DNA of 64,000 nt from NCBI GenBank assembly GCA_913775315.1, contig CAJYIX010000013.1, positions 124,001-188,000 on the forward strand. Direction: 5' to 3'. The stretch's first letter is position 1. Every line of letters begins with the position of its first letter. Below the pieces are notes generated by a model. The model was given only the letters and a program-made list of their open reading frames with translations. It was not told the DNA's origin and searched no databases. This document shows positions 1 to 64,000 of this stretch, piece by piece. The DNA is from an uncultured Sphingomonas sp. (GTDB lineage Bacteria > Pseudomonadota > Alphaproteobacteria > Sphingomonadales > Sphingomonadaceae). Position numbers and translations under genes: made by a program.

Positions 1-1
1 C

Positions 2-391
2 GCGATGAACACCGGCCACGACGGCTCGATGGCGACGCTTCACTCCAACTCCCCGCGCGAATGCCTCGCGCGTATGGAGAACATGGTGATGATGTCGGAC
101 ATCAAGGTGCCGAAGGAAGCGATCAGCCGCCAGATCGCCGATTCCGTCGACCTGATCGTCCAGGTAAAGCGCCTGCGCGACGGCTCGCGCCGCGTCACCA
201 ACATCACCGAGGTGATCGGCATGGAAGGCCCGGTGATCGTCACGCAGGAGCTGTTCAAGTTCGAATATCTGGACGAGAGCGCCGACGGCAAGATCATCGG
301 CGAATACCGCTCGATGGGCCTTCGCCCCTACACGCTCGACAAGGCCAAGCAGTTCGGTTTCGACCAGGCGCTGCTGGAAGCGTGCCTCTGA
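2..391 (+). CDS. cpaF: CpaF/TadA-type pilus assembly ATPase, C-terminal part
   Basis: C-terminal ~129 residues of a type II/IV secretion-type ATPase that powers Flp/Tad pilus assembly at the cytoplasmic face of the inner membrane. The visible part opens with the NTGHDGSMATLHSNSPRE stretch, typical of CpaF where the His-box/sensor region follows Walker B, and continues through the conserved D-L-I-V-Q and G-M-E-G-P-V elements. The reading frame is open to the window edge, so the N-terminal domain and Walker A lie upstream and are not visible; the ATG at position 5 is internal. The gene ends with TGA at 389-391 and is followed at once by a REPIN-like inverted repeat. Partial because of the window edge, not because it is broken. 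Confidence 0.9.
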   Translation, partial: AMNTGHDGSMATLHSNSPRECLARMENMVMMSDIKVPKEAISRQIADSVDLIVQVKRLRDGSRRVTNITEVIGMEGPVIVTQELFKFEYLDESADGKIIGEYRSMGLRPYTLDKAKQFGFDQALLEACL

Positions 392-400
392 CGCCCCATG

Positions 401-471
401 CTCCCGCGAAAGCGAGCGCCTAGGGCAACGAGCGTACCGCGCGCGGCTCTGGACCCCCGCTTTCGCGGGAG
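401..471. repeat. REPIN-like inverted repeat
   Basis: Two perfectly complementary 14-nt arms, CTCCCGCGAAAGCG at 401-414 and CGCTTTCGCGGGAG at 458-471, flank 43 nt. Each arm is itself a small palindrome (CCCGC-tttc-GCGGG type). The element fills the gap between the cpaF stop and the converging DUF2256 gene. Two head-to-head REP-like units of this kind are the layout of a REPIN. It could also act as a bidirectional transcription barrier, although no T-run follows. Confidence 0.55.
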
Positions 472-475
472 TACG

Positions 476-610
476 TCACCGCTTCTGCCGACAGCGGTCG
501 GAGCAGAACTTCACCTGGTCCCAGTCGCGCGCCCATTTCTTGCGCCACGCGAACGGGCGGCCGCACGCCTCGCAGATCTTGGTCGGCAGGTTGGGCTTTT
601 TGTGGGGCAT
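476..610 (-). CDS. DUF2256 family small zinc-finger-like protein
   Basis: 44-residue protein that begins [13 protein letters not shown]. Four cysteines in the pattern C13-x2-C16 and C36-x3-C40 suggest a small zinc-binding knuckle, and the aromatic W-x3-W-x3-W core between them is the DUF2256 signature. The family's function is not known. The ATG overlaps the TGA of the upstream chorismate mutase gene (ATGA at 609-612), so the two are probably translationally coupled. Confidence 0.8.
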
Positions 611-906
611 CAGGCGCGCCGCCGCTCCCACTCGGCCAGTTCATAGGCGATCGACGCCTCGACCAGCGTTTCCCACATCGCGCCGATCGCGTCGGCGGGG
701 ATGCCCGCTGCCCGCGCGGCGGCGACGGCATTGTCGATGACCGCGGTCTTGCGCGCCTCGTCGCGGACATGGCCGCGCTCCGGCTTGATGCGGGCAGCGG
801 CGCGCATGTAGCCGAAGCGGCGCGCGAGCAGTGCCACCAGTTCGGCATCGAGCGCGTCGACGCCGGCGCGCACCTCCATCATCGTCGAGCAGTCGTCGGG
901 GTTCAT
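610..906 (-). CDS. Chorismate mutase (AroQ type)
   Basis: 98-residue all-helical AroQ-type chorismate mutase, expected to convert chorismate to prephenate for Phe/Tyr synthesis in the cytoplasm. The opening [19 protein letters not shown] helix is typical of AroQ and carries an Arg at the usual active-site position. A conserved K (in A-R-I-K-P-E) and the later E-x-x-V-E-x-S-I-x-Y-E-L helix follow. The length suits a stand-alone monofunctional enzyme. The similarity extends to isochorismate-pyruvate lyase (PchB), which cannot be excluded. The ATG at 906 is chosen because the family begins just before this helix; a longer start at 945 is open but adds unrelated residues. It overlaps the DUF2256 gene downstream. 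Confidence 0.8.
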
Positions 907-1022
907 CACGTCCGCCCGACTAGCCGATCCGCAGCGGTTCGTCATCGCCCCTGCCCGCGATGCTTGTCGAACCGCCGAAGCTGCGGCACAAACCGCTGAT
1001 CTTCCTGACGGAGACGCCCTCG

Positions 1023-1235
1023 ATGCTGTTCGCGTTGCTTCTGACCGCCACCCTTCCCGCGCCGCAGGAGGCGCAAACGCCCAGGCCGAAGGCCGAGAAG
1101 ATCTGTAAGGGCCGGGTCAACACCGGCTCGCGCCTGCGCTCCAAGCCCGTCTGCAAGACGCAGGCGGAATGGGATGCGGAGGCGGCGACCAACGCCGATT
1201 CGACGCGCAACATGGGCCAGACGCAGAGCCGCTGA
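1023..1235 (+). CDS. Small secreted protein, unknown function
   Basis: About 70 residues. The start at 1023 gives a short hydrophobic N-terminus (MLFALLLTATLPAPQEA) that looks like a signal peptide, followed by a polar mature part with two cysteines (K-I-C-K-G and P-V-C-K-T). That pair could form a disulfide, and the segment R-V-N-T-G-S-R-L-R-S-K-x-V-C resembles small periplasmic proteins often annotated as hypothetical in sphingomonads. I do not recognise a function. An in-frame ATG at 960 would give a non-signal N-terminus and is less likely. Confidence 0.55.
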   Translation: MLFALLLTATLPAPQEAQTPRPKAEKICKGRVNTGSRLRSKPVCKTQAEWDAEAATNADSTRNMGQTQSR

Positions 1236-1246
1236 CCCCCGCCGCC

Positions 1247-1275
1247 TTGACTCGCGCGGCGGTTGGCGCTAGGCG
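1247..1275 (+). promoter_or_regulatory. Candidate sigma-70 promoter upstream of rpsD
   Basis: TTGACT at 1247-1252, a 17-nt spacer, then TAGGCG at 1270-1275. The -35 is near consensus, while the -10 is only moderately good. It lies 151 nt before the rpsD start, and no gene occupies the interval. Inferred by eye only. Confidence 0.4.
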
Positions 1276-1426
1276 CGCGCCTTCGCAATGAGGCCCCGCA
1301 CCCCGGTGAAGCGGCGGCCACGGCATCGATGATGCCGGGCGATGACCGGGATCGCGATCATGATCGGCCTGCCTTCGGGGCGTTCCGCTCAGGGTCAACG
1401 TCGTTGGCTATTGCAAGGAAGTTACC

Positions 1427-2041
1427 ATGTCGAAGCGCTCCAGCGCCAAGTACAAACTCGACCGTCGTCTCGGCGAGAACATCTGGGGTCGCCCCAAGAG
1501 CCCGGTGAACAAGCGCGAGTACGGCCCCGGCCAGCACGGCCAGCGCCGCAAGGGCAAGATGTCGGACTTCGGCATCCAGCTGCGCGCCAAGCAGAAGCTC
1601 AAGGGCTATTACGGCGACGTCACCGAGAAGCAGTTCAAGAAGGCCTATGAAGAGGCGTCGCGCATGAAGGGCGACACCAGCCAGAATCTGATCGGCCTGC
1701 TCGAGCAGCGTCTGGACGCGGTGGTCTATCGCGCCAAGTTCGCGCCCACCATCTGGTCGGCGCGCCAGATCGTCAACCACGGCCACATCCGCGTCAACGG
1801 CGTGAAGTGCAACATCGCCTCGCGCCGTATCAAGCCGGGCGACGTGATCTCGCTGGGCGACAAGGCCAAGGAAATGGCGCTGATCGTCGAGGCGCAGAGC
1901 CTGTCGGAGCGTGACATCCCCGATTACGTGGCGCCCGACGGCAACGCGGCGGTGACCTTCACGCGCGTCCCCACGCTCGACGAAGTGCCCTATCCGGTGA
2001 AGATGGAACCGAACCTGGTGGTCGAGTTCTACTCGCGTTGA
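1427..2041 (+). CDS. rpsD: 30S ribosomal protein S4
   Basis: 204 residues, the normal length for bacterial S4, a primary 16S rRNA binding protein that nucleates assembly of the 30S body. The N-terminus [21 protein letters not shown] and the block [11 protein letters not shown] are family hallmarks. An S4 RNA-binding domain occupies roughly residues 95-155 (R-L-D-A-V-V-Y-R then H-G-H-I-R-V-N-G). The ATG at 1427 is preceded by AGGAAG at good spacing. It stands alone rather than in the alpha operon, as is common in alphaproteobacteria, and ends against a strong hairpin terminator shared with the converging peptidase gene. Confidence 0.97.
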
Positions 2042-2147
2042 TCCCGCGGCGCAGCCGCGCTGCGCCGGGGAAATCAACGCGAGCGGCCGGCGGTGCCGAA
2101 AGGCACCGACCGACGACGCGGCTCCGCCGCGGCGCTCACGGACACAG

Positions 2148-2185
2148 AAAAAGGGGCGGCATCCTCCGGGACGCCGCCCTTTTTC
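2148..2185. terminator. Bidirectional Rho-independent terminator between rpsD and the S9 peptidase
   Basis: GGGCGGC at 2154-2160 pairs with GCCGCCC at 2173-2179 around a 12-nt loop. The hairpin has an A-run on the left and a T-run on the right (extended A:T pairing), so it can stop transcription from both converging genes. Confidence 0.8.
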
Positions 2186-2189
2186 GTGT

Positions 2190-4154
2190 CTACTTCCCCG
2201 GCATCGACGCGGCAAAGAACGCGCCCGCCTTGTCCAGCATCGCCGCACGCACCTCGCCATCCTCGAGATAATGGTCGAGGCCTTCGTAGACGACGAGTTC
2301 GCTCTTCTTGCCCGCGCCCTTCAGCTTCGACTGCATCGCCCTTGCTTGCGCGACGCCGACATTGCGGTCGAGGTCGCCGTGGAACATCAGGACGGGCGCC
2401 TTGAAGCGGTCCGCGTGGCGCGTCGGCGACCCTTCGGCCAGATGCGGCCCCTCGCCGATGAAGTCGCGCATGATCTTGTAGTTGGAGAACATCTCGCCTT
2501 CGCGGCGCAGGCGCGACAGGTCGGTGACGGGCGCGACCGCGACGATCGCCTTGAACAGGTCGGGATCGAGCACCGCCGACTGGAGCGCAGCATAGCCACC
2601 ATAGGACCAGCCGAAGATGCCAAGCCGCCCGGCATCGGCCCCCTGCCCCACCAGCCACTTGCCAGCATCGTTGACGTCGCCGATCGCGGTCTTCCAGCCC
2701 TTGAACCCGTTCTTCTGGAACCAGGCGTCGCCATAGCCGGTCGAGCCGCGGAAATTGGGCTGGAGCACGGCATAGCCCTTGGCCGCGAAGAACTGCGCCA
2801 GCCAGTCGAAGCCCCACACGTCGCGCGCGCCGGGCCCGCCATGCGGCATCACGATCGCGGGCAGTCCCTTTGCGCTGTCATGCCCCGGCGGCAGCGTCAG
2901 ATAACCGGGGATCTTCGTCCCGTCCGCCGCCGGATAGACCATCGGCCGCATCGCCGCGAGCGTCATGCCCGACAGGTCCGGGCGATCGCTGGCGATCGGG
3001 TGCAGCTTTCGCCCCTTGCGATCGAACAGGTAGTAACGGCCCGGATTGGTGTCGGCACCCGCCCAGAGCAGCATGACGTTCTCGTCCTCGCTTGAATCGA
3101 GGAAGCGGATGATCGGCGTTTCCGGCAGCGCCTTGGCCAGGCTGGCGGCGAGTTTCGCCAGTGCCGGATCGAAATACTGCACCTGTCGGCGATCGGTCAC
3201 GTAGTTGACCCCGACGATCCGCCCGCGCCGGCCGATCGTGGCAAAACTTGATACATCGACATCGGGGTGCGCGAAGACGAGCTTCTCGGTACCCGATCCG
3301 TCCAGCGCCTTGCTGTAGGCGGCGAGGCGCCCGTCGGTGCGCTTCAGGCCATAGGCGACATTGGTCGCGGCATCGACGCCGTAGGGATCGAAGCCGTTGC
3401 CGTCGCCGTCAACGGTGCTTAGCGGGCTCCAACGGTCCGCCCCCGCGGCGCGATAGAAATAGTTGCGGCCCGGCATGTCGTAGCCCGAGGCGGTATCGGT
3501 CTTCACCCGTCCGATGATCCGCACCCGTCCGGCGCCGTCGGTGATGTATTCGCGCGCATCGGCATCGGCGCGCTCGACCGGCGAAATCTTGAGCGACAAA
3601 GTATCGACCCGATCGACGCGGTAGCCGCCGCGCCCCATGCCGTCGGCATTGCCGTCGCCCAGTTGCTGGCGCATCAGGAGAACACTGTTCTCGACGCCGG
3701 GATTCCAGTCGATCACCGACCCGCTCGACAGCGCAATGCCGACGCCGCGCGGCATCGGCATCCCCTTGGGGTTCTTGCCGTCCGAATCGATGGCGAAGAT
3801 GCGCGAGCTATAGGCGATCTCGCCCCCGTCGACGCGGACGATGCCATAGATGGTGCACATCAGCCGGCTCGATCCGACCCAGCGACAGCCGGACAGCCGC
3901 TCGGGCTTGCCGTCGAAGCCGCCGATAATCATCGGCTTTGCGTTCTCGTCGGTCACGTCGAGGACGAGAATCACCGCCCCCTGCCCCTTTGACGGGCTGA
4001 TGAAGGCAAGCTTGGTGCCGTCGGGCGACAGGCTGCCATTCTCGATATTCTCGCGCGCTCCGAAGGCAACCGCCAGCTTGTCGGGCTCGGCGCGGGCGAC
4101 GCCCGTACCCATCACGAGTGCCGCCATCGCAGCACTCGCCATCATGCGTCGCAT
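2190..4154 (-). CDS. S9 family prolyl-oligopeptidase-like serine peptidase, secreted
   Basis: About 654 residues. A signal peptide (MRRMMASAAMAALVMGTGVARA) is followed by an N-terminal beta-propeller-like region and a C-terminal alpha/beta-hydrolase domain. The catalytic Ser lies near residue 517 in G-W-S-Y-G-G-Y-A. Asp near 596 (H-G-D-L-D-R-N-V) and His near 628 (G-L-D-H-Y-L) complete the triad in the order expected for the S9 clan. The likely role is cleavage of short peptides in the periplasm or outside the cell. The start at 4154 is chosen because it follows a GGGAGTGG ribosome binding site and begins the signal peptide; the open frame extends to 4262 without support. It is divergent from an M28 peptidase, and a second S9 peptidase lies at 36.5 kb. 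Confidence 0.88.
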   Translation of the reverse strand: MRRMMASAAMAALVMGTGVARAEPDKLAVAFGARENIENGSLSPDGTKLAFISPSKGQGAVILVLDVTDENAKPMIIGGFDGKPERLSGCRWVGSSRLMCTIYGIVRVDGGEIAYSSRIFAIDSDGKNPKGMPMPRGVGIALSSGSVIDWNPGVENSVLLMRQQLGDGNADGMGRGGYRVDRVDTLSLKISPVERADADAREYITDGAGRVRIIGRVKTDTASGYDMPGRNYFYRAAGADRWSPLSTVDGDGNGFDPYGVDAATNVAYGLKRTDGRLAAYSKALDGSGTEKLVFAHPDVDVSSFATIGRRGRIVGVNYVTDRRQVQYFDPALAKLAASLAKALPETPIIRFLDSSEDENVMLLWAGADTNPGRYYLFDRKGRKLHPIASDRPDLSGMTLAAMRPMVYPAADGTKIPGYLTLPPGHDSAKGLPAIVMPHGGPGARDVWGFDWLAQFFAAKGYAVLQPNFRGSTGYGDAWFQKNGFKGWKTAIGDVNDAGKWLVGQGADAGRLGIFGWSYGGYAALQSAVLDPDLFKAIVAVAPVTDLSRLRREGEMFSNYKIMRDFIGEGPHLAEGSPTRHADRFKAPVLMFHGDLDRNVGVAQARAMQSKLKGAGKKSELVVYEGLDHYLEDGEVRAAMLDKAGAFFAASMPGK

Positions 4155-4285
4155 CGTTCCACTCCCCCGTTTTTCGTTCCCCGCTAACAGGTTGGCGCAG
4201 CCCCATTCGCTTGGCAAGCAGGCCGCTTGCCCCGCGGGCGCGGCGGTGCGAAACCCGGCCATCCTCTTCCATGGAAAGTGTGCCG

Positions 4286-5923
4286 ATGCGTCGCCTCGCC
4301 CCCCTCCCGCTCCTTGCCCTCGCCTCCGCCGTGCCTGCCACCGCGCAGACGGTGCCGATCGACACCTTTCGAGAGGCGGTGAAGACGCTGTCGTCGGACG
4401 AATATGAAGGCCGCGCGCCGGGCACCGCGGGCGAGGAAAAGACGCTCGCCTATCTGACGCAAGCGTTCGCGGCGGCGGGGCTGAAGCCCGGCAATAACGG
4501 CTCGTGGTTCCAGGACGTGCCGATGGTCGAGCTGACCGCGAAGAACGTGACGCCGCTGACCTTCACCGGCGGCCGGGGCGCGGCGCAGTCGCTCGCCTAT
4601 GGCCCGCAGATGGTCGTCGGCAGCTATCGCGTGACGCCGCGCGTCGATGTGAAGGCGTCGGACGTGATCTTCGTCGGCTATGGCATCAACGCGCCCGAGC
4701 GGGGGTGGAACGACTATGCCGGGCTCGACGTGAAGGGGAAGACGGTCGTCATCCTCGTCAACGATCCCGACTGGCAGACGCCGGGGCTGAAAGGTCCGTT
4801 CGGCGGGCGGGCGATGACCTATTACGGGCGCTGGACCTACAAATTCGAGGAGGCCGCGCGGCAGGGCGCCGCCGCCGCCCTCATCGTCCACCAGACGCAG
4901 CCTGCCGCCTATGGCTGGAACGTCGTCCAGTCGAGCTGGACCGGCGCGCAGCAGGTCGCGGCCAGCAAGGACGACGGCGCGAGCCAGAGCGCGGCGATCG
5001 GCTGGATTCAGGAGGCGCAGGCAAAGGCGCTGTTCGCGCGCGCCGGGCAGAATTTCGACCGCCTCGCCGCCGCCGCCAAGGTCAAGGGGTTCAAGGCCGT
5101 CCCGCTGACCGGCGTGAAGGCGAATGTCGGCTTCGACATGCAGGTCCGCCGCCATGCGTCGAAGAACGTGATCGGCATCCTGCCCGGCACGCAGCGCCCC
5201 GACGAGGTGGTGCTCTATACCGCGCACTGGGACCATCTCGGCCGGTGCGAGGCGGCGCCCGACGGCGACGACATCTGCAACGGCGCGATCGACAATGCGA
5301 CGGGCACCGCCGCGCTGATCGCGATCGCCAAGGAAGAGGCGGCGAAGGGCGCGACCCCGCGCAGCCAGGTGTTCATCGCGGTGACGGGCGAGGAATCGGG
5401 CCTGCTCGGCAGCGACTATTACGGCAAGAACCCGGTGTTCCCGCACGCCAAGACGGTCGGTGGGGTCAACATGGACGCGCTGTCGATGGCGGGGCCGGCA
5501 AAGAACGTCGTCGTCGTCGGCTATGGCAAGTCCGACCTCGACGGCTATCTCACCCGCGCGCTCGCCGCACAGGGCCGCGTCGCCAGCCCCGAACCGACGC
5601 CCGAAAAGGGCTTCTACTATCGTTCGGACCATTTCAGCCTGGCCAAGCACGGCGTGCCGATGCTCTATTTCGACGGCGGCGACGACCTGGTCCAGGGCGG
5701 CAAGGCGGCGGGCAAGGCCTATGCCGAGGCGTATGAGAAGAACGCCTATCACGGGCCGAAGGACGAGTTCGACCCCAACTGGAATTACGCGGGCGTGCAG
5801 CGCGACCTCGATCTTTATGCCGCGGTCGGGCGGGCGCTGGCGAGCACCACCGAATGGCCGAACTGGAAGCCGGGCGACGAATTCCGCGCGATCCGCGACA
5901 AGAGCCGGGCGGGGGTGAAGTAA
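4286..5923 (+). CDS. M28 family zinc metallopeptidase, secreted
   Basis: 545 residues from the ATG at 4286, which starts a clear signal peptide (MRRLAPLPLLALASAVPATAQ); an in-frame ATG at 4271 adds only five residues. A protease-associated (PA) insert precedes the catalytic domain. Zinc ligands are visible in order: His and Asp in Y-T-A-H-W-D-H-L-G, Asp in C-N-G-A-I-D-N-A-T-G, the Glu pair in V-T-G-E-E-S-G-L-L-G, Asp in V-N-M-D-A, and the final His in Y-R-S-D-H-F-S. This is the M28 aminopeptidase pattern with two co-catalytic zincs. It probably trims peptides in the periplasm or outside the cell alongside the divergent S9 peptidase. It converges on ligI with a 15-nt gap. Confidence 0.9.
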   Translation: MRRLAPLPLLALASAVPATAQTVPIDTFREAVKTLSSDEYEGRAPGTAGEEKTLAYLTQAFAAAGLKPGNNGSWFQDVPMVELTAKNVTPLTFTGGRGAAQSLAYGPQMVVGSYRVTPRVDVKASDVIFVGYGINAPERGWNDYAGLDVKGKTVVILVNDPDWQTPGLKGPFGGRAMTYYGRWTYKFEEAARQGAAAALIVHQTQPAAYGWNVVQSSWTGAQQVAASKDDGASQSAAIGWIQEAQAKALFARAGQNFDRLAAAAKVKGFKAVPLTGVKANVGFDMQVRRHASKNVIGILPGTQRPDEVVLYTAHWDHLGRCEAAPDGDDICNGAIDNATGTAALIAIAKEEAAKGATPRSQVFIAVTGEESGLLGSDYYGKNPVFPHAKTVGGVNMDALSMAGPAKNVVVVGYGKSDLDGYLTRALAAQGRVASPEPTPEKGFYYRSDHFSLAKHGVPMLYFDGGDDLVQGGKAAGKAYAEAYEKNAYHGPKDEFDPNWNYAGVQRDLDLYAAVGRALASTTEWPNWKPGDEFRAIRDKSRAGVK

Positions 5924-5938
5924 CGCCGCCCGCGCGGC

Positions 5939-7858
<1,920 letters not shown>

Positions 7859-7866
<8 letters not shown>

Positions 7867-8530
7867 AGCGCAGTCCCATCGCCGCGAGCTTCCCGCGCAT
7901 GTCGTAGATGTCGAGACCGAGTTCGCCCGCTGCCAGCCGCACCCGCTTCGCCTCCTCCGCCGCCTCTCGCGCCTGCGCCCTCTCCAGCACCGCAGCGGCT
8001 TCTGCGCGGGGGACGATGCAGACGCCGTCGTCGTCGGCAACGATCACGTCGCCGGGGTTCACCAGCGCGTTCGCCGCGACGACGGGGACGTTGACCGAGC
8101 CCAGCACCGCCTTCACCGTCCCTTGGGCATGCACCGCCTTCGACCAGACGGGAAAGCCCATCGCGGTCAGGTCGCGCACGTCGCGGACGCCCGCGTCGAT
8201 CACCAGCCCCCGGCACCCGCGCGCCATGGCCGAGGTCGCGAGCAGATCGCCGAAATAGCCGTCGGTGCAGGGGCTGGTCGGCGCGAGGACGAGAATGTCG
8301 CCCTCCCGCAATTGCTCGATCGCGACATGCACCATCCAGTTGTCGCCGGGCGGGGCCGAGATCGTCACCGCCGACCCGGCGATCCGCGCGCCGGGATAGA
8401 TGGGGCGCATGTGCGGCGCCATCAGCCCAGTGCGGCCCTGCGCCTCGTGCACCGTCGCCACGCCCGCGGCGGCGAGGCCGTCGATCACCGAAAGGTCCGC
8501 GCGCTCGATATGCTGCACGACGACGCCCAT
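7859..8530 (-). CDS. ligK: 4-carboxy-4-hydroxy-2-oxoadipate aldolase (RraA-like)
   Basis: 223-residue class II aldolase of the RraA-like superfamily that cleaves 4-carboxy-4-hydroxy-2-oxoadipate to pyruvate and oxaloacetate, the last step of the pathway. Visible motifs are the N-terminal [10 protein letters not shown], the P-P-G-D-N-W-M segment, and the substrate/metal motif [12 protein letters not shown] with its Arg and Asp. The ATG at 8530 is followed by the conserved V-V-V-Q-H-I-E; the very long open frame to 9625 is antisense to lysR and is not coding. First gene of the ligK-ligU-ligI operon, divergent from the LysR-type regulator across 103 bp. Confidence 0.9.
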
Positions 8531-8587
8531 CCGATCCGCTCCTGTCCCAAATTGCCCGCCCGTCCTGCCCCCCGCCACCGGACGCCA

Positions 8588-8626
8588 CAATTCTGAATTG
8601 CCATCGGGGCATAAGTTTCGCTTATG
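8588..8626. promoter_or_regulatory. Palindromic LysR-type operator region between ligK and lysR
   Basis: CATAAG-tttcg-CTTATG at 8610-8626 is a perfect inverted repeat that contains the LysR-type T-N11-A core (T at 8612, A at 8624). A second perfect repeat, CAATT-ctg-AATTG, lies at 8588-8600. Two dyads ~22 bp apart in a divergent promoter fit a recognition site plus an activation site for a LysR-type regulator. No binding data are available. Confidence 0.55.
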
Positions 8627-8633
8627 TCCGGGG

Positions 8634-9845
8634 ATGAGCACGCCCGTCCACGACCTTAACCTGCGCCACCTGCGCGCCGCGCTCGCGGTCGTCGAGACGG
8701 GGACGGTCATCGCCGCCGCGGACGCGATCAACCTGTCGCAACCGGCGCTGACGCAGGGGCTCGCGCGGCTGGAGGCGGCGCTCCAGACCTCGCTCTTCAC
8801 CCGCCGGCCCGACGGGATGACGCCCACCGCCGCCGGCCTCGCGCTCGCCCGCCGCGTGGAGGCGGTGCAGCGGTTACTGGCCGAGGCGATGAAGGGGCTG
8901 CGCAAGGGGACGCGCGGGTTCGCGCGTGCCGACCTCCTGCTCACCATGGCGCAGCTGCGCGCGCTGGTGGCGATCGCGCGCGGCGGCTCGTACGTCGCCG
9001 CCGCCGCCGCGACGGGCGTGTCGCAGCCCGCCATCCACCGCGCGATCCGCGATGTGGAGCGGATCTGCGGCGTGGTGCTGGTCGAGCGGCGCGGGCGCGG
9101 CGTCGCGCTGACCCCGGCGGGCATCCGCCTCGCGCGTGCCTGTCGCCTCGCGATGGGCGAGCTGCGCGCCGCGGTCGAGGAGATCGCGGCGATCGACGGG
9201 CGGGACGAGGGGCGGATCGCGATCGGCGCGATGCCACTCGCGCGCGCCTGGCTGCTCCCCACCGCGATCGCGCGCTTCCATGCGGCCGAGCCGGGCGTCG
9301 CGTTCGACGTGGCGGAGGGGTCGCATGCCGAACTCCTCGAACCCCTGCGCGACGGCGAGTTCGACCTGCTCGTCGGCGCGATCCGCGATCCCTCGCCCGG
9401 ACCGGATATCGCGCAGGAGGCGCTGCTGGTCGACCGCCTCGCCATCTTCGGACGTACGAACCATCCGCTGGCGGGCAGCGTGCCCGATGCGGCGACGCTC
9501 GCGCGGCAGCCGTGGCTCGTGCCCCGCGCCGGTACGCCGCTGCGCGCGCTGTGGGAGGGGTTGTTCGCGGGGCTTCCCCTGCCGCCCGTCCGGATCGAGT
9601 GCGGGTCGGTGATGATGCTGCGCAACCTGATGCGCGAGGGTGATTACCTCACGCTCCTGTCGCCCGAGCAATTGTGGGTGGAGATCGAGGCGGGGATCCT
9701 GACCCGCATCGCCGATGTGCCGGGCAGCACCCGCGTCATCGGCATCACCACCCGCGCCGCCTGGCACCCCACACAGGCGCAGGCGCGCTTCATCGCCAGC
9801 CTGCGCGAGCTGGCCGCGACGCGCACACTTTCGGCGAATCAATAA
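8634..9845 (+). CDS. LysR-family regulator with two tandem HTH domains
   Basis: 403 residues, about 100 longer than a normal LysR protein. Residues ~8-65 form a first winged HTH (L-R-H-L-R-A-A-L then [14 protein letters not shown]). Residues ~104-163 form a second complete HTH ([14 protein letters not shown] then [14 protein letters not shown]). A standard LysR effector-binding domain (~190-400) follows, starting E-G-R-I-A-I-G-A-M. It is divergent from ligK-U-I and upstream of ligJ-pobA, so it is probably the pathway regulator sensing a ring-cleavage intermediate. The ATG at 8634 follows a GGGG stretch; alternative upstream ATGs are out of frame. The duplication could be an ancient in-frame fusion. 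Confidence 0.85.
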
Positions 9846-9920
9846 TGGAACGCCGCTACCGATTGGCGTGATTGCCACCCGCGCGGCACCAGCGGACCGT
9901 CCGAAAAGGGAGAGGTTCGC

Positions 9921-10946
9921 GTGACGCTCGTCATCGATTGCCACGGCCATTACACGACGGCGCCCGAGCCGCATAACCAGTGGCGAGAGGCGCAGAAGGC
10001 CGCGTTCAAGGCGGGCGAGGCGCCGCCCCCCTACCCCGCGATCAGCGACGACGAGATCCGCGAGACGATCGAGCAGAATCAGCTCCGCCTGATCCGCGAG
10101 CGCGGGGCGGACATGACGATCTTTTCCCCCCGCGCCTCGGCGATGGCGCACCATGTCGGCGACGAGGGCGTATCGGGCGCCTGGGCGCGCGCGTGCAACG
10201 ACCTGATCGCGCGCGTCGTCGGCCTGTACCCGGAGGTGTTCGCCGGCGTGTGCATGCTGCCGCAGTCGCCGGAGGCCGGCCTCGACGGCTCGATTGCGGA
10301 ACTCCGCCGCTGCGTGAACGAGCTCGGCTTCATCGGCTGCAACCTCAACCCCGATCCGGGCGGCGGGCATTTCCGCCACCCGCCGCTGACCGATCGCTAC
10401 TGGTATGCCTTTTACGAAGCGATGGTCGAGCTCGACGTACCGGCGATGATCCACGTCTCGGGCAGCTGCAATCCGGCGATGCACGCGACCGGCGCCTTCT
10501 ACATCGCCGCCGACACCATCGCGTTCATGCAGCTGATCGAGGGCGACCTGTTCAGGGACTTCCCCACCCTGCGCTTCATCATCCCGCATGGCGGCGGCGC
10601 GGTGCCCTATCACTGGGGGCGTTATCGCGGGCTGGCCGACATGCTGAAGAAGCCGGCGCTCGCCGATCACGTCATGAACAACGTGTTCTTCGACACCTGT
10701 GTCTATCACCAGCCGGGCGTCGACCTGCTCGCCAAGGTGATCGATTCGAAGAACATCCTGTTCGGGTCGGAAATGGTCGGCGCGGTGCGCGGCATCGACC
10801 CGGAGACGGGCCAATATTTCGACGACACCAAGCGTTATGTCGACGCGCTCGACGTGAGCGAGGATCAGCGCCACGCGATCTTCGAGGGGAACGCGCGCCG
10901 CGTCTTCCCGCGCCTCGATGCCCTGCTGAAGGCGCGCGGCCTGTGA
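9921..10946 (+). CDS. ligJ: 4-oxalomesaconate hydratase
   Basis: 341 residues, the same length as characterised LigJ, an amidohydrolase-superfamily zinc hydratase that converts the LigU product to 4-carboxy-4-hydroxy-2-oxoadipate. Metal-binding features are the N-terminal V-I-D-C-H-G-H-Y, a central M-I-H-V-S-G, then I-I-P-H-G-G-G-A-V-P-Y-H-W-G-R and the late I-L-F-G-S-E-M region. The start is GTG at 9921 with AGAGG upstream. Its TGA overlaps the pobA GTG. It lies 75 nt after the regulator gene on the same strand, so co-transcription with lysR is possible. Confidence 0.92.
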   Translation: MTLVIDCHGHYTTAPEPHNQWREAQKAAFKAGEAPPPYPAISDDEIRETIEQNQLRLIRERGADMTIFSPRASAMAHHVGDEGVSGAWARACNDLIARVVGLYPEVFAGVCMLPQSPEAGLDGSIAELRRCVNELGFIGCNLNPDPGGGHFRHPPLTDRYWYAFYEAMVELDVPAMIHVSGSCNPAMHATGAFYIAADTIAFMQLIEGDLFRDFPTLRFIIPHGGGAVPYHWGRYRGLADMLKKPALADHVMNNVFFDTCVYHQPGVDLLAKVIDSKNILFGSEMVGAVRGIDPETGQYFDDTKRYVDALDVSEDQRHAIFEGNARRVFPRLDALLKARGL

Positions 10947-12112
10947 AGACGCAGGTTGCGATCGTGGGGGCCGGGCCGGCGGGGCTGCTGCTTGGCCATC
11001 TGCTCCGCGCCGAGGGGATCGCGGTGACGATCGTCGAGCGGGCGAGCCCCGACTATGTCCTCGGCCGCATCCGCGCGGGCGTGCTCGAGCGGACGACGAC
11101 CGACCTGCTCCATCGCCTCGGCATCGACGCGCGGCTGAATGCCGAGGGGCTGCCGCATGACGGCTTCATGCTGGCGGATGGCGAGCGGCTGATCCGCATC
11201 GACGTGAAGGCGCTGACCGGCCGCAACGTCACCGTCTATGGCCAGACCGAGGTGACTCGCGACCTGATGGCCGCCGCGCCCGAACGCGGGCTCGAGGTCA
11301 TCTACGACGCGGGCGACGTGGCGCTGCACGAGATCGAGAGCGACGCGCCGTACCTGACCTTTACGAAGAACGGGACCGAACAGCGGCTGGATGCGCGCTT
11401 CATCGTCGGCTGCGATGGTTTCCATGGTCCCTCGCGCAAGGCGGTCCCGGCGAGCGTCGGGCGGACGTACGAAAAAGTCTATCCGTTCGGGTGGCTCGGC
11501 ATCCTCGCCGACGTGCCGCCGTGCGACCACGAACTGATCTACGCCAATCACGACCGCGGTTTCGCGCTCGCCTCGATGCGGTCGGAGACGCGCAGCCGTT
11601 ATTACGTTCAGGTGGCGCTTGACGAAAAGGTCGAGGACTGGCCCGACGACCGCTTCTGGGACGAGCTGATCGTGCGGCTGGGGCCGGAGGCGGGCGGGTG
11701 CGTGACGCGCGGGCCGTCGATCGAGAAGTCGATCGCGCCCTTACGCTCCTTCGTGTTCGAGCCGATGCGCCACGGCTCGCTGTTCCTCGCCGGCGACAGC
11801 GCGCATATCGTCCCGCCGACGGGGGCAAAGGGCCTGAACCTCGCCGCCTCCGACGTCGCCTATCTGGCGGAGGCGCTGACCGGCTTTTTCAACCGCGCGG
11901 ACCACGAGGGCGTGGCCGGCTATTCCGACCGCGCGCTGGCGCGAGTGTGGAAGGCGGAGCGGTTCAGCTGGCAGCTGACGACGCTGATGCACCGCTTTCC
12001 GGGGCAGACGGCGTTCGACCGGCGCATCCAGGTTGCCGAGCTCGACTATATCGCCCGGTCGGAAGCGGCGCGGACCGCGATCGCGGAGAATTACATCGGG
12101 CTGCCGCTCTAG
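10943..12112 (+). CDS. pobA: 4-hydroxybenzoate 3-monooxygenase
   Basis: 389 residues, close to the 394 of known PobA. This FAD-dependent hydroxylase converts 4-hydroxybenzoate to protocatechuate using NAD(P)H and O2. The FAD dinucleotide fold V-A-I-V-G-A-G-P-A-G-L-L-L-G is at residues ~5-18. The D-G motif is C-D-G-F-H-G-P-S-R-K, and the second FAD motif L-F-L-A-G-D-S-A-H-I-V-P-P-T-G-A-K-G-L-N is near 280-300. The start is a GTG in GTGA overlap with the ligJ stop; a much longer open frame from 9980 is antisense to none but overlaps ligJ and is rejected. It feeds protocatechuate to a ring-cleavage enzyme that must lie outside this window. Confidence 0.94.
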   Translation: MKTQVAIVGAGPAGLLLGHLLRAEGIAVTIVERASPDYVLGRIRAGVLERTTTDLLHRLGIDARLNAEGLPHDGFMLADGERLIRIDVKALTGRNVTVYGQTEVTRDLMAAAPERGLEVIYDAGDVALHEIESDAPYLTFTKNGTEQRLDARFIVGCDGFHGPSRKAVPASVGRTYEKVYPFGWLGILADVPPCDHELIYANHDRGFALASMRSETRSRYYVQVALDEKVEDWPDDRFWDELIVRLGPEAGGCVTRGPSIEKSIAPLRSFVFEPMRHGSLFLAGDSAHIVPPTGAKGLNLAASDVAYLAEALTGFFNRADHEGVAGYSDRALARVWKAERFSWQLTTLMHRFPGQTAFDRRIQVAELDYIARSEAARTAIAENYIGLPL

Positions 12113-12145
12113 CGGGCGGGCGGCGGCGTGGTGTAGGGGCCGCCC

Positions 12146-12751
12146 ATGCCCACCCGCTCGCTTTTCGCCACCCAATTTTACGAAGGCCGCATCGACGACG
12201 CCGACCTGATTGCAGAGGTCGAGGGAAGCGTCCGCGCGCTGGCCGAGGACGACCGCGCCGGCCGCGGCTGGTCGAAGGCGAACGGGTATCGCGGCTACAC
12301 GAGCTATGCGTCGCTCGACGACTTGTCGGTGCGCGACCCGGTGTTCGCCGACCTCAAGCGCGCGCTCGACAAGCATGTGGCGGCATTCGCGCGCGACTGT
12401 GCGTTTGATCTGGGCGGGCGACGGCTCAAGCTCGACAGCCTGTGGGTGAACGTGCTCAAGCCCGGCGGCGCGCATTCGGGGCATATCCATCCGCACAGCG
12501 TCGTCTCCGGCACCGTCTATATCGCCGTGCCGCCGGGGTCGGGCGCGCTAAAGCTCGAGGACCCGCGCCTGCCGATGCTGATGGCCGCCCCCGGCCGCAC
12601 CGACGATGCCCCGGAAATGCTGCGGCCCTTCGTCTATGCCGAGCCGGCGGTGGGCAGCGTTTTCCTGTGGGAAAGCTGGCTGCGGCACGAGGTGATGCCG
12701 AATGCAGCGAAGAGTGACCGGATCAGCGTGAGCTTCAACTACCGGATGTAA
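12146..12751 (+). CDS. TIGR02466-type putative 2-oxoglutarate/Fe(II) oxygenase
   Basis: 201 residues. The segment W-V-N-V-L-K-P-G-G-A-H-S-G-H-I-H-P-H-S-V-V-S-G resembles the double-stranded beta-helix iron site, with the first His ligands. A distal His in W-L-R-H-E-V and an Arg in D-R-I-S-V-S-F-N-Y-R complete a plausible 2-oxoglutarate binding set. The family is widespread in sphingomonads and cyanophages, and its substrate is not known. The last 17 nt overlap the 3' end of the converging PAP2 gene. Confidence 0.75.
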   Translation: MPTRSLFATQFYEGRIDDADLIAEVEGSVRALAEDDRAGRGWSKANGYRGYTSYASLDDLSVRDPVFADLKRALDKHVAAFARDCAFDLGGRRLKLDSLWVNVLKPGGAHSGHIHPHSVVSGTVYIAVPPGSGALKLEDPRLPMLMAAPGRTDDAPEMLRPFVYAEPAVGSVFLWESWLRHEVMPNAAKSDRISVSFNYRM

Positions 12752-13331
12752 GCCGCCGTTCGGCCGCATCGATGGCGGCGGAGGCCATCCGCTCGCTGGC
12801 CCAACCGATCGCCGCACCGACCACCACGTCGCTGACGAAATGCTTGGCGCGCGGCAACTGTACCAGCGCCACCGCCGCCGCGAAGAGCCGCATCGGCGCG
12901 GCGAGGCCCGGTGCCTCACGCGCCACCGCCTCTGCCACCGCCACGGCGCCCGCGGTATGGCCGGAGGGGAAGGAGGACAGTTCGTGCGCCTCGCTGTCGC
13001 CCGGTTCGGCGCGATAGCCGTCGTCCAGCGCTTCGTCGGGGCGGGTGCGGTCGATCGAGCGCTTGATCGCCGTCTTCACCCACGTCGCTAGCAGATGCGC
13101 GGCCAGCATCCGGCCGCCCGTCCGCGCGACGCCAGCGTGGCGCGCCGCCAGCCCCGCAACCAGTACCGCGGCTGATAGCGCGATCAGCGGCGGCTGGTCG
13201 GCGATCTCGCTCCATCGGCCCGCCTCTTTCACCTCGGGCTTGTGGCGTTGCGGGGCGAGCGCGCGGGTGACGCGCAGGTCCGCCGCCTCGATCGCCGAAA
13301 CCGTGTCCTTCAATGTCTCGACGATCTTCAT
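12735..13331 (-). CDS. PAP2-family membrane phosphatase
   Basis: 198-residue membrane protein with the three lipid-phosphatase motifs: K-R-S-I-D-R-T-R-P (K-x6-R-P), P-S-G-H-T-A-G-A (P-S-G-H), and R-A-K-H-F-V-S-D-V (S/R-x5-H-x3-D). Several hydrophobic helices surround them (for example the L-I-A-L-S-A-A-V-L-V-A-G-L run). It is likely to dephosphorylate a lipid phosphate such as undecaprenyl-pyrophosphate or phosphatidic acid on the periplasmic side of the inner membrane. The start at 13331 is chosen because the preceding residues in the open frame are basic and unrelated. Its 3' end overlaps the 2OG-oxygenase gene on the other strand. Confidence 0.82.
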   Translation of the reverse strand: MKIVETLKDTVSAIEAADLRVTRALAPQRHKPEVKEAGRWSEIADQPPLIALSAAVLVAGLAARHAGVARTGGRMLAAHLLATWVKTAIKRSIDRTRPDEALDDGYRAEPGDSEAHELSSFPSGHTAGAVAVAEAVAREAPGLAAPMRLFAAAVALVQLPRAKHFVSDVVVGAAIGWASERMASAAIDAAERRLTSGS

Positions 13332-13422
13332 GGCCCGCCAACGCAGCGGCCTACGCTGGCGTTGCACGCCGCTTGCCGCTAACGGGACGCCAACTTTCCT
13401 TTCACATCATCGAGACGGCATC

Positions 13423-14523
13423 ATGGGTTTTCGCTGCGGCATCGTCGGGCTTCCGAACGTCGGCAAGTCGACGCTTTTCAACGCGCTCACCGAAACGGCG
13501 GCGGCACAGGCGGCCAATTACCCCTTCTGCACGATCGAGCCGAACGTCGGCAACGTCGCCGTCCCCGACGAGCGGCTGGTCAAGCTGGCCGACATCGCCA
13601 AGTCGGCCAAGGTGATCGAGACGCAACTCGGGTTCGTCGACATCGCCGGCCTGGTGCGCGGTGCGTCGAAGGGCGAGGGGCTGGGCAACCAGTTCCTCGG
13701 CAACATCCGCGAGGTGGACGCGATCGTCCATGTCCTGCGCTGCTTCGAGAATGACGACATCCAGCATGTCGACAACCGCGTCGATCCGATCGCCGATGCC
13801 GAGACGGTAGAGACCGAGCTGATGCTTTCCGACCTCGACAGCCTCGAAAAGCGCGTGCCGAACCTCATCAAGAAAGGACAGCAGGGCGATAAGGAGGCCA
13901 AGGCCGCCGCCGTCATCCTCGGCCGCGCGCTCGACCTGCTTCGCGACGGCAAGCCCGCGCGGCTGGCGGTCCCCGCCGACCCGGACGAGGCGCGGCATCT
14001 GGAACAGGCGCAGCTGTTGACCGGCAAGCCCGTCCTCTACGTCTGCAATGTCAACGAGGAGGACGCAGCCGAAGGCAACGCCTATTCCGCGCGGGTGTTC
14101 GAGAAGGCGAAGGCCGAGGGGGCCGAAGCGGTCGTCGTCTCTGCCGCGATCGAGGCGGAAATCGCGACGATGCCGGCCGAGGATCGCGCCGAATTCCTCG
14201 CCGAGCTGGGCCTTACCGAAACCGGCCTCGCCCGCGTGATCCGCGCCGGGTACAAGCTGCTCAAGCTCCAGACCTTCTTCACGGTGGGGCCGAAGGAAGC
14301 GCGCGCCTGGACCGTCGAGGTCGGCGCCAAGGCCCCGCAGGCGGCGGGCGAGATCCATTCGGACTTCGAGCGGGGCTTCATCCGGGCCGAGACGATCGCG
14401 TTCGACGACTATATCCGCTTGAACGGCGAAGCCGGCGCGCGCGAGGCGGGCAAGCTGCGCCAGGAGGGCAAGGAATATGTCGTTCAGGACGGCGACGTGA
14501 TGCTGTTCCGCTTTAACGTCTGA
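13423..14523 (+). CDS. ychF: Redox-regulated ribosome-binding GTPase/ATPase YchF
   Basis: 366-residue Obg-family protein that hydrolyses ATP in preference to GTP and associates with ribosomes. G1 is G-L-P-N-V-G-K-S-T at residues 8-16 and G3 is D-I-A-G-L-V. The altered G4 motif appears as C-N-V-N-E in place of N-K-x-D, the reason the family prefers ATP. A coiled-coil insert and a C-terminal TGS domain (F-F-T-V-G-P-K-E-A-R-A-W and D-F-E-R-G-F-I-R-A-E) follow. The ATG at 13423 gives the conserved MGFRCGIVG start; a longer frame to 13045 is antisense to the PAP2 gene. Confidence 0.95.
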   Translation: MGFRCGIVGLPNVGKSTLFNALTETAAAQAANYPFCTIEPNVGNVAVPDERLVKLADIAKSAKVIETQLGFVDIAGLVRGASKGEGLGNQFLGNIREVDAIVHVLRCFENDDIQHVDNRVDPIADAETVETELMLSDLDSLEKRVPNLIKKGQQGDKEAKAAAVILGRALDLLRDGKPARLAVPADPDEARHLEQAQLLTGKPVLYVCNVNEEDAAEGNAYSARVFEKAKAEGAEAVVVSAAIEAEIATMPAEDRAEFLAELGLTETGLARVIRAGYKLLKLQTFFTVGPKEARAWTVEVGAKAPQAAGEIHSDFERGFIRAETIAFDDYIRLNGEAGAREAGKLRQEGKEYVVQDGDVMLFRFNV

Positions 14524-14560
14524 CCACGATCGAGCGAACGTCTGAACCGGAAGCGCGACC

Positions 14561-15784
14561 ATGAAGCTCCTCCCCCGCCTCCTCGCCCTGGCCGCGCTCG
14601 CTGCGCTTCAGGCGTGCATGACGCCGCCGGTCGAGGCACCCGCCACCCGTGCGGTCGCCGAAACCCGCGCGCCCGTCACGCTGCTCGTCTCGATCGACGG
14701 GTTCCGGCCCGACTATCTCGACCGCGGCGATACGCCGGTGCTGTCGCGGCTGGCGACCGAGGGTGTGCGGGGCACGATGCAGCCGTCCTTCCCGACCAAG
14801 ACTTTTCCGAACCATTATGCGCTCGTCACGGGCCTGCACCCCGACCGCAACGGCATCGTCGCCAACAAGATGGAGGATGCGCGCCGGCCCGGTGAAACCT
14901 TCACCATGGCGACCACCGATGCCTTCTGGTGGGACGAGGCCGAGCCGATCTGGGTCAGCGCGGAACAGGCCGGTATCCGCACCGCGACGATGTTCTGGCC
15001 GGGCTCCAACGTCCCCATCCATGGCCGCTTTCCCGACGACTGGCAGCAGTTCGCGCAGGCGATGCCCGAGCGCAACCGCATCGCCGCGATCGTCGACTGG
15101 CTGCGCCGGCCGGCGGCGACGCGCCCGCATTTGCTGACGCTCTATTTCGACAGCGTCGATACCGCCGGGCACAAGTTCGGCCCGGACTCGCCGGAGGTTC
15201 GCGCGGCGATGCGCGGCGTCGATGCGCGAATCGGCGAGATGCTGGGCGAGCTCGCCGCGATGGGGCAGCCGGTCAACCTGATCGTCGCCGCCGACCACGG
15301 CATGGCCCCGATCGACGCGAGCCGCACGATCGACTTCAACGCCGCCTTCCCAGCCGGATCGACGCGCGTGATCGAGGACGGCCCCTATGCCGCGTTCGAG
15401 GCGATGCCTGGGCAGGACGCCGTCGTCCGCGCCGCACTCGCCAGCGCCGGGCCGCACATGCGCTGCGGGGAGAAGGCCGACCTGCCCGCGCGGCTCGCCT
15501 ATGGCCGCAACGCACGGGTGCCGCGTTTCCTCTGCATCGCCGACAGCGGCTGGATGATCCTGTCCAAGCCGCCCAAGGAGCCGATCAAGGGCGGCGCGCA
15601 CGGATACGACAATGCCGATCCGCTGATGCGCGCGGGCTTCGTCGCTAGCGGGCCGGCTTTCGCTCGCGGGACCGTCGAGGGGCGCAACGTCGATGTCTAC
15701 GCGCTGGTCCGCCGCCTGATCGGGATGCCGCCCGCCGCCGGGATCGACGGGACGCTCGCGCCGTTCGAGCGCGTGCTGAAATAG
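14561..15784 (+). CDS. Ectonucleotide pyrophosphatase/phosphodiesterase-like lipoprotein
   Basis: 407-residue alkaline-phosphatase-superfamily hydrolase. A lipobox L-Q-A-C at residues 16-19 indicates an outer-membrane or periplasmic lipoprotein. The metal-binding and nucleophile positions of the NPP group are present: L-V-S-I-D-G-F-R (Asp), F-P-T-K-T-F-P-N-H (Thr nucleophile), Y-F-D-S-V-D-T-A-G-H, A-A-D-H-G-M, and the late G-A-H-G-Y-D His. It probably hydrolyses nucleotide or phosphodiester substrates outside the cytoplasm for phosphate scavenging. It follows ychF by 37 nt on the same strand, and a MaoC gene follows by 38 nt. Confidence 0.88.
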   Translation: MKLLPRLLALAALAALQACMTPPVEAPATRAVAETRAPVTLLVSIDGFRPDYLDRGDTPVLSRLATEGVRGTMQPSFPTKTFPNHYALVTGLHPDRNGIVANKMEDARRPGETFTMATTDAFWWDEAEPIWVSAEQAGIRTATMFWPGSNVPIHGRFPDDWQQFAQAMPERNRIAAIVDWLRRPAATRPHLLTLYFDSVDTAGHKFGPDSPEVRAAMRGVDARIGEMLGELAAMGQPVNLIVAADHGMAPIDASRTIDFNAAFPAGSTRVIEDGPYAAFEAMPGQDAVVRAALASAGPHMRCGEKADLPARLAYGRNARVPRFLCIADSGWMILSKPPKEPIKGGAHGYDNADPLMRAGFVASGPAFARGTVEGRNVDVYALVRRLIGMPPAAGIDGTLAPFERVLK

Positions 15785-15822
15785 CGCTTGCAACGGGCCG
15801 GTTTCGAACTGAAACTGATCCG

Positions 15823-16290
15823 ATGCGCTATTTCGAAGACATGGCGGTCGGGGAGACCGCATCGTTCGGCCGGTATGAGGTGACGCGCGAGGAAGTGCTC
15901 GACTTCGCACGCCGCTACGATCCCCAACCCTTCCACCTCTCGGACGAAGGTGCGGCCGACACGCATTTCGGGCGGCTGGCGGCGAGCGGCTGGCACAGCT
16001 GCGCGATGACGATGGCGATGCTGGTCGCGCAGATGAAAGAAGTGCCGACCGCCAGCCTGGGCGCGGGCGGGATCGACGAACTGCGCTGGCTGAAGCCCGT
16101 CCATCCGGGCGACACGCTACGCTGCGAAACCGAACTGCTCGACAAGCGCGTGTCGGCGACGAAGCCGCACGTCGGGTTTACCCGCCAGCGGATGACGGTT
16201 TTCAACCAGCATGACGAGCCGGTGATGACCTTCATCGCCAACGCGCTGATCCGCCGGCGCGGCGATGGGGACGCCGCCCCCGCCGCCTGA
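15823..16290 (+). CDS. MaoC-family dehydratase (hot-dog fold)
   Basis: 155-residue R-specific enoyl-CoA hydratase-like protein. The hydratase-2 motif appears as Y-D-P-Q-P-F-H-L-S-D-E-G-A, where the Asp and His form the catalytic pair, followed by the central hot-dog helix F-G-R-L-A-A-S-G-W-H. It is likely to hydrate a trans-2-enoyl-CoA or a branched acyl-CoA in fatty acid or branched-chain metabolism. The substrate cannot be told from sequence, and it may be co-transcribed with the phosphodiesterase upstream. Confidence 0.85.
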   Translation: MRYFEDMAVGETASFGRYEVTREEVLDFARRYDPQPFHLSDEGAADTHFGRLAASGWHSCAMTMAMLVAQMKEVPTASLGAGGIDELRWLKPVHPGDTLRCETELLDKRVSATKPHVGFTRQRMTVFNQHDEPVMTFIANALIRRRGDGDAAPAA

Positions 16291-16295
16291 CACCG

Positions 16296-16922
16296 TCAGC
16301 GTGGGCGGTTGAAGCCGCCGCGTGCGCCACGGTCGCCGCGCCCGCCACCACGATTGCCGAAACCTTCGCGCCGGGCGCCCCAATTGCCGCGATCGATGCG
16401 GTTCTCACGGCGAAGCTCGCGTCGGTCGCTGCGATATTCCTGCCGGTATGCACGGCGGTCGTCGCGGCGCTCGGCGCGGAACTCGGGCCGCGTCACTTGC
16501 CCGTTGCGGAACGCCTGACGGTCACGGAAGCGGTCCTGCCGGAACGCGCGGTCGTCCTGCCGCCGGTCGCGGCGGAAGTCGCGCCAGTTGTCGGCCACGC
16601 GCGGGTTGCCGCGCCAGCCCTGCCGGCGCCCCTCCCAATAACGCTGCTGCGCGCCGTTCCAGCGATAGGGCCGGCGGTAGCTGTCATAGACGTAATAGCC
16701 GGTACCCGGATAATAATAGCCGTCGTTCCAGCCCCAATAGGGGTTGCCCAACCCGCCGACGCCATAGCCGGCATAATAGGGGTCGTCATAATAGCCGCCA
16801 GCGTAACCGCTGCCATAGCCGACGTTGAGTCCGCCATAGCCGTAGCCATAGTCCGAACATGCCGACAGTCCCAGCGCGGCGGCGATCGCGATGCCGGCGA
16901 TCTTCACTTGCCTTGCGAACAT
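16296..16922 (-). CDS. Low-complexity Tyr/Gly- and Arg-rich lipoprotein, unknown function
   Basis: 208 residues. A signal peptide ends in the lipobox L-S-A-C (residues ~19-22). Residues ~23-90 are Gly/Tyr-rich (Y-G-Y-G-Y-G-G-type). Residues ~90-185 are strongly charged with repeated R-x-x-R-R-D / D-R-R-x-x-R units, and the tail is RGG-like (R-G-G-G-R-G-D-R-G). No enzyme motif is visible. The composition suggests a surface or periplasmic polyelectrolyte-binding protein, which is inference only. Similar RcnB-like or Arg/Tyr-rich proteins occur in sphingomonads. It faces the MaoC gene tail to tail, 6 nt apart. Confidence 0.7.
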   Translation of the reverse strand: MFARQVKIAGIAIAAALGLSACSDYGYGYGGLNVGYGSGYAGGYYDDPYYAGYGVGGLGNPYWGWNDGYYYPGTGYYVYDSYRRPYRWNGAQQRYWEGRRQGWRGNPRVADNWRDFRRDRRQDDRAFRQDRFRDRQAFRNGQVTRPEFRAERRDDRRAYRQEYRSDRRELRRENRIDRGNWGARREGFGNRGGGRGDRGARGGFNRPR

Positions 16923-17035
16923 CCTGAACCTCCTCGATACGCAGGAGTGACGGTCGATCAGGCACGCTTCGTCTTGAATGCGGCGTGAACCGTCGCTGCT
17001 GGGACTCGAAGCGCCGCGACGGCGACTTGGTTCCG

Positions 17036-17581
17036 TCAGTGTCCCGCGAACGCCGTCAGCGCATGGACGGTGATGCCGTTCCCCGCCAGCGCCGTCGCCC
17101 CGCCAAGGTCGGGCAGGTCGATGACGAACGCCGCCTGATCGACCACCGCCCCCGCCTTGCGGATCAGGCGCACGGCGGCGCGCGCGGTGCCCCCGGTGGC
17201 GATCAGGTCGTCGACGAGGAGGACGCGGGCGCCGGGGGCACAGGCGTCCGCATGCATCGTGATCCGGTCGGTGCCGTATTCGAGCGCGTAGTCCTCGGCG
17301 ATCGTCGCGCCGGGCAGCTTGCCGTCCTTGCGGATCAGCAGCACGCCTGCGTTGAGGTGCAGCGCGAGCGCAGGGGCGAAGACGAACCCGCGCGCCTCGA
17401 TCCCGGCGACGAGGTCGACCGGCCCCTCGATCTTCGCCGCCATCGTCTCGACCGCCAGCCGTAGCCCGGCGGGATCGAGCAGCAGCGTGGTGATGTCGCG
17501 GAACTGGATGCCGGGCTTGGGAAAGTCGGGGATGGTGCGGATCATCGCGGCCAGCCGCGTGGCGGGATCGTCGGTCATCAT
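17036..17581 (-). CDS. apt: Adenine phosphoribosyltransferase
   Basis: 181 residues, normal for Apt, which salvages adenine with PRPP to AMP in the cytoplasm. The PRPP-binding loop V-L-L-V-D-D-L-I-A-T-G-G-T-A is diagnostic, and the base-binding A-G-I-E-A-R-G-F-V-F element and the F-R-D-I-T-T-L-L-L-D N-terminal segment agree. Two consecutive ATGs (17581 and 17578) can serve as start. It lies downstream of the cytochrome bc1 operon, separated from it by a strong terminator. Confidence 0.96.
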   Translation of the reverse strand: MMTDDPATRLAAMIRTIPDFPKPGIQFRDITTLLLDPAGLRLAVETMAAKIEGPVDLVAGIEARGFVFAPALALHLNAGVLLIRKDGKLPGATIAEDYALEYGTDRITMHADACAPGARVLLVDDLIATGGTARAAVRLIRKAGAVVDQAAFVIDLPDLGGATALAGNGITVHALTAFAGH

Positions 17582-17593
17582 CGTCTCGCTACG

Positions 17594-17629
17594 AAAGAAA
17601 AGGCCCCGGAGTCGCTGGACTCCGGGGCC
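17594..17629 (-). terminator. Rho-independent terminator of the petABC operon
   Basis: A perfect 12-bp stem, GGCCCCGGAGTC (17602-17613) pairing with GACTCCGGGGCC (17618-17629) around a GCTG loop. Read on the minus strand it is followed by TTTTCTTTC, so it ends transcription from petC just before apt. Confidence 0.85.
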
Positions 17630-17651
17630 GGATCAGGATCGGCGCGGCCGA

Positions 17652-18485
17652 TCAGTGCTTCACGTTGCGCCAGACGCTCTTGTAGGCGCCGATCGTCAGC
17701 CCGATGAAGATCAGGAGGAAGATTACCGAGGCGAGGCCCGCGGTGTGGCGCGCTTCGAGCTTGGGCTCGGCGGTCCAGACGAGGAACGCGGTTACGTCCT
17801 TGGCCATCTGGTCGACGGTCGACTTGGTACCGTCGGCATAGGTCACCTGCCCGTCGCTGGCGAGCGGCGGCGGCATGGCGAGGTTCAGCGTCGGGAAGTA
17901 GCGGTTGAAGTACAGACCGTCGGGGGTCGTGAACTTCGGGAACTCCTTCTGCACCTCGGCCGGGCTCTCGCCATAGCCGGTCAGCAACGAGTGAATGTAC
18001 GCCGGGCCGTTCGGGCGCGCCTTGGTCATCAGCGACAGGTCGGGCGGGATCGCGTTGTTGTTCGCGGCGCGCGCGGCGGTGTCGTTGGCATAGACCTTGG
18101 GGAACTTGTCCGAGGGCAGGTTCTTGCGCGTCGCCGGCTCGCCCGTCTCGGGGTTGGTGCTCGGCTGCTCGGTCGTCCACTGCTGGGCGATCGCCTTCAC
18201 CTGACCCTCGTTATAGCCGAGGTCGGCGAGGTCGCGGAACGCGACGCGGTGGATCGAGTGACAGGCCGAGCAGACTTCCTTGTAGACCTGGAAGCCGCGC
18301 TGGAGCTGCTGCTGATCGAACTTGCCGAAGACGCCGTTCGAGGCGAGGTCGAGCGGCTTGGGGGCCAGGTGGAACTCGTGCTCGGCCGTCGCCGGCTCCG
18401 ACGCCGTCGTGATCGTGCCGAACAGGCCGAGCACGAGGACGAAGGCGAAGCCCAGCCCGATGAGCGGTGCGATGATGCGGGTCAT
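17652..18485 (-). CDS. petC: Cytochrome c1 subunit of the bc1 complex
   Basis: 277 residues. An N-terminal hydrophobic export signal is followed by the covalent heme site C-S-A-C-H near residue 74. The P-P-D-L-S-L-M and P-T-L-N-L-A-M-P-P-P-L segments lie where the family carries heme-facing residues including the axial Met. A C-terminal membrane anchor (V-I-F-L-L-I-F-I-G-L-T-I-G-A-Y) is followed by a basic tail. It passes electrons from the Rieske protein to soluble or membrane cytochrome c. Third gene of petA-petB-petC; 15 nt separate it from petB. Confidence 0.95.
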   Translation of the reverse strand: MTRIIAPLIGLGFAFVLVLGLFGTITTASEPATAEHEFHLAPKPLDLASNGVFGKFDQQQLQRGFQVYKEVCSACHSIHRVAFRDLADLGYNEGQVKAIAQQWTTEQPSTNPETGEPATRKNLPSDKFPKVYANDTAARAANNNAIPPDLSLMTKARPNGPAYIHSLLTGYGESPAEVQKEFPKFTTPDGLYFNRYFPTLNLAMPPPLASDGQVTYADGTKSTVDQMAKDVTAFLVWTAEPKLEARHTAGLASVIFLLIFIGLTIGAYKSVWRNVKH

Positions 18486-18500
18486 GTCGTTATCGCGTCC

Positions 18501-19811
18501 TTATTCGGCCGGCATCGGGTTGGGGCTGCCCTCGATCGCGCTCTTGGCCGGGGCGGTGCCGCCCTTGCCCTTGAGCACGGCCTCGGTGATCGAATTGGCG
18601 ACGGGCTTGGGACGCTCGGTCGCCGAGACGATCGGCAGGATGACGAGGAAGTGGAGGAAGTAATAGGCCGTCGTGATCTGACCGATCAGCACGTTGGTCT
18701 TCGACGCTTCCGCACCGCCCACATAGCCGAGGATCAGCACGTCCACGAGCAGGATGATGAGGAACATGCGGTAGCGCGGACGATGGTTGGCGGTCCGCGC
18801 CGGGCTGGTGTCGAGCCAGGGCAGGAAGAACAGCAGCAGGATCGAGCCGAACATCGCCAGCACGCCCCACAGCTTCGCCGGGATGATGAAGTCGACCGTG
18901 AACGACTTCAGGATCGCGTAGAAGGGCAGGAAGTACCATTCGGGCACGATGTGCGCCGGCGTCGAAAGCGGGTTGGCCGGGATGTAGTTGTCCGGGTGGC
19001 CCAGCATGTTCGGCGCGAAGAACAGGAACAGCGCGAAGACGAGCAGGAAGACGCCGAGGCCGATGCCGTCCTTCGCGGTGTAATAGGGGTGGAACGGCAC
19101 CGTGTCCTGCGGCCCCTTCACCTCGACGCCCGCCGGGTTCGACGACCCTGGGATGTGCAGCGCCCAGATGTGAAGGATGATGACGCCCGCGATCACGAAC
19201 GGCAGCAGATAGTGGAGCGAGAAGAAGCGGTTGAGCGCCGCGGCGTCGGGGGCATAGCCGCCGAGCAGCCAGACCCGGATCGTCTCGCCGACCACCGGAA
19301 TGGCCGAGAAGAAGCCGGTGATGACCTGCGCACCCCAGAAGCTCATCTGACCCCAGGGAAGGACATAACCCATGAAGGCGGTCGCCATCATCAGCAGGAA
19401 GATGACGACGCCGAGCAGCCACACCATCTCGCGCGGCGCCTTGTACGACCCGTAATAGAGGCCGCGGCAGATGTGGGTGTAGACGACGATGAAGAACATC
19501 GACGCGCCATTGGCGTGCGCATAACGCAGGAACCAGCCGGCGTTGACGTCGCGCATGATCGCCTCGACCGAATCGAACGCGGTGTTCGCGTCGGTCGAAT
19601 AGTGCATCGCGAGCACGATGCCGGTGACGATCTGGATGACCAGCGCCGCGCCCGCGAGCACGCCAAAGTTCCAGAAATAGTTGAGGTTGCGCGGCACCGG
19701 ATAACCGGCGCCGACCGCGTTATAGACGAGGCGCGGGAGCGGCAGGCGGTCGTCCAGCCACTTCATGACCGGCGCCTTCGGCTCGTAATGCTTGGCCCAG
19801 GGGAAGCTCAT
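18501..19811 (-). CDS. petB: Cytochrome b subunit of the bc1 complex
   Basis: 436-residue polytopic membrane protein that binds hemes bL and bH and oxidises ubiquinol. The Qo-site signature P-E-W-Y is present ([10 protein letters not shown]). The heme-ligand helices (A-M-H-Y-S-T-D and [12 protein letters not shown], then F-S-L-H-Y-L-L-P-F and H-I-W-A-L-H-I-P-G) carry the expected His pairs. The length fits bacterial cytochrome b with eight transmembrane helices. It lies 11 nt after petA. Confidence 0.97.
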
Positions 19812-19822
19812 CTTGCCAGTCC

Positions 19823-20407
19823 TCAGCCGACCACGATCGTGGTGTCGTTGGAGAATACGTACTCGGGCACCGCCAGGTTCTTCGGCGCCGGGCCCGCGCG
19901 CACGCGGCCCGCGGTGTCGTAGGCCGAGCCATGGCAGGGGCAGAAATAGCCGCCGAACGGCCCCTTGTTCTCACCCTCGCCGGCGCCGAGCGGCACGCAA
20001 CCGAGATGCGTGCAGACGCCCAGCGTGACGAGCCAGTTGGTCTTGCCCGCCTTCGTCCGGTCCTTGAGCGCCTCAGGATCGCGCAGGCTCGACACGTCGA
20101 CGGCGTTGGCCTGATTGATCTCGTCCGGCGTCAGGTTGCGCACGAACAGCGGCTGCTTGCGGAAGCTGGCCTTGATCGCCTGGCCCGGCTGGATCGCCGA
20201 AACGTCCACTTCGGTCGTCGACAGCGCGAGCACGTCGGCCGACGGGCTCATGGAATTGATGAGCGGCAGGGCGATCACGCCCGCACCGACACCCGCCCAT
20301 GCGACGGCGCCGATCGCGAGGTAATCGCGGCGGCGCGGATCGGCGATGGTGTCTTCATGTACGCGGGGCGATTCGCCCGGCGGAACCGTGTTTTCAGCGC
20401 TTGCCAT
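19823..20407 (-). CDS. petA: Rieske iron-sulfur subunit of the bc1 complex
   Basis: 194 residues. A twin-arginine-like export/anchor segment (R-R-R-D-Y-L then hydrophobic residues to L-P-L-I-N-S-M) precedes the soluble cluster-binding head. The [2Fe-2S] ligands are in C-T-H-L-G-C and C-P-C-H-G-S, the standard Cys-His/Cys-His boxes including the disulfide cysteines. It shuttles electrons from ubiquinol to cytochrome c1. First gene of the operon, divergent from trmL. Confidence 0.96.
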
Positions 20408-20526
20408 GCCTCAGCCCTTGAAATCGTCTGTTATCGCGTCCCATCTGCCGCGGTGTCCGGGGCTCCCAAAGGCCCGGCGGCAAAAGGACGCACGCTCGGT
20501 TCGGCTCCGAAACCGGGCGCCATGGC

Positions 20527-20556
20527 CTGATAGACACGGGCGGTGCGGTTTGCCAA
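20527..20556 (-). promoter_or_regulatory. Candidate promoter for petABC
   Basis: On the minus strand TTGGCA (20556-20551), an 18-nt spacer, then TATCAG (20532-20527), about 120 nt before the petA start. It sits in the 193-nt divergent gap between petA and trmL. Judged by eye only. Confidence 0.35.
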
Positions 20557-20600
20557 CACCCCTTTTCGTCCCGGTCACTTAAGCCCAAGGCCCCGCCCGC

Positions 20601-21053
20601 GTGCGCATCGCCCTTTACGAGCCCGACATCGCGGGCAATGTCGGCACGATCCTGCGCACCGCCGCGTGCCTCGGCCTCGGTGTCGACCTGATCGAGCCGA
20701 TGGGCTTTCCCTTCGGCACACGGGCGCTGGCGCGGTCGGGCATGGACTATGCCGCCGCGGTCGACGTGCGGCGCCATGCCGATTGGGACGCCTTCGTCGT
20801 CGCGACAAGCGGACGCATCGTGTTGGCGACCACGACGGGCGCCGTCCGGCTGGACGAGGCGGTGTTCGAGACCGGCGACACCCTGCTGTTCGGTAGCGAG
20901 GGCGCGGGCGCGCCGCCCCATGTCCACGACCGCGCCGACGCGCGCGTGCTGATCCCGATGGTGCCGGGCATGCGATCGCTCAACATCGCGGTCAGCGCCG
21001 GCATCGTCGCGGCCGAAGCGCTGCGTCAGACGCGGGGCTGGCCACGGGCGTAA
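20601..21053 (+). CDS. trmL: tRNA (cytidine/uridine-34 2'-O)-methyltransferase
   Basis: 150-residue SPOUT-class methyltransferase with the deep-knot motifs in order: E-P-D-I-A-G-N-V-G-T-I-L-R-T-A at the N-terminus, L-L-F-G-S-E-G-A-G in the middle, and I-P-M-V-P-G-M-R-S-L-N-I-A-V-S at the end. The small size without an N-terminal extension fits TrmL, which modifies the wobble base of leucine tRNAs using SAM. The start is a GTG at 20601. hemF begins 2 nt after its stop. Confidence 0.92.
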   Translation: MRIALYEPDIAGNVGTILRTAACLGLGVDLIEPMGFPFGTRALARSGMDYAAAVDVRRHADWDAFVVATSGRIVLATTTGAVRLDEAVFETGDTLLFGSEGAGAPPHVHDRADARVLIPMVPGMRSLNIAVSAGIVAAEALRQTRGWPRA

Positions 21054-21055
21054 CG

Positions 21056-21958
21056 ATGTCGGACAAAACGCCCCCTTGCGTTGCCGCGCCGCCATGCCCC
21101 ACACCTTCGCCCATGCCACCGCTCGACGAACAGCAAGCCGCCGCCCGCCACTGGTTCGAAAGCCTGCGCGATCGCATCTGCGCCGCGTTCGAGGGCATAG
21201 AACGGGAGGCCGGGTCCGACGCCGCGTTCGAATACACCCCCTGGGACCGCGTCGACCCGTCGGGCGAGCCCGGCGGCGGCGGGGTGCGCGGCGTCATGAA
21301 GGGCCGCGTGTTCGAGAAGGTCGGCGTCAACGTCTCGACCGTCGGCGGCACGTTCGAGGGCGAGTTCGCCAAGTCGATCAACGGCGCAAGCGAGGATCCG
21401 CGCTTCTTCGCCACCGGCATCAGCCTGGTCGCGCACATGGCCAATCCGCACGTTCCCGCCGTCCACATGAACACGCGCTTCCTCGTCACGACGAAGCGCT
21501 GGTTCGGCGGCGGCGCCGACCTCAACCCGCCGATCCCCTATGACGAGGATACCGCCGACTTCCACGCGGCGATGAAGCGCGCGTGCGACGCGCATCCAGG
21601 CGTCGGCGACTATCCGCGGTTCAAGAAATGGGCCGACGATTATTTCTGGCTGCCGCACCGAAAGGTGCATCGCGGCGTCGGCGGCATCTTCTACGATCAT
21701 CTGGAAGGCGAGTTCGAGCCCGCCTTCGCGCTGACCCGCGACGTGGGCGAGGCGTTTCTAGACATCTATCCCGCGCTCGTCCGCCGGCGGATGGACACGC
21801 CCTACGACGCGGCCGACCGCGCGCGCCAGCTCGAATGGCGGGGGCGCTATGCCGAGTTCAACCTCGTCTACGACCGCGGCACGCTGTTCGGGCTGAAGAC
21901 CGGCGGCAATATCGATGCGATCCTGATGAGCCTGCCGCCGCTCGCCACCTGGTCGTGA
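21056..21958 (+). CDS. hemF: Oxygen-dependent coproporphyrinogen-III oxidase
   Basis: 300-residue cytoplasmic enzyme that oxidatively decarboxylates coproporphyrinogen III to protoporphyrinogen IX in heme synthesis. Family blocks are all present: V-F-E-K-V-G-V-N-V-S-T-V, H-M-N-T-R-F, W-F-G-G-G-A-D-L-N-P, F-K-K-W-A-D-D-Y-F, H-R-G-V-G-G-I-F-Y-D and R-G-T-L-F-G-L-K-T-G-G-N. The first 19 residues are Pro/Cys-rich and not typical, so the ATG at 21113 (MPPLDEQQ) may be the real start. The neighbouring bc1 operon is heme-dependent, but there is no sign of shared control. Confidence 0.93.
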   Translation: MSDKTPPCVAAPPCPTPSPMPPLDEQQAAARHWFESLRDRICAAFEGIEREAGSDAAFEYTPWDRVDPSGEPGGGGVRGVMKGRVFEKVGVNVSTVGGTFEGEFAKSINGASEDPRFFATGISLVAHMANPHVPAVHMNTRFLVTTKRWFGGGADLNPPIPYDEDTADFHAAMKRACDAHPGVGDYPRFKKWADDYFWLPHRKVHRGVGGIFYDHLEGEFEPAFALTRDVGEAFLDIYPALVRRRMDTPYDAADRARQLEWRGRYAEFNLVYDRGTLFGLKTGGNIDAILMSLPPLATWS

Positions 21959-21959
21959 C

Positions 21960-22550
21960 ATGGGGCTGATCCCCGTCCCGCCGGGGCATGTCGCGGCGGT
22001 GGTGACGACGTTGGAGATGCGCGAACGTCCGCGGGCGCGGCCGATGCCGCCCTCAGCGCTGCGTCTCGTCCGCTGGCCCGCGCCCGACCCGGTCAAATAC
22101 CGCGCGCTGTTCGAGCGGGTGGGCGGGCCGTGGCTCTGGTACTCGCGCCTCGTCATGGACGATGCTCGGCTGATTGCCGCCACGCACCGGGCGGGGACGC
22201 AGTTGCACGTGGTCGAAGACCGGCAGGGGCTGGAGGTCGGGATGCTCGAGCTCACGCATTCCGAGCCCGACTGGTGCTCGATCGACTATTTCGGGCTGGT
22301 GCCCGCGCTGACCGGCGCGGGGCACGGACGCTGGCTGATGGCGATGGCGATGGCGCTCGCGTGGAAGCCGGGGGTCTCGCTGGTGCGCGTCAACACCTGC
22401 TCGCTCGACCATCCGCGCGCGCTCGGCTTCTACCGTGCGCAGGGGTTCGAGGCGGTGTCGCGGTCGGTCGAGACGTTTCCCGACCCGCGGCTGATCGGCG
22501 TGCTGCCTGCCGACGCCGCCCCTCACGTCCCCCTGGTGAGTGCCCGATAG
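21960..22550 (+). CDS. GNAT-family N-acetyltransferase
   Basis: 196 residues. The acetyl-CoA binding region G-L-V-P-A-L-T-G-A-G-H-G-R-W-L-M follows the beta4 strand (W-C-S-I-D-Y-F), and the end of the fold, S-L-D-H-P-R-A-L-G-F-Y-R-A-Q-G-F, is typical of GNAT enzymes. The substrate is not apparent. The ATG at 21960 lies 1 nt after the hemF stop, so the pair is likely co-transcribed. Its last 28 nt overlap the converging membrane protein gene. Confidence 0.8.
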   Translation: MGLIPVPPGHVAAVVTTLEMRERPRARPMPPSALRLVRWPAPDPVKYRALFERVGGPWLWYSRLVMDDARLIAATHRAGTQLHVVEDRQGLEVGMLELTHSEPDWCSIDYFGLVPALTGAGHGRWLMAMAMALAWKPGVSLVRVNTCSLDHPRALGFYRAQGFEAVSRSVETFPDPRLIGVLPADAAPHVPLVSAR

Positions 22551-23236
22551 ACGGCGATCTTGACCAGCATCAGGAGGACCCAGGTCGCCGTCGTCGCCGC
22601 TGCCGCCGCCCCGTCGAAGACGACGCCCAGCACCGCATTGTCGCCCGAGGCATGGCCGATGCCCGCCGCGATCGACGTCGCCGCCTGACCGGCGAAGAAC
22701 GGGATCGCGGTTGCGACGAAGCACCACCAGCCGCGCCCCGCGGTCAGCGCGAAGGACCGGGCGATCGCCTCCACCGGCCCCGTCCGCGGCTCGGCCGCAA
22801 GGACCGAGGTGACGAGGAAGAAGCGCCCGATCAGATAGAGCGCGGGCAGGATCAGCAGCGCGCCGATCATCAGCGCCCCCCACATCAACAGCCCCGCCGC
22901 GACGAAGGCGACCATCCGCCCCGCCGCCAGCCGCAGCGCCTGCGCCAACGACGGGCGCTCGGGCGCGAGGAACAGCGACAACAGGATCGCGCTGGCCGCT
23001 AGCTGGATCAGGTTGACGGTCAGGATCGGCCCGGCATTGGCGCGCGCATAGGCGAGCAGCGCCTGCACCGCCGCCTCGTCGTTCCCCCCCTGTACCGGCT
23101 GCGCCTCGGGCAGCAGGAACAGGAGCGCGAGCGTCGGCACGAAATAGAATAGGCCGGCAAGCGGCAGGATCAGCGCGCGCTCGGCCCGCCACAGCATGCC
23201 TGCCGCGGCAAAGACCCGGCCGAGATTGAGTTTCAA
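22523..23236 (-). CDS. Polytopic membrane protein, unknown function (second of a pair)
   Basis: About 237 residues with five or six hydrophobic helices (for example L-I-L-P-L-A-G-L-F-Y-F-V-P-T-L-A-L-L-F-L, I-L-L-S-L-F-L, A-A-G-L-L-M-W-G-A-L-M-I-G-A-L-L). It resembles the membrane domain found in DUF975/YciC-like or glycerophosphodiesterase-associated proteins. The best start is a TTG at 23236 in TTGA overlap with the upstream gene's stop, with GAGG ten bases before it; ATG at 23197 is the alternative. The same architecture and a similar central P-V-E-A-I-A-R-S-F-A-L-T element in the neighbour suggest tandem duplication. Confidence 0.65.
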   Translation of the reverse strand: MKLNLGRVFAAAGMLWRAERALILPLAGLFYFVPTLALLFLLPEAQPVQGGNDEAAVQALLAYARANAGPILTVNLIQLAASAILLSLFLAPERPSLAQALRLAAGRMVAFVAAGLLMWGALMIGALLILPALYLIGRFFLVTSVLAAEPRTGPVEAIARSFALTAGRGWWCFVATAIPFFAGQAATSIAAGIGHASGDNAVLGVVFDGAAAAATTATWVLLMLVKIAVYRALTRGT

Positions 23237-24051
23237 GCGAAGATGTCCTCGAGATCGCCGGCGGGTGCGAGCGCGGTGTAGAGCTTGCCGGTGAAGGCAC
23301 TCTGAACAACGCTGAGCATGGTCGAGATGACCGCCAGGACGACCGCGACGAGCGCCGCGCCGACGCTGAGGCCCGGCTGGCCCGCGCCCAGCAGCGTGCC
23401 GATCGCCCCGACCGCCGCACCGATCCCGCCGCTCAGCACGGCCGCGACGATACCGTAGAGCAAAAGCAGCCCGACGATCTTTAGCGCATGACCGCGCGTG
23501 AGGTGCCAGGCACGGCCGATCGCCCCCAGCCCGCGCCGTTCGGCGACGATCACCGGCAACAGCACCACCAGCCGCGCCGACACCCAGATCGCCACGGCAA
23601 AGGCGACCAGCATGTAGCCCAGCAGCGCAAACGTCATACCGGTGCCCATGCCGGGGGCCGCGATCGAGCCGGCCGCCAGCGCCTCCAGATCGACGCCCCC
23701 CGCGATCAGGATCGCGACGACCGGGATCACCGCGACGAACACGACCGCCAGCACCGCGATCGACACGCCGAGGAACGGAAGCAGCCGCCGGGCGCCGATG
23801 CCCGCCGCCTCGCCCGCGCGGATTGGCCGGATCGCGAGTGCGGTGATCGCCAGCGCGCCGGCCGCGGTGACCAGCGACAGCACGATACCGATGAGCTGCA
23901 CCGCGGCCATGCCCGGCGTATTGGGCGCCACGGATCGCTCGAGCACCCCCGACACCAATGCGGGCGCGAAGATCATGCCAGCGGCGACCGCGAACACGGC
24001 GCTCGCCCGCTCGTTCAGAAACTCGGTCGTCGCATCCCACACGCGCGTCAT
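23233..24051 (-). CDS. Polytopic membrane protein, unknown function (first of a pair)
   Basis: 272 residues with about six transmembrane helices. The segment [21 protein letters not shown] is the conserved amphipathic element of the glycerophosphoryl-diester-phosphodiesterase membrane-domain/YciC-like family. No catalytic motif is visible. The start at 24051 ([15 protein letters not shown]) is chosen because it begins the first amphipathic helix; an open frame runs nine residues further. It is coupled to the second membrane protein by a TTGA overlap. Confidence 0.65.
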
Positions 24052-24126
24052 CTTGACCGTCACGCCACGCCCCCTCACTTGAATCGGGCACCCCTGCCCC
24101 GTTTGCCGAGCCCTAGCCCAAGCCGC

Positions 24127-24843
24127 ATGTCGATACTACCGCCCACACCCCTGCCCGCGGGCATTCCCGACGAGATCGAATGGCGCGTCGAGCCCGGCCT
24201 CGTCGACTATGACGCCGCCGTCGAGACGATGACCGCGCGCGCCGCCGCGATCCGGGCAGGCACCGCGCGCGAGCTGATCTGGCTCATCGAGCATCCGCCG
24301 CTCTACACCGCCGGGACCAGCGCCGATTCGGCCGAGCTGATCGACCCGCGCTTCCCCGTGTTCAAGAGCGGGCGTGGCGGGCGCTATACCTATCACGGAC
24401 CGGGGCAGCGGATCGGCTATGTCCTGCTGGACCTGACGAAGCGCGGGCGGGACGTTCGCTGCTATGTCCACGCGCTGGAGCAATGGGTGATCGCCGCCCT
24501 CGGCCATGTCGGGATCACCGGGTTCGCGGTCGACGGGCGCGTCGGCATCTGGACCACCGACGGCGGGCCGGAGGCGAAGATCGGCGCGATCGGCGTGCGC
24601 GTGAAGCAGTGGGTGACACTGCACGGCTTCTCGGTGAACCTCGACCCCGACCTTGCCCATTTCGGGGGAATCGTACCGTGCGGACTGCCCGAATTTCCGG
24701 TCACCAGCGCCAAGTTGCTCGGAAAGAACGTTAATCCTGCAACCTTTGACGAGGCACTGGCGTTATCGTTGCCGGCGTTCTTGCGGGCGCTCGACGGCGT
24801 CGCCCCGATTTGTAGGCTTGAGGGGCGTCCGCATAGCGATTAA
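24127..24843 (+). CDS. lipB: Lipoyl(octanoyl) transferase
   Basis: 238-residue cytoplasmic enzyme that moves octanoyl groups from acyl carrier protein to lipoyl domains of enzymes such as the 2-oxoacid dehydrogenases. The family motif G-G-R-x-T-Y-H-G-P-G-Q and the catalytic Lys region [10 protein letters not shown] are present. The thioester Cys appears in G-I-V-P-C-G-L. Lipoylated E2 (bkd) is encoded 20 kb away in the same window. Confidence 0.94.
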
Positions 24844-24910
24844 TGTCTATCTCGGTTTGGGTATTAACGGCTGAAAAGGCCAGCCAAATCCTTTTTCTAG
24901 GGAGCTCTAA

Positions 24911-25192
24911 ATGCGTGCACTCATCTCCAAGGTCGTTACCGGTTCGATGATCGCCAGCGCGGCGCTTCTCGTGTCGGCCTGCGGCGGCAACACCGAGAAC
25001 ACCACCGACAACACCGTCGTCACTGACCTGAACACCACCGACCCCATGATGGACGGCACGATGACCGACAACATGACCGCGGTCGACGGCGGCGCGACGA
25101 TGGGCAACGACGCGATGATGATGAACGACACCATGATGTCGAACGACATGATGATGTCGAACGACACGATGGCGACCACGAACGCGATGTAA
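24911..25192 (+). CDS. Met/Asn/Asp/Thr-rich small lipoprotein
   Basis: 93 residues. A signal peptide with lipobox L-V-S-A-C (Cys near residue 24) leads into a mature part made almost only of Asn, Asp, Met, Thr, Gly and Ala. Residues 69-86 consist of three six-residue units (M-M-x-N-D-x) encoded by an 18-bp tandem repeat. There are no aromatic residues in the mature part. Spaced Met-Met pairs could bind soft metals such as Cu(I), but that is speculation; a disordered spacer or lipoprotein filler is as likely. AGGGAG precedes the ATG, and a strong terminator follows, so it is a single-gene unit that is probably well expressed. Confidence 0.7.
   Translation: MRALISKVVTGSMIASAALLVSACGGNTENTTDNTVVTDLNTTDPMMDGTMTDNMTAVDGGATMGNDAMMMNDTMMSNDMMMSNDTMATTNAM
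25115..25168 (+). repeat. Three tandem 18-bp coding repeats
   Basis: Units at 25115-25132, 25133-25150 and 25151-25168. The second and third share 16 identical bases (ATGATGTCGAACGACA); the first differs at a few positions. They encode M-M-x-N-D-x and are in frame with the lipoprotein. Confidence 0.8.
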
Positions 25193-25235
25193 TCGCGTTC
25201 GGCCGCGCATTTCGCGCGGCTGGCGAGTTCGGAAG

Positions 25236-25271
25236 GGGGCCGCGGCACCAACGGTGCGGCGGCCCCTTTTT
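25236..25271 (+). terminator. Rho-independent terminator after the Met-rich lipoprotein
   Basis: GGGGCCGCGGCACC (25236-25249) pairs with GGTGCGGCGGCCCC (25253-25266) with one mismatch and a three-base loop, then TTTTTCG. The rest of the 217-nt gap to the next gene holds no ORF that I can support. Confidence 0.85.
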
Positions 25272-25409
25272 CGTGGCTCCCGCCGCCCGCCCCAATTTTG
25301 CGCAGCAATCGTTGCGCTGGCGTGCCTAAAAAACCCTTCTGCCACGCGGAAAAAAGCCTTAACGATTTGGCTCGCCTGTCATGGGCCTGTTCAGTGCCGA
25401 GGGGATAAA

Positions 25410-26147
25410 ATGAAGCGGTTCGCGGTTATCGGGGGCGCCGTGGCGGCGGCGGTATTGGGCATGGCGGCGACGCCGGCCAGCGCACAATTCTATTTCAAGC
25501 CGAAGGTCCTGCCGACCGGGCGCATCACCGGCGAGGAGCCCGGCATGCTGGGCGCACCGCTGCCCGGTGCGACGCGCGAGGAGCTCGACGCGGCGATGGT
25601 CTGGAACATGCGCGCCGCGCTCAACGTCGCCGCGCTCCAGTGCCAGTTCGAGCCGACCCTGCTGACGCTGCGCAACTATAACGCGATGCTCAAGGATCAC
25701 GAGGGCGAGCTCGCCGCCAGCTTCGCGACGCTCGGCAAGTATTTCCGCCGCGTCAACAAGACGCCCAAGGAAGGCCAGACTGCGTTCGACCAGTACGGGA
25801 CCAAGGTCTATTCGGGCTATTCCACCGTATCGGCGCAGCGCATCTTCTGTCAGACTGCGGGCAATATCGGCGAGGACGTCGTGCACACGCCGCGCGGCAA
25901 GCTCGCCGATCTCGCCGCCGAGCGTATCCGCGAGATGCGCGGCGCGCTGATGTCGTGGGGCGAGCAGCAGTTCGCCTATGGCGGGTACAGCTACACGCTG
26001 TCGAACTTCCAGCCACGCCTGCCCGACTTCGCCAATGCCCAGTGCTGGCGCAAGGACGAGTGGCAGGTGAAGAAGTGCGGCATGCCGGCCGAGGGTCTGG
26101 TCCGTACCGCCGCACGCCCCGATCCGACGGCGAGCGCACAGAACTGA
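25410..26147 (+). CDS. Secreted protein of unknown function
   Basis: 245 residues. A signal peptide (MKRFAVIGGAVAAAVLGMAATPASA) is followed by a soluble alpha-helical domain with four cysteines (L-Q-C-Q-F-E, I-F-C-Q-T-A, A-Q-C-W-R, K-K-C-G-M), likely paired as two disulfides in the periplasm. Conserved-looking segments are L-R-N-Y-N-A-M-L-K-D-H and Q-Y-G-T-K-V-Y-S-G-Y-S-T-V-S-A-Q-R-I-F-C. I recognise it only as the kind of hypothetical protein that recurs in sphingomonads. The ATG at 25410 follows GAGGGGATAA. It ends 4 nt from the converging btaB. Confidence 0.72.
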   Translation: MKRFAVIGGAVAAAVLGMAATPASAQFYFKPKVLPTGRITGEEPGMLGAPLPGATREELDAAMVWNMRAALNVAALQCQFEPTLLTLRNYNAMLKDHEGELAASFATLGKYFRRVNKTPKEGQTAFDQYGTKVYSGYSTVSAQRIFCQTAGNIGEDVVHTPRGKLADLAAERIREMRGALMSWGEQQFAYGGYSYTLSNFQPRLPDFANAQCWRKDEWQVKKCGMPAEGLVRTAARPDPTASAQN

Positions 26148-26151
26148 CGCG

Positions 26152-26793
26152 TCAGGCGGGCCGTCGCAGCACGGCCCGCCAGGCATAGCCGCGATAGAGC
26201 GGCGTGAAGGCAAGCGACAGGCCGCGCGCCGCCGCCGCTTCCTCGAGCATTCGCGGCAGATCGGCACGCGGTTCCACGTCGAACCGGGCGAGCCATGCGA
26301 ACAGCGCGTGGCGGAAGGCGGCGGGGAGCCGCTCCTGCTGACCGAAATCGACGATGTGGAGCGCGCCGCCCGGCGCCAGCGCATCGCACGCCGCCGCGAT
26401 CGCGCCCCGCCAGTCGGGGATCATCGACAGCGTGTAGCTCATGAAGATCGCGTCGGCCGCCTCGATCCCGAACAGCCCCCTGGGTTCCCACGCGGTCGCA
26501 TCCCCGCGTTCGAGGCGGATTGCGCGGCCCGCTACTTTCCCACGCGCGGTCGCCAGCATCGCGTCCGAAATGTCGAAGCCGAAGCACTGCGCCTGCGGCC
26601 AGCGGCGTGCCGCCAGGATGAGGTTGCGGCCAGTCCCGCACCCCACCTCGACCACCCGCCCGCCGGGCGGCGGGGCAAGGTCGGCGATCAGCCGGTCGCG
26701 GCCGAGGAGGTAGTATTTGCGCGTCGCGTCATAGATGTGCCGCTGACCGGCATAGATCGCGTCCATCCGCGCGGCATGAGCGGCGGTGCTCAT
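26152..26793 (-). CDS. btaB: SAM-dependent methyltransferase, betaine-lipid BtaB type
   Basis: 213-residue class I methyltransferase. SAM motif I is V-V-E-V-G-C-G-T-G-R-N-L near residue 47. F-G-F-D-I-S-D-A-M, then A-D-A-I-F-M-S-Y-T-L-S-M-I-P and A-P-G-G-A-L-H-I-V-D-F-G follow. Next to a BtaA homologue it is best read as the N-methyltransferase that adds three methyl groups to diacylglyceryl-homoserine, giving DGTS betaine lipid in the membrane. The ATG at 26793 overlaps the btaA stop (ATGA). On sequence alone it could be another small-molecule methyltransferase; the operon decides. Confidence 0.85.
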   Translation of the reverse strand: MSTAAHAARMDAIYAGQRHIYDATRKYYLLGRDRLIADLAPPPGGRVVEVGCGTGRNLILAARRWPQAQCFGFDISDAMLATARGKVAGRAIRLERGDATAWEPRGLFGIEAADAIFMSYTLSMIPDWRGAIAAACDALAPGGALHIVDFGQQERLPAAFRHALFAWLARFDVEPRADLPRMLEEAAAARGLSLAFTPLYRGYAWRAVLRRPA

Positions 26794-28025
26794 CCCCGCA
26801 GCACATAGAGATGCACGCCGCCATAGATCGCCGAACGGTCGCGGCGGGTGAAATCGAGCGATTCCGCCTCGCGATAGTCCCAGCGGTTCAGCACCGCGTC
26901 CGGCACCCGCCCCGGCAGCAGCGTCGGCGCGGCGGCGGTGCGGAACAGGACGCGCGCGCCCGGCTTCGCGGTCCGCGTGATCGCGGTCCACAGCCGCGTC
27001 AGCACCGCATCGGTCATCCAGTCCTGTGCATCGAGCAGGACATAGCGGTCGAGCGACGCATTGGGCATCGCGTCCAGATAGTCGCACATATTGGCGTGCC
27101 GCACCTCGACCCGGTCGACGCGGTCGCGGACGGCGGCATGGCTTTCGGGGCGCAGATAGGGCGGCAGCGGCGCGGCCGGCCCCTCGCCATAGCCGCGACC
27201 GAACGCCTGCCAGGCGAAATAATTGTCCTGAAGGGAGAAGTCGCAGGCGAGCTTTTCGAGCCGATGGCGGAGCACCGCGCCAATCCCCTGTGGGTCGTCG
27301 CTCGCCAGCGCCTCGTACTGCGCGGGCGGAATGCCGAGGCCGAAGAGCGAGGCGGGCTGATGCGTCAGCCAGCGCACGAACGGCCGATCGAATACTGGCG
27401 CCAGCCGCGCCTCGAAGATCGCGCGCTGCTCCTCGATCGAGCGCGCTTCCAGCATCTCTCGCGGGTCGACCCCGTGCAGCTTCGCAACAAGGTGCGCCGC
27501 GCCGATGAACCCGCCGAGCAGGCCCTTGCGATAGAAGCCGTGGCCAAAGCCGGCGATCCGGCGGCGCCCGATCAGGTCGCGCCCCTCCCAATATCGCCGC
27601 GTCGGCTCGTCGAGATGCGGGCGGACATGGCGTTCGTATGCGTCGACATTTCCCGGCCGGTTCGCCTGACCGAAAAAGCGGTGCAAGGCGGCATGTTCGG
27701 GCAGGTGTCGCGCGGCGGCGAGCTTCAGCTTGTTCAGCGCGATATGCGCGGTGTTGAGGTCGACCGCAGTGATGCGCGCCGGATCGGCGGTGAGGTAGGA
27801 GAGCACGTTGCACCCGCCGCTCGCGATCGTGACGAGGTGACAATCGGGGGTCAGCGCCAGCGCCTCCAGATCGACCTCCGGGTCCTCCCAGATCTGCGCG
27901 TAGACCAGCCCGCGAAACGCAAAGGTGAAGGCGCGCTCGAGCAGGCCTTGGCGGCTCAGGTGATCGTGGCGATGGACCGCGCCGCGCACGGCACGATTGG
28001 CGGGGGCTCTGGCGGGTTGCAGCAT
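26790..28025 (-). CDS. btaA: SAM:diacylglycerol 3-amino-3-carboxypropyltransferase (DUF3419)
   Basis: 411 residues, the length of characterised Rhodobacter BtaA. It moves the 3-amino-3-carboxypropyl group of SAM to diacylglycerol, the first step of DGTS betaine-lipid synthesis. Family landmarks are L-V-Y-A-Q-I-W-E-D-P-E-V-D near residue 45, V-T-I-A-S-G-G-C-N-V-L-S-Y-L (a motif I-like SAM loop), A-V-D-L-N-T-A-H and V-L-L-D-A-Q-D-W-M. Betaine lipids replace phospholipids under phosphate limitation in many bacteria; no Pho box was recognised in the short upstream region. Operon with btaB. Confidence 0.88.
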   Translation of the reverse strand: MLQPARAPANRAVRGAVHRHDHLSRQGLLERAFTFAFRGLVYAQIWEDPEVDLEALALTPDCHLVTIASGGCNVLSYLTADPARITAVDLNTAHIALNKLKLAAARHLPEHAALHRFFGQANRPGNVDAYERHVRPHLDEPTRRYWEGRDLIGRRRIAGFGHGFYRKGLLGGFIGAAHLVAKLHGVDPREMLEARSIEEQRAIFEARLAPVFDRPFVRWLTHQPASLFGLGIPPAQYEALASDDPQGIGAVLRHRLEKLACDFSLQDNYFAWQAFGRGYGEGPAAPLPPYLRPESHAAVRDRVDRVEVRHANMCDYLDAMPNASLDRYVLLDAQDWMTDAVLTRLWTAITRTAKPGARVLFRTAAAPTLLPGRVPDAVLNRWDYREAESLDFTRRDRSAIYGGVHLYVLRG

Positions 28026-28062
28026 GGCCGCGGCCTAGACCCGCACTATGACCGGCCGATGC

Positions 28063-28094
28063 CGCGGCGGTGACGGGTCTATGTCACCGCCGCG
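28063..28094. other. Long perfect hairpin upstream of btaA
   Basis: CGCGGCGGTGAC (28063-28074) pairs with GTCACCGCCGCG (28083-28094) around 8 nt. It lies between the upstream lipoprotein stop and the btaA start. There is no T-run on the minus strand; TTTT follows on the plus strand, where no gene precedes it. It may be an attenuator, an RNA-stabilising end, or an operator. Confidence 0.5.
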
Positions 28095-28105
28095 ACGCTT
28101 TTACG

Positions 28106-28615
28106 TCAGTCGCGGCAATAGCCCTCGCCCGATGCGACGGTCAGACAGTCCTTCTTGCCCGCCAGCCATTTGAGGCCAGTGGCGTCGCCGTCGGTCGGGC
28201 GCAGCACCTTCTCGCCGTCGGGGCGGGTGAAGGCGATGCCCGCCGCCGTCGCGACGCCGGTGAACTTGCCCTTCTCGTCGAGCGAATATTGCATGTCGAG
28301 CGTGTAATGGCCGGGCGCACTGTCCTTCGCGATGACGAGGTTCAGCCCCTCGACCCCGCGCCAGCGACCGACCCACTTGTCGGCGCGCGCGGTCGCGGCG
28401 GCATCGGGCTCGCCGGCGCCAGGCTTGACCGCTTCGTTGACGATGGCGCCCTCGCCCTCGCCTTCCCCGGCCGGCAGTTCGACGACGTCGCCGTCGAGGC
28501 CCGCCTTGTTCTCCGCCGCCGCCGCCGCATTGTCGGTCGCGTTCGGCGCCTCGCTCGCGCCGCTGCACGCGGCGAGCGACAGGGCCAGGGCCGGGATCAG
28601 GGCGATGCGCTTCAT
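28106..28615 (-). CDS. Small lipoprotein, unknown function
   Basis: 169 residues. The signal peptide ends with lipobox L-A-A-C (Cys ~18). A flexible Ala/Glu/Gly-rich linker occupies residues ~20-75, followed by a compact domain (W-V-G-R-W-R-G-V-E-G-L-N-L-V-I then Y-T-L-D-M-Q-Y-S-L) that ends in two cysteines (K-K-D-C-L-T and G-Y-C-R-D), probably disulfide-bonded. This resembles small beta-barrel ligand-binding lipoproteins, but no function is assigned. The start at 28615 is preceded by GGAG; the longer frame to 28714 overlaps rpiB divergently. Confidence 0.75.
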   Translation of the reverse strand: MKRIALIPALALSLAACSGASEAPNATDNAAAAAENKAGLDGDVVELPAGEGEGEGAIVNEAVKPGAGEPDAAATARADKWVGRWRGVEGLNLVIAKDSAPGHYTLDMQYSLDEKGKFTGVATAAGIAFTRPDGEKVLRPTDGDATGLKWLAGKKDCLTVASGEGYCRD

Positions 28616-28686
28616 CTTCGTCACTCCTTCGATCAACAGGCAAGCTAGGCAGTCGGGGCGGCGGGCGCTAGGGCCTCCTTGTACCC

Positions 28687-29151
28687 ATGCTGCCGATGGA
28701 CGCACCGATGCCACAGACGATCCTGCTCGCCTCCGACCATGCCGCGATCGAGTTGAAGGCGGCGCTGGCCGACTGGCTGGCGGCCGAGGGGCATGAGGTG
28801 CGCGACCTGGGGCCGGATACGGCGGATCGGGTCGACTATCCCGATTACGGCTATAAGCTCGCGGCGGCGGTCGCGGCCGACGACGATGCGGTGGGCATCG
28901 CGCTGTGCGGATCGGGGATCGGAATCTCGATCGCGGTCAATCGTCAACCGGCTTGCCGCTGCGCGCTGGTGAACGAACCGCTGTCGGCGGCGCTCGCGCG
29001 CGAGCACAACGATGCCAACGTCATCGCGATGGGCGCGCGGCTGACCGGCATCGACATGGCAAAGGCGTGCGTGTCGGCCTTTCTCGCCACGCCGTTCGGC
29101 GGCGGGCGGCATGGCCCGCGCGTGGACAAGCTGTCGAACCCGCCGGCCTAG
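28687..29151 (+). CDS. rpiB: Ribose-5-phosphate isomerase B
   Basis: 154 residues, the length of RpiB, which interconverts ribose-5-phosphate and ribulose-5-phosphate. The N-terminal L-A-S-D-H-A-A-I-E-L-K, the active-site Cys in A-L-C-G-S-G-I-G-I-S, and H-N-D-A-N-V-I-A-M-G-A-R are conserved. Three in-frame ATGs (28687, 28696, 28708) are possible; 28708 (MPQTILLASDHA) matches the family best. It converges with a DUF3429 gene with a 4-nt overlap. Confidence 0.92.
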   Translation: MLPMDAPMPQTILLASDHAAIELKAALADWLAAEGHEVRDLGPDTADRVDYPDYGYKLAAAVAADDDAVGIALCGSGIGISIAVNRQPACRCALVNEPLSAALAREHNDANVIAMGARLTGIDMAKACVSAFLATPFGGGRHGPRVDKLSNPPA

Positions 29152-29630
29152 GCCGCGATCCCCGCAATAAGCGACAATCCGCCCAGCCCCACCGACAACG
29201 AGATCCGCAGCCCGAGCCACCAGCGCGGTGCAATCCCCATGCGGTCGAGCCTGAAATCCACCAGCAGGCTCGCGAAAATGGCCAGCCCCAGCGCGACCAG
29301 CGATGGCCCCGGCCAGTCGGTACCGATCGACCACGGAATACACGTTGCCAGCGCAAACAGGCTCGGCGCCACCGCCGCCCAATAGAGCCAGTCGGGCACT
29401 CGCCGCGCCGCTGCCGCCAATCCCCACCAGAGCCCGCCCAGAAAACTGAGGATGAGCGCGGCATAGGCGAACGCCAGCGCCAGCGCGGTGAACCGCCATT
29501 CCAGCGGCCCGCCGACCACCAGCAGCGCCGCGGCCGCCTGCGGCAGCAATCCCGCCAGCCCCAGCAGCTTCGCCGGTGCCGGCACCTCGTTCCAGCGGTC
29601 GCGAAATGTCGGGCGGGCGTTCTGGTCCAT
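29148..29630 (-). CDS. DUF3429 membrane protein
   Basis: 160 residues with about five transmembrane helices (L-L-G-L-A-G-L-L-P-Q-A-A-A-A-L-L-V-V, F-T-A-L-A-L-A-F-A-Y-A-A-L-I-L, V-A-P-S-L-F-A-L-A, L-V-A-L-G-L-A-I-F-A-S-L-L). The segments S-F-L-G-G-L-W-W-G and V-P-D-W-L-Y are the DUF3429 signature. The function is unknown. It is divergent from glyA and overlaps the 3' end of rpiB. Confidence 0.8.
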   Translation of the reverse strand: MDQNARPTFRDRWNEVPAPAKLLGLAGLLPQAAAALLVVGGPLEWRFTALALAFAYAALILSFLGGLWWGLAAAARRVPDWLYWAAVAPSLFALATCIPWSIGTDWPGPSLVALGLAIFASLLVDFRLDRMGIAPRWWLGLRISLSVGLGGLSLIAGIAA

Positions 29631-29733
29631 ACCGCCATCATGGGAGGTGGCATTCGCGTTCGCCAGTCTTTAAGTGGGCGCCGAACGGGCGGGAGGCCGC
29701 CCTGCCCCACCGACTCGGAAAGGCCCCTTGGCG

Positions 29734-31038
29734 ATGAGCACCAACCCCCGCACGCTGGCGGATGTCCAGTTCGACGGCTTCTTCACCCGCACCCTGGCCG
29801 AGGCCGATGCCGAAGTCTTTGCCGGCGTCGAAAGCGAAATGGACCGCGAGCGGCACCAGATCGAGCTGATCGCCAGCGAGAACATCGTCTCGAAGGCGGT
29901 GCTCGAGGCGCAGGGGTCGGTATTCACGAACAAGTACGCCGAGGGCTATCCCGGCAAGCGCTATTATCAGGGCTGCGCGCCGTCGGATCAGGTGGAGACG
30001 CTGGCGATCGAGCGGGCCAAGGCGCTGTTCGGCTGCGGCTTCGCCAACGTCCAGCCGCATTCGGGCGCGCAGGCGAACGGCGCGGTGATGCTGGCGCTGA
30101 CCAAGCCGGGCGACACGATCCTCGGCATGAGCCTCGATGCCGGCGGCCACCTGACGCACGGCGCGAAGGCCGCCATGTCGGGCAAGTGGTTCAACGCGAT
30201 CCAGTACGGCGTGCGGCGCGAGGATCACCTCATCGACTTCGACCAGGTCGAAAAGCTGGCGAAGGAGCATAAGCCGACGCTGATCATCGCGGGCGGTTCG
30301 GCCTATCCGCGCCAGATCGACTTCGCCCGCTTCCGCGCGATCGCGGACGAGGTGGGCGCGAAGTTCATGGTCGACATGGCGCATTTCGCGGGCATCGTCG
30401 CGGGCGGGCTCCACCCCTCGCCGTTCGAGCATGCGCATGTGGTGACGACCACGACGCACAAGACGCTGCGCGGCCCGCGCGGCGGCATGGTGATGACCAA
30501 CCACGAGGATATCGCCAAGAAGATCAACTCGGCGGTGTTCCCCGGCCTTCAGGGCGGCCCGCTGATGCACGTCATCGCCGCCAAGGCGGTGGCATTCGGC
30601 GAGGCGCTGCGTCCCGACTACAAGAGTTACATCTCCGCCGTGGTCGAGAATGCCAAGGTGCTGGCCGCCACGCTGGCGGAGCGCGGCGCGAACCTGGTCG
30701 CCGGGGGGACCGACACGCATCTGGCGCTGGTCGACCTCACGCCGCTGGGCGTCACCGGCCGCGACGCGGACGAGGCGCTGGAGCGCGCCGCCATCACCTG
30801 CAACAAGAACGGCATCCCCTTCGATCCGCTGCCCCCGGTCAAGACCAGCGGCATTCGCGTCGGCAGCCCGGCGGGGACCACCCGCGGCTTCGGCACCGCC
30901 GAGTTCCGCGAGATCGGCAACATGATCGCCGACGTGCTGGGTGGCCTCAAGGCCAAGGGCGAACACGGGGACCCTTCGGTCGAGGCGGACGTTCGTGGCC
31001 GCGTGCGCGCCCTGTGCGAGCGCTTCCCGATCTATTGA
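29734..31038 (+). CDS. glyA: Serine hydroxymethyltransferase
   Basis: 434-residue PLP enzyme that converts serine and tetrahydrofolate to glycine and 5,10-methylene-THF, a main entry of one-carbon units. Visible features are I-A-S-E-N-I-V-S near residue 48, [19 protein letters not shown], and the PLP Lys in [16 protein letters not shown]. The ATG at 29734 is chosen over 29674, which would add a non-conserved Pro/Arg-rich stretch. It leads a set glyA / small protein / nrdR / trmJ-like on the same strand with gaps of 0-22 nt. Confidence 0.96.
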
Positions 31039-31049
31039 AGGAACCGGAC

Positions 31050-31235
31050 ATGAGCCTCGAAGACAAGATCAACGCCGTCCCCGAGACGGTCAAGAACACC
31101 CCGGGCCTGGGCAAGTCGATGGCGAAATGGGCGGCGCTGGGCGCCGTCGTCGCCATCCCGCTCCCGTTCACCATGCCGCTCGGCGCGGTGGTGGGCGCGA
31201 CCTATGCCTATTGGAAGCGGAACAAGCGGGGCTGA
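31050..31235 (+). CDS. Small single-span membrane protein
   Basis: 61 residues (MSLEDKINAVPETVKNTPGL...). One hydrophobic segment (A-A-L-G-A-V-V-A-I-P-L-P-F-T-M-P-L-G-A-V-V-G-A) is followed by a basic end. GGAACCGG lies before the ATG. It lies between glyA (11 nt) and nrdR (adjacent, 0 nt), so it is part of that transcript. Unknown function. Confidence 0.7.
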   Translation: MSLEDKINAVPETVKNTPGLGKSMAKWAALGAVVAIPLPFTMPLGAVVGATYAYWKRNKRG

Positions 31236-31706
31236 ATGCGCTGCCCTTTCTGCGGCCATGACGACAGCCAAGTGAAGGATAGCCGCCCGTCCGAGGACGG
31301 GTCGGCGATCCGGCGGCGGCGGCAATGCTCGGCCTGTGCCGCGCGGTTCACCACGTTCGAGCGTATCCAGCTTCGCGACCTCGTTGTCGTGAAGTCGGGG
31401 ACCGAGGGCGCGCGGCGCGAGCCGTTCGATCGCGAGAAACTGCTCCGTTCGGTCTCGATCGCGTGCCGCAAGCGGCCGATCGACCAAGTGCGGATCGAAC
31501 AGCTCGTCTCGGGCATCCAGCGCCAGCTCGAAACCGCGGGCGAAGGCGAAGTCACCTCGACGCGGATCGGCGAGATGGTGATGGACGGGCTGAAGGGGCT
31601 CGATTCGGTCGCCTATATCCGCTTCGCCAGCGTCTATAAGGATTTCCGCGAGGCCCGCGATTTCGAGGAATTCGCCGGCAGCGTGAGCGAGGTGGCGCGC
31701 GGGTGA
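31236..31706 (+). CDS. nrdR: Transcriptional repressor NrdR
   Basis: 156 residues, normal for NrdR, which senses ATP/dATP and represses ribonucleotide reductase genes. An N-terminal zinc ribbon (C-P-F-C then C-S-A-C) is followed by an ATP-cone domain (residues ~46-136) with [24 protein letters not shown] lies near the end. Its ATG follows the TGA of the small membrane protein directly. No ribonucleotide reductase gene is in the window. Confidence 0.95.
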
Positions 31707-31728
31707 AACGCGCGCTAGTCGGCGCGGC

Positions 31729-32457
31729 ATGACCGAACCCGCTGCCCCGCCCCCCGTCATCGTCCTCGTCCGCCCGCAGCTGGGCGAGAATATCGGCAAG
31801 GCGGCGCGGGCGATGCTCAATTTCGGGCTGACCGAGATGCGGCTCGTCGCCCCGCGCGACGGCTGGCCAAACCCCGCCGCGGGGCCGGCGGCGAGCGGCG
31901 CGGACGTGGTGCTGGCAAAGGCCGAGGTATTCGAGAGCGTCCACGCCGCGGTCGCCGACTGCGCGCATGTCTATGCGACGACGGTGAGGAAGCGCGGCGT
32001 GACCAAGCCCGTCGTAACGCCGGAGCAGGCCGCGCGCGGCATCCATGGCCGCACCGGCCGTTCGGCGATCCTGTTCGGGCCGGAGCGGTCGGGCCTTGAA
32101 ACCGACGACGTGGCGATCGCGCGCGAGATCCTGACCGTACCGATCAATCCCGAGTTTGGCTCGCTGAACCTCGCCCAAGCGGTGATTCTTGTCGCTTACG
32201 AGTGGTCGAAGCATGTGGCGCTGGTGCAGCCGACCGATACCGCGCTCGACCCGCCCGCGCCGCAGGGTGAGCTCGACGGGATGATCGAGCAGTTCGACGC
32301 GATGCTGGAGGGGGCGGGCTATTTCTTCCCGCCGGACAAGGTGCCGACGACCAAGCGAATGATCCGCACGCTGCTCACCAAGCCGGCCTGGACCGCGGGT
32401 GAGGTGCGGACCGTGCGCGGGATGCTCTCGGCACTGGCGCGGCCGCAGAAGCGGTAA
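31729..32457 (+). CDS. TrmJ-like SPOUT RNA 2'-O-methyltransferase
   Basis: 242 residues. SPOUT knot motifs are in order: V-R-P-Q-L-G-E-N-I-G-K-A-A-R-A-M-L-N-F-G, L-F-G-P-E-R-S-G-L, and V-P-I-N-P-E-F-G-S-L-N-L-A-Q-A-V. A C-terminal extension of ~90 residues is typical of TrmJ, which methylates position 32 of certain tRNAs. The last gene of the glyA-nrdR set. The assignment within SPOUT (TrmJ against other TrmH-family members) rests on length and motif spacing. Confidence 0.85.
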   Translation: MTEPAAPPPVIVLVRPQLGENIGKAARAMLNFGLTEMRLVAPRDGWPNPAAGPAASGADVVLAKAEVFESVHAAVADCAHVYATTVRKRGVTKPVVTPEQAARGIHGRTGRSAILFGPERSGLETDDVAIAREILTVPINPEFGSLNLAQAVILVAYEWSKHVALVQPTDTALDPPAPQGELDGMIEQFDAMLEGAGYFFPPDKVPTTKRMIRTLLTKPAWTAGEVRTVRGMLSALARPQKR

Positions 32458-32492
32458 GGGCGGCGGCTCCGCACCGCCCTCCCCCGCCCGGA

Positions 32493-33890
32493 TCACGCCG
32501 TCTGCTTGGTCCGCCAGCCCTCGGCGTAGCTATCCCGCGCCACTTCCGAATACGGCACCGAGCTCACGATCGCCCTGATCTCGGTCTGCACATGGCGCTC
32601 GACAGTGGGCTTGCGCGTGCCGCCATCGGGTTCGCCCCAGAGCAAAGTCACTTCAGTACCCGGCTCGGCGAAATCGGCCTCGACGATCGCCAGCGTCAGC
32701 ATCGTCCCCTCGTTGGCCGAATAGCCGATCCAGGTCGATACGCCGATCGTCCGACCGTCTTTCAGCACCGCGTCATAGGGGTGCATCGAATAGACCGCGC
32801 TCGGGAACTCCATATACTTGGCGCGGTCGCCCTTTTGGAGGGCCGAGCTCATCACCCGCATCACGTCGGCATTGTCGAGCGCCAGCGTCACCTTCCGGCG
32901 CTGCGGCACGCCCGCCATCCGCTCCAGCGCCTCGCGGCCGATGAAGTCGTGGTCGAACTTGACGAACGGGCCGTAGCCCAGGTCCCACGGGGTGAGGTAA
33001 TAGCCCTCGATGCTGTCGGGAACGAAGCTGCCGCCGATCGAGGCCTTCGCCTCGTAGCTGTTGGCCTTCAGCCACTCGCGATAGGGCTTCAGCGCCTCGC
33101 CGGTGTAGATCGCGGGCAGCGGCGAGGGGATCCAGCCGCTCTCCAGCGTGTTCGACGAATAGGTGCGCCCGCCGACCAGCGTCAGGCCGTGATCCCTGCC
33201 CGCCTCGATCAGCGCGTTGCGGACGGTGTCGTAATCCTTCCATGGGCCGAACAGTTCGTAGCCCGGCTGGCCCGCCATGCCGTGGCGAAGCGCACGCACC
33301 TCGACGCCGGCGATCTCGATACGCGCCATGTGGAAGAATTTGAGGTCGGGCGGCGTCTTGCCCATCGCCACTTCCAGCACCGCCATCGCGTTCGGCCCCT
33401 GAAGCTGGAAGCGATAGTTCTTGCGGTTCTCCGGGTCCGGGCGGACCGCGGTGCGCTCGTCACGCTCGACCGTCACGTCCCAGTCGCCGGTCGCCGCGTG
33501 ATACTCGATCCATTCGATCGTCGGCGCGCGCCCGACGAGGTTGAAGCGGTTTTCCTCGAGGTAGAACAGGATGACGTCCCCGATGACATAGCCGTCGGGC
33601 GTCACCGGCACGAACTGCTTGGCGCGGTCGGGGACGAAGCCCTTGAAGCTGTTGATGCCGAGGTGATTGAGCATCGCGAACGCGTCGGGGCCGCTGACTT
33701 CCAGGTCGACCATGTGGAACGACTGGTTGAACAGCACCGCGGTCTTGGCCCAGGCAATCTGCTCGCTGCGCCAGTTCGAATATTCGGCAGGAACGCCCGG
33801 ATAGACGTTGGGCCCGACCTGCTGATTGCGCAGCAGGTCGACGATGTCGCCGCTTTCGTCGAGGATCGATTGCAGGCTCTGGTCGGTCAT
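32493..33890 (-). CDS. ligM: Tetrahydrofolate-dependent aromatic O-demethylase (LigM/DesA-type)
   Basis: 465-residue protein of the aminomethyltransferase (GcvT-like) fold. Length and N-terminus match the Sphingobium vanillate/3-O-methylgallate (LigM, 471 aa) and syringate (DesA) demethylases, which transfer the aryl methyl group to THF. The G-Y-E-L-F-G-P-W, Y-S-S-N-T-L-E-S-G-W-I-P-S-P-L-P and D-L-G-Y-G-P-F-V-K-F-D-H-D-F-I-G-R segments agree. The start ATG overlaps the upstream hydrolase stop. Across the divergent gap are metF-like and purU genes, which would process the methyl-THF and formyl-THF produced. The substrate (vanillate, syringate or 3-O-methylgallate) cannot be read from sequence. 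Confidence 0.82.
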   Translation of the reverse strand: MTDQSLQSILDESGDIVDLLRNQQVGPNVYPGVPAEYSNWRSEQIAWAKTAVLFNQSFHMVDLEVSGPDAFAMLNHLGINSFKGFVPDRAKQFVPVTPDGYVIGDVILFYLEENRFNLVGRAPTIEWIEYHAATGDWDVTVERDERTAVRPDPENRKNYRFQLQGPNAMAVLEVAMGKTPPDLKFFHMARIEIAGVEVRALRHGMAGQPGYELFGPWKDYDTVRNALIEAGRDHGLTLVGGRTYSSNTLESGWIPSPLPAIYTGEALKPYREWLKANSYEAKASIGGSFVPDSIEGYYLTPWDLGYGPFVKFDHDFIGREALERMAGVPQRRKVTLALDNADVMRVMSSALQKGDRAKYMEFPSAVYSMHPYDAVLKDGRTIGVSTWIGYSANEGTMLTLAIVEADFAEPGTEVTLLWGEPDGGTRKPTVERHVQTEIRAIVSSVPYSEVARDSYAEGWRTKQTA

Positions 33891-34606
33891 TGGGTCTCTC
33901 CATGTGAATGGGGGGCGGCGAGCCAGTCGCGGATCGCCTGATTGAAGGGGTCGGGTGCCTCGGCGGGCAGCATGTGACCGGCGCCGGGAAGGATGCGGAG
34001 CCGCGCGCCCGGAATGCGCGCGGCGATGGCCGCATGCTGGTCGGGCGGCGCCCAGCCGTCATGCTCGCCCGTCGCGACGAGCGTCGGCACGTCGATGCCG
34101 GGCAGCAGGCTGTCGATCTCGGGACGATCCAGCAGCGCCGCGATCTGCGCGGCATAGGCGTCCACCCCCTGGTCGATGCACATCGTCCGCAGCGGTTCGG
34201 TGACGGCGGGGTCGTCGCGATGTTCGGGGGCGAACATCGGCGGCATCCAGGCATCGACCAGCGCCGCCATGCCGTTCGCGCGGCCCAGATCGAGAAGCGC
34301 GTGCCGCTTCTCCGCCTCGCCCGGCCGGGGCAGGTGCGTGCCGGTGTTGACGAGCGCGAGACGATCGATCCGCGCCGGTGCGCGCCGCCACATTTCGATC
34401 GCGACCCGCGCGCCCATCGAATGGCCCAGAAGCGCAAAGCGCGGCGGTGCGGCGGCAAGGATCGTCTCCGCCATCGCACCCAATCTGCGCTGCGTACCGT
34501 GGCCGGCGGCGGCGATCGCGCCGTCGAACGCGCCGATCTGCGCTGCGAACACCCGCGCGTCGCAGATTAGACCCGGCACCATCAATAGGGGCAAGGACGT
34601 CAGCAC
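33887..34606 (-). CDS. Alpha/beta hydrolase in the ligM operon
   Basis: 239 residues. The nucleophile elbow G-H-S-M-G-A-R and C-terminal Asp (G-E-H-D-G-W) and His (A-G-H-M-L-P) positions make a normal catalytic triad. The GTG at 34606 is selected because GGAGGTCC lies ten bases before it; the frame stays open to 34729 but without a good site. Its stop overlaps the ligM ATG (ATGA), so it may supply an aromatic acid to the demethylase by ester or lactone hydrolysis, which is inference. Confidence 0.78.
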   Translation of the reverse strand: MLTSLPLLMVPGLICDARVFAAQIGAFDGAIAAAGHGTQRRLGAMAETILAAAPPRFALLGHSMGARVAIEMWRRAPARIDRLALVNTGTHLPRPGEAEKRHALLDLGRANGMAALVDAWMPPMFAPEHRDDPAVTEPLRTMCIDQGVDAYAAQIAALLDRPEIDSLLPGIDVPTLVATGEHDGWAPPDQHAAIAARIPGARLRILPGAGHMLPAEAPDPFNQAIRDWLAAPHSHGETQ

Positions 34607-34631
34607 ACCGATTGGACCTCCATTCGCTCTT

Positions 34632-34644
34632 GCGAAGTTTTCGC
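34632..34644. promoter_or_regulatory. Small palindrome in the ligM/metF divergent promoter
   Basis: GCGAA-gtt-TTCGC, a perfect 5-bp dyad with 3-nt spacer, sits in the 110-bp region between the hydrolase-ligM and metF-purU units. An AT-rich stretch (TATACGAATTAT) follows at 34646-34657. It may be an operator that controls both directions. Confidence 0.35.
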
Positions 34645-34716
34645 CTATACGAATTATCAGACCTCGGATAGAGGATTCGCGACGACGCGATCGAAGCAGC
34701 CTGCAGGAGAGCGAAG

Positions 34717-35595
34717 ATGGTCGATGCAAGCGAGGCGCTGCACCCCGCCTGGGCGACGATGCCCGCGGTCGTGACCGACGGCTATTCGTTGGAGATGACG
34801 GCGAAGGATTTCGACGCGCTGCACGAAGCCGCCCCCGGCATCGCGCCTGAGACGCCGGTGGCGATCACCTTCCTTCCCGGCGAGACGATCGAAGCGCGCG
34901 TCGCCGCCGCCGCTGCCGTCCGCCAGCTGGGGTTCGAGCCGATGCCGCATCTGTCGGCGCGGCGGATCGCGACCATCGAGGAACTCGACACGATGTTGGG
35001 CCGCGCAGCGGACGAGGCGGGAGCGCGGCGCGCATTCATCGTCGCGGGCGACCCGCCCGAGCCGGCGGGGCCGTTCGCCGATACGCTGTCGATCATCCGC
35101 ACCGGCCTTCTCGAAAAGCACGGCTTTCGGGCGATCGGGGTGGCGGGCCATCCGGAGGGGCATCCGAACATGGCCGGCGAGGCACTGTGGGATGCGCTGA
35201 CCGCCAAGCTCGACGCGCTGGAGGAACGCGGGCTCGGCGCGCTGATCGTCACGCAGTTCGGCTTCGATGCCGATCCGTTCATCGACTGGCTGACCGAGCT
35301 TCGCGCGCGCGGGATCATGGCGCCCGTCCGCATCGGCGTGCCCGGTCCTGCGGGGATCAAGACGCTGCTCCGCTTCGCCGCGCGCTGCGGCGTCGGCGCG
35401 TCGGCGGCGGTGATGACCAAGTACGGGGTTTCGATCACGCAGCTTCTGGGCAAGGCGGGGCCGGACAAGCTGGTCGATGCGCTCGCCGCGCGGCTGATGC
35501 CCGCGCACGGGCCGGTGCGGCTGCATTTCTATCCGTTCGGCGGCCTCGTTAACACGGTCGAATGGATCAACGGCTATCCGGCGCGCACGCGCTGA
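34717..35595 (+). CDS. metF: Methylenetetrahydrofolate reductase-like protein
   Basis: 292-residue FAD-dependent TIM-barrel protein. The segments [34 protein letters not shown] and [12 protein letters not shown] are the MetF core. The N-terminus is short compared with canonical MetF and lacks a clear F-E-F-F-P-P start. In this setting it probably works toward oxidation of 5-methyl-THF made by LigM, as in Sphingobium where metF neighbours ligM. purU follows by 14 nt. Confidence 0.82.
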
Positions 35596-35609
35596 CGGGG
35601 GAGAAATCA

Positions 35610-36461
35610 GTGACGACGATCTGCACGCTGACGCTGTCGTGCGACGACAAGCCGGGCCTCGTCGCCGCGGTCGCGAGCTTTCTGGCGAGCCATGGCGGCA
35701 ATATCGTCGATGCGCAGCAGTTCGACGACCGGATGACGCACCGCTTCTTCATGCGCGTCGTCTTCGAACTCGACGGCGGGGTCGAGGCGCTGCGGGCGGC
35801 GTTCGCGGATATTGCCGCGCAGCACGGGATGGCGTGGAAGCTGCGCGCCGCGGGCGAGCGGCAGCGGGTGGTGCTGATGGTCTCGCGGTTCGACCACTGC
35901 CTCGGCGACCTGCTCTATCGCCGCCGCATCGGCGAGCTCGACATGGACGTGGTGGCGATCATCTCGAACCACCCGCAATCGGCGCTCCATGTGTCGGTGG
36001 TCGGCGACACGCCCTATCACTATCTGCCGATCACCCGTGACACCAAGCCGCAGCAGGAAGCGCAGGTGAAGGCGATCGTCGAGGAGACCGGCGCCGACCT
36101 CGTCGTGCTCGCGCGCTACATGCAGATCCTGTCCGACGATCTGTCGGCGTTTCTGTCGGGGCGCTGCATCAACATCCATCACAGCTTCCTACCCGGCTTC
36201 AAGGGCGCCAAGCCCTATCACCAGGCGCATGCGAGGGGCGTCAAGATGATCGGCGCGACCGCGCATTACGTGACCGAGGATTTGGACGAAGGGCCGATCA
36301 TCGCGCAGGACGTGGAGCCGATCAGCCACGCCGACACGCCCGACGATCTGGTGCGAAAGGGCCGCGATATCGAGCGGCGGGTGCTGGCCGCGGCGGTTGC
36401 CTATCACCTTGAGGATCGGGTGCTGCTGAACGGGCATCGGACGGTCGTCTTCCGTAACTGA
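35610..36461 (+). CDS. purU: Formyltetrahydrofolate deformylase
   Basis: 283 residues. An N-terminal ACT domain (~5-75, [13 protein letters not shown]) and a C-terminal formyl hydrolase domain carry the Asn-His-Asp triad: [13 protein letters not shown] near residue 190 and the Asp in [10 protein letters not shown]. It releases formate from 10-formyl-THF and recycles THF. The start is a GTG at 35610 with GGGGGAGA before it. In operon with metF, it lets methyl groups from O-demethylation leave as formate. Confidence 0.92.
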
Positions 36462-36533
36462 TCACTGCCGAAACCGCTTGCGCGAAGGCGAGCGCCGCGC
36501 GACGTTCCGCCCCGACCAAGGGAGGAATGACCG

Positions 36534-38567
36534 ATGCTTCGCCACGCCCTCGCGCTGCTGCTTGCCGGCGCCGCGCTTCCGGTGCTCGCACAAGACGCGC
36601 CCAGCCGCGTCTTCACCGGCAGCGACCTGTTCAACCTCGAACAGGCGTCGGACCCGCAGATCAGCCCGGACGGGCGCCGCATCGCCTATGTCCGGCGCAC
36701 CGGCGACATCATGGCCGACCGGATGGCGAGCGCGATCTGGCTGATCGACACCGCGGCCGGGCAGCAGACGCCGCTCGCCGCGACCGGATCGAACCCGCGC
36801 TGGTCACCGGACGGTACCCGCCTAGCCTATGTCGCGGCGGAGCCGGGGCAGGCACCGCAGCTCCACGTCCGCTGGATCGCGACCGGCGCGACCGCGCGCG
36901 TCACCGGCCTGCCCGACAGCCCCGACGCGCTCGCCTGGTCCCCTGACGGCCGCCAGATCGCCTATACGATGCGCGTGCCGGGCGAGGGGATGAAGCTCGG
37001 CAAGGCGCCGCCCAAGCCCGAGGGGGCGAAATGGGCCGAGCCCTTGGAGATCATCGACCGCGTAACGTACCGCGCGGACGGGGCGGGTTATCTGAAGCCC
37101 GGCTTCGACCACCTGTTCGTCGTGTCGGCCGACGGCGGCGCGCCGCGCCAGCTGACCTTCGGCAATTTCCAGGACGGCGGGCCATTGAGCTGGTCGAAGG
37201 ACGGGCGCAGCATCGTCTTTTCCGGCAATCGCCGCGCCGACTGGGAGCGCGAACCGAACGACAGCGAGGTGTTCAGCGTAGACGTGGCGTCGGGCGGCCT
37301 GCGCCAGCTGACGAAGCGTTACGGCCCCGACCAGTCGCCCGCGCTGTCGCCTGACGGCACGAAGATCGCCTATCTCGGCTATGACGACAAGTATCGCAGC
37401 AACGAGCCGGCACAGCTCTATGTCATGGATGCGGACGGCTCGAACCCGCGCTCGCTGACCGCCAGTCTGGACCGCGAGATCGACACCGCCGTCTGGGCGA
37501 AGGACGGGCGGAGTATCTATGTCAGCTACGACGATCATGCCGAGAAGAAGGTCGCGCGCATCGGCCTCGACGGGCGGATGACGCAAGTGGTCGGCGGGCT
37601 GGCGGGCGGCGGGCTCGACCGGCCCTATACCGGCGGCACGTTCAGCGTTTCCGACCGGGGGCAGGTCGCCTATACCGGCGGCGACTGGCGGAAGCCGGCC
37701 GACGTGTATCTGGGCGGCAAGCCGCTCACCCGCCTCAACGAGACGTGGATGGCGGGCAAGACGATGGGCGACCTTCGCCCCGTGCCCGTCACGTCGAAGG
37801 ACGGACGCAAGATCGACGCGTGGATCGTGCTGCCGCCCAACTACCAGCCGGGCACGCGCGTGCCGACGATCCTGGAAATCCATGGCGGGCCGCACACCGC
37901 CTATGCCCCCGTGTTCGCCAGCGATTACCAGCTCTATGCCGCGGCGGGCTATGCAGTGGTCTATGCCAATCCGCGCGGGTCGACCTCGTACGGGGCCGAG
38001 TTCGCCAACCTCATCGACAAGAATTACCCGAGCGAGGATTATGACGACCTGATGGCGACGGTCGATGCCGCGATCGCGCAAGGGTATTCCGATCCGAACA
38101 ACCTGTTCGTCACCGGCGGGTCGGGGGGCGGCGTGCTGACGAGCTGGATCGTCGGCAAGACCGACCGGTTCAAGGCGGCGGCGACGCAGAAGCCCGTCAT
38201 CAACTGGATCAGCGAGGCGCTGACGATGGACGGTACCGGCTTCACCTCGCGCTACTGGTTCAGGAAACAGCCGTGGGAGGACCCGATGGGTTACTGGGCG
38301 CGCTCGCCCTTGAGCCTCGTCGGCAACGTCAAGACGCCGACGTTGGTGGTCGTGGGCAGCGAGGACTACCGGACGCCGGTGAGCGAGAGCGAGCAATATT
38401 ACGCCGCGCTACAGATCCGCGGCGTGCCGACCGCGCTGGTCAAGGTGACCGGCGCCAGCCATGGCGGCTTCACCGCGCGGCCCAGCCAATCGGCGGCGAA
38501 GGCGTCGGCGATTCTCGCGTGGTTCGACAAGTACCGGTCGAACGCTGCGCCGGCGGCGGCGCAGTAA
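36534..38567 (+). CDS. S9 family prolyl-oligopeptidase-like peptidase, secreted
   Basis: 677 residues. A signal peptide (MLRHALALLLAGAALPVLA) is followed by a beta-propeller with repeated W-S-P-D-G / S-P-D-G-T blades and a C-terminal hydrolase domain. Ser ~530 lies in F-V-T-G-G-S-G-G-G, Asp ~611 in V-G-S-E-D-Y-R-T-P and His ~643 in G-A-S-H-G-G. It is an acylaminoacyl- or dipeptidyl-peptidase type exopeptidase for secreted peptide use. GGGAGG is placed before the ATG. It is clearly not a recent copy of the 2-4 kb S9 gene, since the active-site motif differs (G-W-S-Y-G-G there). Confidence 0.9.
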   Translation: MLRHALALLLAGAALPVLAQDAPSRVFTGSDLFNLEQASDPQISPDGRRIAYVRRTGDIMADRMASAIWLIDTAAGQQTPLAATGSNPRWSPDGTRLAYVAAEPGQAPQLHVRWIATGATARVTGLPDSPDALAWSPDGRQIAYTMRVPGEGMKLGKAPPKPEGAKWAEPLEIIDRVTYRADGAGYLKPGFDHLFVVSADGGAPRQLTFGNFQDGGPLSWSKDGRSIVFSGNRRADWEREPNDSEVFSVDVASGGLRQLTKRYGPDQSPALSPDGTKIAYLGYDDKYRSNEPAQLYVMDADGSNPRSLTASLDREIDTAVWAKDGRSIYVSYDDHAEKKVARIGLDGRMTQVVGGLAGGGLDRPYTGGTFSVSDRGQVAYTGGDWRKPADVYLGGKPLTRLNETWMAGKTMGDLRPVPVTSKDGRKIDAWIVLPPNYQPGTRVPTILEIHGGPHTAYAPVFASDYQLYAAAGYAVVYANPRGSTSYGAEFANLIDKNYPSEDYDDLMATVDAAIAQGYSDPNNLFVTGGSGGGVLTSWIVGKTDRFKAAATQKPVINWISEALTMDGTGFTSRYWFRKQPWEDPMGYWARSPLSLVGNVKTPTLVVVGSEDYRTPVSESEQYYAALQIRGVPTALVKVTGASHGGFTARPSQSAAKASAILAWFDKYRSNAAPAAAQ

Positions 38568-38570
38568 GGC

Positions 38571-39089
38571 TCAACCCAGCCGATCGAGATCGGCGGGGGT
38601 GTTGATGTTGGGGAGCGGGGGCGCAGCAAGCGCTTCCGCCCCGCACCGCGCCGCCCAGCCGCGGACCGATCGCCGCGTATCGGTCGCGACGAACGCGTCG
38701 AGCAGCGGCGACAGGCTCGCCGGCCAGATACCGATGACGGGCAGGTCTTCGAGGAACGCGGGCGTCTCCCGCGCCGCGAGGTCGGCCAGCAGCGCGTCGG
38801 GCACCAGCGGCGTATCGCAACCGAGCGTCAGCACCCGCCCCGCCCCGATCGCGTGAGCATGATGCAGCGCGCCAGCCAGCCCGCCGAGCGGCCCGAGATC
38901 GGGCGCGGGCCGGTCGGGCACGCTGGCGGTGCCCGGCCACCCGCGGCCCACGACCACCAGCGCATCGCAATGTCGGCCGAGCGCAGACAGCGCGTGGTCG
39001 ATCAGCGCCCGCCCCTCGAACAATGCCGCGCCCTTGTCGCCGCCGAACCGGCTCGCCCGCCCGCCCGCCAGCACCGCGCCGAGAATCAT
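38571..39089 (-). CDS. mobA: Molybdenum cofactor guanylyltransferase
   Basis: 172-residue nucleotidyltransferase that adds GMP to molybdopterin. The N-terminal L-A-G-G-R-A-S-R-F-G-G-D-K-G motif and the metal site L-G-C-D-T-P-L-V-P are diagnostic. It is shorter than E. coli MobA (194). The ATG overlaps the fdhD stop (ATGA). It supplies bis-MGD for enzymes such as formate dehydrogenase, whose structural genes are not in the window. Confidence 0.88.
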   Translation of the reverse strand: MILGAVLAGGRASRFGGDKGAALFEGRALIDHALSALGRHCDALVVVGRGWPGTASVPDRPAPDLGPLGGLAGALHHAHAIGAGRVLTLGCDTPLVPDALLADLAARETPAFLEDLPVIGIWPASLSPLLDAFVATDTRRSVRGWAARCGAEALAAPPLPNINTPADLDRLG

Positions 39090-39859
39090 GGACCCACCGC
39101 CAGCACGGCGTCGGATCGCGCGAGCACCACCAGCCGCACCCCCGCCGCCTGCGCACGCTCGACCGCGAGCGCGGTGGGTGCCGACACCGTGACGAGAAGA
39201 GGGCAGTTCGCCAGCGCCGCCTTCTCGACCAGCTCGAACGAGCAGCGCGACGACAGCAGCGCGAAGCCGCCGTCCCAGCCAAGCCCCGCCCGCGCCATCG
39301 CCCCGATCAGCTTGTCGAACGCATTGTGCCGCCCGACATCCTCCCGCGCGAGCCGGATCGTGCCGTCGCGAGCCACCAGTGCCGCGGCGTGGACGCCGCC
39401 GGTCGCACGATTGAGCGGCTGATGATCGCGAAGCGCCGTCAGCGCCGCAAAGATCGCCGCATCCCCCGCCTCGCTGGTCGCGGTCACGCGCGGGAGCGGG
39501 CGCAGCGCCTGCTCCAGATTCTCGATGCCGCAGAGGCCGCACGAGCTTTCGGACACGCGATGCCGCACCCGGTCGGCGACGCGCACGGCACGCTCGGGCA
39601 CCAGCGTCGCGCGCACGACGATGCCGCGATCGGTCCGGTGGACGTCGATCTCCGGCATCTCGTCCGCCCGCTCGACCAGCCGCTCGGCCAGCGCGAAGCC
39701 GGTGACGAGGTCGTCGAGGTCTGCCGGCGTCGCCATCAGCACGGCGTAACCGATGCCGTTGAACTCGATCGCGATCGGCACCTCGTCAGCAACGGGGCGC
39801 GCCACGCCATCACGCGTGCCGTCCGCGGCGATGCGGATAAAGGCGAGCTGGCGAGTCAA
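39086..39859 (-). CDS. fdhD: Formate dehydrogenase accessory sulfurtransferase FdhD
   Basis: 257-residue FdhD-like protein that sulfurates the Mo cofactor so that formate dehydrogenase becomes active. The catalytic Cys motif S-S-C-G-L-C-G is present, and later blocks (G-G-V-H-A-A-A-L, E-D-V-G-R-H-N-A-F-D-K, L-L-S-S-R-C-S-F-E-L-V) match the family. There is no ATG; TTG at 39859 in TTGA overlap with the preceding stop is the best start. Together with purU (formate release), it suggests formate oxidation downstream of O-demethylation. Confidence 0.88.
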   Translation of the reverse strand: MTRQLAFIRIAADGTRDGVARPVADEVPIAIEFNGIGYAVLMATPADLDDLVTGFALAERLVERADEMPEIDVHRTDRGIVVRATLVPERAVRVADRVRHRVSESSCGLCGIENLEQALRPLPRVTATSEAGDAAIFAALTALRDHQPLNRATGGVHAAALVARDGTIRLAREDVGRHNAFDKLIGAMARAGLGWDGGFALLSSRCSFELVEKAALANCPLLVTVSAPTALAVERAQAAGVRLVVLARSDAVLAVGP

Positions 39860-40275
39860 GGACGCGGCCGCGAACGGACCAAGCCACGGACTTCGACAAA
39901 GGTGAAAGCCGCAAGCTTCGGAATGGGTGGCCCCGGACACCGATAAGCCGGTTCGATCAATACGATTTCGGCCCCGCGGCGGTGCAACTCGCTCGCGACG
40001 CGGCGCAAGGCATCGTAGGAGACGGCGTTGCCGGGTGGCACCCTCCCCGGGTGAATGCAAACGCTGAAGGCCGACAGCGCAGGCCCCGCCCATCCCGCCG
40101 CTGCATTGTCGAGAACACCGGGGTCGACGATGCCGCCCTCGGCATCGAGAAAGACGTAATACGGCCCCGGAACGGGATCGTAGATGTGCGCGGGCGGGGG
40201 CGGCGGCGGCACCTGTTGCGCCGCGGCGGGGGCCGAGCCGAGCAGGACCATCGCCAACGCCGTGCCAATGAACAT
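39856..40275 (-). CDS. Secreted protein with proline-rich N-terminus, unknown function
   Basis: 139 residues. A signal peptide (MFIGTALAMVLLGSAPAAAQ) is followed by a short poly-Pro stretch and a compact domain (G-P-Y-Y-V-F-L-D-A-E-G-G) with two cysteines (S-V-C-I-H and Y-R-C-P-G). The arrangement F-L-D-x-x, Y-D-A-L-R-R-V-A-S-E-L-H-R-R-G-A-E-I is reminiscent of a C-terminal OmpA-like fold, but the match is weak. It lies 8 nt after xerC, and its stop overlaps the fdhD TTG. Confidence 0.6.
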   Translation of the reverse strand: MFIGTALAMVLLGSAPAAAQQVPPPPPPAHIYDPVPGPYYVFLDAEGGIVDPGVLDNAAAGWAGPALSAFSVCIHPGRVPPGNAVSYDALRRVASELHRRGAEIVLIEPAYRCPGPPIPKLAAFTFVEVRGLVRSRPRP

Positions 40276-40283
40276 CCTGCCCC

Positions 40284-41165
40284 TCACGCCCGCGGATGCG
40301 CGTTGCGATAGACGTCGAGCAGATGCGCGGCATCGACCGCGGTATAGATCTGCGTCGAGCCGAGGCTGGCATGGCCGAGCAATTCCTGCAGCGCGCGCAG
40401 GTCCGCGCCGCGGCCGAGCAGGTGCGTGGCGAAGCTGTGGCGCAGCGCGTGCGGCGTCGTCCGGTCGGACAGGCCCAGTCGCACCCGCGCCGCGCGCACC
40501 GACCGGCGAATGATCGCGGGCGACAGCGCCCCGCCCTTCGCCCCGCGGAACAACGGCGCCGTGGGCGTCAGCGCATAGGGGCACGCGGCAACATAGGCCT
40601 CGACCGCAACGCGAACGGCGGGGAGCAGCGGCACGATCCGCGTCTTGGCGCGCTTGCCCGTGACGCGCAGCGTCTCGCCAAGCGGCAGGATCGCGGGCGT
40701 CAGCGCCATCGCCTCGCCGATGCGCAGCCCCGCGCCGTAGAGGAGGAGGAGCACCGCCCAGTCACGCGCCGCAATCCAGGGTTCGGCGGCATCCTCCGAC
40801 ACTTCCTCGGCCAGCGCGATCACTTCGGCCGGGGCGATCGGACGCGGCACGCCCTTCTTGACGCGCGGTCCGGCCAGCCGCGGCGGCGGCGCGCCGGCAA
40901 AGGCGAGGAACGCGCGCACCGCCGACAATTCGCGCGCGGCGGAGGTGTTGGATAGCCCCTCCCCGCGCCGCACTGACAGGAACGCGCGCAGGTCGGCGGC
41001 GGTCGCCTTCGTCAGACCGGCGGCCTCGACGGGCCCGCCCCAATGATCGCGCAGGAAGGCGAGCAGCCGCTCTGCGGTCGCCTGATACGCACGCACGGTA
41101 TGCGCCGAGCGCCGGCGGTCGCGCGTCAGGTGCCGGGCAAAGGCGATGGGCAAGGGCTCGGCCAT
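40284..41165 (-). CDS. xerC: Tyrosine recombinase XerC
   Basis: 293 residues, the size of XerC, which with XerD resolves chromosome dimers at dif. An N-terminal SAM-like core-binding domain (~1-90) precedes the catalytic domain. Catalytic residues are visible in order: Arg in G-A-G-L-R-I-G-E-A, Lys in T-G-K-R-A-K-T-R, H-A-L-R-H-S-F-A-T-H-L (His-x2-Arg), His in L-L-G-H-A-S-L-G-S, and Tyr in T-Q-I-Y-T. The ATG at 41165 gives the conserved start. It lies only 25 nt after the Grx-DUF305 fusion gene on the same strand and could share its transcript. Confidence 0.92.
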   Translation of the reverse strand: MAEPLPIAFARHLTRDRRRSAHTVRAYQATAERLLAFLRDHWGGPVEAAGLTKATAADLRAFLSVRRGEGLSNTSAARELSAVRAFLAFAGAPPPRLAGPRVKKGVPRPIAPAEVIALAEEVSEDAAEPWIAARDWAVLLLLYGAGLRIGEAMALTPAILPLGETLRVTGKRAKTRIVPLLPAVRVAVEAYVAACPYALTPTAPLFRGAKGGALSPAIIRRSVRAARVRLGLSDRTTPHALRHSFATHLLGRGADLRALQELLGHASLGSTQIYTAVDAAHLLDVYRNAHPRA

Positions 41166-41190
41166 TCGCGCGACCTTAAGCGAACGCGTG

Positions 41191-42189
41191 TCAGTGCGCC
41201 ATGGCGCCCTCGCGCTCGCCGCGACGGGCGAGCCAAGCCTGCATCTGCGCGATCTCGACATCCTGTGCACGGATAACGTCGGCGGCGAGTGCGCGAACCT
41301 CCGGGTCCTTGCCGTCGCGTAGCGCGACCTTCGCCATGTCGATCGCGCCGCGATGATGCGGGATCATCCCTTGCATGAAGGCGGTGTCGGGATCGCCGTT
41401 CGTCGCCATCGCCATTTCGTGCGCGGGTATTTGCGCGGCGTGCGGCGTCCAGCCGAGCGCGCCCGCCGTCATCCACAGTGCCATCGCGATCATCATCAGG
41501 TTCTCGGTCAGCGATACGAAACCGAGCGGCACGTTGCTGTCGCCGCCGACGCACGCGCATTTGAGCTCGCGCTTGTCGATATATACCGCCTTGAACACCG
41601 ACATCGCGCCGATCATGCCGATGAGGAGCGCGATCGGCACCGACGCCCAGACGGCGACGCCCGCGACCATCAACAGCCCCGCCAGCCCCTCGGCATAGGG
41701 ATAGACATGGCCGTACGGCACCCAGCGGCGCGCGAGCAGGTCGTAATTGAGGAACATCGTCGCGAAGCGATCGACATTCTGGAGCTTGAGCAGCGCTAGC
41801 ACGACCATCGAGAAGGCGACGAACCATTCGCCCGCGCGCACAGTCAGCGCATCGCCAAAAGCCGCGTAACTCGCCGCCAGCGCCATCAGTGCGGTGAGCG
41901 CGAACAGGACCGCGACCGGGCGATAGGTCGTTGCCTTCGGATCGGCAACCTTGAGGCCCAGAAAGCGGCGCAGATCGTCATGGCCGCCGATCCGCTCGCC
42001 ATCGATGAATATCTGCGGCGTGGTGGCAACGCCGTACTTCGCCTTGAACGCGTCGGTTTCCGCGCGCGTCGTCAGCCAGTGATCGTCAACCGTATAGCCC
42101 TTGCGGCGCAGCAGGTGCTTCGCCTTCAGCCCATAGGGGCAGGTGTGGTCGGGCATCACCATGCGATGGAGCGTTGCGGTGCGGGTCAT
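41191..42189 (-). CDS. Glutaredoxin-MauE/DoxX-DUF305 fusion membrane protein
   Basis: 332 residues with three parts. Residues 1-~80 are a glutaredoxin-like domain with a single active-site Cys (C17-P-Y-G) and a cis-Pro at T-T-P58. Residues ~90-246 are a MauE/DoxX-like membrane domain with four or five helices and the redox motif C211-A-C213-V-G-G in the loop after the K-R-E-L-K turn. Residues ~265-322 are a DUF305 ferritin-like four-helix domain with the M-I-P-H278-H279-R-G metal motif. DUF305 proteins are linked to metal handling (CopM-like copper binding). The GGAGAAGG site and ATG at 42189 lie ~22 nt after a mer-type promoter, and the gene is divergent from a MerR-family regulator. A role in thiol/metal stress is likely; the metal is unknown. 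Confidence 0.85.
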
Positions 42190-42217
42190 CGTCCTTCTCC
42201 GACTGGCTGGCCGATCC

Positions 42218-42248
42218 CATATGGGTCCGTACCATGGTACGGGATCAA
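42218..42248 (-). promoter_or_regulatory. mer-type promoter and operator with 19-bp spacer
   Basis: On the minus strand, TTGATC (42248-42243), exactly 19 nt, then CATATG (42223-42218). The spacer holds a perfect 16-bp palindrome CCGTACCATGGTACGG at 42227-42242. On the plus strand this is T-CCGTAC-CATG-GTACGG-G, a 7-4-7 dyad whose half-sites match the Tn21/Tn501 mer operator (TCCGTAC-n4-GTACGGA) at 13 of 14 positions. The long spacer with central dyad is the hallmark of MerR-controlled promoters. A second palindrome, CCCATATGGG, covers the -10. Confidence 0.8.
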
Positions 42249-42251
42249 GCG

Positions 42252-42650
42252 ATGACGATCGGCGCGCTGGCGGAAGCCGGCGGCGTCGGGGTGGAAACGG
42301 TGCGCTATTACCAGCGCCGCGGGCTGATCGGCCTGCCCGATCGTCCGGCGGGCGGCGGATCGAGCGGCGGCATCCGCCGCTATGGTTCGGGCGATCTCAA
42401 GCGGCTGCGCTTCATCCGGTCGGCACAGGCAGCGGGGTTCACGCTGGATGAGATCGGCGAACTGCTCGCGCTCGATGCGGCAAGCGATCGCGCGGGCGTA
42501 CGGCGATTGGCGACCGCACGGATCGCCGCGCTCGACGAACAGATCGCGGCGCTGAGCGCGGCACGGACGGCGCTTGCGGGTCTCGCCAGCGCATGCGGCG
42601 CGGCAGGCCCCGGCCCCTGCCCGATCCTCGAGGCATTCAAGGCCGATTGA
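42252..42650 (+). CDS. MerR-family regulator without the mercury site
   Basis: 132 residues. The N-terminal winged HTH ([24 protein letters not shown]) and the region [21 protein letters not shown] are very MerR-like. The Hg(II) site needs three Cys (MerR C82, C117, C126); here the C82 equivalent is Arg80 and only C115 and C123 remain, with seven residues between them as in CueR rather than eight. A Gly/Ser insert (residues ~34-39) is present in the wing. The start at 42252 is just after the mer-type operator; upstream starts would lie inside it. Confidence 0.85.
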
Positions 42651-42700
42651 CGCGAGGTTCCGTTTCCGCGGATGATAGCGATAACGATGGGGAGAGGGCG

Positions 42701-44155
42701 ATGGGACTGCGCATATGGTTGGCGATCGCCTGTCTCGTCCCGGCGGCGGCGACTCCCGCGTCAGCGCAACCGTCGGCGACGCCGAAGCAGCGCCTGTTCG
42801 TCCTTACCGATATCGAGAACGAGCCCGACGACACGCAGTCGCTGATCCGGCTGCTGCTCTATTCGAACGAGATCGATATCGAGGGGCTGGTCGCCACCAC
42901 CTCCGTCCACATGAAGACACGCACCGCGCCCGAGACGATCCGGCGGATCATCGGCGAATACGCCAAGGTGCAGCCGAACCTGTCGCGGCACGCGCCGGGC
43001 TATCTGGCGGCGGCGGCGCTCGACCGCCTCGTGGCGCGGGGGCAGACGACCTATGGCATGGGCGGCGTTGGCGCGGGGAAGGACAGTGAGGGATCGCGGC
43101 GGCTGATCGCCGCACTCGACCGGCCCGATCCGCGGCCGCTCTGGGTCACGGCATGGGGCGGGCCGAACACGCTGGCACAGGCGCTGCACACGCTGCGCGC
43201 GACGCGATCCGCGGCGGAAGTCGAGCGGCTGGTCGCGAAGCTGCGCGTCTACACCATTTCCGACCAGGACGATTCGGGCGCGTGGATGCGGCGCGAGTTT
43301 CCCGGGCTGTTCTATATCGTCAGCCCCGGCGGCTATGGCGCGGCGACGTGGACGGGGATGATGGCCGTCGTGGAGGGGGCGGACAACAGGACGATCTCGA
43401 ACGACTGGCTCGCCACCAACATCCAGCAGGGGCACGGGCCGCTGGGCGCCGCCTATCCCGACGTCGCCTATGGCATGGAAGGCGATACGCCCTCGTTCCT
43501 CGGCCTCATCCCCAACGGCCTGAACGTGCCCGAGCGGCCCGACTGGGGTGGCTGGGGCGGTCGCTACACGCTGCGCACCCCGCCGCTTGCCGAACTTGAT
43601 CCCAAGGGCTTCAACGGCGGCGTGCCGATCACTGCGGAGACGCGGCCGATTTGGACCAACACCGCCGACAAGGTGACGCCGCCGATCGCCAGCCCCTATG
43701 GCGCGGCGATCAGGCCCGGCGAGCGCTCTTACGAGGGCCATCGCGAGACGATTTGGCGCTGGCGCGACGATTTCCAGAACGACTTCGCCGCGCGGATGGA
43801 CTGGACGACGCGCGCACCGGGTGAGGCGAACCATCCGCCCGTCGTGCGGCTCGGGCATGCCGAGCGGCTGACCGCAAGGGCGGGCGATCGCCTGACGCTC
43901 AGCGCGCGCGGGACGAACGATCCCGACGGCGACAGCCTCAGCTATCACTGGTTCGCCTATCCGGAGGCGGGCACCTGCCCCGGCGGGATCAAGCTGTCGG
44001 GCGCGGAAAGTCTCTACGAACGGTCGATCACCATCCCCGCGTTCGACCGGCGGTGCGAGGCGCATTTCATCCTGCGCGTCACCGACAAGGGATCACCGCC
44101 GCTCACCCGCTACGCCCGTGTCATCGTCACGGTCGAGCGGGCGAGCGGCCAATAG
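42701..44155 (+). CDS. DUF1593 domain secreted protein (nucleoside-hydrolase-like)
   Basis: 484 residues. A signal peptide (MGLRIWLAIACLVPAAATPASAQ) is followed by the DUF1593 domain (~28-330), related to inosine-uridine nucleoside hydrolases, with the calcium-binding-like V-L-T-D-I-E-N-E-P-D-D-T-Q-S-L motif. A C-terminal ~100-residue Ig-like/PKD-like domain (R-L-T-A-R-A-G-D-R-L-T-L-S-A-R-G-T-N-D-P-D-G-D) ends the protein. The family is found with polysaccharide-use genes, but none are here. GGGGAGAGGG precedes the ATG. Ends 1 nt from the converging bkd operon. Confidence 0.82.
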   Translation: MGLRIWLAIACLVPAAATPASAQPSATPKQRLFVLTDIENEPDDTQSLIRLLLYSNEIDIEGLVATTSVHMKTRTAPETIRRIIGEYAKVQPNLSRHAPGYLAAAALDRLVARGQTTYGMGGVGAGKDSEGSRRLIAALDRPDPRPLWVTAWGGPNTLAQALHTLRATRSAAEVERLVAKLRVYTISDQDDSGAWMRREFPGLFYIVSPGGYGAATWTGMMAVVEGADNRTISNDWLATNIQQGHGPLGAAYPDVAYGMEGDTPSFLGLIPNGLNVPERPDWGGWGGRYTLRTPPLAELDPKGFNGGVPITAETRPIWTNTADKVTPPIASPYGAAIRPGERSYEGHRETIWRWRDDFQNDFAARMDWTTRAPGEANHPPVVRLGHAERLTARAGDRLTLSARGTNDPDGDSLSYHWFAYPEAGTCPGGIKLSGAESLYERSITIPAFDRRCEAHFILRVTDKGSPPLTRYARVIVTVERASGQ

Positions 44156-44156
44156 A

Positions 44157-45446
44157 TCAATCGGCGAAGAGCAGCACCGGCGTCTCGAGGAGCTTACGCA
44201 CCGCCTGCACATAGCTCGCCGCGTCCCAGCCATCGACGACGCGGTGGTCGCAGCTGATCGACAGGTTCATCAGCTTGGCGCGGCGGATGTCGTCGCCCCC
44301 CAAGTCATTTTTGGCGAAGACCGGGCGCTCGACGATCTTGTTCGGCCCGCTGATCGCGACCTCGGGCCGGTTGATGACCGGCGTCGTCGCGATCCCGCCG
44401 AGCGGGCCCAATGAGGTGACGGTGATCGTCGAGCCCGACAGCTCCTCCGACTTCGCCTTGCCGGTGCGCGCGGCTTCGGCCAGCCGGCCGATCTCGCTCG
44501 CGAGCTGCCAGACATTCTTGTCCTGCGCGTCGCGGATCACAGGGACCATCAGCCCGGCATCGGTCTGCGTCGCCATGCCCATGTGCACGCGGCCCGAGCG
44601 CGTCACCACGCCCGCCTCGTCGTCGTAGCGCGCGTTGAGCATCGGGAAATCGGGGAGCGTCCGACAGATCGCGACGATCAGGAACGGCAGCATGGTGAGC
44701 TTGGGCCGACCGCCACGATTGGCGTTGAGATCGCCGCGCATCGCTTCCAGCGCGGTCACGTCGATCTCGTCGACATAGGTGAAGTGCGGGATCGCGCGCT
44801 TCGACGCGGCCATGTTCTCGGCGATGCGGCGGCGCATGCCGATGACCTTCACCGCCTCATCTTCGCGCGCGCGGCTGGCGTTCGGTGCGTGATAGCCCTG
44901 CGCGCCATTGTAGCGCAGGAACGCGTCGAGATCGGCGTGGCGGACATGCGCCCCCTCGTGCCGGACCTGCGACAGGTCGACGCCGAGGTCCTTGGCGCGG
45001 GCACGGACGGCGGGGCTGGCGAGGACCTTGCGCTCGTCCTCGACACGGGTGGGCTCGGATGCGGTGGGCGCCGCAACGACCGGGGCGGGCGCAGGCGTCG
45101 GCGCCGGGGCAGGTTTCTCGACGACTTCCTCGACGCCGGGATTCTCCGCCTCGACCACCGCCTCGGTAACCGGCGCGGCGGGGGCCTCGGCCGCCTCGTC
45201 CGCGCCCTCGGTCTCGATCACCACCAGCGTCGAGCCGATCGGCACTTGGTCGCCGACCTCGCCCGCCAGTTCGACGACGGTGCCGGCGACCGGCGATTCC
45301 ATCTCGACCGTCGCCTTGTCGGTCATCATGTCGGCGAGGCTCTGATCCTCCTCGACTCGGTCGCCGACAGCCACATGCCACGCGACGATCTCGGCCTCGG
45401 AAATGCCCTCGCCAATGTCGGGCAGGCGGAACTTGAACAGCGCCAT
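44157..45446 (-). CDS. bkdB: Branched-chain 2-oxoacid dehydrogenase E2 (dihydrolipoyl transacylase)
   Basis: 429 residues. An N-terminal lipoyl domain (~4-78, D-K-A-T-V-E-M with the lipoylated Lys), an Ala/Pro linker, a peripheral-subunit-binding domain (~135-172, A-S-P-A-V-R-A-R-A-K-D-L-G-V-D-L) and a catalytic acyltransferase domain with the S-C-D-H-R-V-V-D-G-W-D-A-A motif. It passes the acyl group made by E1 to CoA. It is the last gene of the minus-strand set E1 alpha-E1 beta-E2, 2 nt after E1 beta. The dihydrolipoamide dehydrogenase (E3) is not in the window and may be shared with another complex. Confidence 0.9.
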   Translation of the reverse strand: MALFKFRLPDIGEGISEAEIVAWHVAVGDRVEEDQSLADMMTDKATVEMESPVAGTVVELAGEVGDQVPIGSTLVVIETEGADEAAEAPAAPVTEAVVEAENPGVEEVVEKPAPAPTPAPAPVVAAPTASEPTRVEDERKVLASPAVRARAKDLGVDLSQVRHEGAHVRHADLDAFLRYNGAQGYHAPNASRAREDEAVKVIGMRRRIAENMAASKRAIPHFTYVDEIDVTALEAMRGDLNANRGGRPKLTMLPFLIVAICRTLPDFPMLNARYDDEAGVVTRSGRVHMGMATQTDAGLMVPVIRDAQDKNVWQLASEIGRLAEAARTGKAKSEELSGSTITVTSLGPLGGIATTPVINRPEVAISGPNKIVERPVFAKNDLGGDDIRRAKLMNLSISCDHRVVDGWDAASYVQAVRKLLETPVLLFAD

Positions 45447-45448
45447 CG

Positions 45449-46507
45449 TCAGTCCTTCATGATCTTCTTGAGCGCCTGGCCGATGCGCACGGGGCCGGGG
45501 AAATATGCCCATTCGAGGCTGTGCGGATAGGGCGTGTCGAAGCCGGTCACGCGCTCGACCGGCGCCTCCAGATGGTGGAAGCAGCGTTCGGTGACGAGCG
45601 CCGAGAGCTCGGCACCGAAGCCGCCGGTCCGCGTCGCCTCGTGCACGATCATGCAGCGGCCGGTCTTCTTCACCGATGCCTCGATCGCCTCGATGTCAAG
45701 CGGCACGAGCGTGCGCAGGTCGATGATCTCGGCATCGACGCCTGCTTCCTCGACCACCGACTGCACGACATGCACCATCGTGCCATAGGCGAGGATGGTG
45801 AGGTCGGCACCCGCGCGCACGGTCGCCGCCTTGCCGAGCTCGATCCGGTAATAGCCGCCGGGCACCGCGCTCGCCGGATGGTTCGACCAGTTCTTGGCCG
45901 GGCGATCCCAATTGCCGTCGAACGGGCCGTTGTAGATGCGCTTGGGCTCGAGGAAGAGAACGGGGTCGTTGTCCTCGATCGCGGCGATCAGCAGCCCTTT
46001 GGCGTCATAGGGCGTCGAGGGGATCACCGTCTTGATCCCCGACACGTGAGTGAAGATGCCCTCGGGCGACTGCGAGTGCGTCTGCCCGCCGAAGATGCCG
46101 CCGCCATAGGGCGAGCGGACGGTGATCGGCGCAGTGAACTCCCCCGCCGAACGATAGCGCAGCCGCGCGGCCTCCGACACGAGCTGGTCGAGCGCGGGAT
46201 AGATATAGTCGGCGAACTGGATTTCCGGCACCGGGCGCAGGCCATAGGCGCCCATGCCGATCGCCACGCCAATGATGCCGATCTCGGTAATCGGCGTGTC
46301 GAACGCGCGCGTCTTGCCGTATTTCTGCTGGAGCCCCGCGGTCGCGCGGAACACCCCGCCGAAATAGCCGACGTCCTCGCCCATCACGAGCACGTCGTCG
46401 TCGCGGCCCATCATCACGTCGAGCGCCGAATTGATCGCCTGGATCATGTTCATGCGCGTGGTCTCGCCCTCGGCCGGGGCGGCGGTTTCGGTTATCACGT
46501 CCGACAT
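45449..46507 (-). CDS. bkdA2: Branched-chain 2-oxoacid dehydrogenase E1 beta
   Basis: 352-residue transketolase-like beta chain that pairs with E1 alpha. Typical blocks are M-G-E-D-V-G-Y-F-G-G-V-F-R, F-D-T-P-I-T-E, R-S-P-Y-G-G-G-I-F-G-G-Q-T-H-S-Q-S-P-E, and E-A-T-R-T-G-G-F-G-A-E. The R-S-P-Y-G-G-G-I region favours a branched-chain over a pyruvate dehydrogenase. ATG at 46507 with GGAAGTG upstream; 2 nt separate it from E1 alpha. Confidence 0.9.
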   Translation of the reverse strand: MSDVITETAAPAEGETTRMNMIQAINSALDVMMGRDDDVLVMGEDVGYFGGVFRATAGLQQKYGKTRAFDTPITEIGIIGVAIGMGAYGLRPVPEIQFADYIYPALDQLVSEAARLRYRSAGEFTAPITVRSPYGGGIFGGQTHSQSPEGIFTHVSGIKTVIPSTPYDAKGLLIAAIEDNDPVLFLEPKRIYNGPFDGNWDRPAKNWSNHPASAVPGGYYRIELGKAATVRAGADLTILAYGTMVHVVQSVVEEAGVDAEIIDLRTLVPLDIEAIEASVKKTGRCMIVHEATRTGGFGAELSALVTERCFHHLEAPVERVTGFDTPYPHSLEWAYFPGPVRIGQALKKIMKD

Positions 46508-46509
46508 GC

Positions 46510-47790
46510 TCACTTCCTTGCCCACGGACGGCCGCTGGCTTCTTCCTCGGCCAGCATCTGGGCCTGCTGCTCGCGCAGGTGCCAGGGCATCTCCTCAAAC
46601 ACGCCGTCGAACAGCGTGTCGAGCGGCTGGTGCAGGCCGTGGCCGAGGATGCCGTTTGTCTCGGCTTCCCTCTGCGCCTTCTTCACCTTCTCCGCGAGTT
46701 CAAGGTCCTGCGCGGCATGGGCATCGAGATCCCATTCGCCAAGCGCGATCAGGTGGTCGCGAAGCCGCCGGATCGGGTCGCCGAGCGGCCAGCCCGTCGC
46801 CTCGTCGGCGGAGCGATAGGCGCTGGGATCGTCAGAGGTCGAGTGCCCCTCCGCGCGATAGGTGAAATGCTCGATCAGCGTCGGGCCGGCATTGGTGCGC
46901 GCGCGCTCGGCCGCCCATTCGGTCGCGGCGTAGACGGCGAGCGCGTCGTTGCCGTCGATGCGCAACCCGGCGATGCCATAGCCCACCGCACGCGCCGCGA
47001 ACGTCGTCGCCTCCGCGCCGGCAAAGCCCGAGAAGCTCGAGATCGCCCACTGGTTGTTGACGACGTTGAAGATCACCGGCGCGCGGTAAACGGTGGCAAA
47101 GGTCAGCGCCGAGTGGAAGTCGCCCTCCGCCGTCGACCCCTCGCCGCACCACGTCGCGGCGATCCGGCTGTCACCCTTCGCCGCCGACGCCATCGCCCAG
47201 CCCACCGCCTGCGGATATTGCGTGGCGAGGTTGCCGGAGATCGAGAAGAAGCCGTAATCCTTCGCCGAATACATGATCGGCAACTGCTTGCCCTGCAGCT
47301 TGTCGCCCTTGTTCGAGTAGATCTGGTTCATCATCTCGACCAGACTGTAGTCGCGGGTGATGAGGATGCCCTGCTGGCGATAGCTGGGGAAACACATATC
47401 GTCGCGCTGCATCGCCATCGCTGCAGCGACCGATACGGCCTCCTCACCGGTCGACTTCATGTAGAAGCTGGTCTTGCCCTGTCGCTGCGCGCGGAACATC
47501 CGCTCGTCAAACGCGCGGACCAGCGCCATGTTGCGCAGCATCTGCCGCAGCATGTCGGGCGACAGGCGCGGCGCCCAGGGGCCGACCGCGCGATTCTCTT
47601 CGTCCAGTACGCGGACCAGGTTGAAGGACAGCTCGTGGAAGCTCGCCGCCGCATCGCCCGGTTCGGGACGGCGCGCGGAGCCCGCGGCAGGCACCTCGAC
47701 ATGGGTGTAATCGACGGCATCGCCGGGCCGGAACCGTGGCTCGGGGACATGCAGCGACAGGGGCGGACGATTGGCGGGGGCGCCGGTCAA
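46510..47790 (-). CDS. bkdA1: Branched-chain 2-oxoacid dehydrogenase E1 alpha
   Basis: 426-residue thiamine-diphosphate-dependent decarboxylase subunit. The TPP motif begins G-E-G-S-T-A-E-G-D-F-H and ends V-N-N-Q-W-A-I-S-S. The phosphorylation-loop-like region R-A-E-G-H-S-T-S-D-D-P-S-A-Y-R is conserved. It decarboxylates 2-oxoacids from Val, Leu and Ile. The start is a TTG at 47790 with GGAGAG upstream; no in-frame ATG fits. First gene of the operon, divergent from imuA. Confidence 0.9.
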   Translation of the reverse strand: MTGAPANRPPLSLHVPEPRFRPGDAVDYTHVEVPAAGSARRPEPGDAAASFHELSFNLVRVLDEENRAVGPWAPRLSPDMLRQMLRNMALVRAFDERMFRAQRQGKTSFYMKSTGEEAVSVAAAMAMQRDDMCFPSYRQQGILITRDYSLVEMMNQIYSNKGDKLQGKQLPIMYSAKDYGFFSISGNLATQYPQAVGWAMASAAKGDSRIAATWCGEGSTAEGDFHSALTFATVYRAPVIFNVVNNQWAISSFSGFAGAEATTFAARAVGYGIAGLRIDGNDALAVYAATEWAAERARTNAGPTLIEHFTYRAEGHSTSDDPSAYRSADEATGWPLGDPIRRLRDHLIALGEWDLDAHAAQDLELAEKVKKAQREAETNGILGHGLHQPLDTLFDGVFEEMPWHLREQQAQMLAEEEASGRPWARK

Positions 47791-47852
47791 ACCATACTCT
47801 CCAGATCGCGCCGGCCCTTTGCGAACGGGCGCCGAGTCATCGTTGCCGCGCT

Positions 47853-47858
47853 ATTATA
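47853..47858 (-). promoter_or_regulatory. Candidate -10 box of the bkd operon
   Basis: TATAAT on the minus strand, in an AT-rich island inside a GC-rich region ~63 nt before the bkdA1 TTG. No convincing -35 is visible at 16-18 nt, so an activator may be required. Confidence 0.35.
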
Positions 47859-47939
47859 AAATTACAACGCGCTTGGCGAGTGCCCAATCGTCACAGGCGA
47901 TACCAAGTGTGCGAACCCGGTTGACTCGAGGGCAGGTTG

Positions 47940-47954
47940 GAACAGAATAGGAAC
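47940..47954 (+). promoter_or_regulatory. LexA (SOS) box upstream of imuA
   Basis: GAAC-AGAATAG-GAAC is an exact match to the alphaproteobacterial LexA site (GAAC-N7-GAAC). It lies 22 nt before the imuA ATG, where LexA would block transcription of imuA-imuB-dnaE2 until DNA damage. Confidence 0.9.
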
Positions 47955-47976
47955 ATTCTGGTTCAATCGAGTCGTC

Positions 47977-48720
47977 ATGTCCGCCACCCTAGCCGAACTG
48001 CGCCAAGCGCTGAACGCCATCGAGGGCGGCGGGTATCGCCGTCGTCCGGCGTTGCCGTTCGGCATCGGCGCGATCGATGCGAAGCTGGCGGGCGGCGGCC
48101 TACGCCTCGACGGGCTGCACGAGGTGGTGGGGGCGACGCCCGACCTCGCCGACGATGCGGCGGCAACGCTGTTCCTGACGGGCATCGCCGCGCGCGCGTG
48201 GGGCACGGTGCTCTGGATCGTCCGCCGCCGCGACCTGTTCGCCCCCGGCCTGTCACAGGCGGGGCTGGCGACCGAGCGCGTGCTCTATGCCGAAGCGGCG
48301 GACGATGCCGAAGTGCTGGCACTGATGGAGGAGGGGCTGCGGCACCGCGGTTTGGGCGCCGTGATCGGCGAGGTGAAGCGTGTCGGCCTGCCCGCCACGC
48401 GGCGGCTGCAACTGGCGGCCGAAGGCGGGCGAACGATCGCACTGATGCTCAAGCGGCATGGGCGCAGCGGCGTCGATCCGCTGGGCGTGCCGTCCGCGGC
48501 GGTGACGCGCTGGCGGATCGGCTGCGCGCCCTCGACCCCGCTGCCAGTGGAGGGGGTGGGGCGCGCGCGATGGCACGCGGCGCTGGTGCGCCAGCGCGGC
48601 GGCGAAAGCGGTGAATGGCAATTGGAGGCTTGCGATGCGACGGGTCGCTGCGCTCTGCCTGCCCGACTGGTCGATCGACCGGCTGCGGCGGCAGGGCATG
48701 ATTCCCGCGCCGCCGCCTGA
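47977..48720 (+). CDS. imuA: SOS mutasome protein ImuA
   Basis: 247-residue RecA/SulA-like protein that works with ImuB and DnaE2 in damage-induced mutagenesis. The start R-Q-A-L-N-A-I-E-G-G-G-Y, the lead into F-G-I-G-A-I-D-A-K-L-A-G-G-G-L and H-E-V-V-G-A, and the later A-R-W-H-A-A-L-V-R-Q-R-G-G are family features. The overlap with imuB is 86 nt in another frame; the ImuB RBS GGAGG lies inside imuA. LexA box immediately upstream. Confidence 0.9.
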   Translation: MSATLAELRQALNAIEGGGYRRRPALPFGIGAIDAKLAGGGLRLDGLHEVVGATPDLADDAAATLFLTGIAARAWGTVLWIVRRRDLFAPGLSQAGLATERVLYAEAADDAEVLALMEEGLRHRGLGAVIGEVKRVGLPATRRLQLAAEGGRTIALMLKRHGRSGVDPLGVPSAAVTRWRIGCAPSTPLPVEGVGRARWHAALVRQRGGESGEWQLEACDATGRCALPARLVDRPAAAAGHDSRAAA

Positions 48721-50713
48721 GCGCGGCGTCGCGGATACACAGGCGCTGGCGGCGGCAGTCGCCGACGAGCGCGCGAACGAATGTTCGGTACCGAACACGC
48801 CCGGCTGGCGACCCGGCGCGCGCTGGGCCCGGTCCGAATCGCGCGAGGCGTTGCAGGCGGAGATCGACGCGCTGCCGTTGCATCAACGGCCACCGATGCG
48901 CGAGCTCGGCCGGCGCAGCGAAGCCGCCGACCACCCGTTCCGCGCGCTCCGCCCCGACGAGGCGCGCGGCCACGTGCCGTTCTCGCTGAAGGACCAGCCG
49001 CCCGCCCCGCCCCGCCGCGAGCGCCCACGCACCGCAAAGCCGGTGCCGGCCGACCCGCCGATCGTCACCAGCCTGCGCGAAGGGGCGAAGGTCGTCATCC
49101 ACGCCGCCTGTCCCGCCGCCTGCGCACAGGGGCTAAGGCGCGGCATGGCGCTCACCGCGGCGCGCGCGATGGTGCCGGGCCTGATCGTCCATCCCGCCGA
49201 TCCTGCAGGCGATGCCGAGGGCCTGCGCCGCCTCGCCATTGCGCTCGCGCGCAAATGGAGCCCGCAGGTGGCGGTGGGGGGCGAAGACCTGATCTTCCTC
49301 GACCTCACCGGGGCGTCGCATCTGTTCGGCGGAGAGGCGGCGATGGCCGCGCGCATCGTCGCGGTACTCGCGCGTGCGGGACACCATGCGCGGATCGCGG
49401 TCGCGGGCACGCCGGGCGCCGCCGCCGCACTCGTCCGACACGGCGCACCGCCGGGGTCGGCCCGCTTCACCGCCCCGCGCCCACGCCATGCCGGGATGCG
49501 ACAGGCGAGACTGGCCGATGCGCCTGATCTGCGCATCCGGCACCCTCGTGATGACGGCAATCCCTATGCCGCGAGGATCAAGCGCGGCGAGAATGCGATT
49601 GAGACGTCGATTGACAGCGTCATCGTCTGTCCGCCGGGTGAGGATGCCGCCTGGCTCGCCCCCCTCCCCGCCGCCGCGCTTCGCCTCGACCCCGCCGATG
49701 TCGAGATGCTGCGACGGTTCGGGATCGAGCGGATCGGCCAGCTGGCCGACCTGCCGCGCTGCCCGCTCGCGCGCCGGTTCGCGCGCGCGCTCGAACGCCT
49801 CGATCAGGCCCGTGGCCGCGTGGCCGAGCCGCTTGATCCCGTCATTCCGCGCGCCGCGATCGCCTGCCGGCAGGGGTTTCTCGAACCCATCTCGACGGCG
49901 GAGGGGATCGCGCATTGGCTGGGCGCCCTCGTCCCGCGCCTCACCGCCGAACTCGCCGCCGCCGGCCTCGGCGCGCGCGCGATCGAGCTGGCGGCCGAGC
50001 GCGTCGATCATGTGCCGCAGCGGATGCGCATCGGCCTCGCCCGCGCCAGCCGCGACCCTACGCACATCCTGCGCCTGATCGCCCGCCGGATTGAGGAGAT
50101 CGAACCCGGCTACGGCATCGACGCGATGACGCTCCACGTCCGCCGCGCCGAACCGCTCGGCCCCGTCCCCTTCGACGAGCGGCTGGATGCGGAGGCGCCG
50201 CCCGATCTCGCGCCGCTGATCGACGCGATCGCCAACCGCATCGGCATGGCCCGGTTGTGGCGGGTGCGCGCAGTCGAAAGCGATGTGCCCGAACGCTCGG
50301 TCGGGACGGCCCCGCCGCTCGCGCCCGATGCCGCCGCCCCGCCATGCCTCGCCGCCGACGACGTGCGTCGTCTGGGCGATGGGGGCGACGTCCCCGCCTG
50401 GCATCCCGCCTGGCCGCGTCCTGCCCGACTGCTCAAAAGGCCCGAGCGGCTCGACCATGTCGTCGCCGAACTCCCCGATCGCCCGCCCGCTCGCTTCACC
50501 TGGCGCGGCGTCAGCCACCGCGTCGTGCGGGCCGATGGGCCGGAGCGCATCCACGGCGAATGGTGGCGTCGGCTGGGCGAGGCGCATGCCGTCCGCGACT
50601 ATTTCCGCGTCGAGGACGAAGCGGGCCGCCGCTACTGGCTCTACCGCCGCGGCGACGGGATACGCAGCGTCTCTGGCGATCTGAGCTGGTGGCTGCACGG
50701 GCTGTTCGGATGA
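48635..50713 (+). CDS. imuB: SOS mutasome Y-family polymerase-like protein ImuB, enlarged
   Basis: 692 residues; ImuB proteins are usually about 500. It begins R-R-V-A-A-L-C-L-P-D-W-S-I-D-R-L-R-R. A ~120-residue Pro/Arg-rich segment (~22-140) follows before the expected A-C-A-Q-G-L-R-R-G-M-A-L-T-A-A-R-A block. L-I-F-L-D-L-T-G-A-S-H-L-F-G-G-E marks the palm, where the polymerase acidic pair is not kept, as in other ImuB proteins. A second extra ~55-residue stretch (~290-330) carries an inverted repeat in its DNA. ImuB is thought to bridge ImuA and DnaE2 to the beta clamp. Start at 48635 with GGAGG upstream. Confidence 0.9.
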   Translation: MRRVAALCLPDWSIDRLRRQGMIPAPPPERGVADTQALAAAVADERANECSVPNTPGWRPGARWARSESREALQAEIDALPLHQRPPMRELGRRSEAADHPFRALRPDEARGHVPFSLKDQPPAPPRRERPRTAKPVPADPPIVTSLREGAKVVIHAACPAACAQGLRRGMALTAARAMVPGLIVHPADPAGDAEGLRRLAIALARKWSPQVAVGGEDLIFLDLTGASHLFGGEAAMAARIVAVLARAGHHARIAVAGTPGAAAALVRHGAPPGSARFTAPRPRHAGMRQARLADAPDLRIRHPRDDGNPYAARIKRGENAIETSIDSVIVCPPGEDAAWLAPLPAAALRLDPADVEMLRRFGIERIGQLADLPRCPLARRFARALERLDQARGRVAEPLDPVIPRAAIACRQGFLEPISTAEGIAHWLGALVPRLTAELAAAGLGARAIELAAERVDHVPQRMRIGLARASRDPTHILRLIARRIEEIEPGYGIDAMTLHVRRAEPLGPVPFDERLDAEAPPDLAPLIDAIANRIGMARLWRVRAVESDVPERSVGTAPPLAPDAAAPPCLAADDVRRLGDGGDVPAWHPAWPRPARLLKRPERLDHVVAELPDRPPARFTWRGVSHRVVRADGPERIHGEWWRRLGEAHAVRDYFRVEDEAGRRYWLYRRGDGIRSVSGDLSWWLHGLFG
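49489..49542. repeat. Inverted repeat inside imuB
   Basis: TGCCGGGATGCG (49489-49500) and CGCATCCGGCA (49532-49542) are complementary except for one missing base. They lie within the extra segment of ImuB, in frame, and look like the ends of a small palindromic repeat. Confidence 0.5.
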
Positions 50714-50729
50714 TGCGCGCCCAGCTCCG

Positions 50730-50830
50730 TAGCCCGGCGATGGCCGGGGTCCCGTTACGGAACCGTCGTTGCAAGGCGCGTCGCTCTGTCGAGAAGCCAT
50801 GCCAACCGGACCCCGACCTGCGCCGGGGTA
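50730..50830. repeat. REPIN-like inverted pair between imuB and dnaE2
   Basis: Left unit 50730-50752 (TAGCCCGGCGATGGCCGGGG...) and right unit 50808-50830 (GGACCCCGACCTGCGCCGGG...) are near-complementary over ~23 nt, with 55 nt between them. Each unit is itself a hairpin (CCCGG/CCGGG). The right unit is 21 of 23 identical to the copy at 62503-62525. The element fills most of the 168-nt gap in the SOS operon; no ORF is supported here. Confidence 0.6.
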
Positions 50831-50881
50831 GGGCCATGGATATGGCTGTTCGCGCATATGTGGCCCGGCTCATGCCTTGCC

Positions 50882-53800
50882 ATGCCCGCCGCTGACGCCC
50901 CCTATGCCGAGCTCCAGGTCGCGACACATTTCTCGTTCCTGCGCGGCGCCTCCTCGGCCGAAGAACTGTTCGCCACTGCCAGCGAGATGGGTCACGCCGT
51001 GCTCGGCATCACCGACCACAACTCGGTCGCCGGCATCGTCCGCTCGATGGTCGCCGCCGAGAAGGTCAGCGCACAGGCCCACCCGATCCGCCTGGTCGCT
51101 GGCTGCCGCCTCGACCTTGTCGACGGCCGCTCGCTGCTCGTCTGGCCCGAGGATCGCGCCGGCTGGAGCCGCCTCACTCGCCTCCTTACGCTCGGCAAAT
51201 CGCGTGCCGACCGCCGTCGCGGCGAAAAGGGGCAGTGCTTCCTTCATTGGGAGGACGTCGCCGCCCACGCCGCCGGCCTCGTCGCCGCGCTAGTCCCCCG
51301 CCCCGCAGAGTTCGAAGACGAAACGGGGATGCGCTGGGTCGCCGATCTCTTCGGCACCGACGGCCATGTCGCGCTGTCCGCGCATCGCAGGCCCGAGGAT
51401 GTGCGCCGTCTGCACGCGCTCGCCCGGGCGGCCACCTCGCACGGATTGAAACCGCTCGCGACCGGCAACGTGCGCTACCACCATCCCGACCGCCGGATGC
51501 TCCACGACGTGGTGACGGCGATCCGCGAGAAGACGACGATCGAAGCGCTCGGCACTCGCCGCGCGCGGATCGGCGACGGCCACCTGCTGCCGCCCGAGGC
51601 CATGGCCCGCCGCTTCGCCGAGCTACCGCATGCGCTCGCCAGCGGCCTTGCCATCGCCGAACGCTGCCGCTTCAGCCCACGCGAACTCAGCTACCAATAT
51701 CCCGACGAGATCGTGATGTCGGGCAAAAGTCCGCAGGAAGCGCTGGCGCTGATGGCCCGCCGCGCACTCGCCGAACGCTTCGACGGCGCCCCTGACGAGG
51801 CTTACACCAAGCTGCTGGAGCATGAACTCGAACTTGTCGAGCGCATGGGCTATGCCCGCTACTTCCTCACCGTCCAGTCGATCGTCCAGTTCGCGCGCAG
51901 CCAGGACATTCTGTGCCAGGGGCGCGGGTCGGCGGCCAATTCGGTGATCTGCTTCGTCCTCGGCATCACCTCGATCGACCCGGTGAAGCACAAATTGCTC
52001 TTCGAGCGGTTCATTTCGGAGGATCGCGCCGAGCCCCCCGATATCGACGTCGATTTCGAGCATGAGCGGCGCGAGGAAGTGATCCAGTGGATCTACGAGA
52101 CGTACGGCCACGACCACGCCGCACTGACCGCCGTCGTCAGCCGCTTTCGCGCGCGCGGCGCGGTGCGCGAAGTGGGCAAGGCATTGGGCTTGCCCGAGGA
52201 TCTGACCGGCGCGCTGGCGGGTCAGATCTGGGGATGGTCGTCGGAGGGCGTGGCCGATCGCCATGCCGAGGCGCTCAATCTCGACGCCACCGACCCGCGC
52301 ATCGCCCTCACGCTCGATCTGTCACGCGAGCTGATCGGCACGCCGCGGCACCTGTCGCAGCATCCGGGCGGCTTCGTGTTGACCCGCGACCGGCTCGACG
52401 ATCTCGTACCGATCGAGCCCGCCGCAATGGAGGCCCGCCGCGTCGTCGAATGGGAAAAGGAGGATATCGAGGAACTAGGCTTCATGAAGGTCGATATCCT
52501 CGGCCTCGGCATGCTCGGCTGTATGCGCCGTGCCTTCGACCTGCTCGCCGATCACAAGAATACCGCGCTCACCCTCGCCTCGCCCGCGCTGCAGGACGAC
52601 GACCCTGCGACGTTCGAGATGATCCGCCGCGCCGATACACTCGGTGTGTTCCAGATCGAGAGCAGGGCGCAGATGGCGATGCTACCGCGGATGAAGCCGA
52701 CCAATTTCTACGACATCGCCATTCAGGTCGCGATCGTCCGCCCCGGCCCGATCCAGGGCGACATGGTCCACCCCTATCTGAAGCGTCGCGAGCTGAAGCG
52801 CCGCGACCCCAACGCCGTCATCGACTATCCGAGCGAGGCCCTGCGCGAAGTCCTCGAAAAGACACTGGGCGTCCCGCTGTTCCAGGAACAGGCGATGCAG
52901 GTGGCGATCAAGGGCGCGGGCTTTTCGGCGAACCAGGCCGATCGCCTGCGCCGCGCGATGGCAACCTTCAAATTCACCGGCGGCGTCGGCGAGTTCCGGG
53001 ACAAGCTGATCGCCGGCATGCAGGCGAACGGCATCGCGCTCGACTTCGCCGAGCGGCTGGTCAAGCAGATCGAAGGGTTCGGCAGCTACGGCTTTCCCGA
53101 AAGCCACGCCGCGTCGTTCGCCAAGATCGCCTATGCCTCGTCCTGGATGAAGTGCCATCATCCGGACGTGTTCTGCGCCGCGCTGCTCAATGCGCAGCCG
53201 ATGGGCTTCTACGCCCCCGCCCAGATCGTCCGCGACGCGCGTGAACACGGTGTCGACATCCGCCCGGTCTGCATCAACGACAGTCGCTGGGACACGCGGC
53301 TCATCGGCACGGGCGAGCGACTGCCGCTCCGCCTCGGGCTGCGCGTCGTCGCCGGGCTGTCGAACGAGCATGGCGCGGCGATCGTCGCCGCCCGCGCCGA
53401 CCGGCCTTTCATGTCGATCGAAGATGCGTGGCGCCGCTCTGGTGTGCCGCTCGCCGCGCTGGAACGGATCGCGCGCGCCGACGGGTTCCATGCGCTCGGC
53501 CTCGACCGGCGACAGGCGCTGTGGACGATCAAGGGCCTCGGCGCCGCGCCGCTTCCGCTCTTCGCCGCCGCCGATGCGCGCGAAGGGGCGACGCGTCCCG
53601 AACTCGACGAAGCCGCCGTTCCGCTCGACCCGCTGACCGCGGGGCGCGAGGTGGTGGAGGATTATCGCGCGACCCAGCTGTCGCTGCGCGCGCACCCGCT
53701 CACCTTCCTGCGCGACGAACTCACCCGCCGCCGGATGACCCGCTGCGGCGACCTTAGGCGGATGAAGGACGGCAGCTTCCTCGAACTCGCCGGCATCGTC

Positions 53801-54193
53801 CTCGTCCGGCAGAAGCCCGGCAGTGCCAAGGGCGTCCTCTTCATCACGCTGGAGGACGAGAGCGGCATCGCCAACATCATCCTGTGGCCCGACCGGTTCG
53901 AGGCCAATCGCCGCACCGTCATGTCGGCGGCGATGCTCGGCGTACGCGGCCGGATGCAGCGCGAGGGCGAGGTGATCCACGTCATCGCCGACACGCTGGA
54001 GGATCTGAGCCCGATGCTCCATTCGATCGGCGAGATCGACATGCCCCGCCTCGGCCGGCCCGGCGGGGGCGGCTCACCCGATCGCGGCGACCCGGAATGG
54101 CGTCCCAAGGGCCGCAGTCTCTATCACCCGGCGTTCCGCGACGGCTGCGATCCGGAGGATGCGATCCGCCAGAAATCGCGCGACTTTCATTAG
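50882..54193 (+). CDS. dnaE2: Error-prone DNA polymerase III alpha subunit DnaE2 (ImuC)
   Basis: 1103 residues. An N-terminal PHP domain (Y-A-E-L-Q-V-A-T-H-F-S-F-L-R-G-A, G-I-T-D-H-N-S-V-A-G) precedes the polymerase palm with catalytic Asp pair in P-P-D-I-D-V-D-F-E-H and the third Asp in V-D-I-L-G-L-G-M-L. The fingers, helix-hairpin-helix and a C-terminal OB domain (~960-1060) follow. The motif A-I-V-R-P-G-P-I-Q-G-D-M-V-H-P-Y is typical of DnaE2. It is the catalytic part of the mutasome. Start at 50882; the frame open to 50858 has no support. Ends 3 nt from the converging SDR. Confidence 0.95.
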   Translation: MPAADAPYAELQVATHFSFLRGASSAEELFATASEMGHAVLGITDHNSVAGIVRSMVAAEKVSAQAHPIRLVAGCRLDLVDGRSLLVWPEDRAGWSRLTRLLTLGKSRADRRRGEKGQCFLHWEDVAAHAAGLVAALVPRPAEFEDETGMRWVADLFGTDGHVALSAHRRPEDVRRLHALARAATSHGLKPLATGNVRYHHPDRRMLHDVVTAIREKTTIEALGTRRARIGDGHLLPPEAMARRFAELPHALASGLAIAERCRFSPRELSYQYPDEIVMSGKSPQEALALMARRALAERFDGAPDEAYTKLLEHELELVERMGYARYFLTVQSIVQFARSQDILCQGRGSAANSVICFVLGITSIDPVKHKLLFERFISEDRAEPPDIDVDFEHERREEVIQWIYETYGHDHAALTAVVSRFRARGAVREVGKALGLPEDLTGALAGQIWGWSSEGVADRHAEALNLDATDPRIALTLDLSRELIGTPRHLSQHPGGFVLTRDRLDDLVPIEPAAMEARRVVEWEKEDIEELGFMKVDILGLGMLGCMRRAFDLLADHKNTALTLASPALQDDDPATFEMIRRADTLGVFQIESRAQMAMLPRMKPTNFYDIAIQVAIVRPGPIQGDMVHPYLKRRELKRRDPNAVIDYPSEALREVLEKTLGVPLFQEQAMQVAIKGAGFSANQADRLRRAMATFKFTGGVGEFRDKLIAGMQANGIALDFAERLVKQIEGFGSYGFPESHAASFAKIAYASSWMKCHHPDVFCAALLNAQPMGFYAPAQIVRDAREHGVDIRPVCINDSRWDTRLIGTGERLPLRLGLRVVAGLSNEHGAAIVAARADRPFMSIEDAWRRSGVPLAALERIARADGFHALGLDRRQALWTIKGLGAAPLPLFAAADAREGATRPELDEAAVPLDPLTAGREVVEDYRATQLSLRAHPLTFLRDELTRRRMTRCGDLRRMKDGSFLELAGIVLVRQKPGSAKGVLFITLEDESGIANIILWPDRFEANRRTVMSAAMLGVRGRMQREGEVIHVIADTLEDLSPMLHSIGEIDMPRLGRPGGGGSPDRGDPEWRPKGRSLYHPAFRDGCDPEDAIRQKSRDFH

Positions 54194-54196
54194 TGC

Positions 54197-54976
54197 TCAG
54201 CCGGGCGAAGCCGCCGATCCGGCGAGCAGGCCGCCGTCGATGTTGAACTCCGCTCCCGTCACGTAGCCCGCCTCGTCCGACGCGAGCATCATCGCCACCG
54301 CCGCCACCTCTTCGACCGTGCCGAAGCGCCGGAGCGGCGTGTCCGCGACGAATGCCGCCATCCGCGCCTCGCGATCCTCCCCCGTCCCCAGCATCGCTTC
54401 CCACATCGGTGTCAGGATCGCGGCGGGATGGATCGAGTTGCAGCGGATCGCCCAGCCCTGCTGCGCGCAATAGAGCGCGACCGACTTGGTATGATTGCGC
54501 ACCGCGGCCTTGGACGAGGCATAGGCGGCCGCCGCCGGAATGCCGACCAGCCCCGATCGCGACGAGATGTTGACGATCGATCCCGTCCCCGCTGCCTTCA
54601 TGGCGCCGATCGCGTAGCGACAGCCCAGAAACGTCCCGTCCAGATTGACCCGATGGACCGCCCGCCAGTCCTCGAGCGTCGCATGCTCGGGATCGTGCGC
54701 GACCGGCCCGTTCTCGAAGCCGGTGATCCCGGCATTGTTGACCACCACGTCGGCGCGCGGAACGGCCGCGGCCAGTCGGGTCCAGTCGGCTTCCTCGCGA
54801 ACATCCAGCGGTTCGAATGTGCAGCCGATCGCAGCCGCCGCTGCCTGTCCGGCCTCACGGTCGATGTCGGTCAGCACGACCTTGCCCCCTTCGGCGGCCA
54901 TGCGCCCGGCAATCGCCCGACCGATCCCGCGCGCGCCGCCGGTGATGATGCAGATCTTTCCAGCCAGCCGCTTCAT
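54197..54976 (-). CDS. Short-chain dehydrogenase/reductase
   Basis: 259 residues of classical SDR. The NAD(P) motif is T-G-G-A-R-G-I-G (12-19), N-N-A-G lies near 80, and catalytic Ser with Tyr-x3-Lys appear in N-I-S-S-R-S-G and A-Y-A-S-S-K. The T-D-I-D segment after beta2 suggests NAD rather than NADP. The C-terminus G-G-L-L-A-G fits 3-oxoacyl or 3-alpha/20-beta-hydroxysteroid dehydrogenase-like SDRs. The substrate is unknown. Upstream is the terminator of the OmpA gene on the same strand, so it has its own transcript. Confidence 0.88.
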
Positions 54977-55000
54977 TCGCCCCTCTCTTCTCCACGCAAG

Positions 55001-55031
55001 AAAAAGGGGAGGCCGGTTGCCCGGCCTCCCC
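55001..55031 (-). terminator. Rho-independent terminator of the OmpA-family gene
   Basis: GGGGAGGCCGG (55006-55016) pairs with CCGGCCTCCCC (55021-55031) around TTGC. On the minus strand the stem is followed by TTTTTC. It lies 35 nt after the OmpA stop and 25 nt before the SDR start. Confidence 0.88.
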
Positions 55032-55065
55032 CAATTCTTTCCAGTCCCGTCGGGGACCGGCGCGA

Positions 55066-56169
<1,104 letters not shown>

Positions 56170-56278
56170 AAAAAATTCCCCTTTCACGGTTGTCACTACG
56201 GACAGCGCAAACTCACTACATTTGGCTTGGTTTCCACGCAAGCGAAACAAAGTCGGGGACTGTTGCAGGAACGCAACA

Positions 56279-56782
56279 TCAGCTCGGCGCGACCAGCCCG
56301 TGCGCCGCCATGGCCGCGATGATCCGGCCGATCGCCACGCGCGCCTCGACGTCGACGGTGCCGCCGCCTTCCGGGCTGTCGATCGCCGGCTGCCGCGCAC
56401 CCACCACCGGCTCGCCGCCGACGACGATCCGCCGGGCCGCGACCATGCCCGTGGTCCACCCCCCGCCCTGCCACAGCGCATCGACACCCTCGTCCGCGCG
56501 CCAGACCCGCATCCCGTCCCGCGGCGGGGCAAAGCGCCAGCCGCTCGCGGTCCAGCATGCCAGCTTTCCCGCCGCGCCGGCCCATTCGCCGGCGGGTGCC
56601 GGCCCCACGATCCAGCAGTCGCCCGGCGCGGGCGTCGTCGGCACCGTGTCGCGCACGCCCAGCACCGACGCCATCGCCAGCATGTCGACGAGCACCAGCG
56701 CCTCGTTATGAGTCAGTTCCTTCTGCGCCTGTCCCGCTTGCAGCAGCGGCAGGCCATGACGGTCGGTCTGTTCCTCGGCCAT
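56279..56782 (-). CDS. DUF2793 protein at the end of the GTA-like tail cluster
   Basis: 167 residues. The start R-H-G-L-P-L-L-Q-A-G-Q-A-Q-K-E-L-T-H-N-E-A-L is the DUF2793 hallmark, followed by C-W-I-V-G and D-G-M-R-V-W-R. Proteins of this family sit at the 3' end of GTA/phage tail clusters in alphaproteobacteria and may be receptor-facing fibre or attachment proteins (inference). It lies 3 nt after the g15-like gene on the same strand. The 110-nt gap to the OmpA gene holds nothing else. Confidence 0.82.
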   Translation of the reverse strand: MAEEQTDRHGLPLLQAGQAQKELTHNEALVLVDMLAMASVLGVRDTVPTTPAPGDCWIVGPAPAGEWAGAAGKLACWTASGWRFAPPRDGMRVWRADEGVDALWQGGGWTTGMVAARRIVVGGEPVVGARQPAIDSPEGGGTVDVEARVAIGRIIAAMAAHGLVAPS

Positions 56783-56785
56783 CGA

Positions 56786-58924
56786 TCAATCCTCCAGCAT
56801 GATGGTTCGCGCGGGCGACGCGGCGTGCGTACCGATCTGCATCACCCGGACACTGAGAGCGTCGCTTTCGAGCGACAGCATTGGTTCCCCGCACGCCGCC
56901 GACCGCGTGCCGCCCGATGCCGTATCGACCTCGACCCGATAGCGTTCGCGCTCCTCGGCAAGCGGCACGTCGATCCGGTCCGACCATTGCCACCCGGCCC
57001 GGCTGCGCCGAATCCAGCGAAGGTCGATGCCCCCGTCCGGCCGCCGGGCGGCGCGGACATGCACCGGCGACGGCGGCGCGACCGAGGCGCCGGTCAGGAC
57101 CACCTCGACGGGGCGCAACTCATCGCCATCCCCGACGCTCACCGGGGCGAGGAGCAGCCGCGTCCCGATCGGCCTTGCGATCGGCACGACGACCGCGCTG
57201 GCCGTCGACAGGAGCGCGAAGCCCTCGCCCGCCCGATGGGTCCCCGTCGCGGCCTCGGTCCCGCGCCGGCCGCGCCATAACCGCGACAGGCGCCACCGTC
57301 GTGGACCGACCGGCTCGGTGACGCCGAACTGGATCAGTTCCTCGCCCACCATCGCCAGGTTGGCGCCGCCGTCCATCGCCGCCGCATCAGCGCCCGACAG
57401 GGTCATCGCGTCGTTCGCCAGCTCCACCGTCAGCGACCCGCCGAGATCCTCGATCGCCGCCGGCGCCGCACCCGGCGGTACGACAACGCTCCCCACCACG
57501 CCGCCGGTCGGCAGCGTCGCCGCTATCGACCAGCATGTGCCCGAATCCGTACTCATCATCAGCGTCGCCCCGCGCCAGCCGGCCTCGGTCCCCCCGGCGA
57601 CGACGATCAGTTGCGGCTGCGTCGCCAGCCCCTCGCCAAGCGGCGGCAGTTCGGCCGCCACGATCACCGTGCGCCCGCGCGGGCGATCCGGCGCGGCAAC
57701 CACCGCCCCCGGATCGGCGCGCGCCGTGGCGGTCGCCAGCGCGACGGGGACCAGGTCGAGCTCGACCGCCATGGCCTCCAGGCTCCAGCCGCAGACGCGC
57801 CACAGCGTATCCTCGCCCGCCACGCGAACGCGGTCCCCGGGCGCGATCGTCAGCCCTTCCCAGCCGCAGGCGACCCGCCGCCGTCGCCGATCGGCATCGA
57901 TCCGCGTCAGCATCGACGCCGCGACCTGCTTGGCCACGCCTGCCGACAGCACCGCCGGCAGCTCGACATGCTGCTCGCGCCATCCCGCGCCCGGCCGCGT
58001 CGCTCGCTGCAACCCTGCCTGATAGTCGCGCGCGGCGTCGTAATGCCCGACCGTGACCGACCGGGGCGCCTGATCCGCGGGCGCGATGCGCCGCACGCCG
58101 CGCCCGCCGCCCAGCCCCGCATCGGGAAGGTCGCGTGCCGGCCCCGCCCCGCCGCGCAGCGTCACATGGTCCCCGTCGGCCCCGAACCAGCCGCCGCTCG
58201 TATTCGCCAGCGTCTCCAGCACCGCACGCCGGCTCCCGCCATAGGCCGAAAACCCGCCGAGCCGCGGCGCCATAGGCTCGCCGGTCGCAACGCCCCCGCC
58301 CCCGATCGTCGCGGCGATCGCCGCCGGATCGACCGCCGCCTCGTCGGCGTGCACCTCGAACGTCAGCGACGGGATGCGATTGCCGAAATCGGCGAGCGCC
58401 AGCCCCTCGAACACGGCATAGGCCTGTCCGCGCATCGCCGTCGCGCGCGCGGCCCCGATCGCGCTGGCGATCAGCGGGTCCGGCGCCTGATCCTCGCCGC
58501 CCGGATGCAAGCGAAAGCCCGTCCGCGCCGTAAAGTCCCCGCCCGCGCCGCGGAGCAGCTTGCCGTCGGCCCAGATGCGCCCCACCCCGCGGATCGGCCG
58601 CGCCGACAGCAGCACCGCGAACGACGCCGCATAGCTGTAACGGATCGTGTCCGGCGCCCCCTTGCCTCCGCCCTCGCGATCGCGCGTCTCTATGAGGTCG
58701 GTGGCCCAGATGACGCTGCCCGCCACGCGCATCGTCCCGAACAGATGCGGGATCTCGCTGCCATAGGAGGAGGTCTGGAGCGCCAGCTCGCGCAGCCGCG
58801 GGCCTTGCCGCGGGCCGGGCCCGAACAGCTCGCGGTCGATCGCCTGGCCTGCCATCGCGCCGATCGCACCGCCGATCGGCCCGCCGACGATCGTGCCGAC
58901 CGCGGTCAGGATCAGTGTCGCCAT
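56786..58924 (-). CDS. GTA g15-like tail hub protein
   Basis: 712 residues. A hydrophobic Gly-rich N-terminus (I-V-G-G-P-I-G-G-A-I-G-A-M-A-G) leads to phage tail/hub domains (S-S-Y-G-S-E-I-P-H-L-F-G, G-R-I-W-A-D-G-K-L-L). RcGTA g15 is about 1300 residues with a central TIM-barrel domain; that region is not here. The rest (central and C-terminal hub domains) appears intact. It works in penetrating or docking to the recipient envelope. 1 nt from the NlpC/P60 gene. Confidence 0.82.
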   Translation of the reverse strand: MATLILTAVGTIVGGPIGGAIGAMAGQAIDRELFGPGPRQGPRLRELALQTSSYGSEIPHLFGTMRVAGSVIWATDLIETRDREGGGKGAPDTIRYSYAASFAVLLSARPIRGVGRIWADGKLLRGAGGDFTARTGFRLHPGGEDQAPDPLIASAIGAARATAMRGQAYAVFEGLALADFGNRIPSLTFEVHADEAAVDPAAIAATIGGGGVATGEPMAPRLGGFSAYGGSRRAVLETLANTSGGWFGADGDHVTLRGGAGPARDLPDAGLGGGRGVRRIAPADQAPRSVTVGHYDAARDYQAGLQRATRPGAGWREQHVELPAVLSAGVAKQVAASMLTRIDADRRRRRVACGWEGLTIAPGDRVRVAGEDTLWRVCGWSLEAMAVELDLVPVALATATARADPGAVVAAPDRPRGRTVIVAAELPPLGEGLATQPQLIVVAGGTEAGWRGATLMMSTDSGTCWSIAATLPTGGVVGSVVVPPGAAPAAIEDLGGSLTVELANDAMTLSGADAAAMDGGANLAMVGEELIQFGVTEPVGPRRWRLSRLWRGRRGTEAATGTHRAGEGFALLSTASAVVVPIARPIGTRLLLAPVSVGDGDELRPVEVVLTGASVAPPSPVHVRAARRPDGGIDLRWIRRSRAGWQWSDRIDVPLAEERERYRVEVDTASGGTRSAACGEPMLSLESDALSVRVMQIGTHAASPARTIMLED

Positions 58925-58925
58925 G

Positions 58926-59306
58926 TCATTCCCCCCGAAAACAGCCCAGAACCGGCCATGCCGGCGCCCCTGGCCGTTCGACCACGCGGCGCAGGGCCGC
59001 GTCGGCGTGGACCATCCCGCTCGCCGTCAGCACCCCCAGATGAAGCTGGCCCGGCCCGGTGCGCATCAGCACCACGTCGCCTGGCCGCCCCTCTGGCACG
59101 CGCGCCAGCCCCGCCGCCGCGATCCAGGTCGCCGCCCGGTCGGCATCCCCCGTCCGCACCGCATAGTCGCGCGGCGCCGCTCCCCCCAGCGCGCACGCCG
59201 CCACACCCACGCAGTCGAGCCCCGTCGCCGGATCGCGCCCGTGCAGGCGAAAGGGTACGCCGACCAGCGCCCGCGCGGCCTCCGCCGCCGCCATCCCCCG
59301 CCTCAT
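58926..59306 (-). CDS. NlpC/P60-family peptidase of the GTA tail (g14-like)
   Basis: 126 residues with the NlpC/P60 catalytic Cys in G-L-D-C-V-G and His in L-H-L-G-V-L. It probably cuts peptidoglycan peptides as the particle crosses the recipient cell wall. The ATG at 59306 overlaps the DUF2163 stop (ATGA); the frame open to 59414 is inside that gene. Confidence 0.88.
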   Translation of the reverse strand: MRRGMAAAEAARALVGVPFRLHGRDPATGLDCVGVAACALGGAAPRDYAVRTGDADRAATWIAAAGLARVPEGRPGDVVLMRTGPGQLHLGVLTASGMVHADAALRRVVERPGAPAWPVLGCFRGE

Positions 59307-60112
59307 GCGCCGGGATAGCGTGTCAAAAGGTCGATCCCCGGCAGGAACGGCTCGCCGCGAAAGTTCGCCGCGTTCGCGAACCGCGTCGCACAAGTCTCCA
59401 GCCGCTTGTCGCACCCCTCGATCAGTTCGCAGCGGTCACCCGCCGAAACCGGCAGCCGCGGCAGCTCACGCAGGACCACGGTCGCGCGCTCACTCCGGTC
59501 GACCACCGACTCCAGCCCAGAATTTGCGCCGTCCAGCCAGCGCAACCGTCCGCTCCCGTACGCATTCGCCGTCGGCTCGCCCGTATCGATGGTCAGCGCC
59601 TCTCCTTCGACGGCGACCACCCGCACGATCCGCCGCCGGCCCGCTATCGCCACGCGGCAGCGCGCATCGCCCAGTTCGGCGCGGCACTCGGGCGCGGTCA
59701 CCTCACACACCGGCGCATCGAACGCCGCGGTCACCCCGCGCAGCTCAGCGGTGAAGCCGCCGTCCGCGGTCTCGATCGCCCCGATCGTCCCCTCGCCCAG
59801 CGCCGCGCGGTTGGCACCGTTCGTCCAGTCGACCGCGCTGATCGCCACCCGCGCCCCGTCCCAACGCCCGGCGATTAGGTCGCGCTCCCCGATCGCATCG
59901 TGGGTCAGCGCCCCCGTCACGTCCATGCTGTCCGCCTCCAGCCCGTCCGACCGCTTGATCGCCGAGGGGCTGATCCCCGGCGCCGCCCGGTGGACGATCC
60001 CGTCGATGACAAGGTCGCGGTCGTGGCTGGTCAGCCCGATCGCCACCCCGTCGCGCCGCTCGACCCGCCAGCAAAAGGCGATGGTGGCGCACGATTCGCT
60101 CAGCCAGCTCAT
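59303..60112 (-). CDS. DUF2163 protein, GTA tail hub (g13-like)
   Basis: 269 residues. The N-terminus T-I-A-F-C-W-R-V-E-R-R-D-G-V-A-I-G-L-T-S-H-D-R-D and the A-P-E-C-R-A-E-L-G-D-A-R-C and L-I-E-G-C-D-K-R-L-E-T-C motifs are typical of the DUF2163 hub with conserved Cys, suggesting a metal or [Fe-S]-like structural site. The ATG at 60112 overlaps the upstream stop (ATGA). Confidence 0.88.
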   Translation of the reverse strand: MSWLSESCATIAFCWRVERRDGVAIGLTSHDRDLVIDGIVHRAAPGISPSAIKRSDGLEADSMDVTGALTHDAIGERDLIAGRWDGARVAISAVDWTNGANRAALGEGTIGAIETADGGFTAELRGVTAAFDAPVCEVTAPECRAELGDARCRVAIAGRRRIVRVVAVEGEALTIDTGEPTANAYGSGRLRWLDGANSGLESVVDRSERATVVLRELPRLPVSAGDRCELIEGCDKRLETCATRFANAANFRGEPFLPGIDLLTRYPGA

Positions 60113-62385
60113 GCCTCCCGCACCTCGATCAGCGGCACCGACGGCGCCTCGCCCGCCAGGAACGTCGCGCGCGCGACGCTGAGCCGGTCCTCGGCAAAGC
60201 GCACCGGCACGTCGAATTCGAAGCTCGCGGTAATGGCTGCCCCCACGCCGGGCGGCGCGTCGAACGTCACCCACCCGCCGGGATCGAGGGTCCAGCCCGC
60301 CTCGACCGCACCGTCCACGCGCACCTCGACCGTCCCCACCACCGGCCGCGTGATCCGCCGCACACTCTGGCCATAACGGCGCACAAGGGCGAACTGCATC
60401 GCCTGCCCGTCGCCCGTCCCGATCGCCTCGTCTACCCCGCGATGGTCGAACGGGTCCTGCAACCGGAACCCCCGCGCCGGCCCCATCCTCGCTCGAAAGA
60501 AGTCGAGCAGCACGGCGATATCCCCCTCCGACCGCACGCCCACGCCGACATCGTAGCGTGTCCGCGCCGCGGCCCAGGCAACGCTCCGCCGTTCATGCCC
60601 CCCGCCGCTCGTCAGGATCGCGGTCGAGGTCTCGGGCATCACTTCCGCCTCGCGCCCCAGCGCCAGCGGAAAGCGCACATCGTCGAACGCCTGCACGTCG
60701 CTCTCCTCCTCATCGAAATGCACGAAGCCGTCGCGCAGCACCTGCGGCAGCGCCCAGACGAACGTCTCGGCCACCCCCCGCGCCCGCCCGGCCTCGACCG
60801 CGGCGGCAATCGCGTGCCACTGGTCCGCCTGATCGGCGCGCAGCACGAAGCCGGCCAGGTAATGCTGCCGCTCGACCGGATACCCCAGCCGCACCGTCGC
60901 CGCCGCCGCACCCCGCGCGCTCGCCCCGACATTGCCCGTCGCGGCCCAGTCGTAATCCTCGAGCTGAAGCACATCGAACGCCGGGCTCGCCCACCCGACC
61001 GGCAGATTGGCCCGCTTCGCTTCGGGCATCGCGGCATTCAGGATCGTCGGCAGGTATGCGAGCAGCAGCGTCTCCGCCTCCGGCGCCACCTCGCGTACGC
61101 CCGCGCACAGCGCCGCCGTCGACGCCGCCAGAACCGCTCCAGCCGCATCGAGCAAGGCGCGCTCGCCGGCGTTCAGCGGCGCCTTCAGACTCGCGATCAC
61201 CGGCGGATCGCCCCCGAACACCGCCTTCGCCGCATCGTCGTACAGGCACGGCGTCCCGTCCGCGCGCACCCACCACCACGGCTCGCCCACCTGGAACCGC
61301 ATGTCGAGGCCCGCCGCGATCGCGATCCCCCCAAACGCCCGCGCCACCGCGCGCAGATACGCCATCGCGCCGCCATGCGCCGGGCTCAGCAGCGTCGAGG
61401 GCGGCACCCATCCGGTTAGCGCCGGGCTGCCGTCCGCCGCCCGCTGCTTCCAGTCGTCCCAGCAATGTTCGTCGAACAGCTCGTAGCTCAGCGACCAGAT
61501 CACCGACCGCCCGCTCGCCTTCGCCAGCGCGGCGAAGTCGCGATGCCAAGCAAGGCAAGGGCCATTGAGCACGCCCCCGCCAAGGCTCGCGTACAGCCCG
61601 CCCGCCGCATGCTCGAGCCGGAAATAGTGGCTCATCCCGACATAGTGGTTGATGACCCCGCGATAGCCGAGCAGCTCGACGTTGCGCATCACCCGCGCGG
61701 GCGTCTGGTTGTAGGCGTCGTCATAGCCCGTCGCGATGCGGAGGCGATGCTCGGGCACGATGCACTCGCCGACCGTCAGCACCGACCGCGGCCCGGTACA
61801 ACTCATGTCGGTGAGCTCCGCCCACCCCTCGACCGGCCCGATCGGCGCGTCGCTCCCGGCGTCGTAGCCCGGCGGCACCAGCGACAAGAACATCCGGTCG
61901 ATATCGCCCGCGAACACCGGGTCCGCCTCGCCGGGCAACGTGAATCCGCCGACGACCGCATCGAAGTCGATCGTCACCCGAGCATCCTCGGGCGAACCCT
62001 CGGCATAGTTCCACAGCCGCACGTACCAGGCCCGCCCCGCGCCGTCGGCACCCCGCCCCTCGATCGGCAGCGTCGGGCCATCGATCGCATCCAGCGCCAC
62101 CACACCGCCCGACCGCCACCGGAACGAAAGCACGCAGCCGTGATAGTCGCGATCGGTGTCGTAACTCGTCAGCGGATGGTCCCAGCGATCGACGCTGTCC
62201 CAGATTAGCCCCGCCAGATCACCCTTGCGATAGAAGACGGCATCGACCCGCATCGCATCGTGCGCGGTCGTGACCACGCTCGCCATCATCGGTCGCGGGA
62301 AATCGACCGTCCAGAACCGCGGATCGAAGCGCGTCAGATGCCCCGTCGCCTGCACGCTCCGCGCCGCCGCCAGCCAATGCCCCAT
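60109..62385 (-). CDS. Tail protein: TIM-barrel-like region fused to DUF2460 (g12-like)
   Basis: 758 residues. Residues ~572-758 are a complete DUF2460 distal-tail domain (V-R-F-P-L-A-L-G, G-G-H-E-R-R-S-V-A-W-A-A-A-R-T-R-Y, F-R-L-Q-D-P-F-D). The first ~570 residues include a likely TIM-barrel or glycoside-hydrolase-like portion (G-Y-R-G-V-I-N-H-Y-V-G, L-Q-L-E-D-Y-D-W, F-V-W-A-L-P-Q-V) of the kind annotated as non-contractile tail sheath in sphingomonads. RcGTA g12 alone is about 200 residues. AGGAG precedes the ATG at 62385. Coupled to the DUF2163 gene by ATGA. Confidence 0.8.
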   Translation of the reverse strand: MGHWLAAARSVQATGHLTRFDPRFWTVDFPRPMMASVVTTAHDAMRVDAVFYRKGDLAGLIWDSVDRWDHPLTSYDTDRDYHGCVLSFRWRSGGVVALDAIDGPTLPIEGRGADGAGRAWYVRLWNYAEGSPEDARVTIDFDAVVGGFTLPGEADPVFAGDIDRMFLSLVPPGYDAGSDAPIGPVEGWAELTDMSCTGPRSVLTVGECIVPEHRLRIATGYDDAYNQTPARVMRNVELLGYRGVINHYVGMSHYFRLEHAAGGLYASLGGGVLNGPCLAWHRDFAALAKASGRSVIWSLSYELFDEHCWDDWKQRAADGSPALTGWVPPSTLLSPAHGGAMAYLRAVARAFGGIAIAAGLDMRFQVGEPWWWVRADGTPCLYDDAAKAVFGGDPPVIASLKAPLNAGERALLDAAGAVLAASTAALCAGVREVAPEAETLLLAYLPTILNAAMPEAKRANLPVGWASPAFDVLQLEDYDWAATGNVGASARGAAAATVRLGYPVERQHYLAGFVLRADQADQWHAIAAAVEAGRARGVAETFVWALPQVLRDGFVHFDEEESDVQAFDDVRFPLALGREAEVMPETSTAILTSGGGHERRSVAWAAARTRYDVGVGVRSEGDIAVLLDFFRARMGPARGFRLQDPFDHRGVDEAIGTGDGQAMQFALVRRYGQSVRRITRPVVGTVEVRVDGAVEAGWTLDPGGWVTFDAPPGVGAAITASFEFDVPVRFAEDRLSVARATFLAGEAPSVPLIEVREA

Positions 62386-62502
62386 GAAAGGCTCCTAACT
62401 CTGATTTGATGGAAAGCCGCCGGCACCCCGGCAGAGTTGCACCTCGACGAAGGCCGAAGTCCTGTTACGGCCGGTTTCGATCAGGCCCCGCCGTCCCCAA
62501 AT

Positions 62503-62525
62503 GGACCCCGGCCTCCGCCGGGGTA
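62503..62525 (+). repeat. Single REP-like unit between GTA tail genes
   Basis: GGACCCCG-gcctcc-GCCGGGGTA, 21 of 23 identical to the right unit at 50808-50830. It lies in the 145-nt gap between the g11- and g12-like genes. The rest of the gap holds no ORF. Confidence 0.6.
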
Positions 62526-62530
62526 CGGGG

Positions 62531-63106
62531 TCAATCCCCGCTCGCCAGTGCCGCGCGCACCGCGCGCGCCACCTGCCGGCTCGATTGCGCCAGTGCCGTC
62601 GGCGCCTCGCCGCCGCGCGCGTTGACGGTGATCGCCACGCGCACCGCCCGCCCGCCGCCGCCACCCGCGCCGTTCGCCTCGACCCGCCCCGCACTCATCG
62701 GCACGAACAGCTCCGGCCCGCGCTCGCCCACCCAGTATGGCCGACCCGGCGATACCGGCCCGCCTGTCGCCCGCCCCGGCGCGCCGCTCAGGACGCTGGC
62801 CAGCGCAGACAGCAGCCCCGATCCGCCCCCACCCTTCGCCCCGCCCAGCAGCGCGCCCAGCCCGCCCTGCACCGCACTCACCGCGATCTCGCTCAGCACC
62901 GCGGTCGCGATCCGGCCGAGATCCTCGAACCCCAGCTTGCCGGTCCGGATCGCCCGCGACAGCGTCGTGTCGATCGCCCGCCCCGCGCGTGCCGCCCCCG
63001 CCTCCATCGGCCCTTCGAGCCCCTCGCGCATGGCCGCCACGTCGCGCGCGAACGCGCCCGTATCGGCGCGCACGCTCACCACCAGCCGCTCGATTTCCTC
63101 ATCCAT
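62531..63106 (-). CDS. GTA tail tape-measure-like protein (g11-like)
   Basis: 191 residues. It begins D-E-E-I-E-R-L-V-V-S-V-R-A-D-T-G-A-F-A-R-D-V, a tape-measure start, continues with a Gly/Ala-rich hydrophobic middle (L-G-A-L-L-G-G-A-K-G-G-G-G-S-G), then G-G-P-V-S-P-G-R-P-Y-W-V-G-E-R-G-P-E-L-F-V-P, the family signature. The short length fits the short GTA tail. Its start overlaps the chaperone gene by 8 nt. Confidence 0.88.
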   Translation of the reverse strand: MDEEIERLVVSVRADTGAFARDVAAMREGLEGPMEAGAARAGRAIDTTLSRAIRTGKLGFEDLGRIATAVLSEIAVSAVQGGLGALLGGAKGGGGSGLLSALASVLSGAPGRATGGPVSPGRPYWVGERGPELFVPMSAGRVEANGAGGGGGRAVRVAITVNARGGEAPTALAQSSRQVARAVRAALASGD

Positions 63107-63290
63107 CGGGAAACGCCTCCATCAGTCGCGCAAGGTCGCCCGCATCGGCGACCGGCCCCTCGTCACCCGCCAGCGCGCGCACCAGCGCCCCAAGTTCGGC
63201 CGGCGTAGCGGCCCAAAAGGCATCGGGCGACCACCCGAACGCGACCCCCGCCATCCCCGCCAGCCGCACCGCCGCATCGGCGAACAACAT
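63099..63290 (-). CDS. Tail assembly chaperone (g10.1-like)
   Basis: 63 residues. F-G-W-S-P-D-A-F-W-A-A-T-P-A-E-L is the hallmark of the GTA tail chaperone that helps the tape-measure and tail tube form. ATG at 63290 overlaps the previous stop by one base (TGATG); GTG at 63293 is an alternative. Confidence 0.88.
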   Translation of the reverse strand: MLFADAAVRLAGMAGVAFGWSPDAFWAATPAELGALVRALAGDEGPVADAGDLARLMEAFPDG

Positions 63291-63601
63291 CACCGCCCCG
63301 CCAGGATCTGCCCGAGCAGCACCTTGAGCGCCGGTGTCGCCGCCGCGAGCCCGCCCGCCGCCACCCCCTCGGCAAACGCCTCTCGCGGCATCGGTGCCGG
63401 GTCCTTCAGGCAGTGCCAGAACAGCCCCACCATCTCGCCAAGCCCCAGCCCCCCCGCCGCCGCCCGCTCGACCAGCGCGAACAGCGGCCCCAGCTCCCCC
63501 TCCGCCGCGACCAGCGCGGCAAAGCTCGGCCGCAGCACCAGCACCTCCCCGTTCACCCGGATCGACGCCTCCGCTCGAGCCCCGTTCGCAGCGATGCTCA
63601 C
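63290..63601 (-). CDS. GTA tail protein, g10-like
   Basis: 103 residues that match the small GTA family protein between the major tail protein and the chaperone (G-E-V-L-V-L-R-P-S-F-A-A-L-V-A-A-E-G-E-L-G, then F-W-H-C-L). Start is GTG at 63601 in GTGA overlap with the major tail protein stop; the frame open to 63859 is antisense-like and unsupported. Confidence 0.85.
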   Translation of the reverse strand: MSIAANGARAEASIRVNGEVLVLRPSFAALVAAEGELGPLFALVERAAAGGLGLGEMVGLFWHCLKDPAPMPREAFAEGVAAGGLAAATPALKVLLGQILAGR

Positions 63602-64000
63602 GCGCTCACCACCGCGCCGGAACTCTCCAGCGCCAGCGTGTAGCTGCGCTCGCCGCCCACATCGCCGGCATAGTCCAGCCGCGTGACCAGGAACCGCCCC
63701 GTCATCGTCTCGCCGCTCTCGAAGCTCAGCCGGTAATCGTCGATCGTGCCGGCGAGCGCGCTCGCCTTGATCCGCCCCTCCGCCGCCGATCCGGTGAAGA
63801 TGCCCGCCGCCGCCACGCTGACGTGCCGCACCCCCGCCCCGGAGAGCAGCTCGCGCCACCCGCCCGAATCCTTCGACGTGATCGCCACCGCCTCGCCGTT
63901 GATCGACAATTGCGTGGTCCTCAGCCCCGCGACCGTCGCATAGACGACCGGCACCGCCCCGTTCCCGACCTTCAACAGAAACGCGCTTCCCTTTTCCGCC
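63598..64000 (-). CDS. Phage major tail protein (TP901-1-like, g9), 5' edge cut
   Basis: About 134 residues visible. The frame is open to the window edge and reads A-E-K-G-S-A-F-L-L-K-V-G-N-G, the usual start region of the family, so only the first few residues are missing. I-D-D-Y-R-L-S-F-E-S-G-E-T-M-T-G-R-F-L-V-T is diagnostic. It forms the tail tube. The TTG at 63975 is internal, not the start. Confidence 0.85.
   Translation of the reverse strand, partial: AEKGSAFLLKVGNGAVPVVYATVAGLRTTQLSINGEAVAITSKDSGGWRELLSGAGVRHVSVAAAGIFTGSAAEGRIKASALAGTIDDYRLSFESGETMTGRFLVTRLDYAGDVGGERSYTLALESSGAVVSA

Follow-up and report, generated by a model that had tools for sequence, protein, structure and literature searches.

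The window, by which we mean the whole 64-kb stretch of DNA analyzed here, contains a divergent gene pair consisting of a MerR-family regulator (P0002) and a gene coding for a fusion of glutaredoxin, MauE membrane, and DUF305 domains (Grx-MauE-DUF305; P0001), with an inverted repeat between them. The features are as follows.

41191..42189, minus strand: target gene Grx-MauE-DUF305, encoding P0001 (332 aa)
41209..41388, minus strand: DUF305/CopM-family domain of P0001, residues 268-327, over the cut-off of the CopM model
41467..41835, minus strand: MauE membrane domain of P0001, residues 119-241, with invariant Cys211-x-Cys213
41989..42147, minus strand: glutaredoxin domain of P0001, residues 15-67, with Cys17 in CPYG
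42218..42223, minus strand: -10 element CATATG, 19 nt from the -35 element; a weak match, mostly CTATAT or TTATAT in relatives
42227..42242, no strand: operator dyad CCGTAC-CATG-GTACGG; 10-12 of 12 half-site positions present ahead of the Grx-MauE gene in 98/98 R/H-type loci (Arg or His at the MerR Cys82 column)
42243..42248, minus strand: -35 element TTGATC of the target promoter; TTGA nearly invariant among relatives
42252..42650, plus strand: MerR-family regulator P0002, 132 aa, with R80, R84, C115, and C123 (Pfam, alignment, model)
42489..42491, plus strand: Arg80 codon, in the alignment column of MerR Cys82 and CueR Ser77
42594..42620, plus strand: metal-loop cysteines Cys115 (42594-42596) and Cys123 (42618-42620), invariant in aligned relatives

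Read along the minus strand, TTGATC (42248-42243) is followed by the 19-nt spacer CCGTACCATGGTACGGACC, CATATG (42223-42218), and, 28 nt further on, the start codon of the 332-residue target gene at 42189. The dyad occupies the spacer, and the coordinates and start codon confirm the preliminary description of a 19-bp TTGATC...CATATG spacer facing the Grx-MauE-DUF305 gene. An operator within a 19-20 bp spacer between -35 and -10 is expected of the MerR family, and the 19-nt length is kept in relatives. The promoter is absent from a simple sigma-70 scan of the window and its -10 box is weak, but a 19-nt spacer makes this an expected miss. An Rfam scan of the window gave no match at gathering scores.

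Comparison with the pSB102 mer operator, T-CCGTAC-ATGA-GTACGG-A, shows that 13 of the 14 half-site positions (7+7) are identical, as had been claimed from inspection, and that the 4-nt centers are unlike (CATG here versus ATGA); the half-sites are thus those of the Tn501/Tn21-type operators of Hg(II)-responsive MerR. The exact dyad occurs once in the 64-kb window and in none of 100 shuffles, and only once genome-wide (3.25 Mb, 44 contigs). The remaining genomic sites, among the matches listed, carry two mismatches each, and because a reversed control pattern matches more often than the dyad pattern (164 versus 47 matches per strand) we attribute these to chance. For the dyad itself a chance occurrence was rejected on the basis of the shuffles, the genome control, and its conservation in relatives.

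P0002 matches Pfam PF13411 and PF09278 over their cut-offs, corresponding to the MerR winged helix-turn-helix and dimerization helix, and its AlphaFold model (mean pLDDT 91.4) matches the folds of MerR, CueR, and CadR. Residue 80 opens the dimerization helix in this model (80-117), like the aligned Cys82 and Ser77 in MerR and CueR; the MerR helix is given as 82-118 (PMC5027573). P0002 scores below the cut-offs of both the mercury MerR model TIGR02051 (100.6 bits; cut-off 150.85) and the CueR model TIGR02044 (76.5 bits; cut-off 147.4). Two of the three Hg(II) ligands of MerR (Cys82, Cys117, and Cys126) are present, but Arg80 occupies the Cys82 column, and therefore also that of CueR Ser77, which is contributed by the partner subunit. 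The CueR pair Cys112-x7-Cys120 has its counterpart in C115-x7-C123, lying exactly at the ends of the metal loop common to CueR and MerR and followed by an invariant PI. The alignment thus agrees with the earlier observation that Arg80 replaces MerR Cys82 while C115-x7-C123 is retained; to call the latter 'as in CueR' is accurate but has no diagnostic value, since the x7 spacing is shared by 14 of 15 merA-linked MerRs of the same order, and we rejected it as grounds for calling P0002 CueR-like. A CCHH tail, proposed to stop Hg triggering CueR (PMC6899792), was not found in the P0002 sequence.

To place this locus among its relatives we used 110 loci, composed of the 30 best from 246 genomes of the order (the window's own included) and 80 named loci, the best-scoring ones from a set of 576 or more relatives among GTDB genomes. 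The search of the order gave a Grx-MauE target match in 117/246 genomes. Because the 110 loci are the closest relatives of the window's target, the frequencies below are not those of all Grx-MauE genes, and prevalence is biased upward. In 101 of the 110, the target has a divergent MerR-family gene no more than 700 nt away; the regulator of one (L027) is too short to type, leaving 100 typed and 10 untyped loci. The Cys82 column is Arg in 89 typed loci, His in nine, and Ser in two, and in a 96-row alignment, which counts the window protein twice (as P0002 and L005), there are 85 R, 9 H, and 2 S. C115 and C123 are kept in all 96 rows, and in a 57-row alignment the CueR Lys81 column is R, H, or Q.

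At the 98 R/H-type loci the best intergenic dyad matches 12/12 half-site positions in 65 cases, 11/12 in 30, and 10/12 in three; the flanking TTGACT and CTATAT/TTATAT boxes are also conserved, and the outer positions around them mostly carry less than 0.6 bits. This phylogenetic footprint is strong evidence that the dyad is a real operator, to which P0002 is predicted to bind. Among the ten untyped loci the dyad is retained in L019 and L027, altered in L070, L081, and L105, and was not found at L091, and an operator of another type (see below) is present in L048, L049, L056, and L111. The window locus is one case of a conserved module, not an oddity: the pairing of a mer-like target with an altered sensor is supported, but not as a one-off mismatch, since R/H occurs in 94/96 rows and is a group-wide design.

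The lineage of the regulator was examined in a 120-row tree that includes the window protein, with a midpoint root for drawing only. All 95 of the 95 distinct R/H rows are on one side of a branch (100/98), neighboring four gammaproteobacterial Hg MerRs including Tn501 MerR (100/96; join 100/91) and then a Marinobacter MerR (L158), and the 15 merA-linked MerRs of the same order (100/98) and the CueR types stand apart; a smaller tree, built without the window protein and with only half of the R rows, agrees. The R/H group and Tn501 MerR also have in common the DNA-reading helix Q28-R29-R/K30 (with N30 in 1/57 rows), and E28 is found in CueR and the merA-linked MerRs of the order. Among 25 loci with merA over cut-off (L119-L143), 20 have a CTGT[A/G]-N5-TACAG site and none an exact CCGTAC-N4-GTACGG. 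Tree position, operator, and helix are thus all shared with Tn501 MerR, indicating that the DNA half of P0002 is of the Tn501 kind; these comparisons support a DNA target that is mer-like, of Tn501/Tn21 type.

This shared ancestry raises the question of whether P0002 still senses mercury through another ligand set, protecting thiols from Hg(II), and two merA-linked MerRs, L125 and L158, do lack Cys82. Loss of Cys82 is therefore no proof of a change in metal, and the argument 'no Cys82, hence not mercury' is weakened accordingly. The proposal that mercury is not bound in the usual way stands insofar as Cys82 is replaced, but the loss alone leaves mercury possible. In MerR, Cys82 forms the trigonal Hg site, and a C82Y mutant is seriously impaired in dimerization and Hg affinity (PMC5027573), which argues against a mercury sensor. 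So does the genetic context: relatives of merT, merP, and merA were not found in the window at E 1e-4, in accord with the preliminary description, nor within 5 kb at any of the 80 named loci, and no MerA over the family cut-off was found in the genome, such that the control of merT/merP/merA typical of Hg(II)-MerR is not seen at any of these levels. Further, merA is present in 4/109 genomes with Grx-MauE, among the matches listed, versus 21/137 others, a comparison in which phylogeny is not controlled. Overall we consider a mercury sensor very improbable, although mercury is only disfavored, because C-x7-C is not diagnostic and two merA-linked MerRs manage without Cys82. The L158 gene (Marinobacter salarius pSMR5, 5992-6666) codes for a MerR-family protein with a C-terminal extension containing GMHCGGC and no Cys at the Cys82 column; it is divergent from merT-merP-merA, and its promoter region holds two dyads.

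The target protein combines three parts. Its DUF305 domain scores 101.2 bits against the CopM metallochaperone model NF049983 (cut-off 90), and solved DUF305 relatives include Cu(I)-bound CopM, a periplasmic protein with cuprous ions, and Cu(II)- and Ag-bound forms. Cys17, Cys211, and Cys213 are invariant in 41 target sequences. The P0001 model has five long helices and one short one between residues 90 and 244, which, together with the positive-inside rule for membrane topology, suggests that the glutaredoxin and the CxC loop are cytoplasmic and DUF305 periplasmic. When the target model was used in a fold search, the 50 PDB matches listed covered thioredoxin-fold or DUF305 parts, and none of these sheds light on the membrane part. 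Six of 110 target proteins exceed 290 residues, as a DUF305-type fusion would, including the window's and the near-identical L035, and a separate DUF305-like gene is near the target in eight loci. We suggest that the target is a thiol relay serving copper stress.

Linkage to copper genes was examined using 134 long Grx-MauE places in 109 genomes, among the matches listed (short Grx-only or DUF305-only matches were left out), together with 150 copA places, among the matches listed, and 27 merA places over cut-off. At least 34/134 have a copA multicopper oxidase no further than 10 kb away, where random placement in genomes of 3.2 Mb would give 0.88; the corresponding numbers are at least 18 within 5 kb (0.44 expected) and at least 40 within 20 kb (1.75 expected). 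At least one of the 134 places has a CueR-type regulator (L017). None is near merA among the matches listed, but this says little as only 0.05 are expected at 20 kb, giving almost no power. Within 5 kb of the target, 30 of the 80 named loci have a relative of CopA, CopB, CopC, CopD, DUF411, CusF, or a Cu-ATPase (27 if CusF and the ATPase are left out), distributed as 28/63 R-type, 2/9 H-type, and 0/8 untyped loci. The copper queries were drawn from the loci themselves, and for each of the main clusters one representative was compared with Pfam and NCBIfam. In the other 50 named loci no copper gene of the query set is nearby, and the window contains none of them; the window genome does hold copA, and no CueR over cut-off was found in it.

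Three of six annotated plasmid regions also have copper genes. The Sphingomonas sp. NY01 region has an R-type MerR, Grx-MauE, DUF411, DUF305, CopB, and a multicopper oxidase; that of Agrobacterium pAt3 has DUF305, a copper oxidase, copper-binding proteins, and DUF411, plus the operator; and that of Methylobacterium has copper genes and a CueR regulator. Copper genes were not seen in the plasmid regions of S. meliloti, S. paucimobilis, and Shinella.

An alternative is that P0002 senses thiol-redox state or electrophiles, such that C115 and C123 would be joined in a disulfide or modified as an adduct and the target would use its glutaredoxin to repair thiol damage. The constant part of the target does pair a glutaredoxin with a membrane domain in which a CxC is invariant, and the 50 named loci with no queried copper gene nearby also speak for this reading; however, the exact placement of C115/C123 at the CueR/MerR metal-loop ends before the invariant PI, the copA linkage far above expectation, and the presence of the same operator ahead of a metal ATPase (see below) lead us to regard it as unlikely.

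Seeking the same operator in the 246 genomes of the order with the pattern TTGANNCCGTACNNNNGTACGG identified 44 sites in 37 genomes, and none with a reversed control. Downstream sequence was examined for 28 of the sites, and 16 were assigned by coordinates against the Grx-MauE list. Grx-MauE is the target at 35 of the 44; one of these 35 is a partial gene (G080), and in another of them (G196) a gene for a short peptide stands between the operator and Grx-MauE. Five sites (G112, G141, G120, G190, and G047) are ahead of a peptide gene only; in G112 an R-type MerR is divergent from the peptide gene, and a Grx-MauE match is absent among the matches listed. Six operator-linked peptides (L171, L173/L213, L179/L195, L183/L191, L211, and L212), for which genomes were searched at operator sites only, are 25-35 residues long and end in CxCxxCTCxxCxC (e.g. 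MVSVTPLAAQRGCQCKPCTCKNCAC). Four that were tested have no Pfam or NCBIfam match, and the peptides probably constitute a metallothionein-like family, with metal binding predicted.

Other operator sites have different targets. In G030 a site (L189, around 6590, contig C2) lies ahead of the gene for a P-type ATPase of 789 residues, which contains CPC, HMBD, and YHS domains and has CusF as a neighbor; the whole protein exceeds the cut-offs of both the copper model (583.5 bits; cut-off 397) and the Cd model (404.2 bits; cut-off 313.5). The R-type MerR of this genome is on another contig (C6; L197), adjoining a gene with a DHxxMDH-rich sequence. The operator also precedes a DUF6010-like membrane protein in G166 and G141 (L174 and L210; 69% identical), which has a His-rich N-terminus and weak DUF6010 similarity, and the G150 site is a Tn21-type merR-merT pair with Cys82. 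Across the class the pattern occurs at 12 sites in 10/385 genomes (reversed control 0), several of which belong to another MerR branch with the site before its own MerR gene. In this branch (L215, L216, L217, and L222-L224; YER[RK]GLI helix) the operator is directly before the MerR gene, as if for autoregulation.

A broad sensor of soft or divalent metals (Cd, Zn, Pb, or Co) would account for the copper linkage as a mere clustering of metal-resistance genes. In its favor, the operator-linked ATPase scores over the cut-off of the Cd model as well as that of the copper model, Cys-rich peptides are ligands of many soft metals, and the neighbors of the target include a CusA/CzcA-family RND pump (six loci) and a DmeF-type CDF gene (four loci). 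The commonest metal-gene clusters beside it are nonetheless CopA, CopB, and DUF411, and there is no third thiolate at the Cys82 column, the partner-subunit position (Ser77 in CueR, Cys77 in CadR, Cys79 in ZntR) described as the main +1/+2 selector (PMC9909328). We judge this broader specificity to be quite unlikely.

The Grx-MauE target is not confined to R/H-type regulators. An operator of TTGACCTT type, characteristic of CueR-type regulators, is before the target in seven loci, with a CueR-type regulator in L017, L030, and Methylobacterium L150, and without an adjacent MerR in L048, L049, L056, and L111. Replacement of CueR by the R/H-type regulator was rejected as a general explanation, as both are present in several genomes (G047, G120, G141, and G190). 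In L030, which has the CueR-type regulator, a gene for a small Cys/His/Met-rich protein (MECCEKMKDKCACCDKM...; 831-1232, minus strand) is between Grx-MauE and a multicopper oxidase-like gene.

Because its relatives are often beside copper-handling genes, P0002 is probably a mercury-type sensor turned copper sensor: one whose lineage retained its operator, became tuned to Cu(I)-like ions, and drives the grx-mauE-duf305 promoter, a reading to which we assign a probability of roughly 60%. The context of the module leans to copper, and the suggestion that the sensor may respond to another soft metal is supported by comparative data pointing to copper-like ions. The CueR-type operators ahead of the same target at seven loci, the operator site before an ATPase that passes the copper model, the CopM-type score of the DUF305 domain, and the presence of copA with no CueR over cut-off in the window genome also favor this reading. 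Counted against the copper reading are the window and the 50/80 named loci lacking queried copper genes, the three of six plasmid regions likewise, the score of P0002 below the CueR cut-off and its lack of Ser77, the coexistence of this type of regulator with a CueR in several genomes, the two merA-linked MerRs lacking Cys82, and the passing of the Cd model by the G030 ATPase.

From the features directly established here (operator, spacing, residues, conservation, tree position, and copper neighborhoods) we infer how P0002 binds DNA and activates transcription, what induces it, what Arg80 does, and how the target acts and is oriented in the membrane, as follows. A P0002 dimer would occupy CCGTAC-CATG-GTACGG within the 19-nt spacer, which is longer than usual; upon induction it would distort the DNA such that RNA polymerase could use the grx-mauE-duf305 promoter. 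With the third thiolate, that of partner-subunit Cys82, replaced by Arg or His, a two-cysteine C115/C123 site would be left, and a linear bis-thiolate site near the cationic R80 and R84 would suit monovalent d10 ions: Cu(I), and perhaps Ag(I) or Au(I). Arg/His at the Cys82 column, together with R/H/Q at the Lys81 column, may thus select Cu(I)-like ions. The product would be a copper-stress protein with a cytoplasmic glutaredoxin, a five-helix membrane domain with CxC, and, here, a CopM-type domain on the periplasmic side.

More tentatively, and at somewhat less than even odds, the group could represent a natural mercury-to-copper switch, in which the charge of a partner-subunit Arg/His, rather than the CueR serine, sets +1 selectivity in a novel type of sensor for Cu(I), Ag(I), and Au(I), with a copper-thiol defense regulon comprising the Grx-MauE redox protein, CopM-type domains, a Cu-ATPase, and an undescribed metallothionein-like peptide of 25-35 residues with CxCxxCTCxxCxC. 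How MerR proteins discriminate Hg(II) from Cu(I) is a subject of continuing work, and metal discrimination by CueR is 'still not fully understood' (PMC6899792). Here a large natural group (98/110 loci) has an unchanged DNA half and a metal site altered at one defined residue, and selectivity should therefore be testable by a single side-chain swap on the same operator. For Grx-MauE (SmGrx3-like) proteins, moreover, the module hints at both a regulator and a role, and it draws attention to very short Cys-rich peptides unnamed in Pfam and NCBIfam.

We found no paper in the open-licence PMC literature that joins an R/H-type MerR, a mer-like operator, and Grx-MauE, and the gene pair is not named in excerpts of PMC8224329, PMC10924375, PMC12300335, and PMC6111035. 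The closest known relative of the target is SmGrx3 of Sinorhizobium meliloti, which has a CPYG glutaredoxin and MauE and a domain layout like that of the target's glutaredoxin-MauE part; excerpts of its description treat it as a redox protein and mention no DUF305 domain, regulator, or metal link (PMC6315971). A plasmid-borne Grx-MauE homologue in S. meliloti does have a divergent R-type MerR, although it may not be SmGrx3 itself. The DUF305 domain in the window passes the cut-off for the CopM/DUF305 copper proteins, and differs from them by its fusion to a glutaredoxin-MauE membrane protein. As for the regulator, the P0002 group keeps the DNA-reading residues and operator of Tn501/Tn21 MerR, but has Arg/His in place of Cys82, a C-x7-C rather than C-x8-C loop, and Grx-MauE rather than merTPA as its target, and P0002 itself, at 100.6 bits, falls short of the 150.85-bit cut-off of the MerR model. 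It differs from CueR in having Arg/His for Ser77, CCGTAC rather than CCTTCC in the operator, a separate branch in the tree, and, in P0002, no CCHH tail; yet it resembles CueR in its two-cysteine C-x7-C-P-I site, the cationic residue at the Lys81 column, the copper neighborhoods at part of the loci, and the CueR-type regulators that precede the same Grx-MauE target in L017, L030, and L150.
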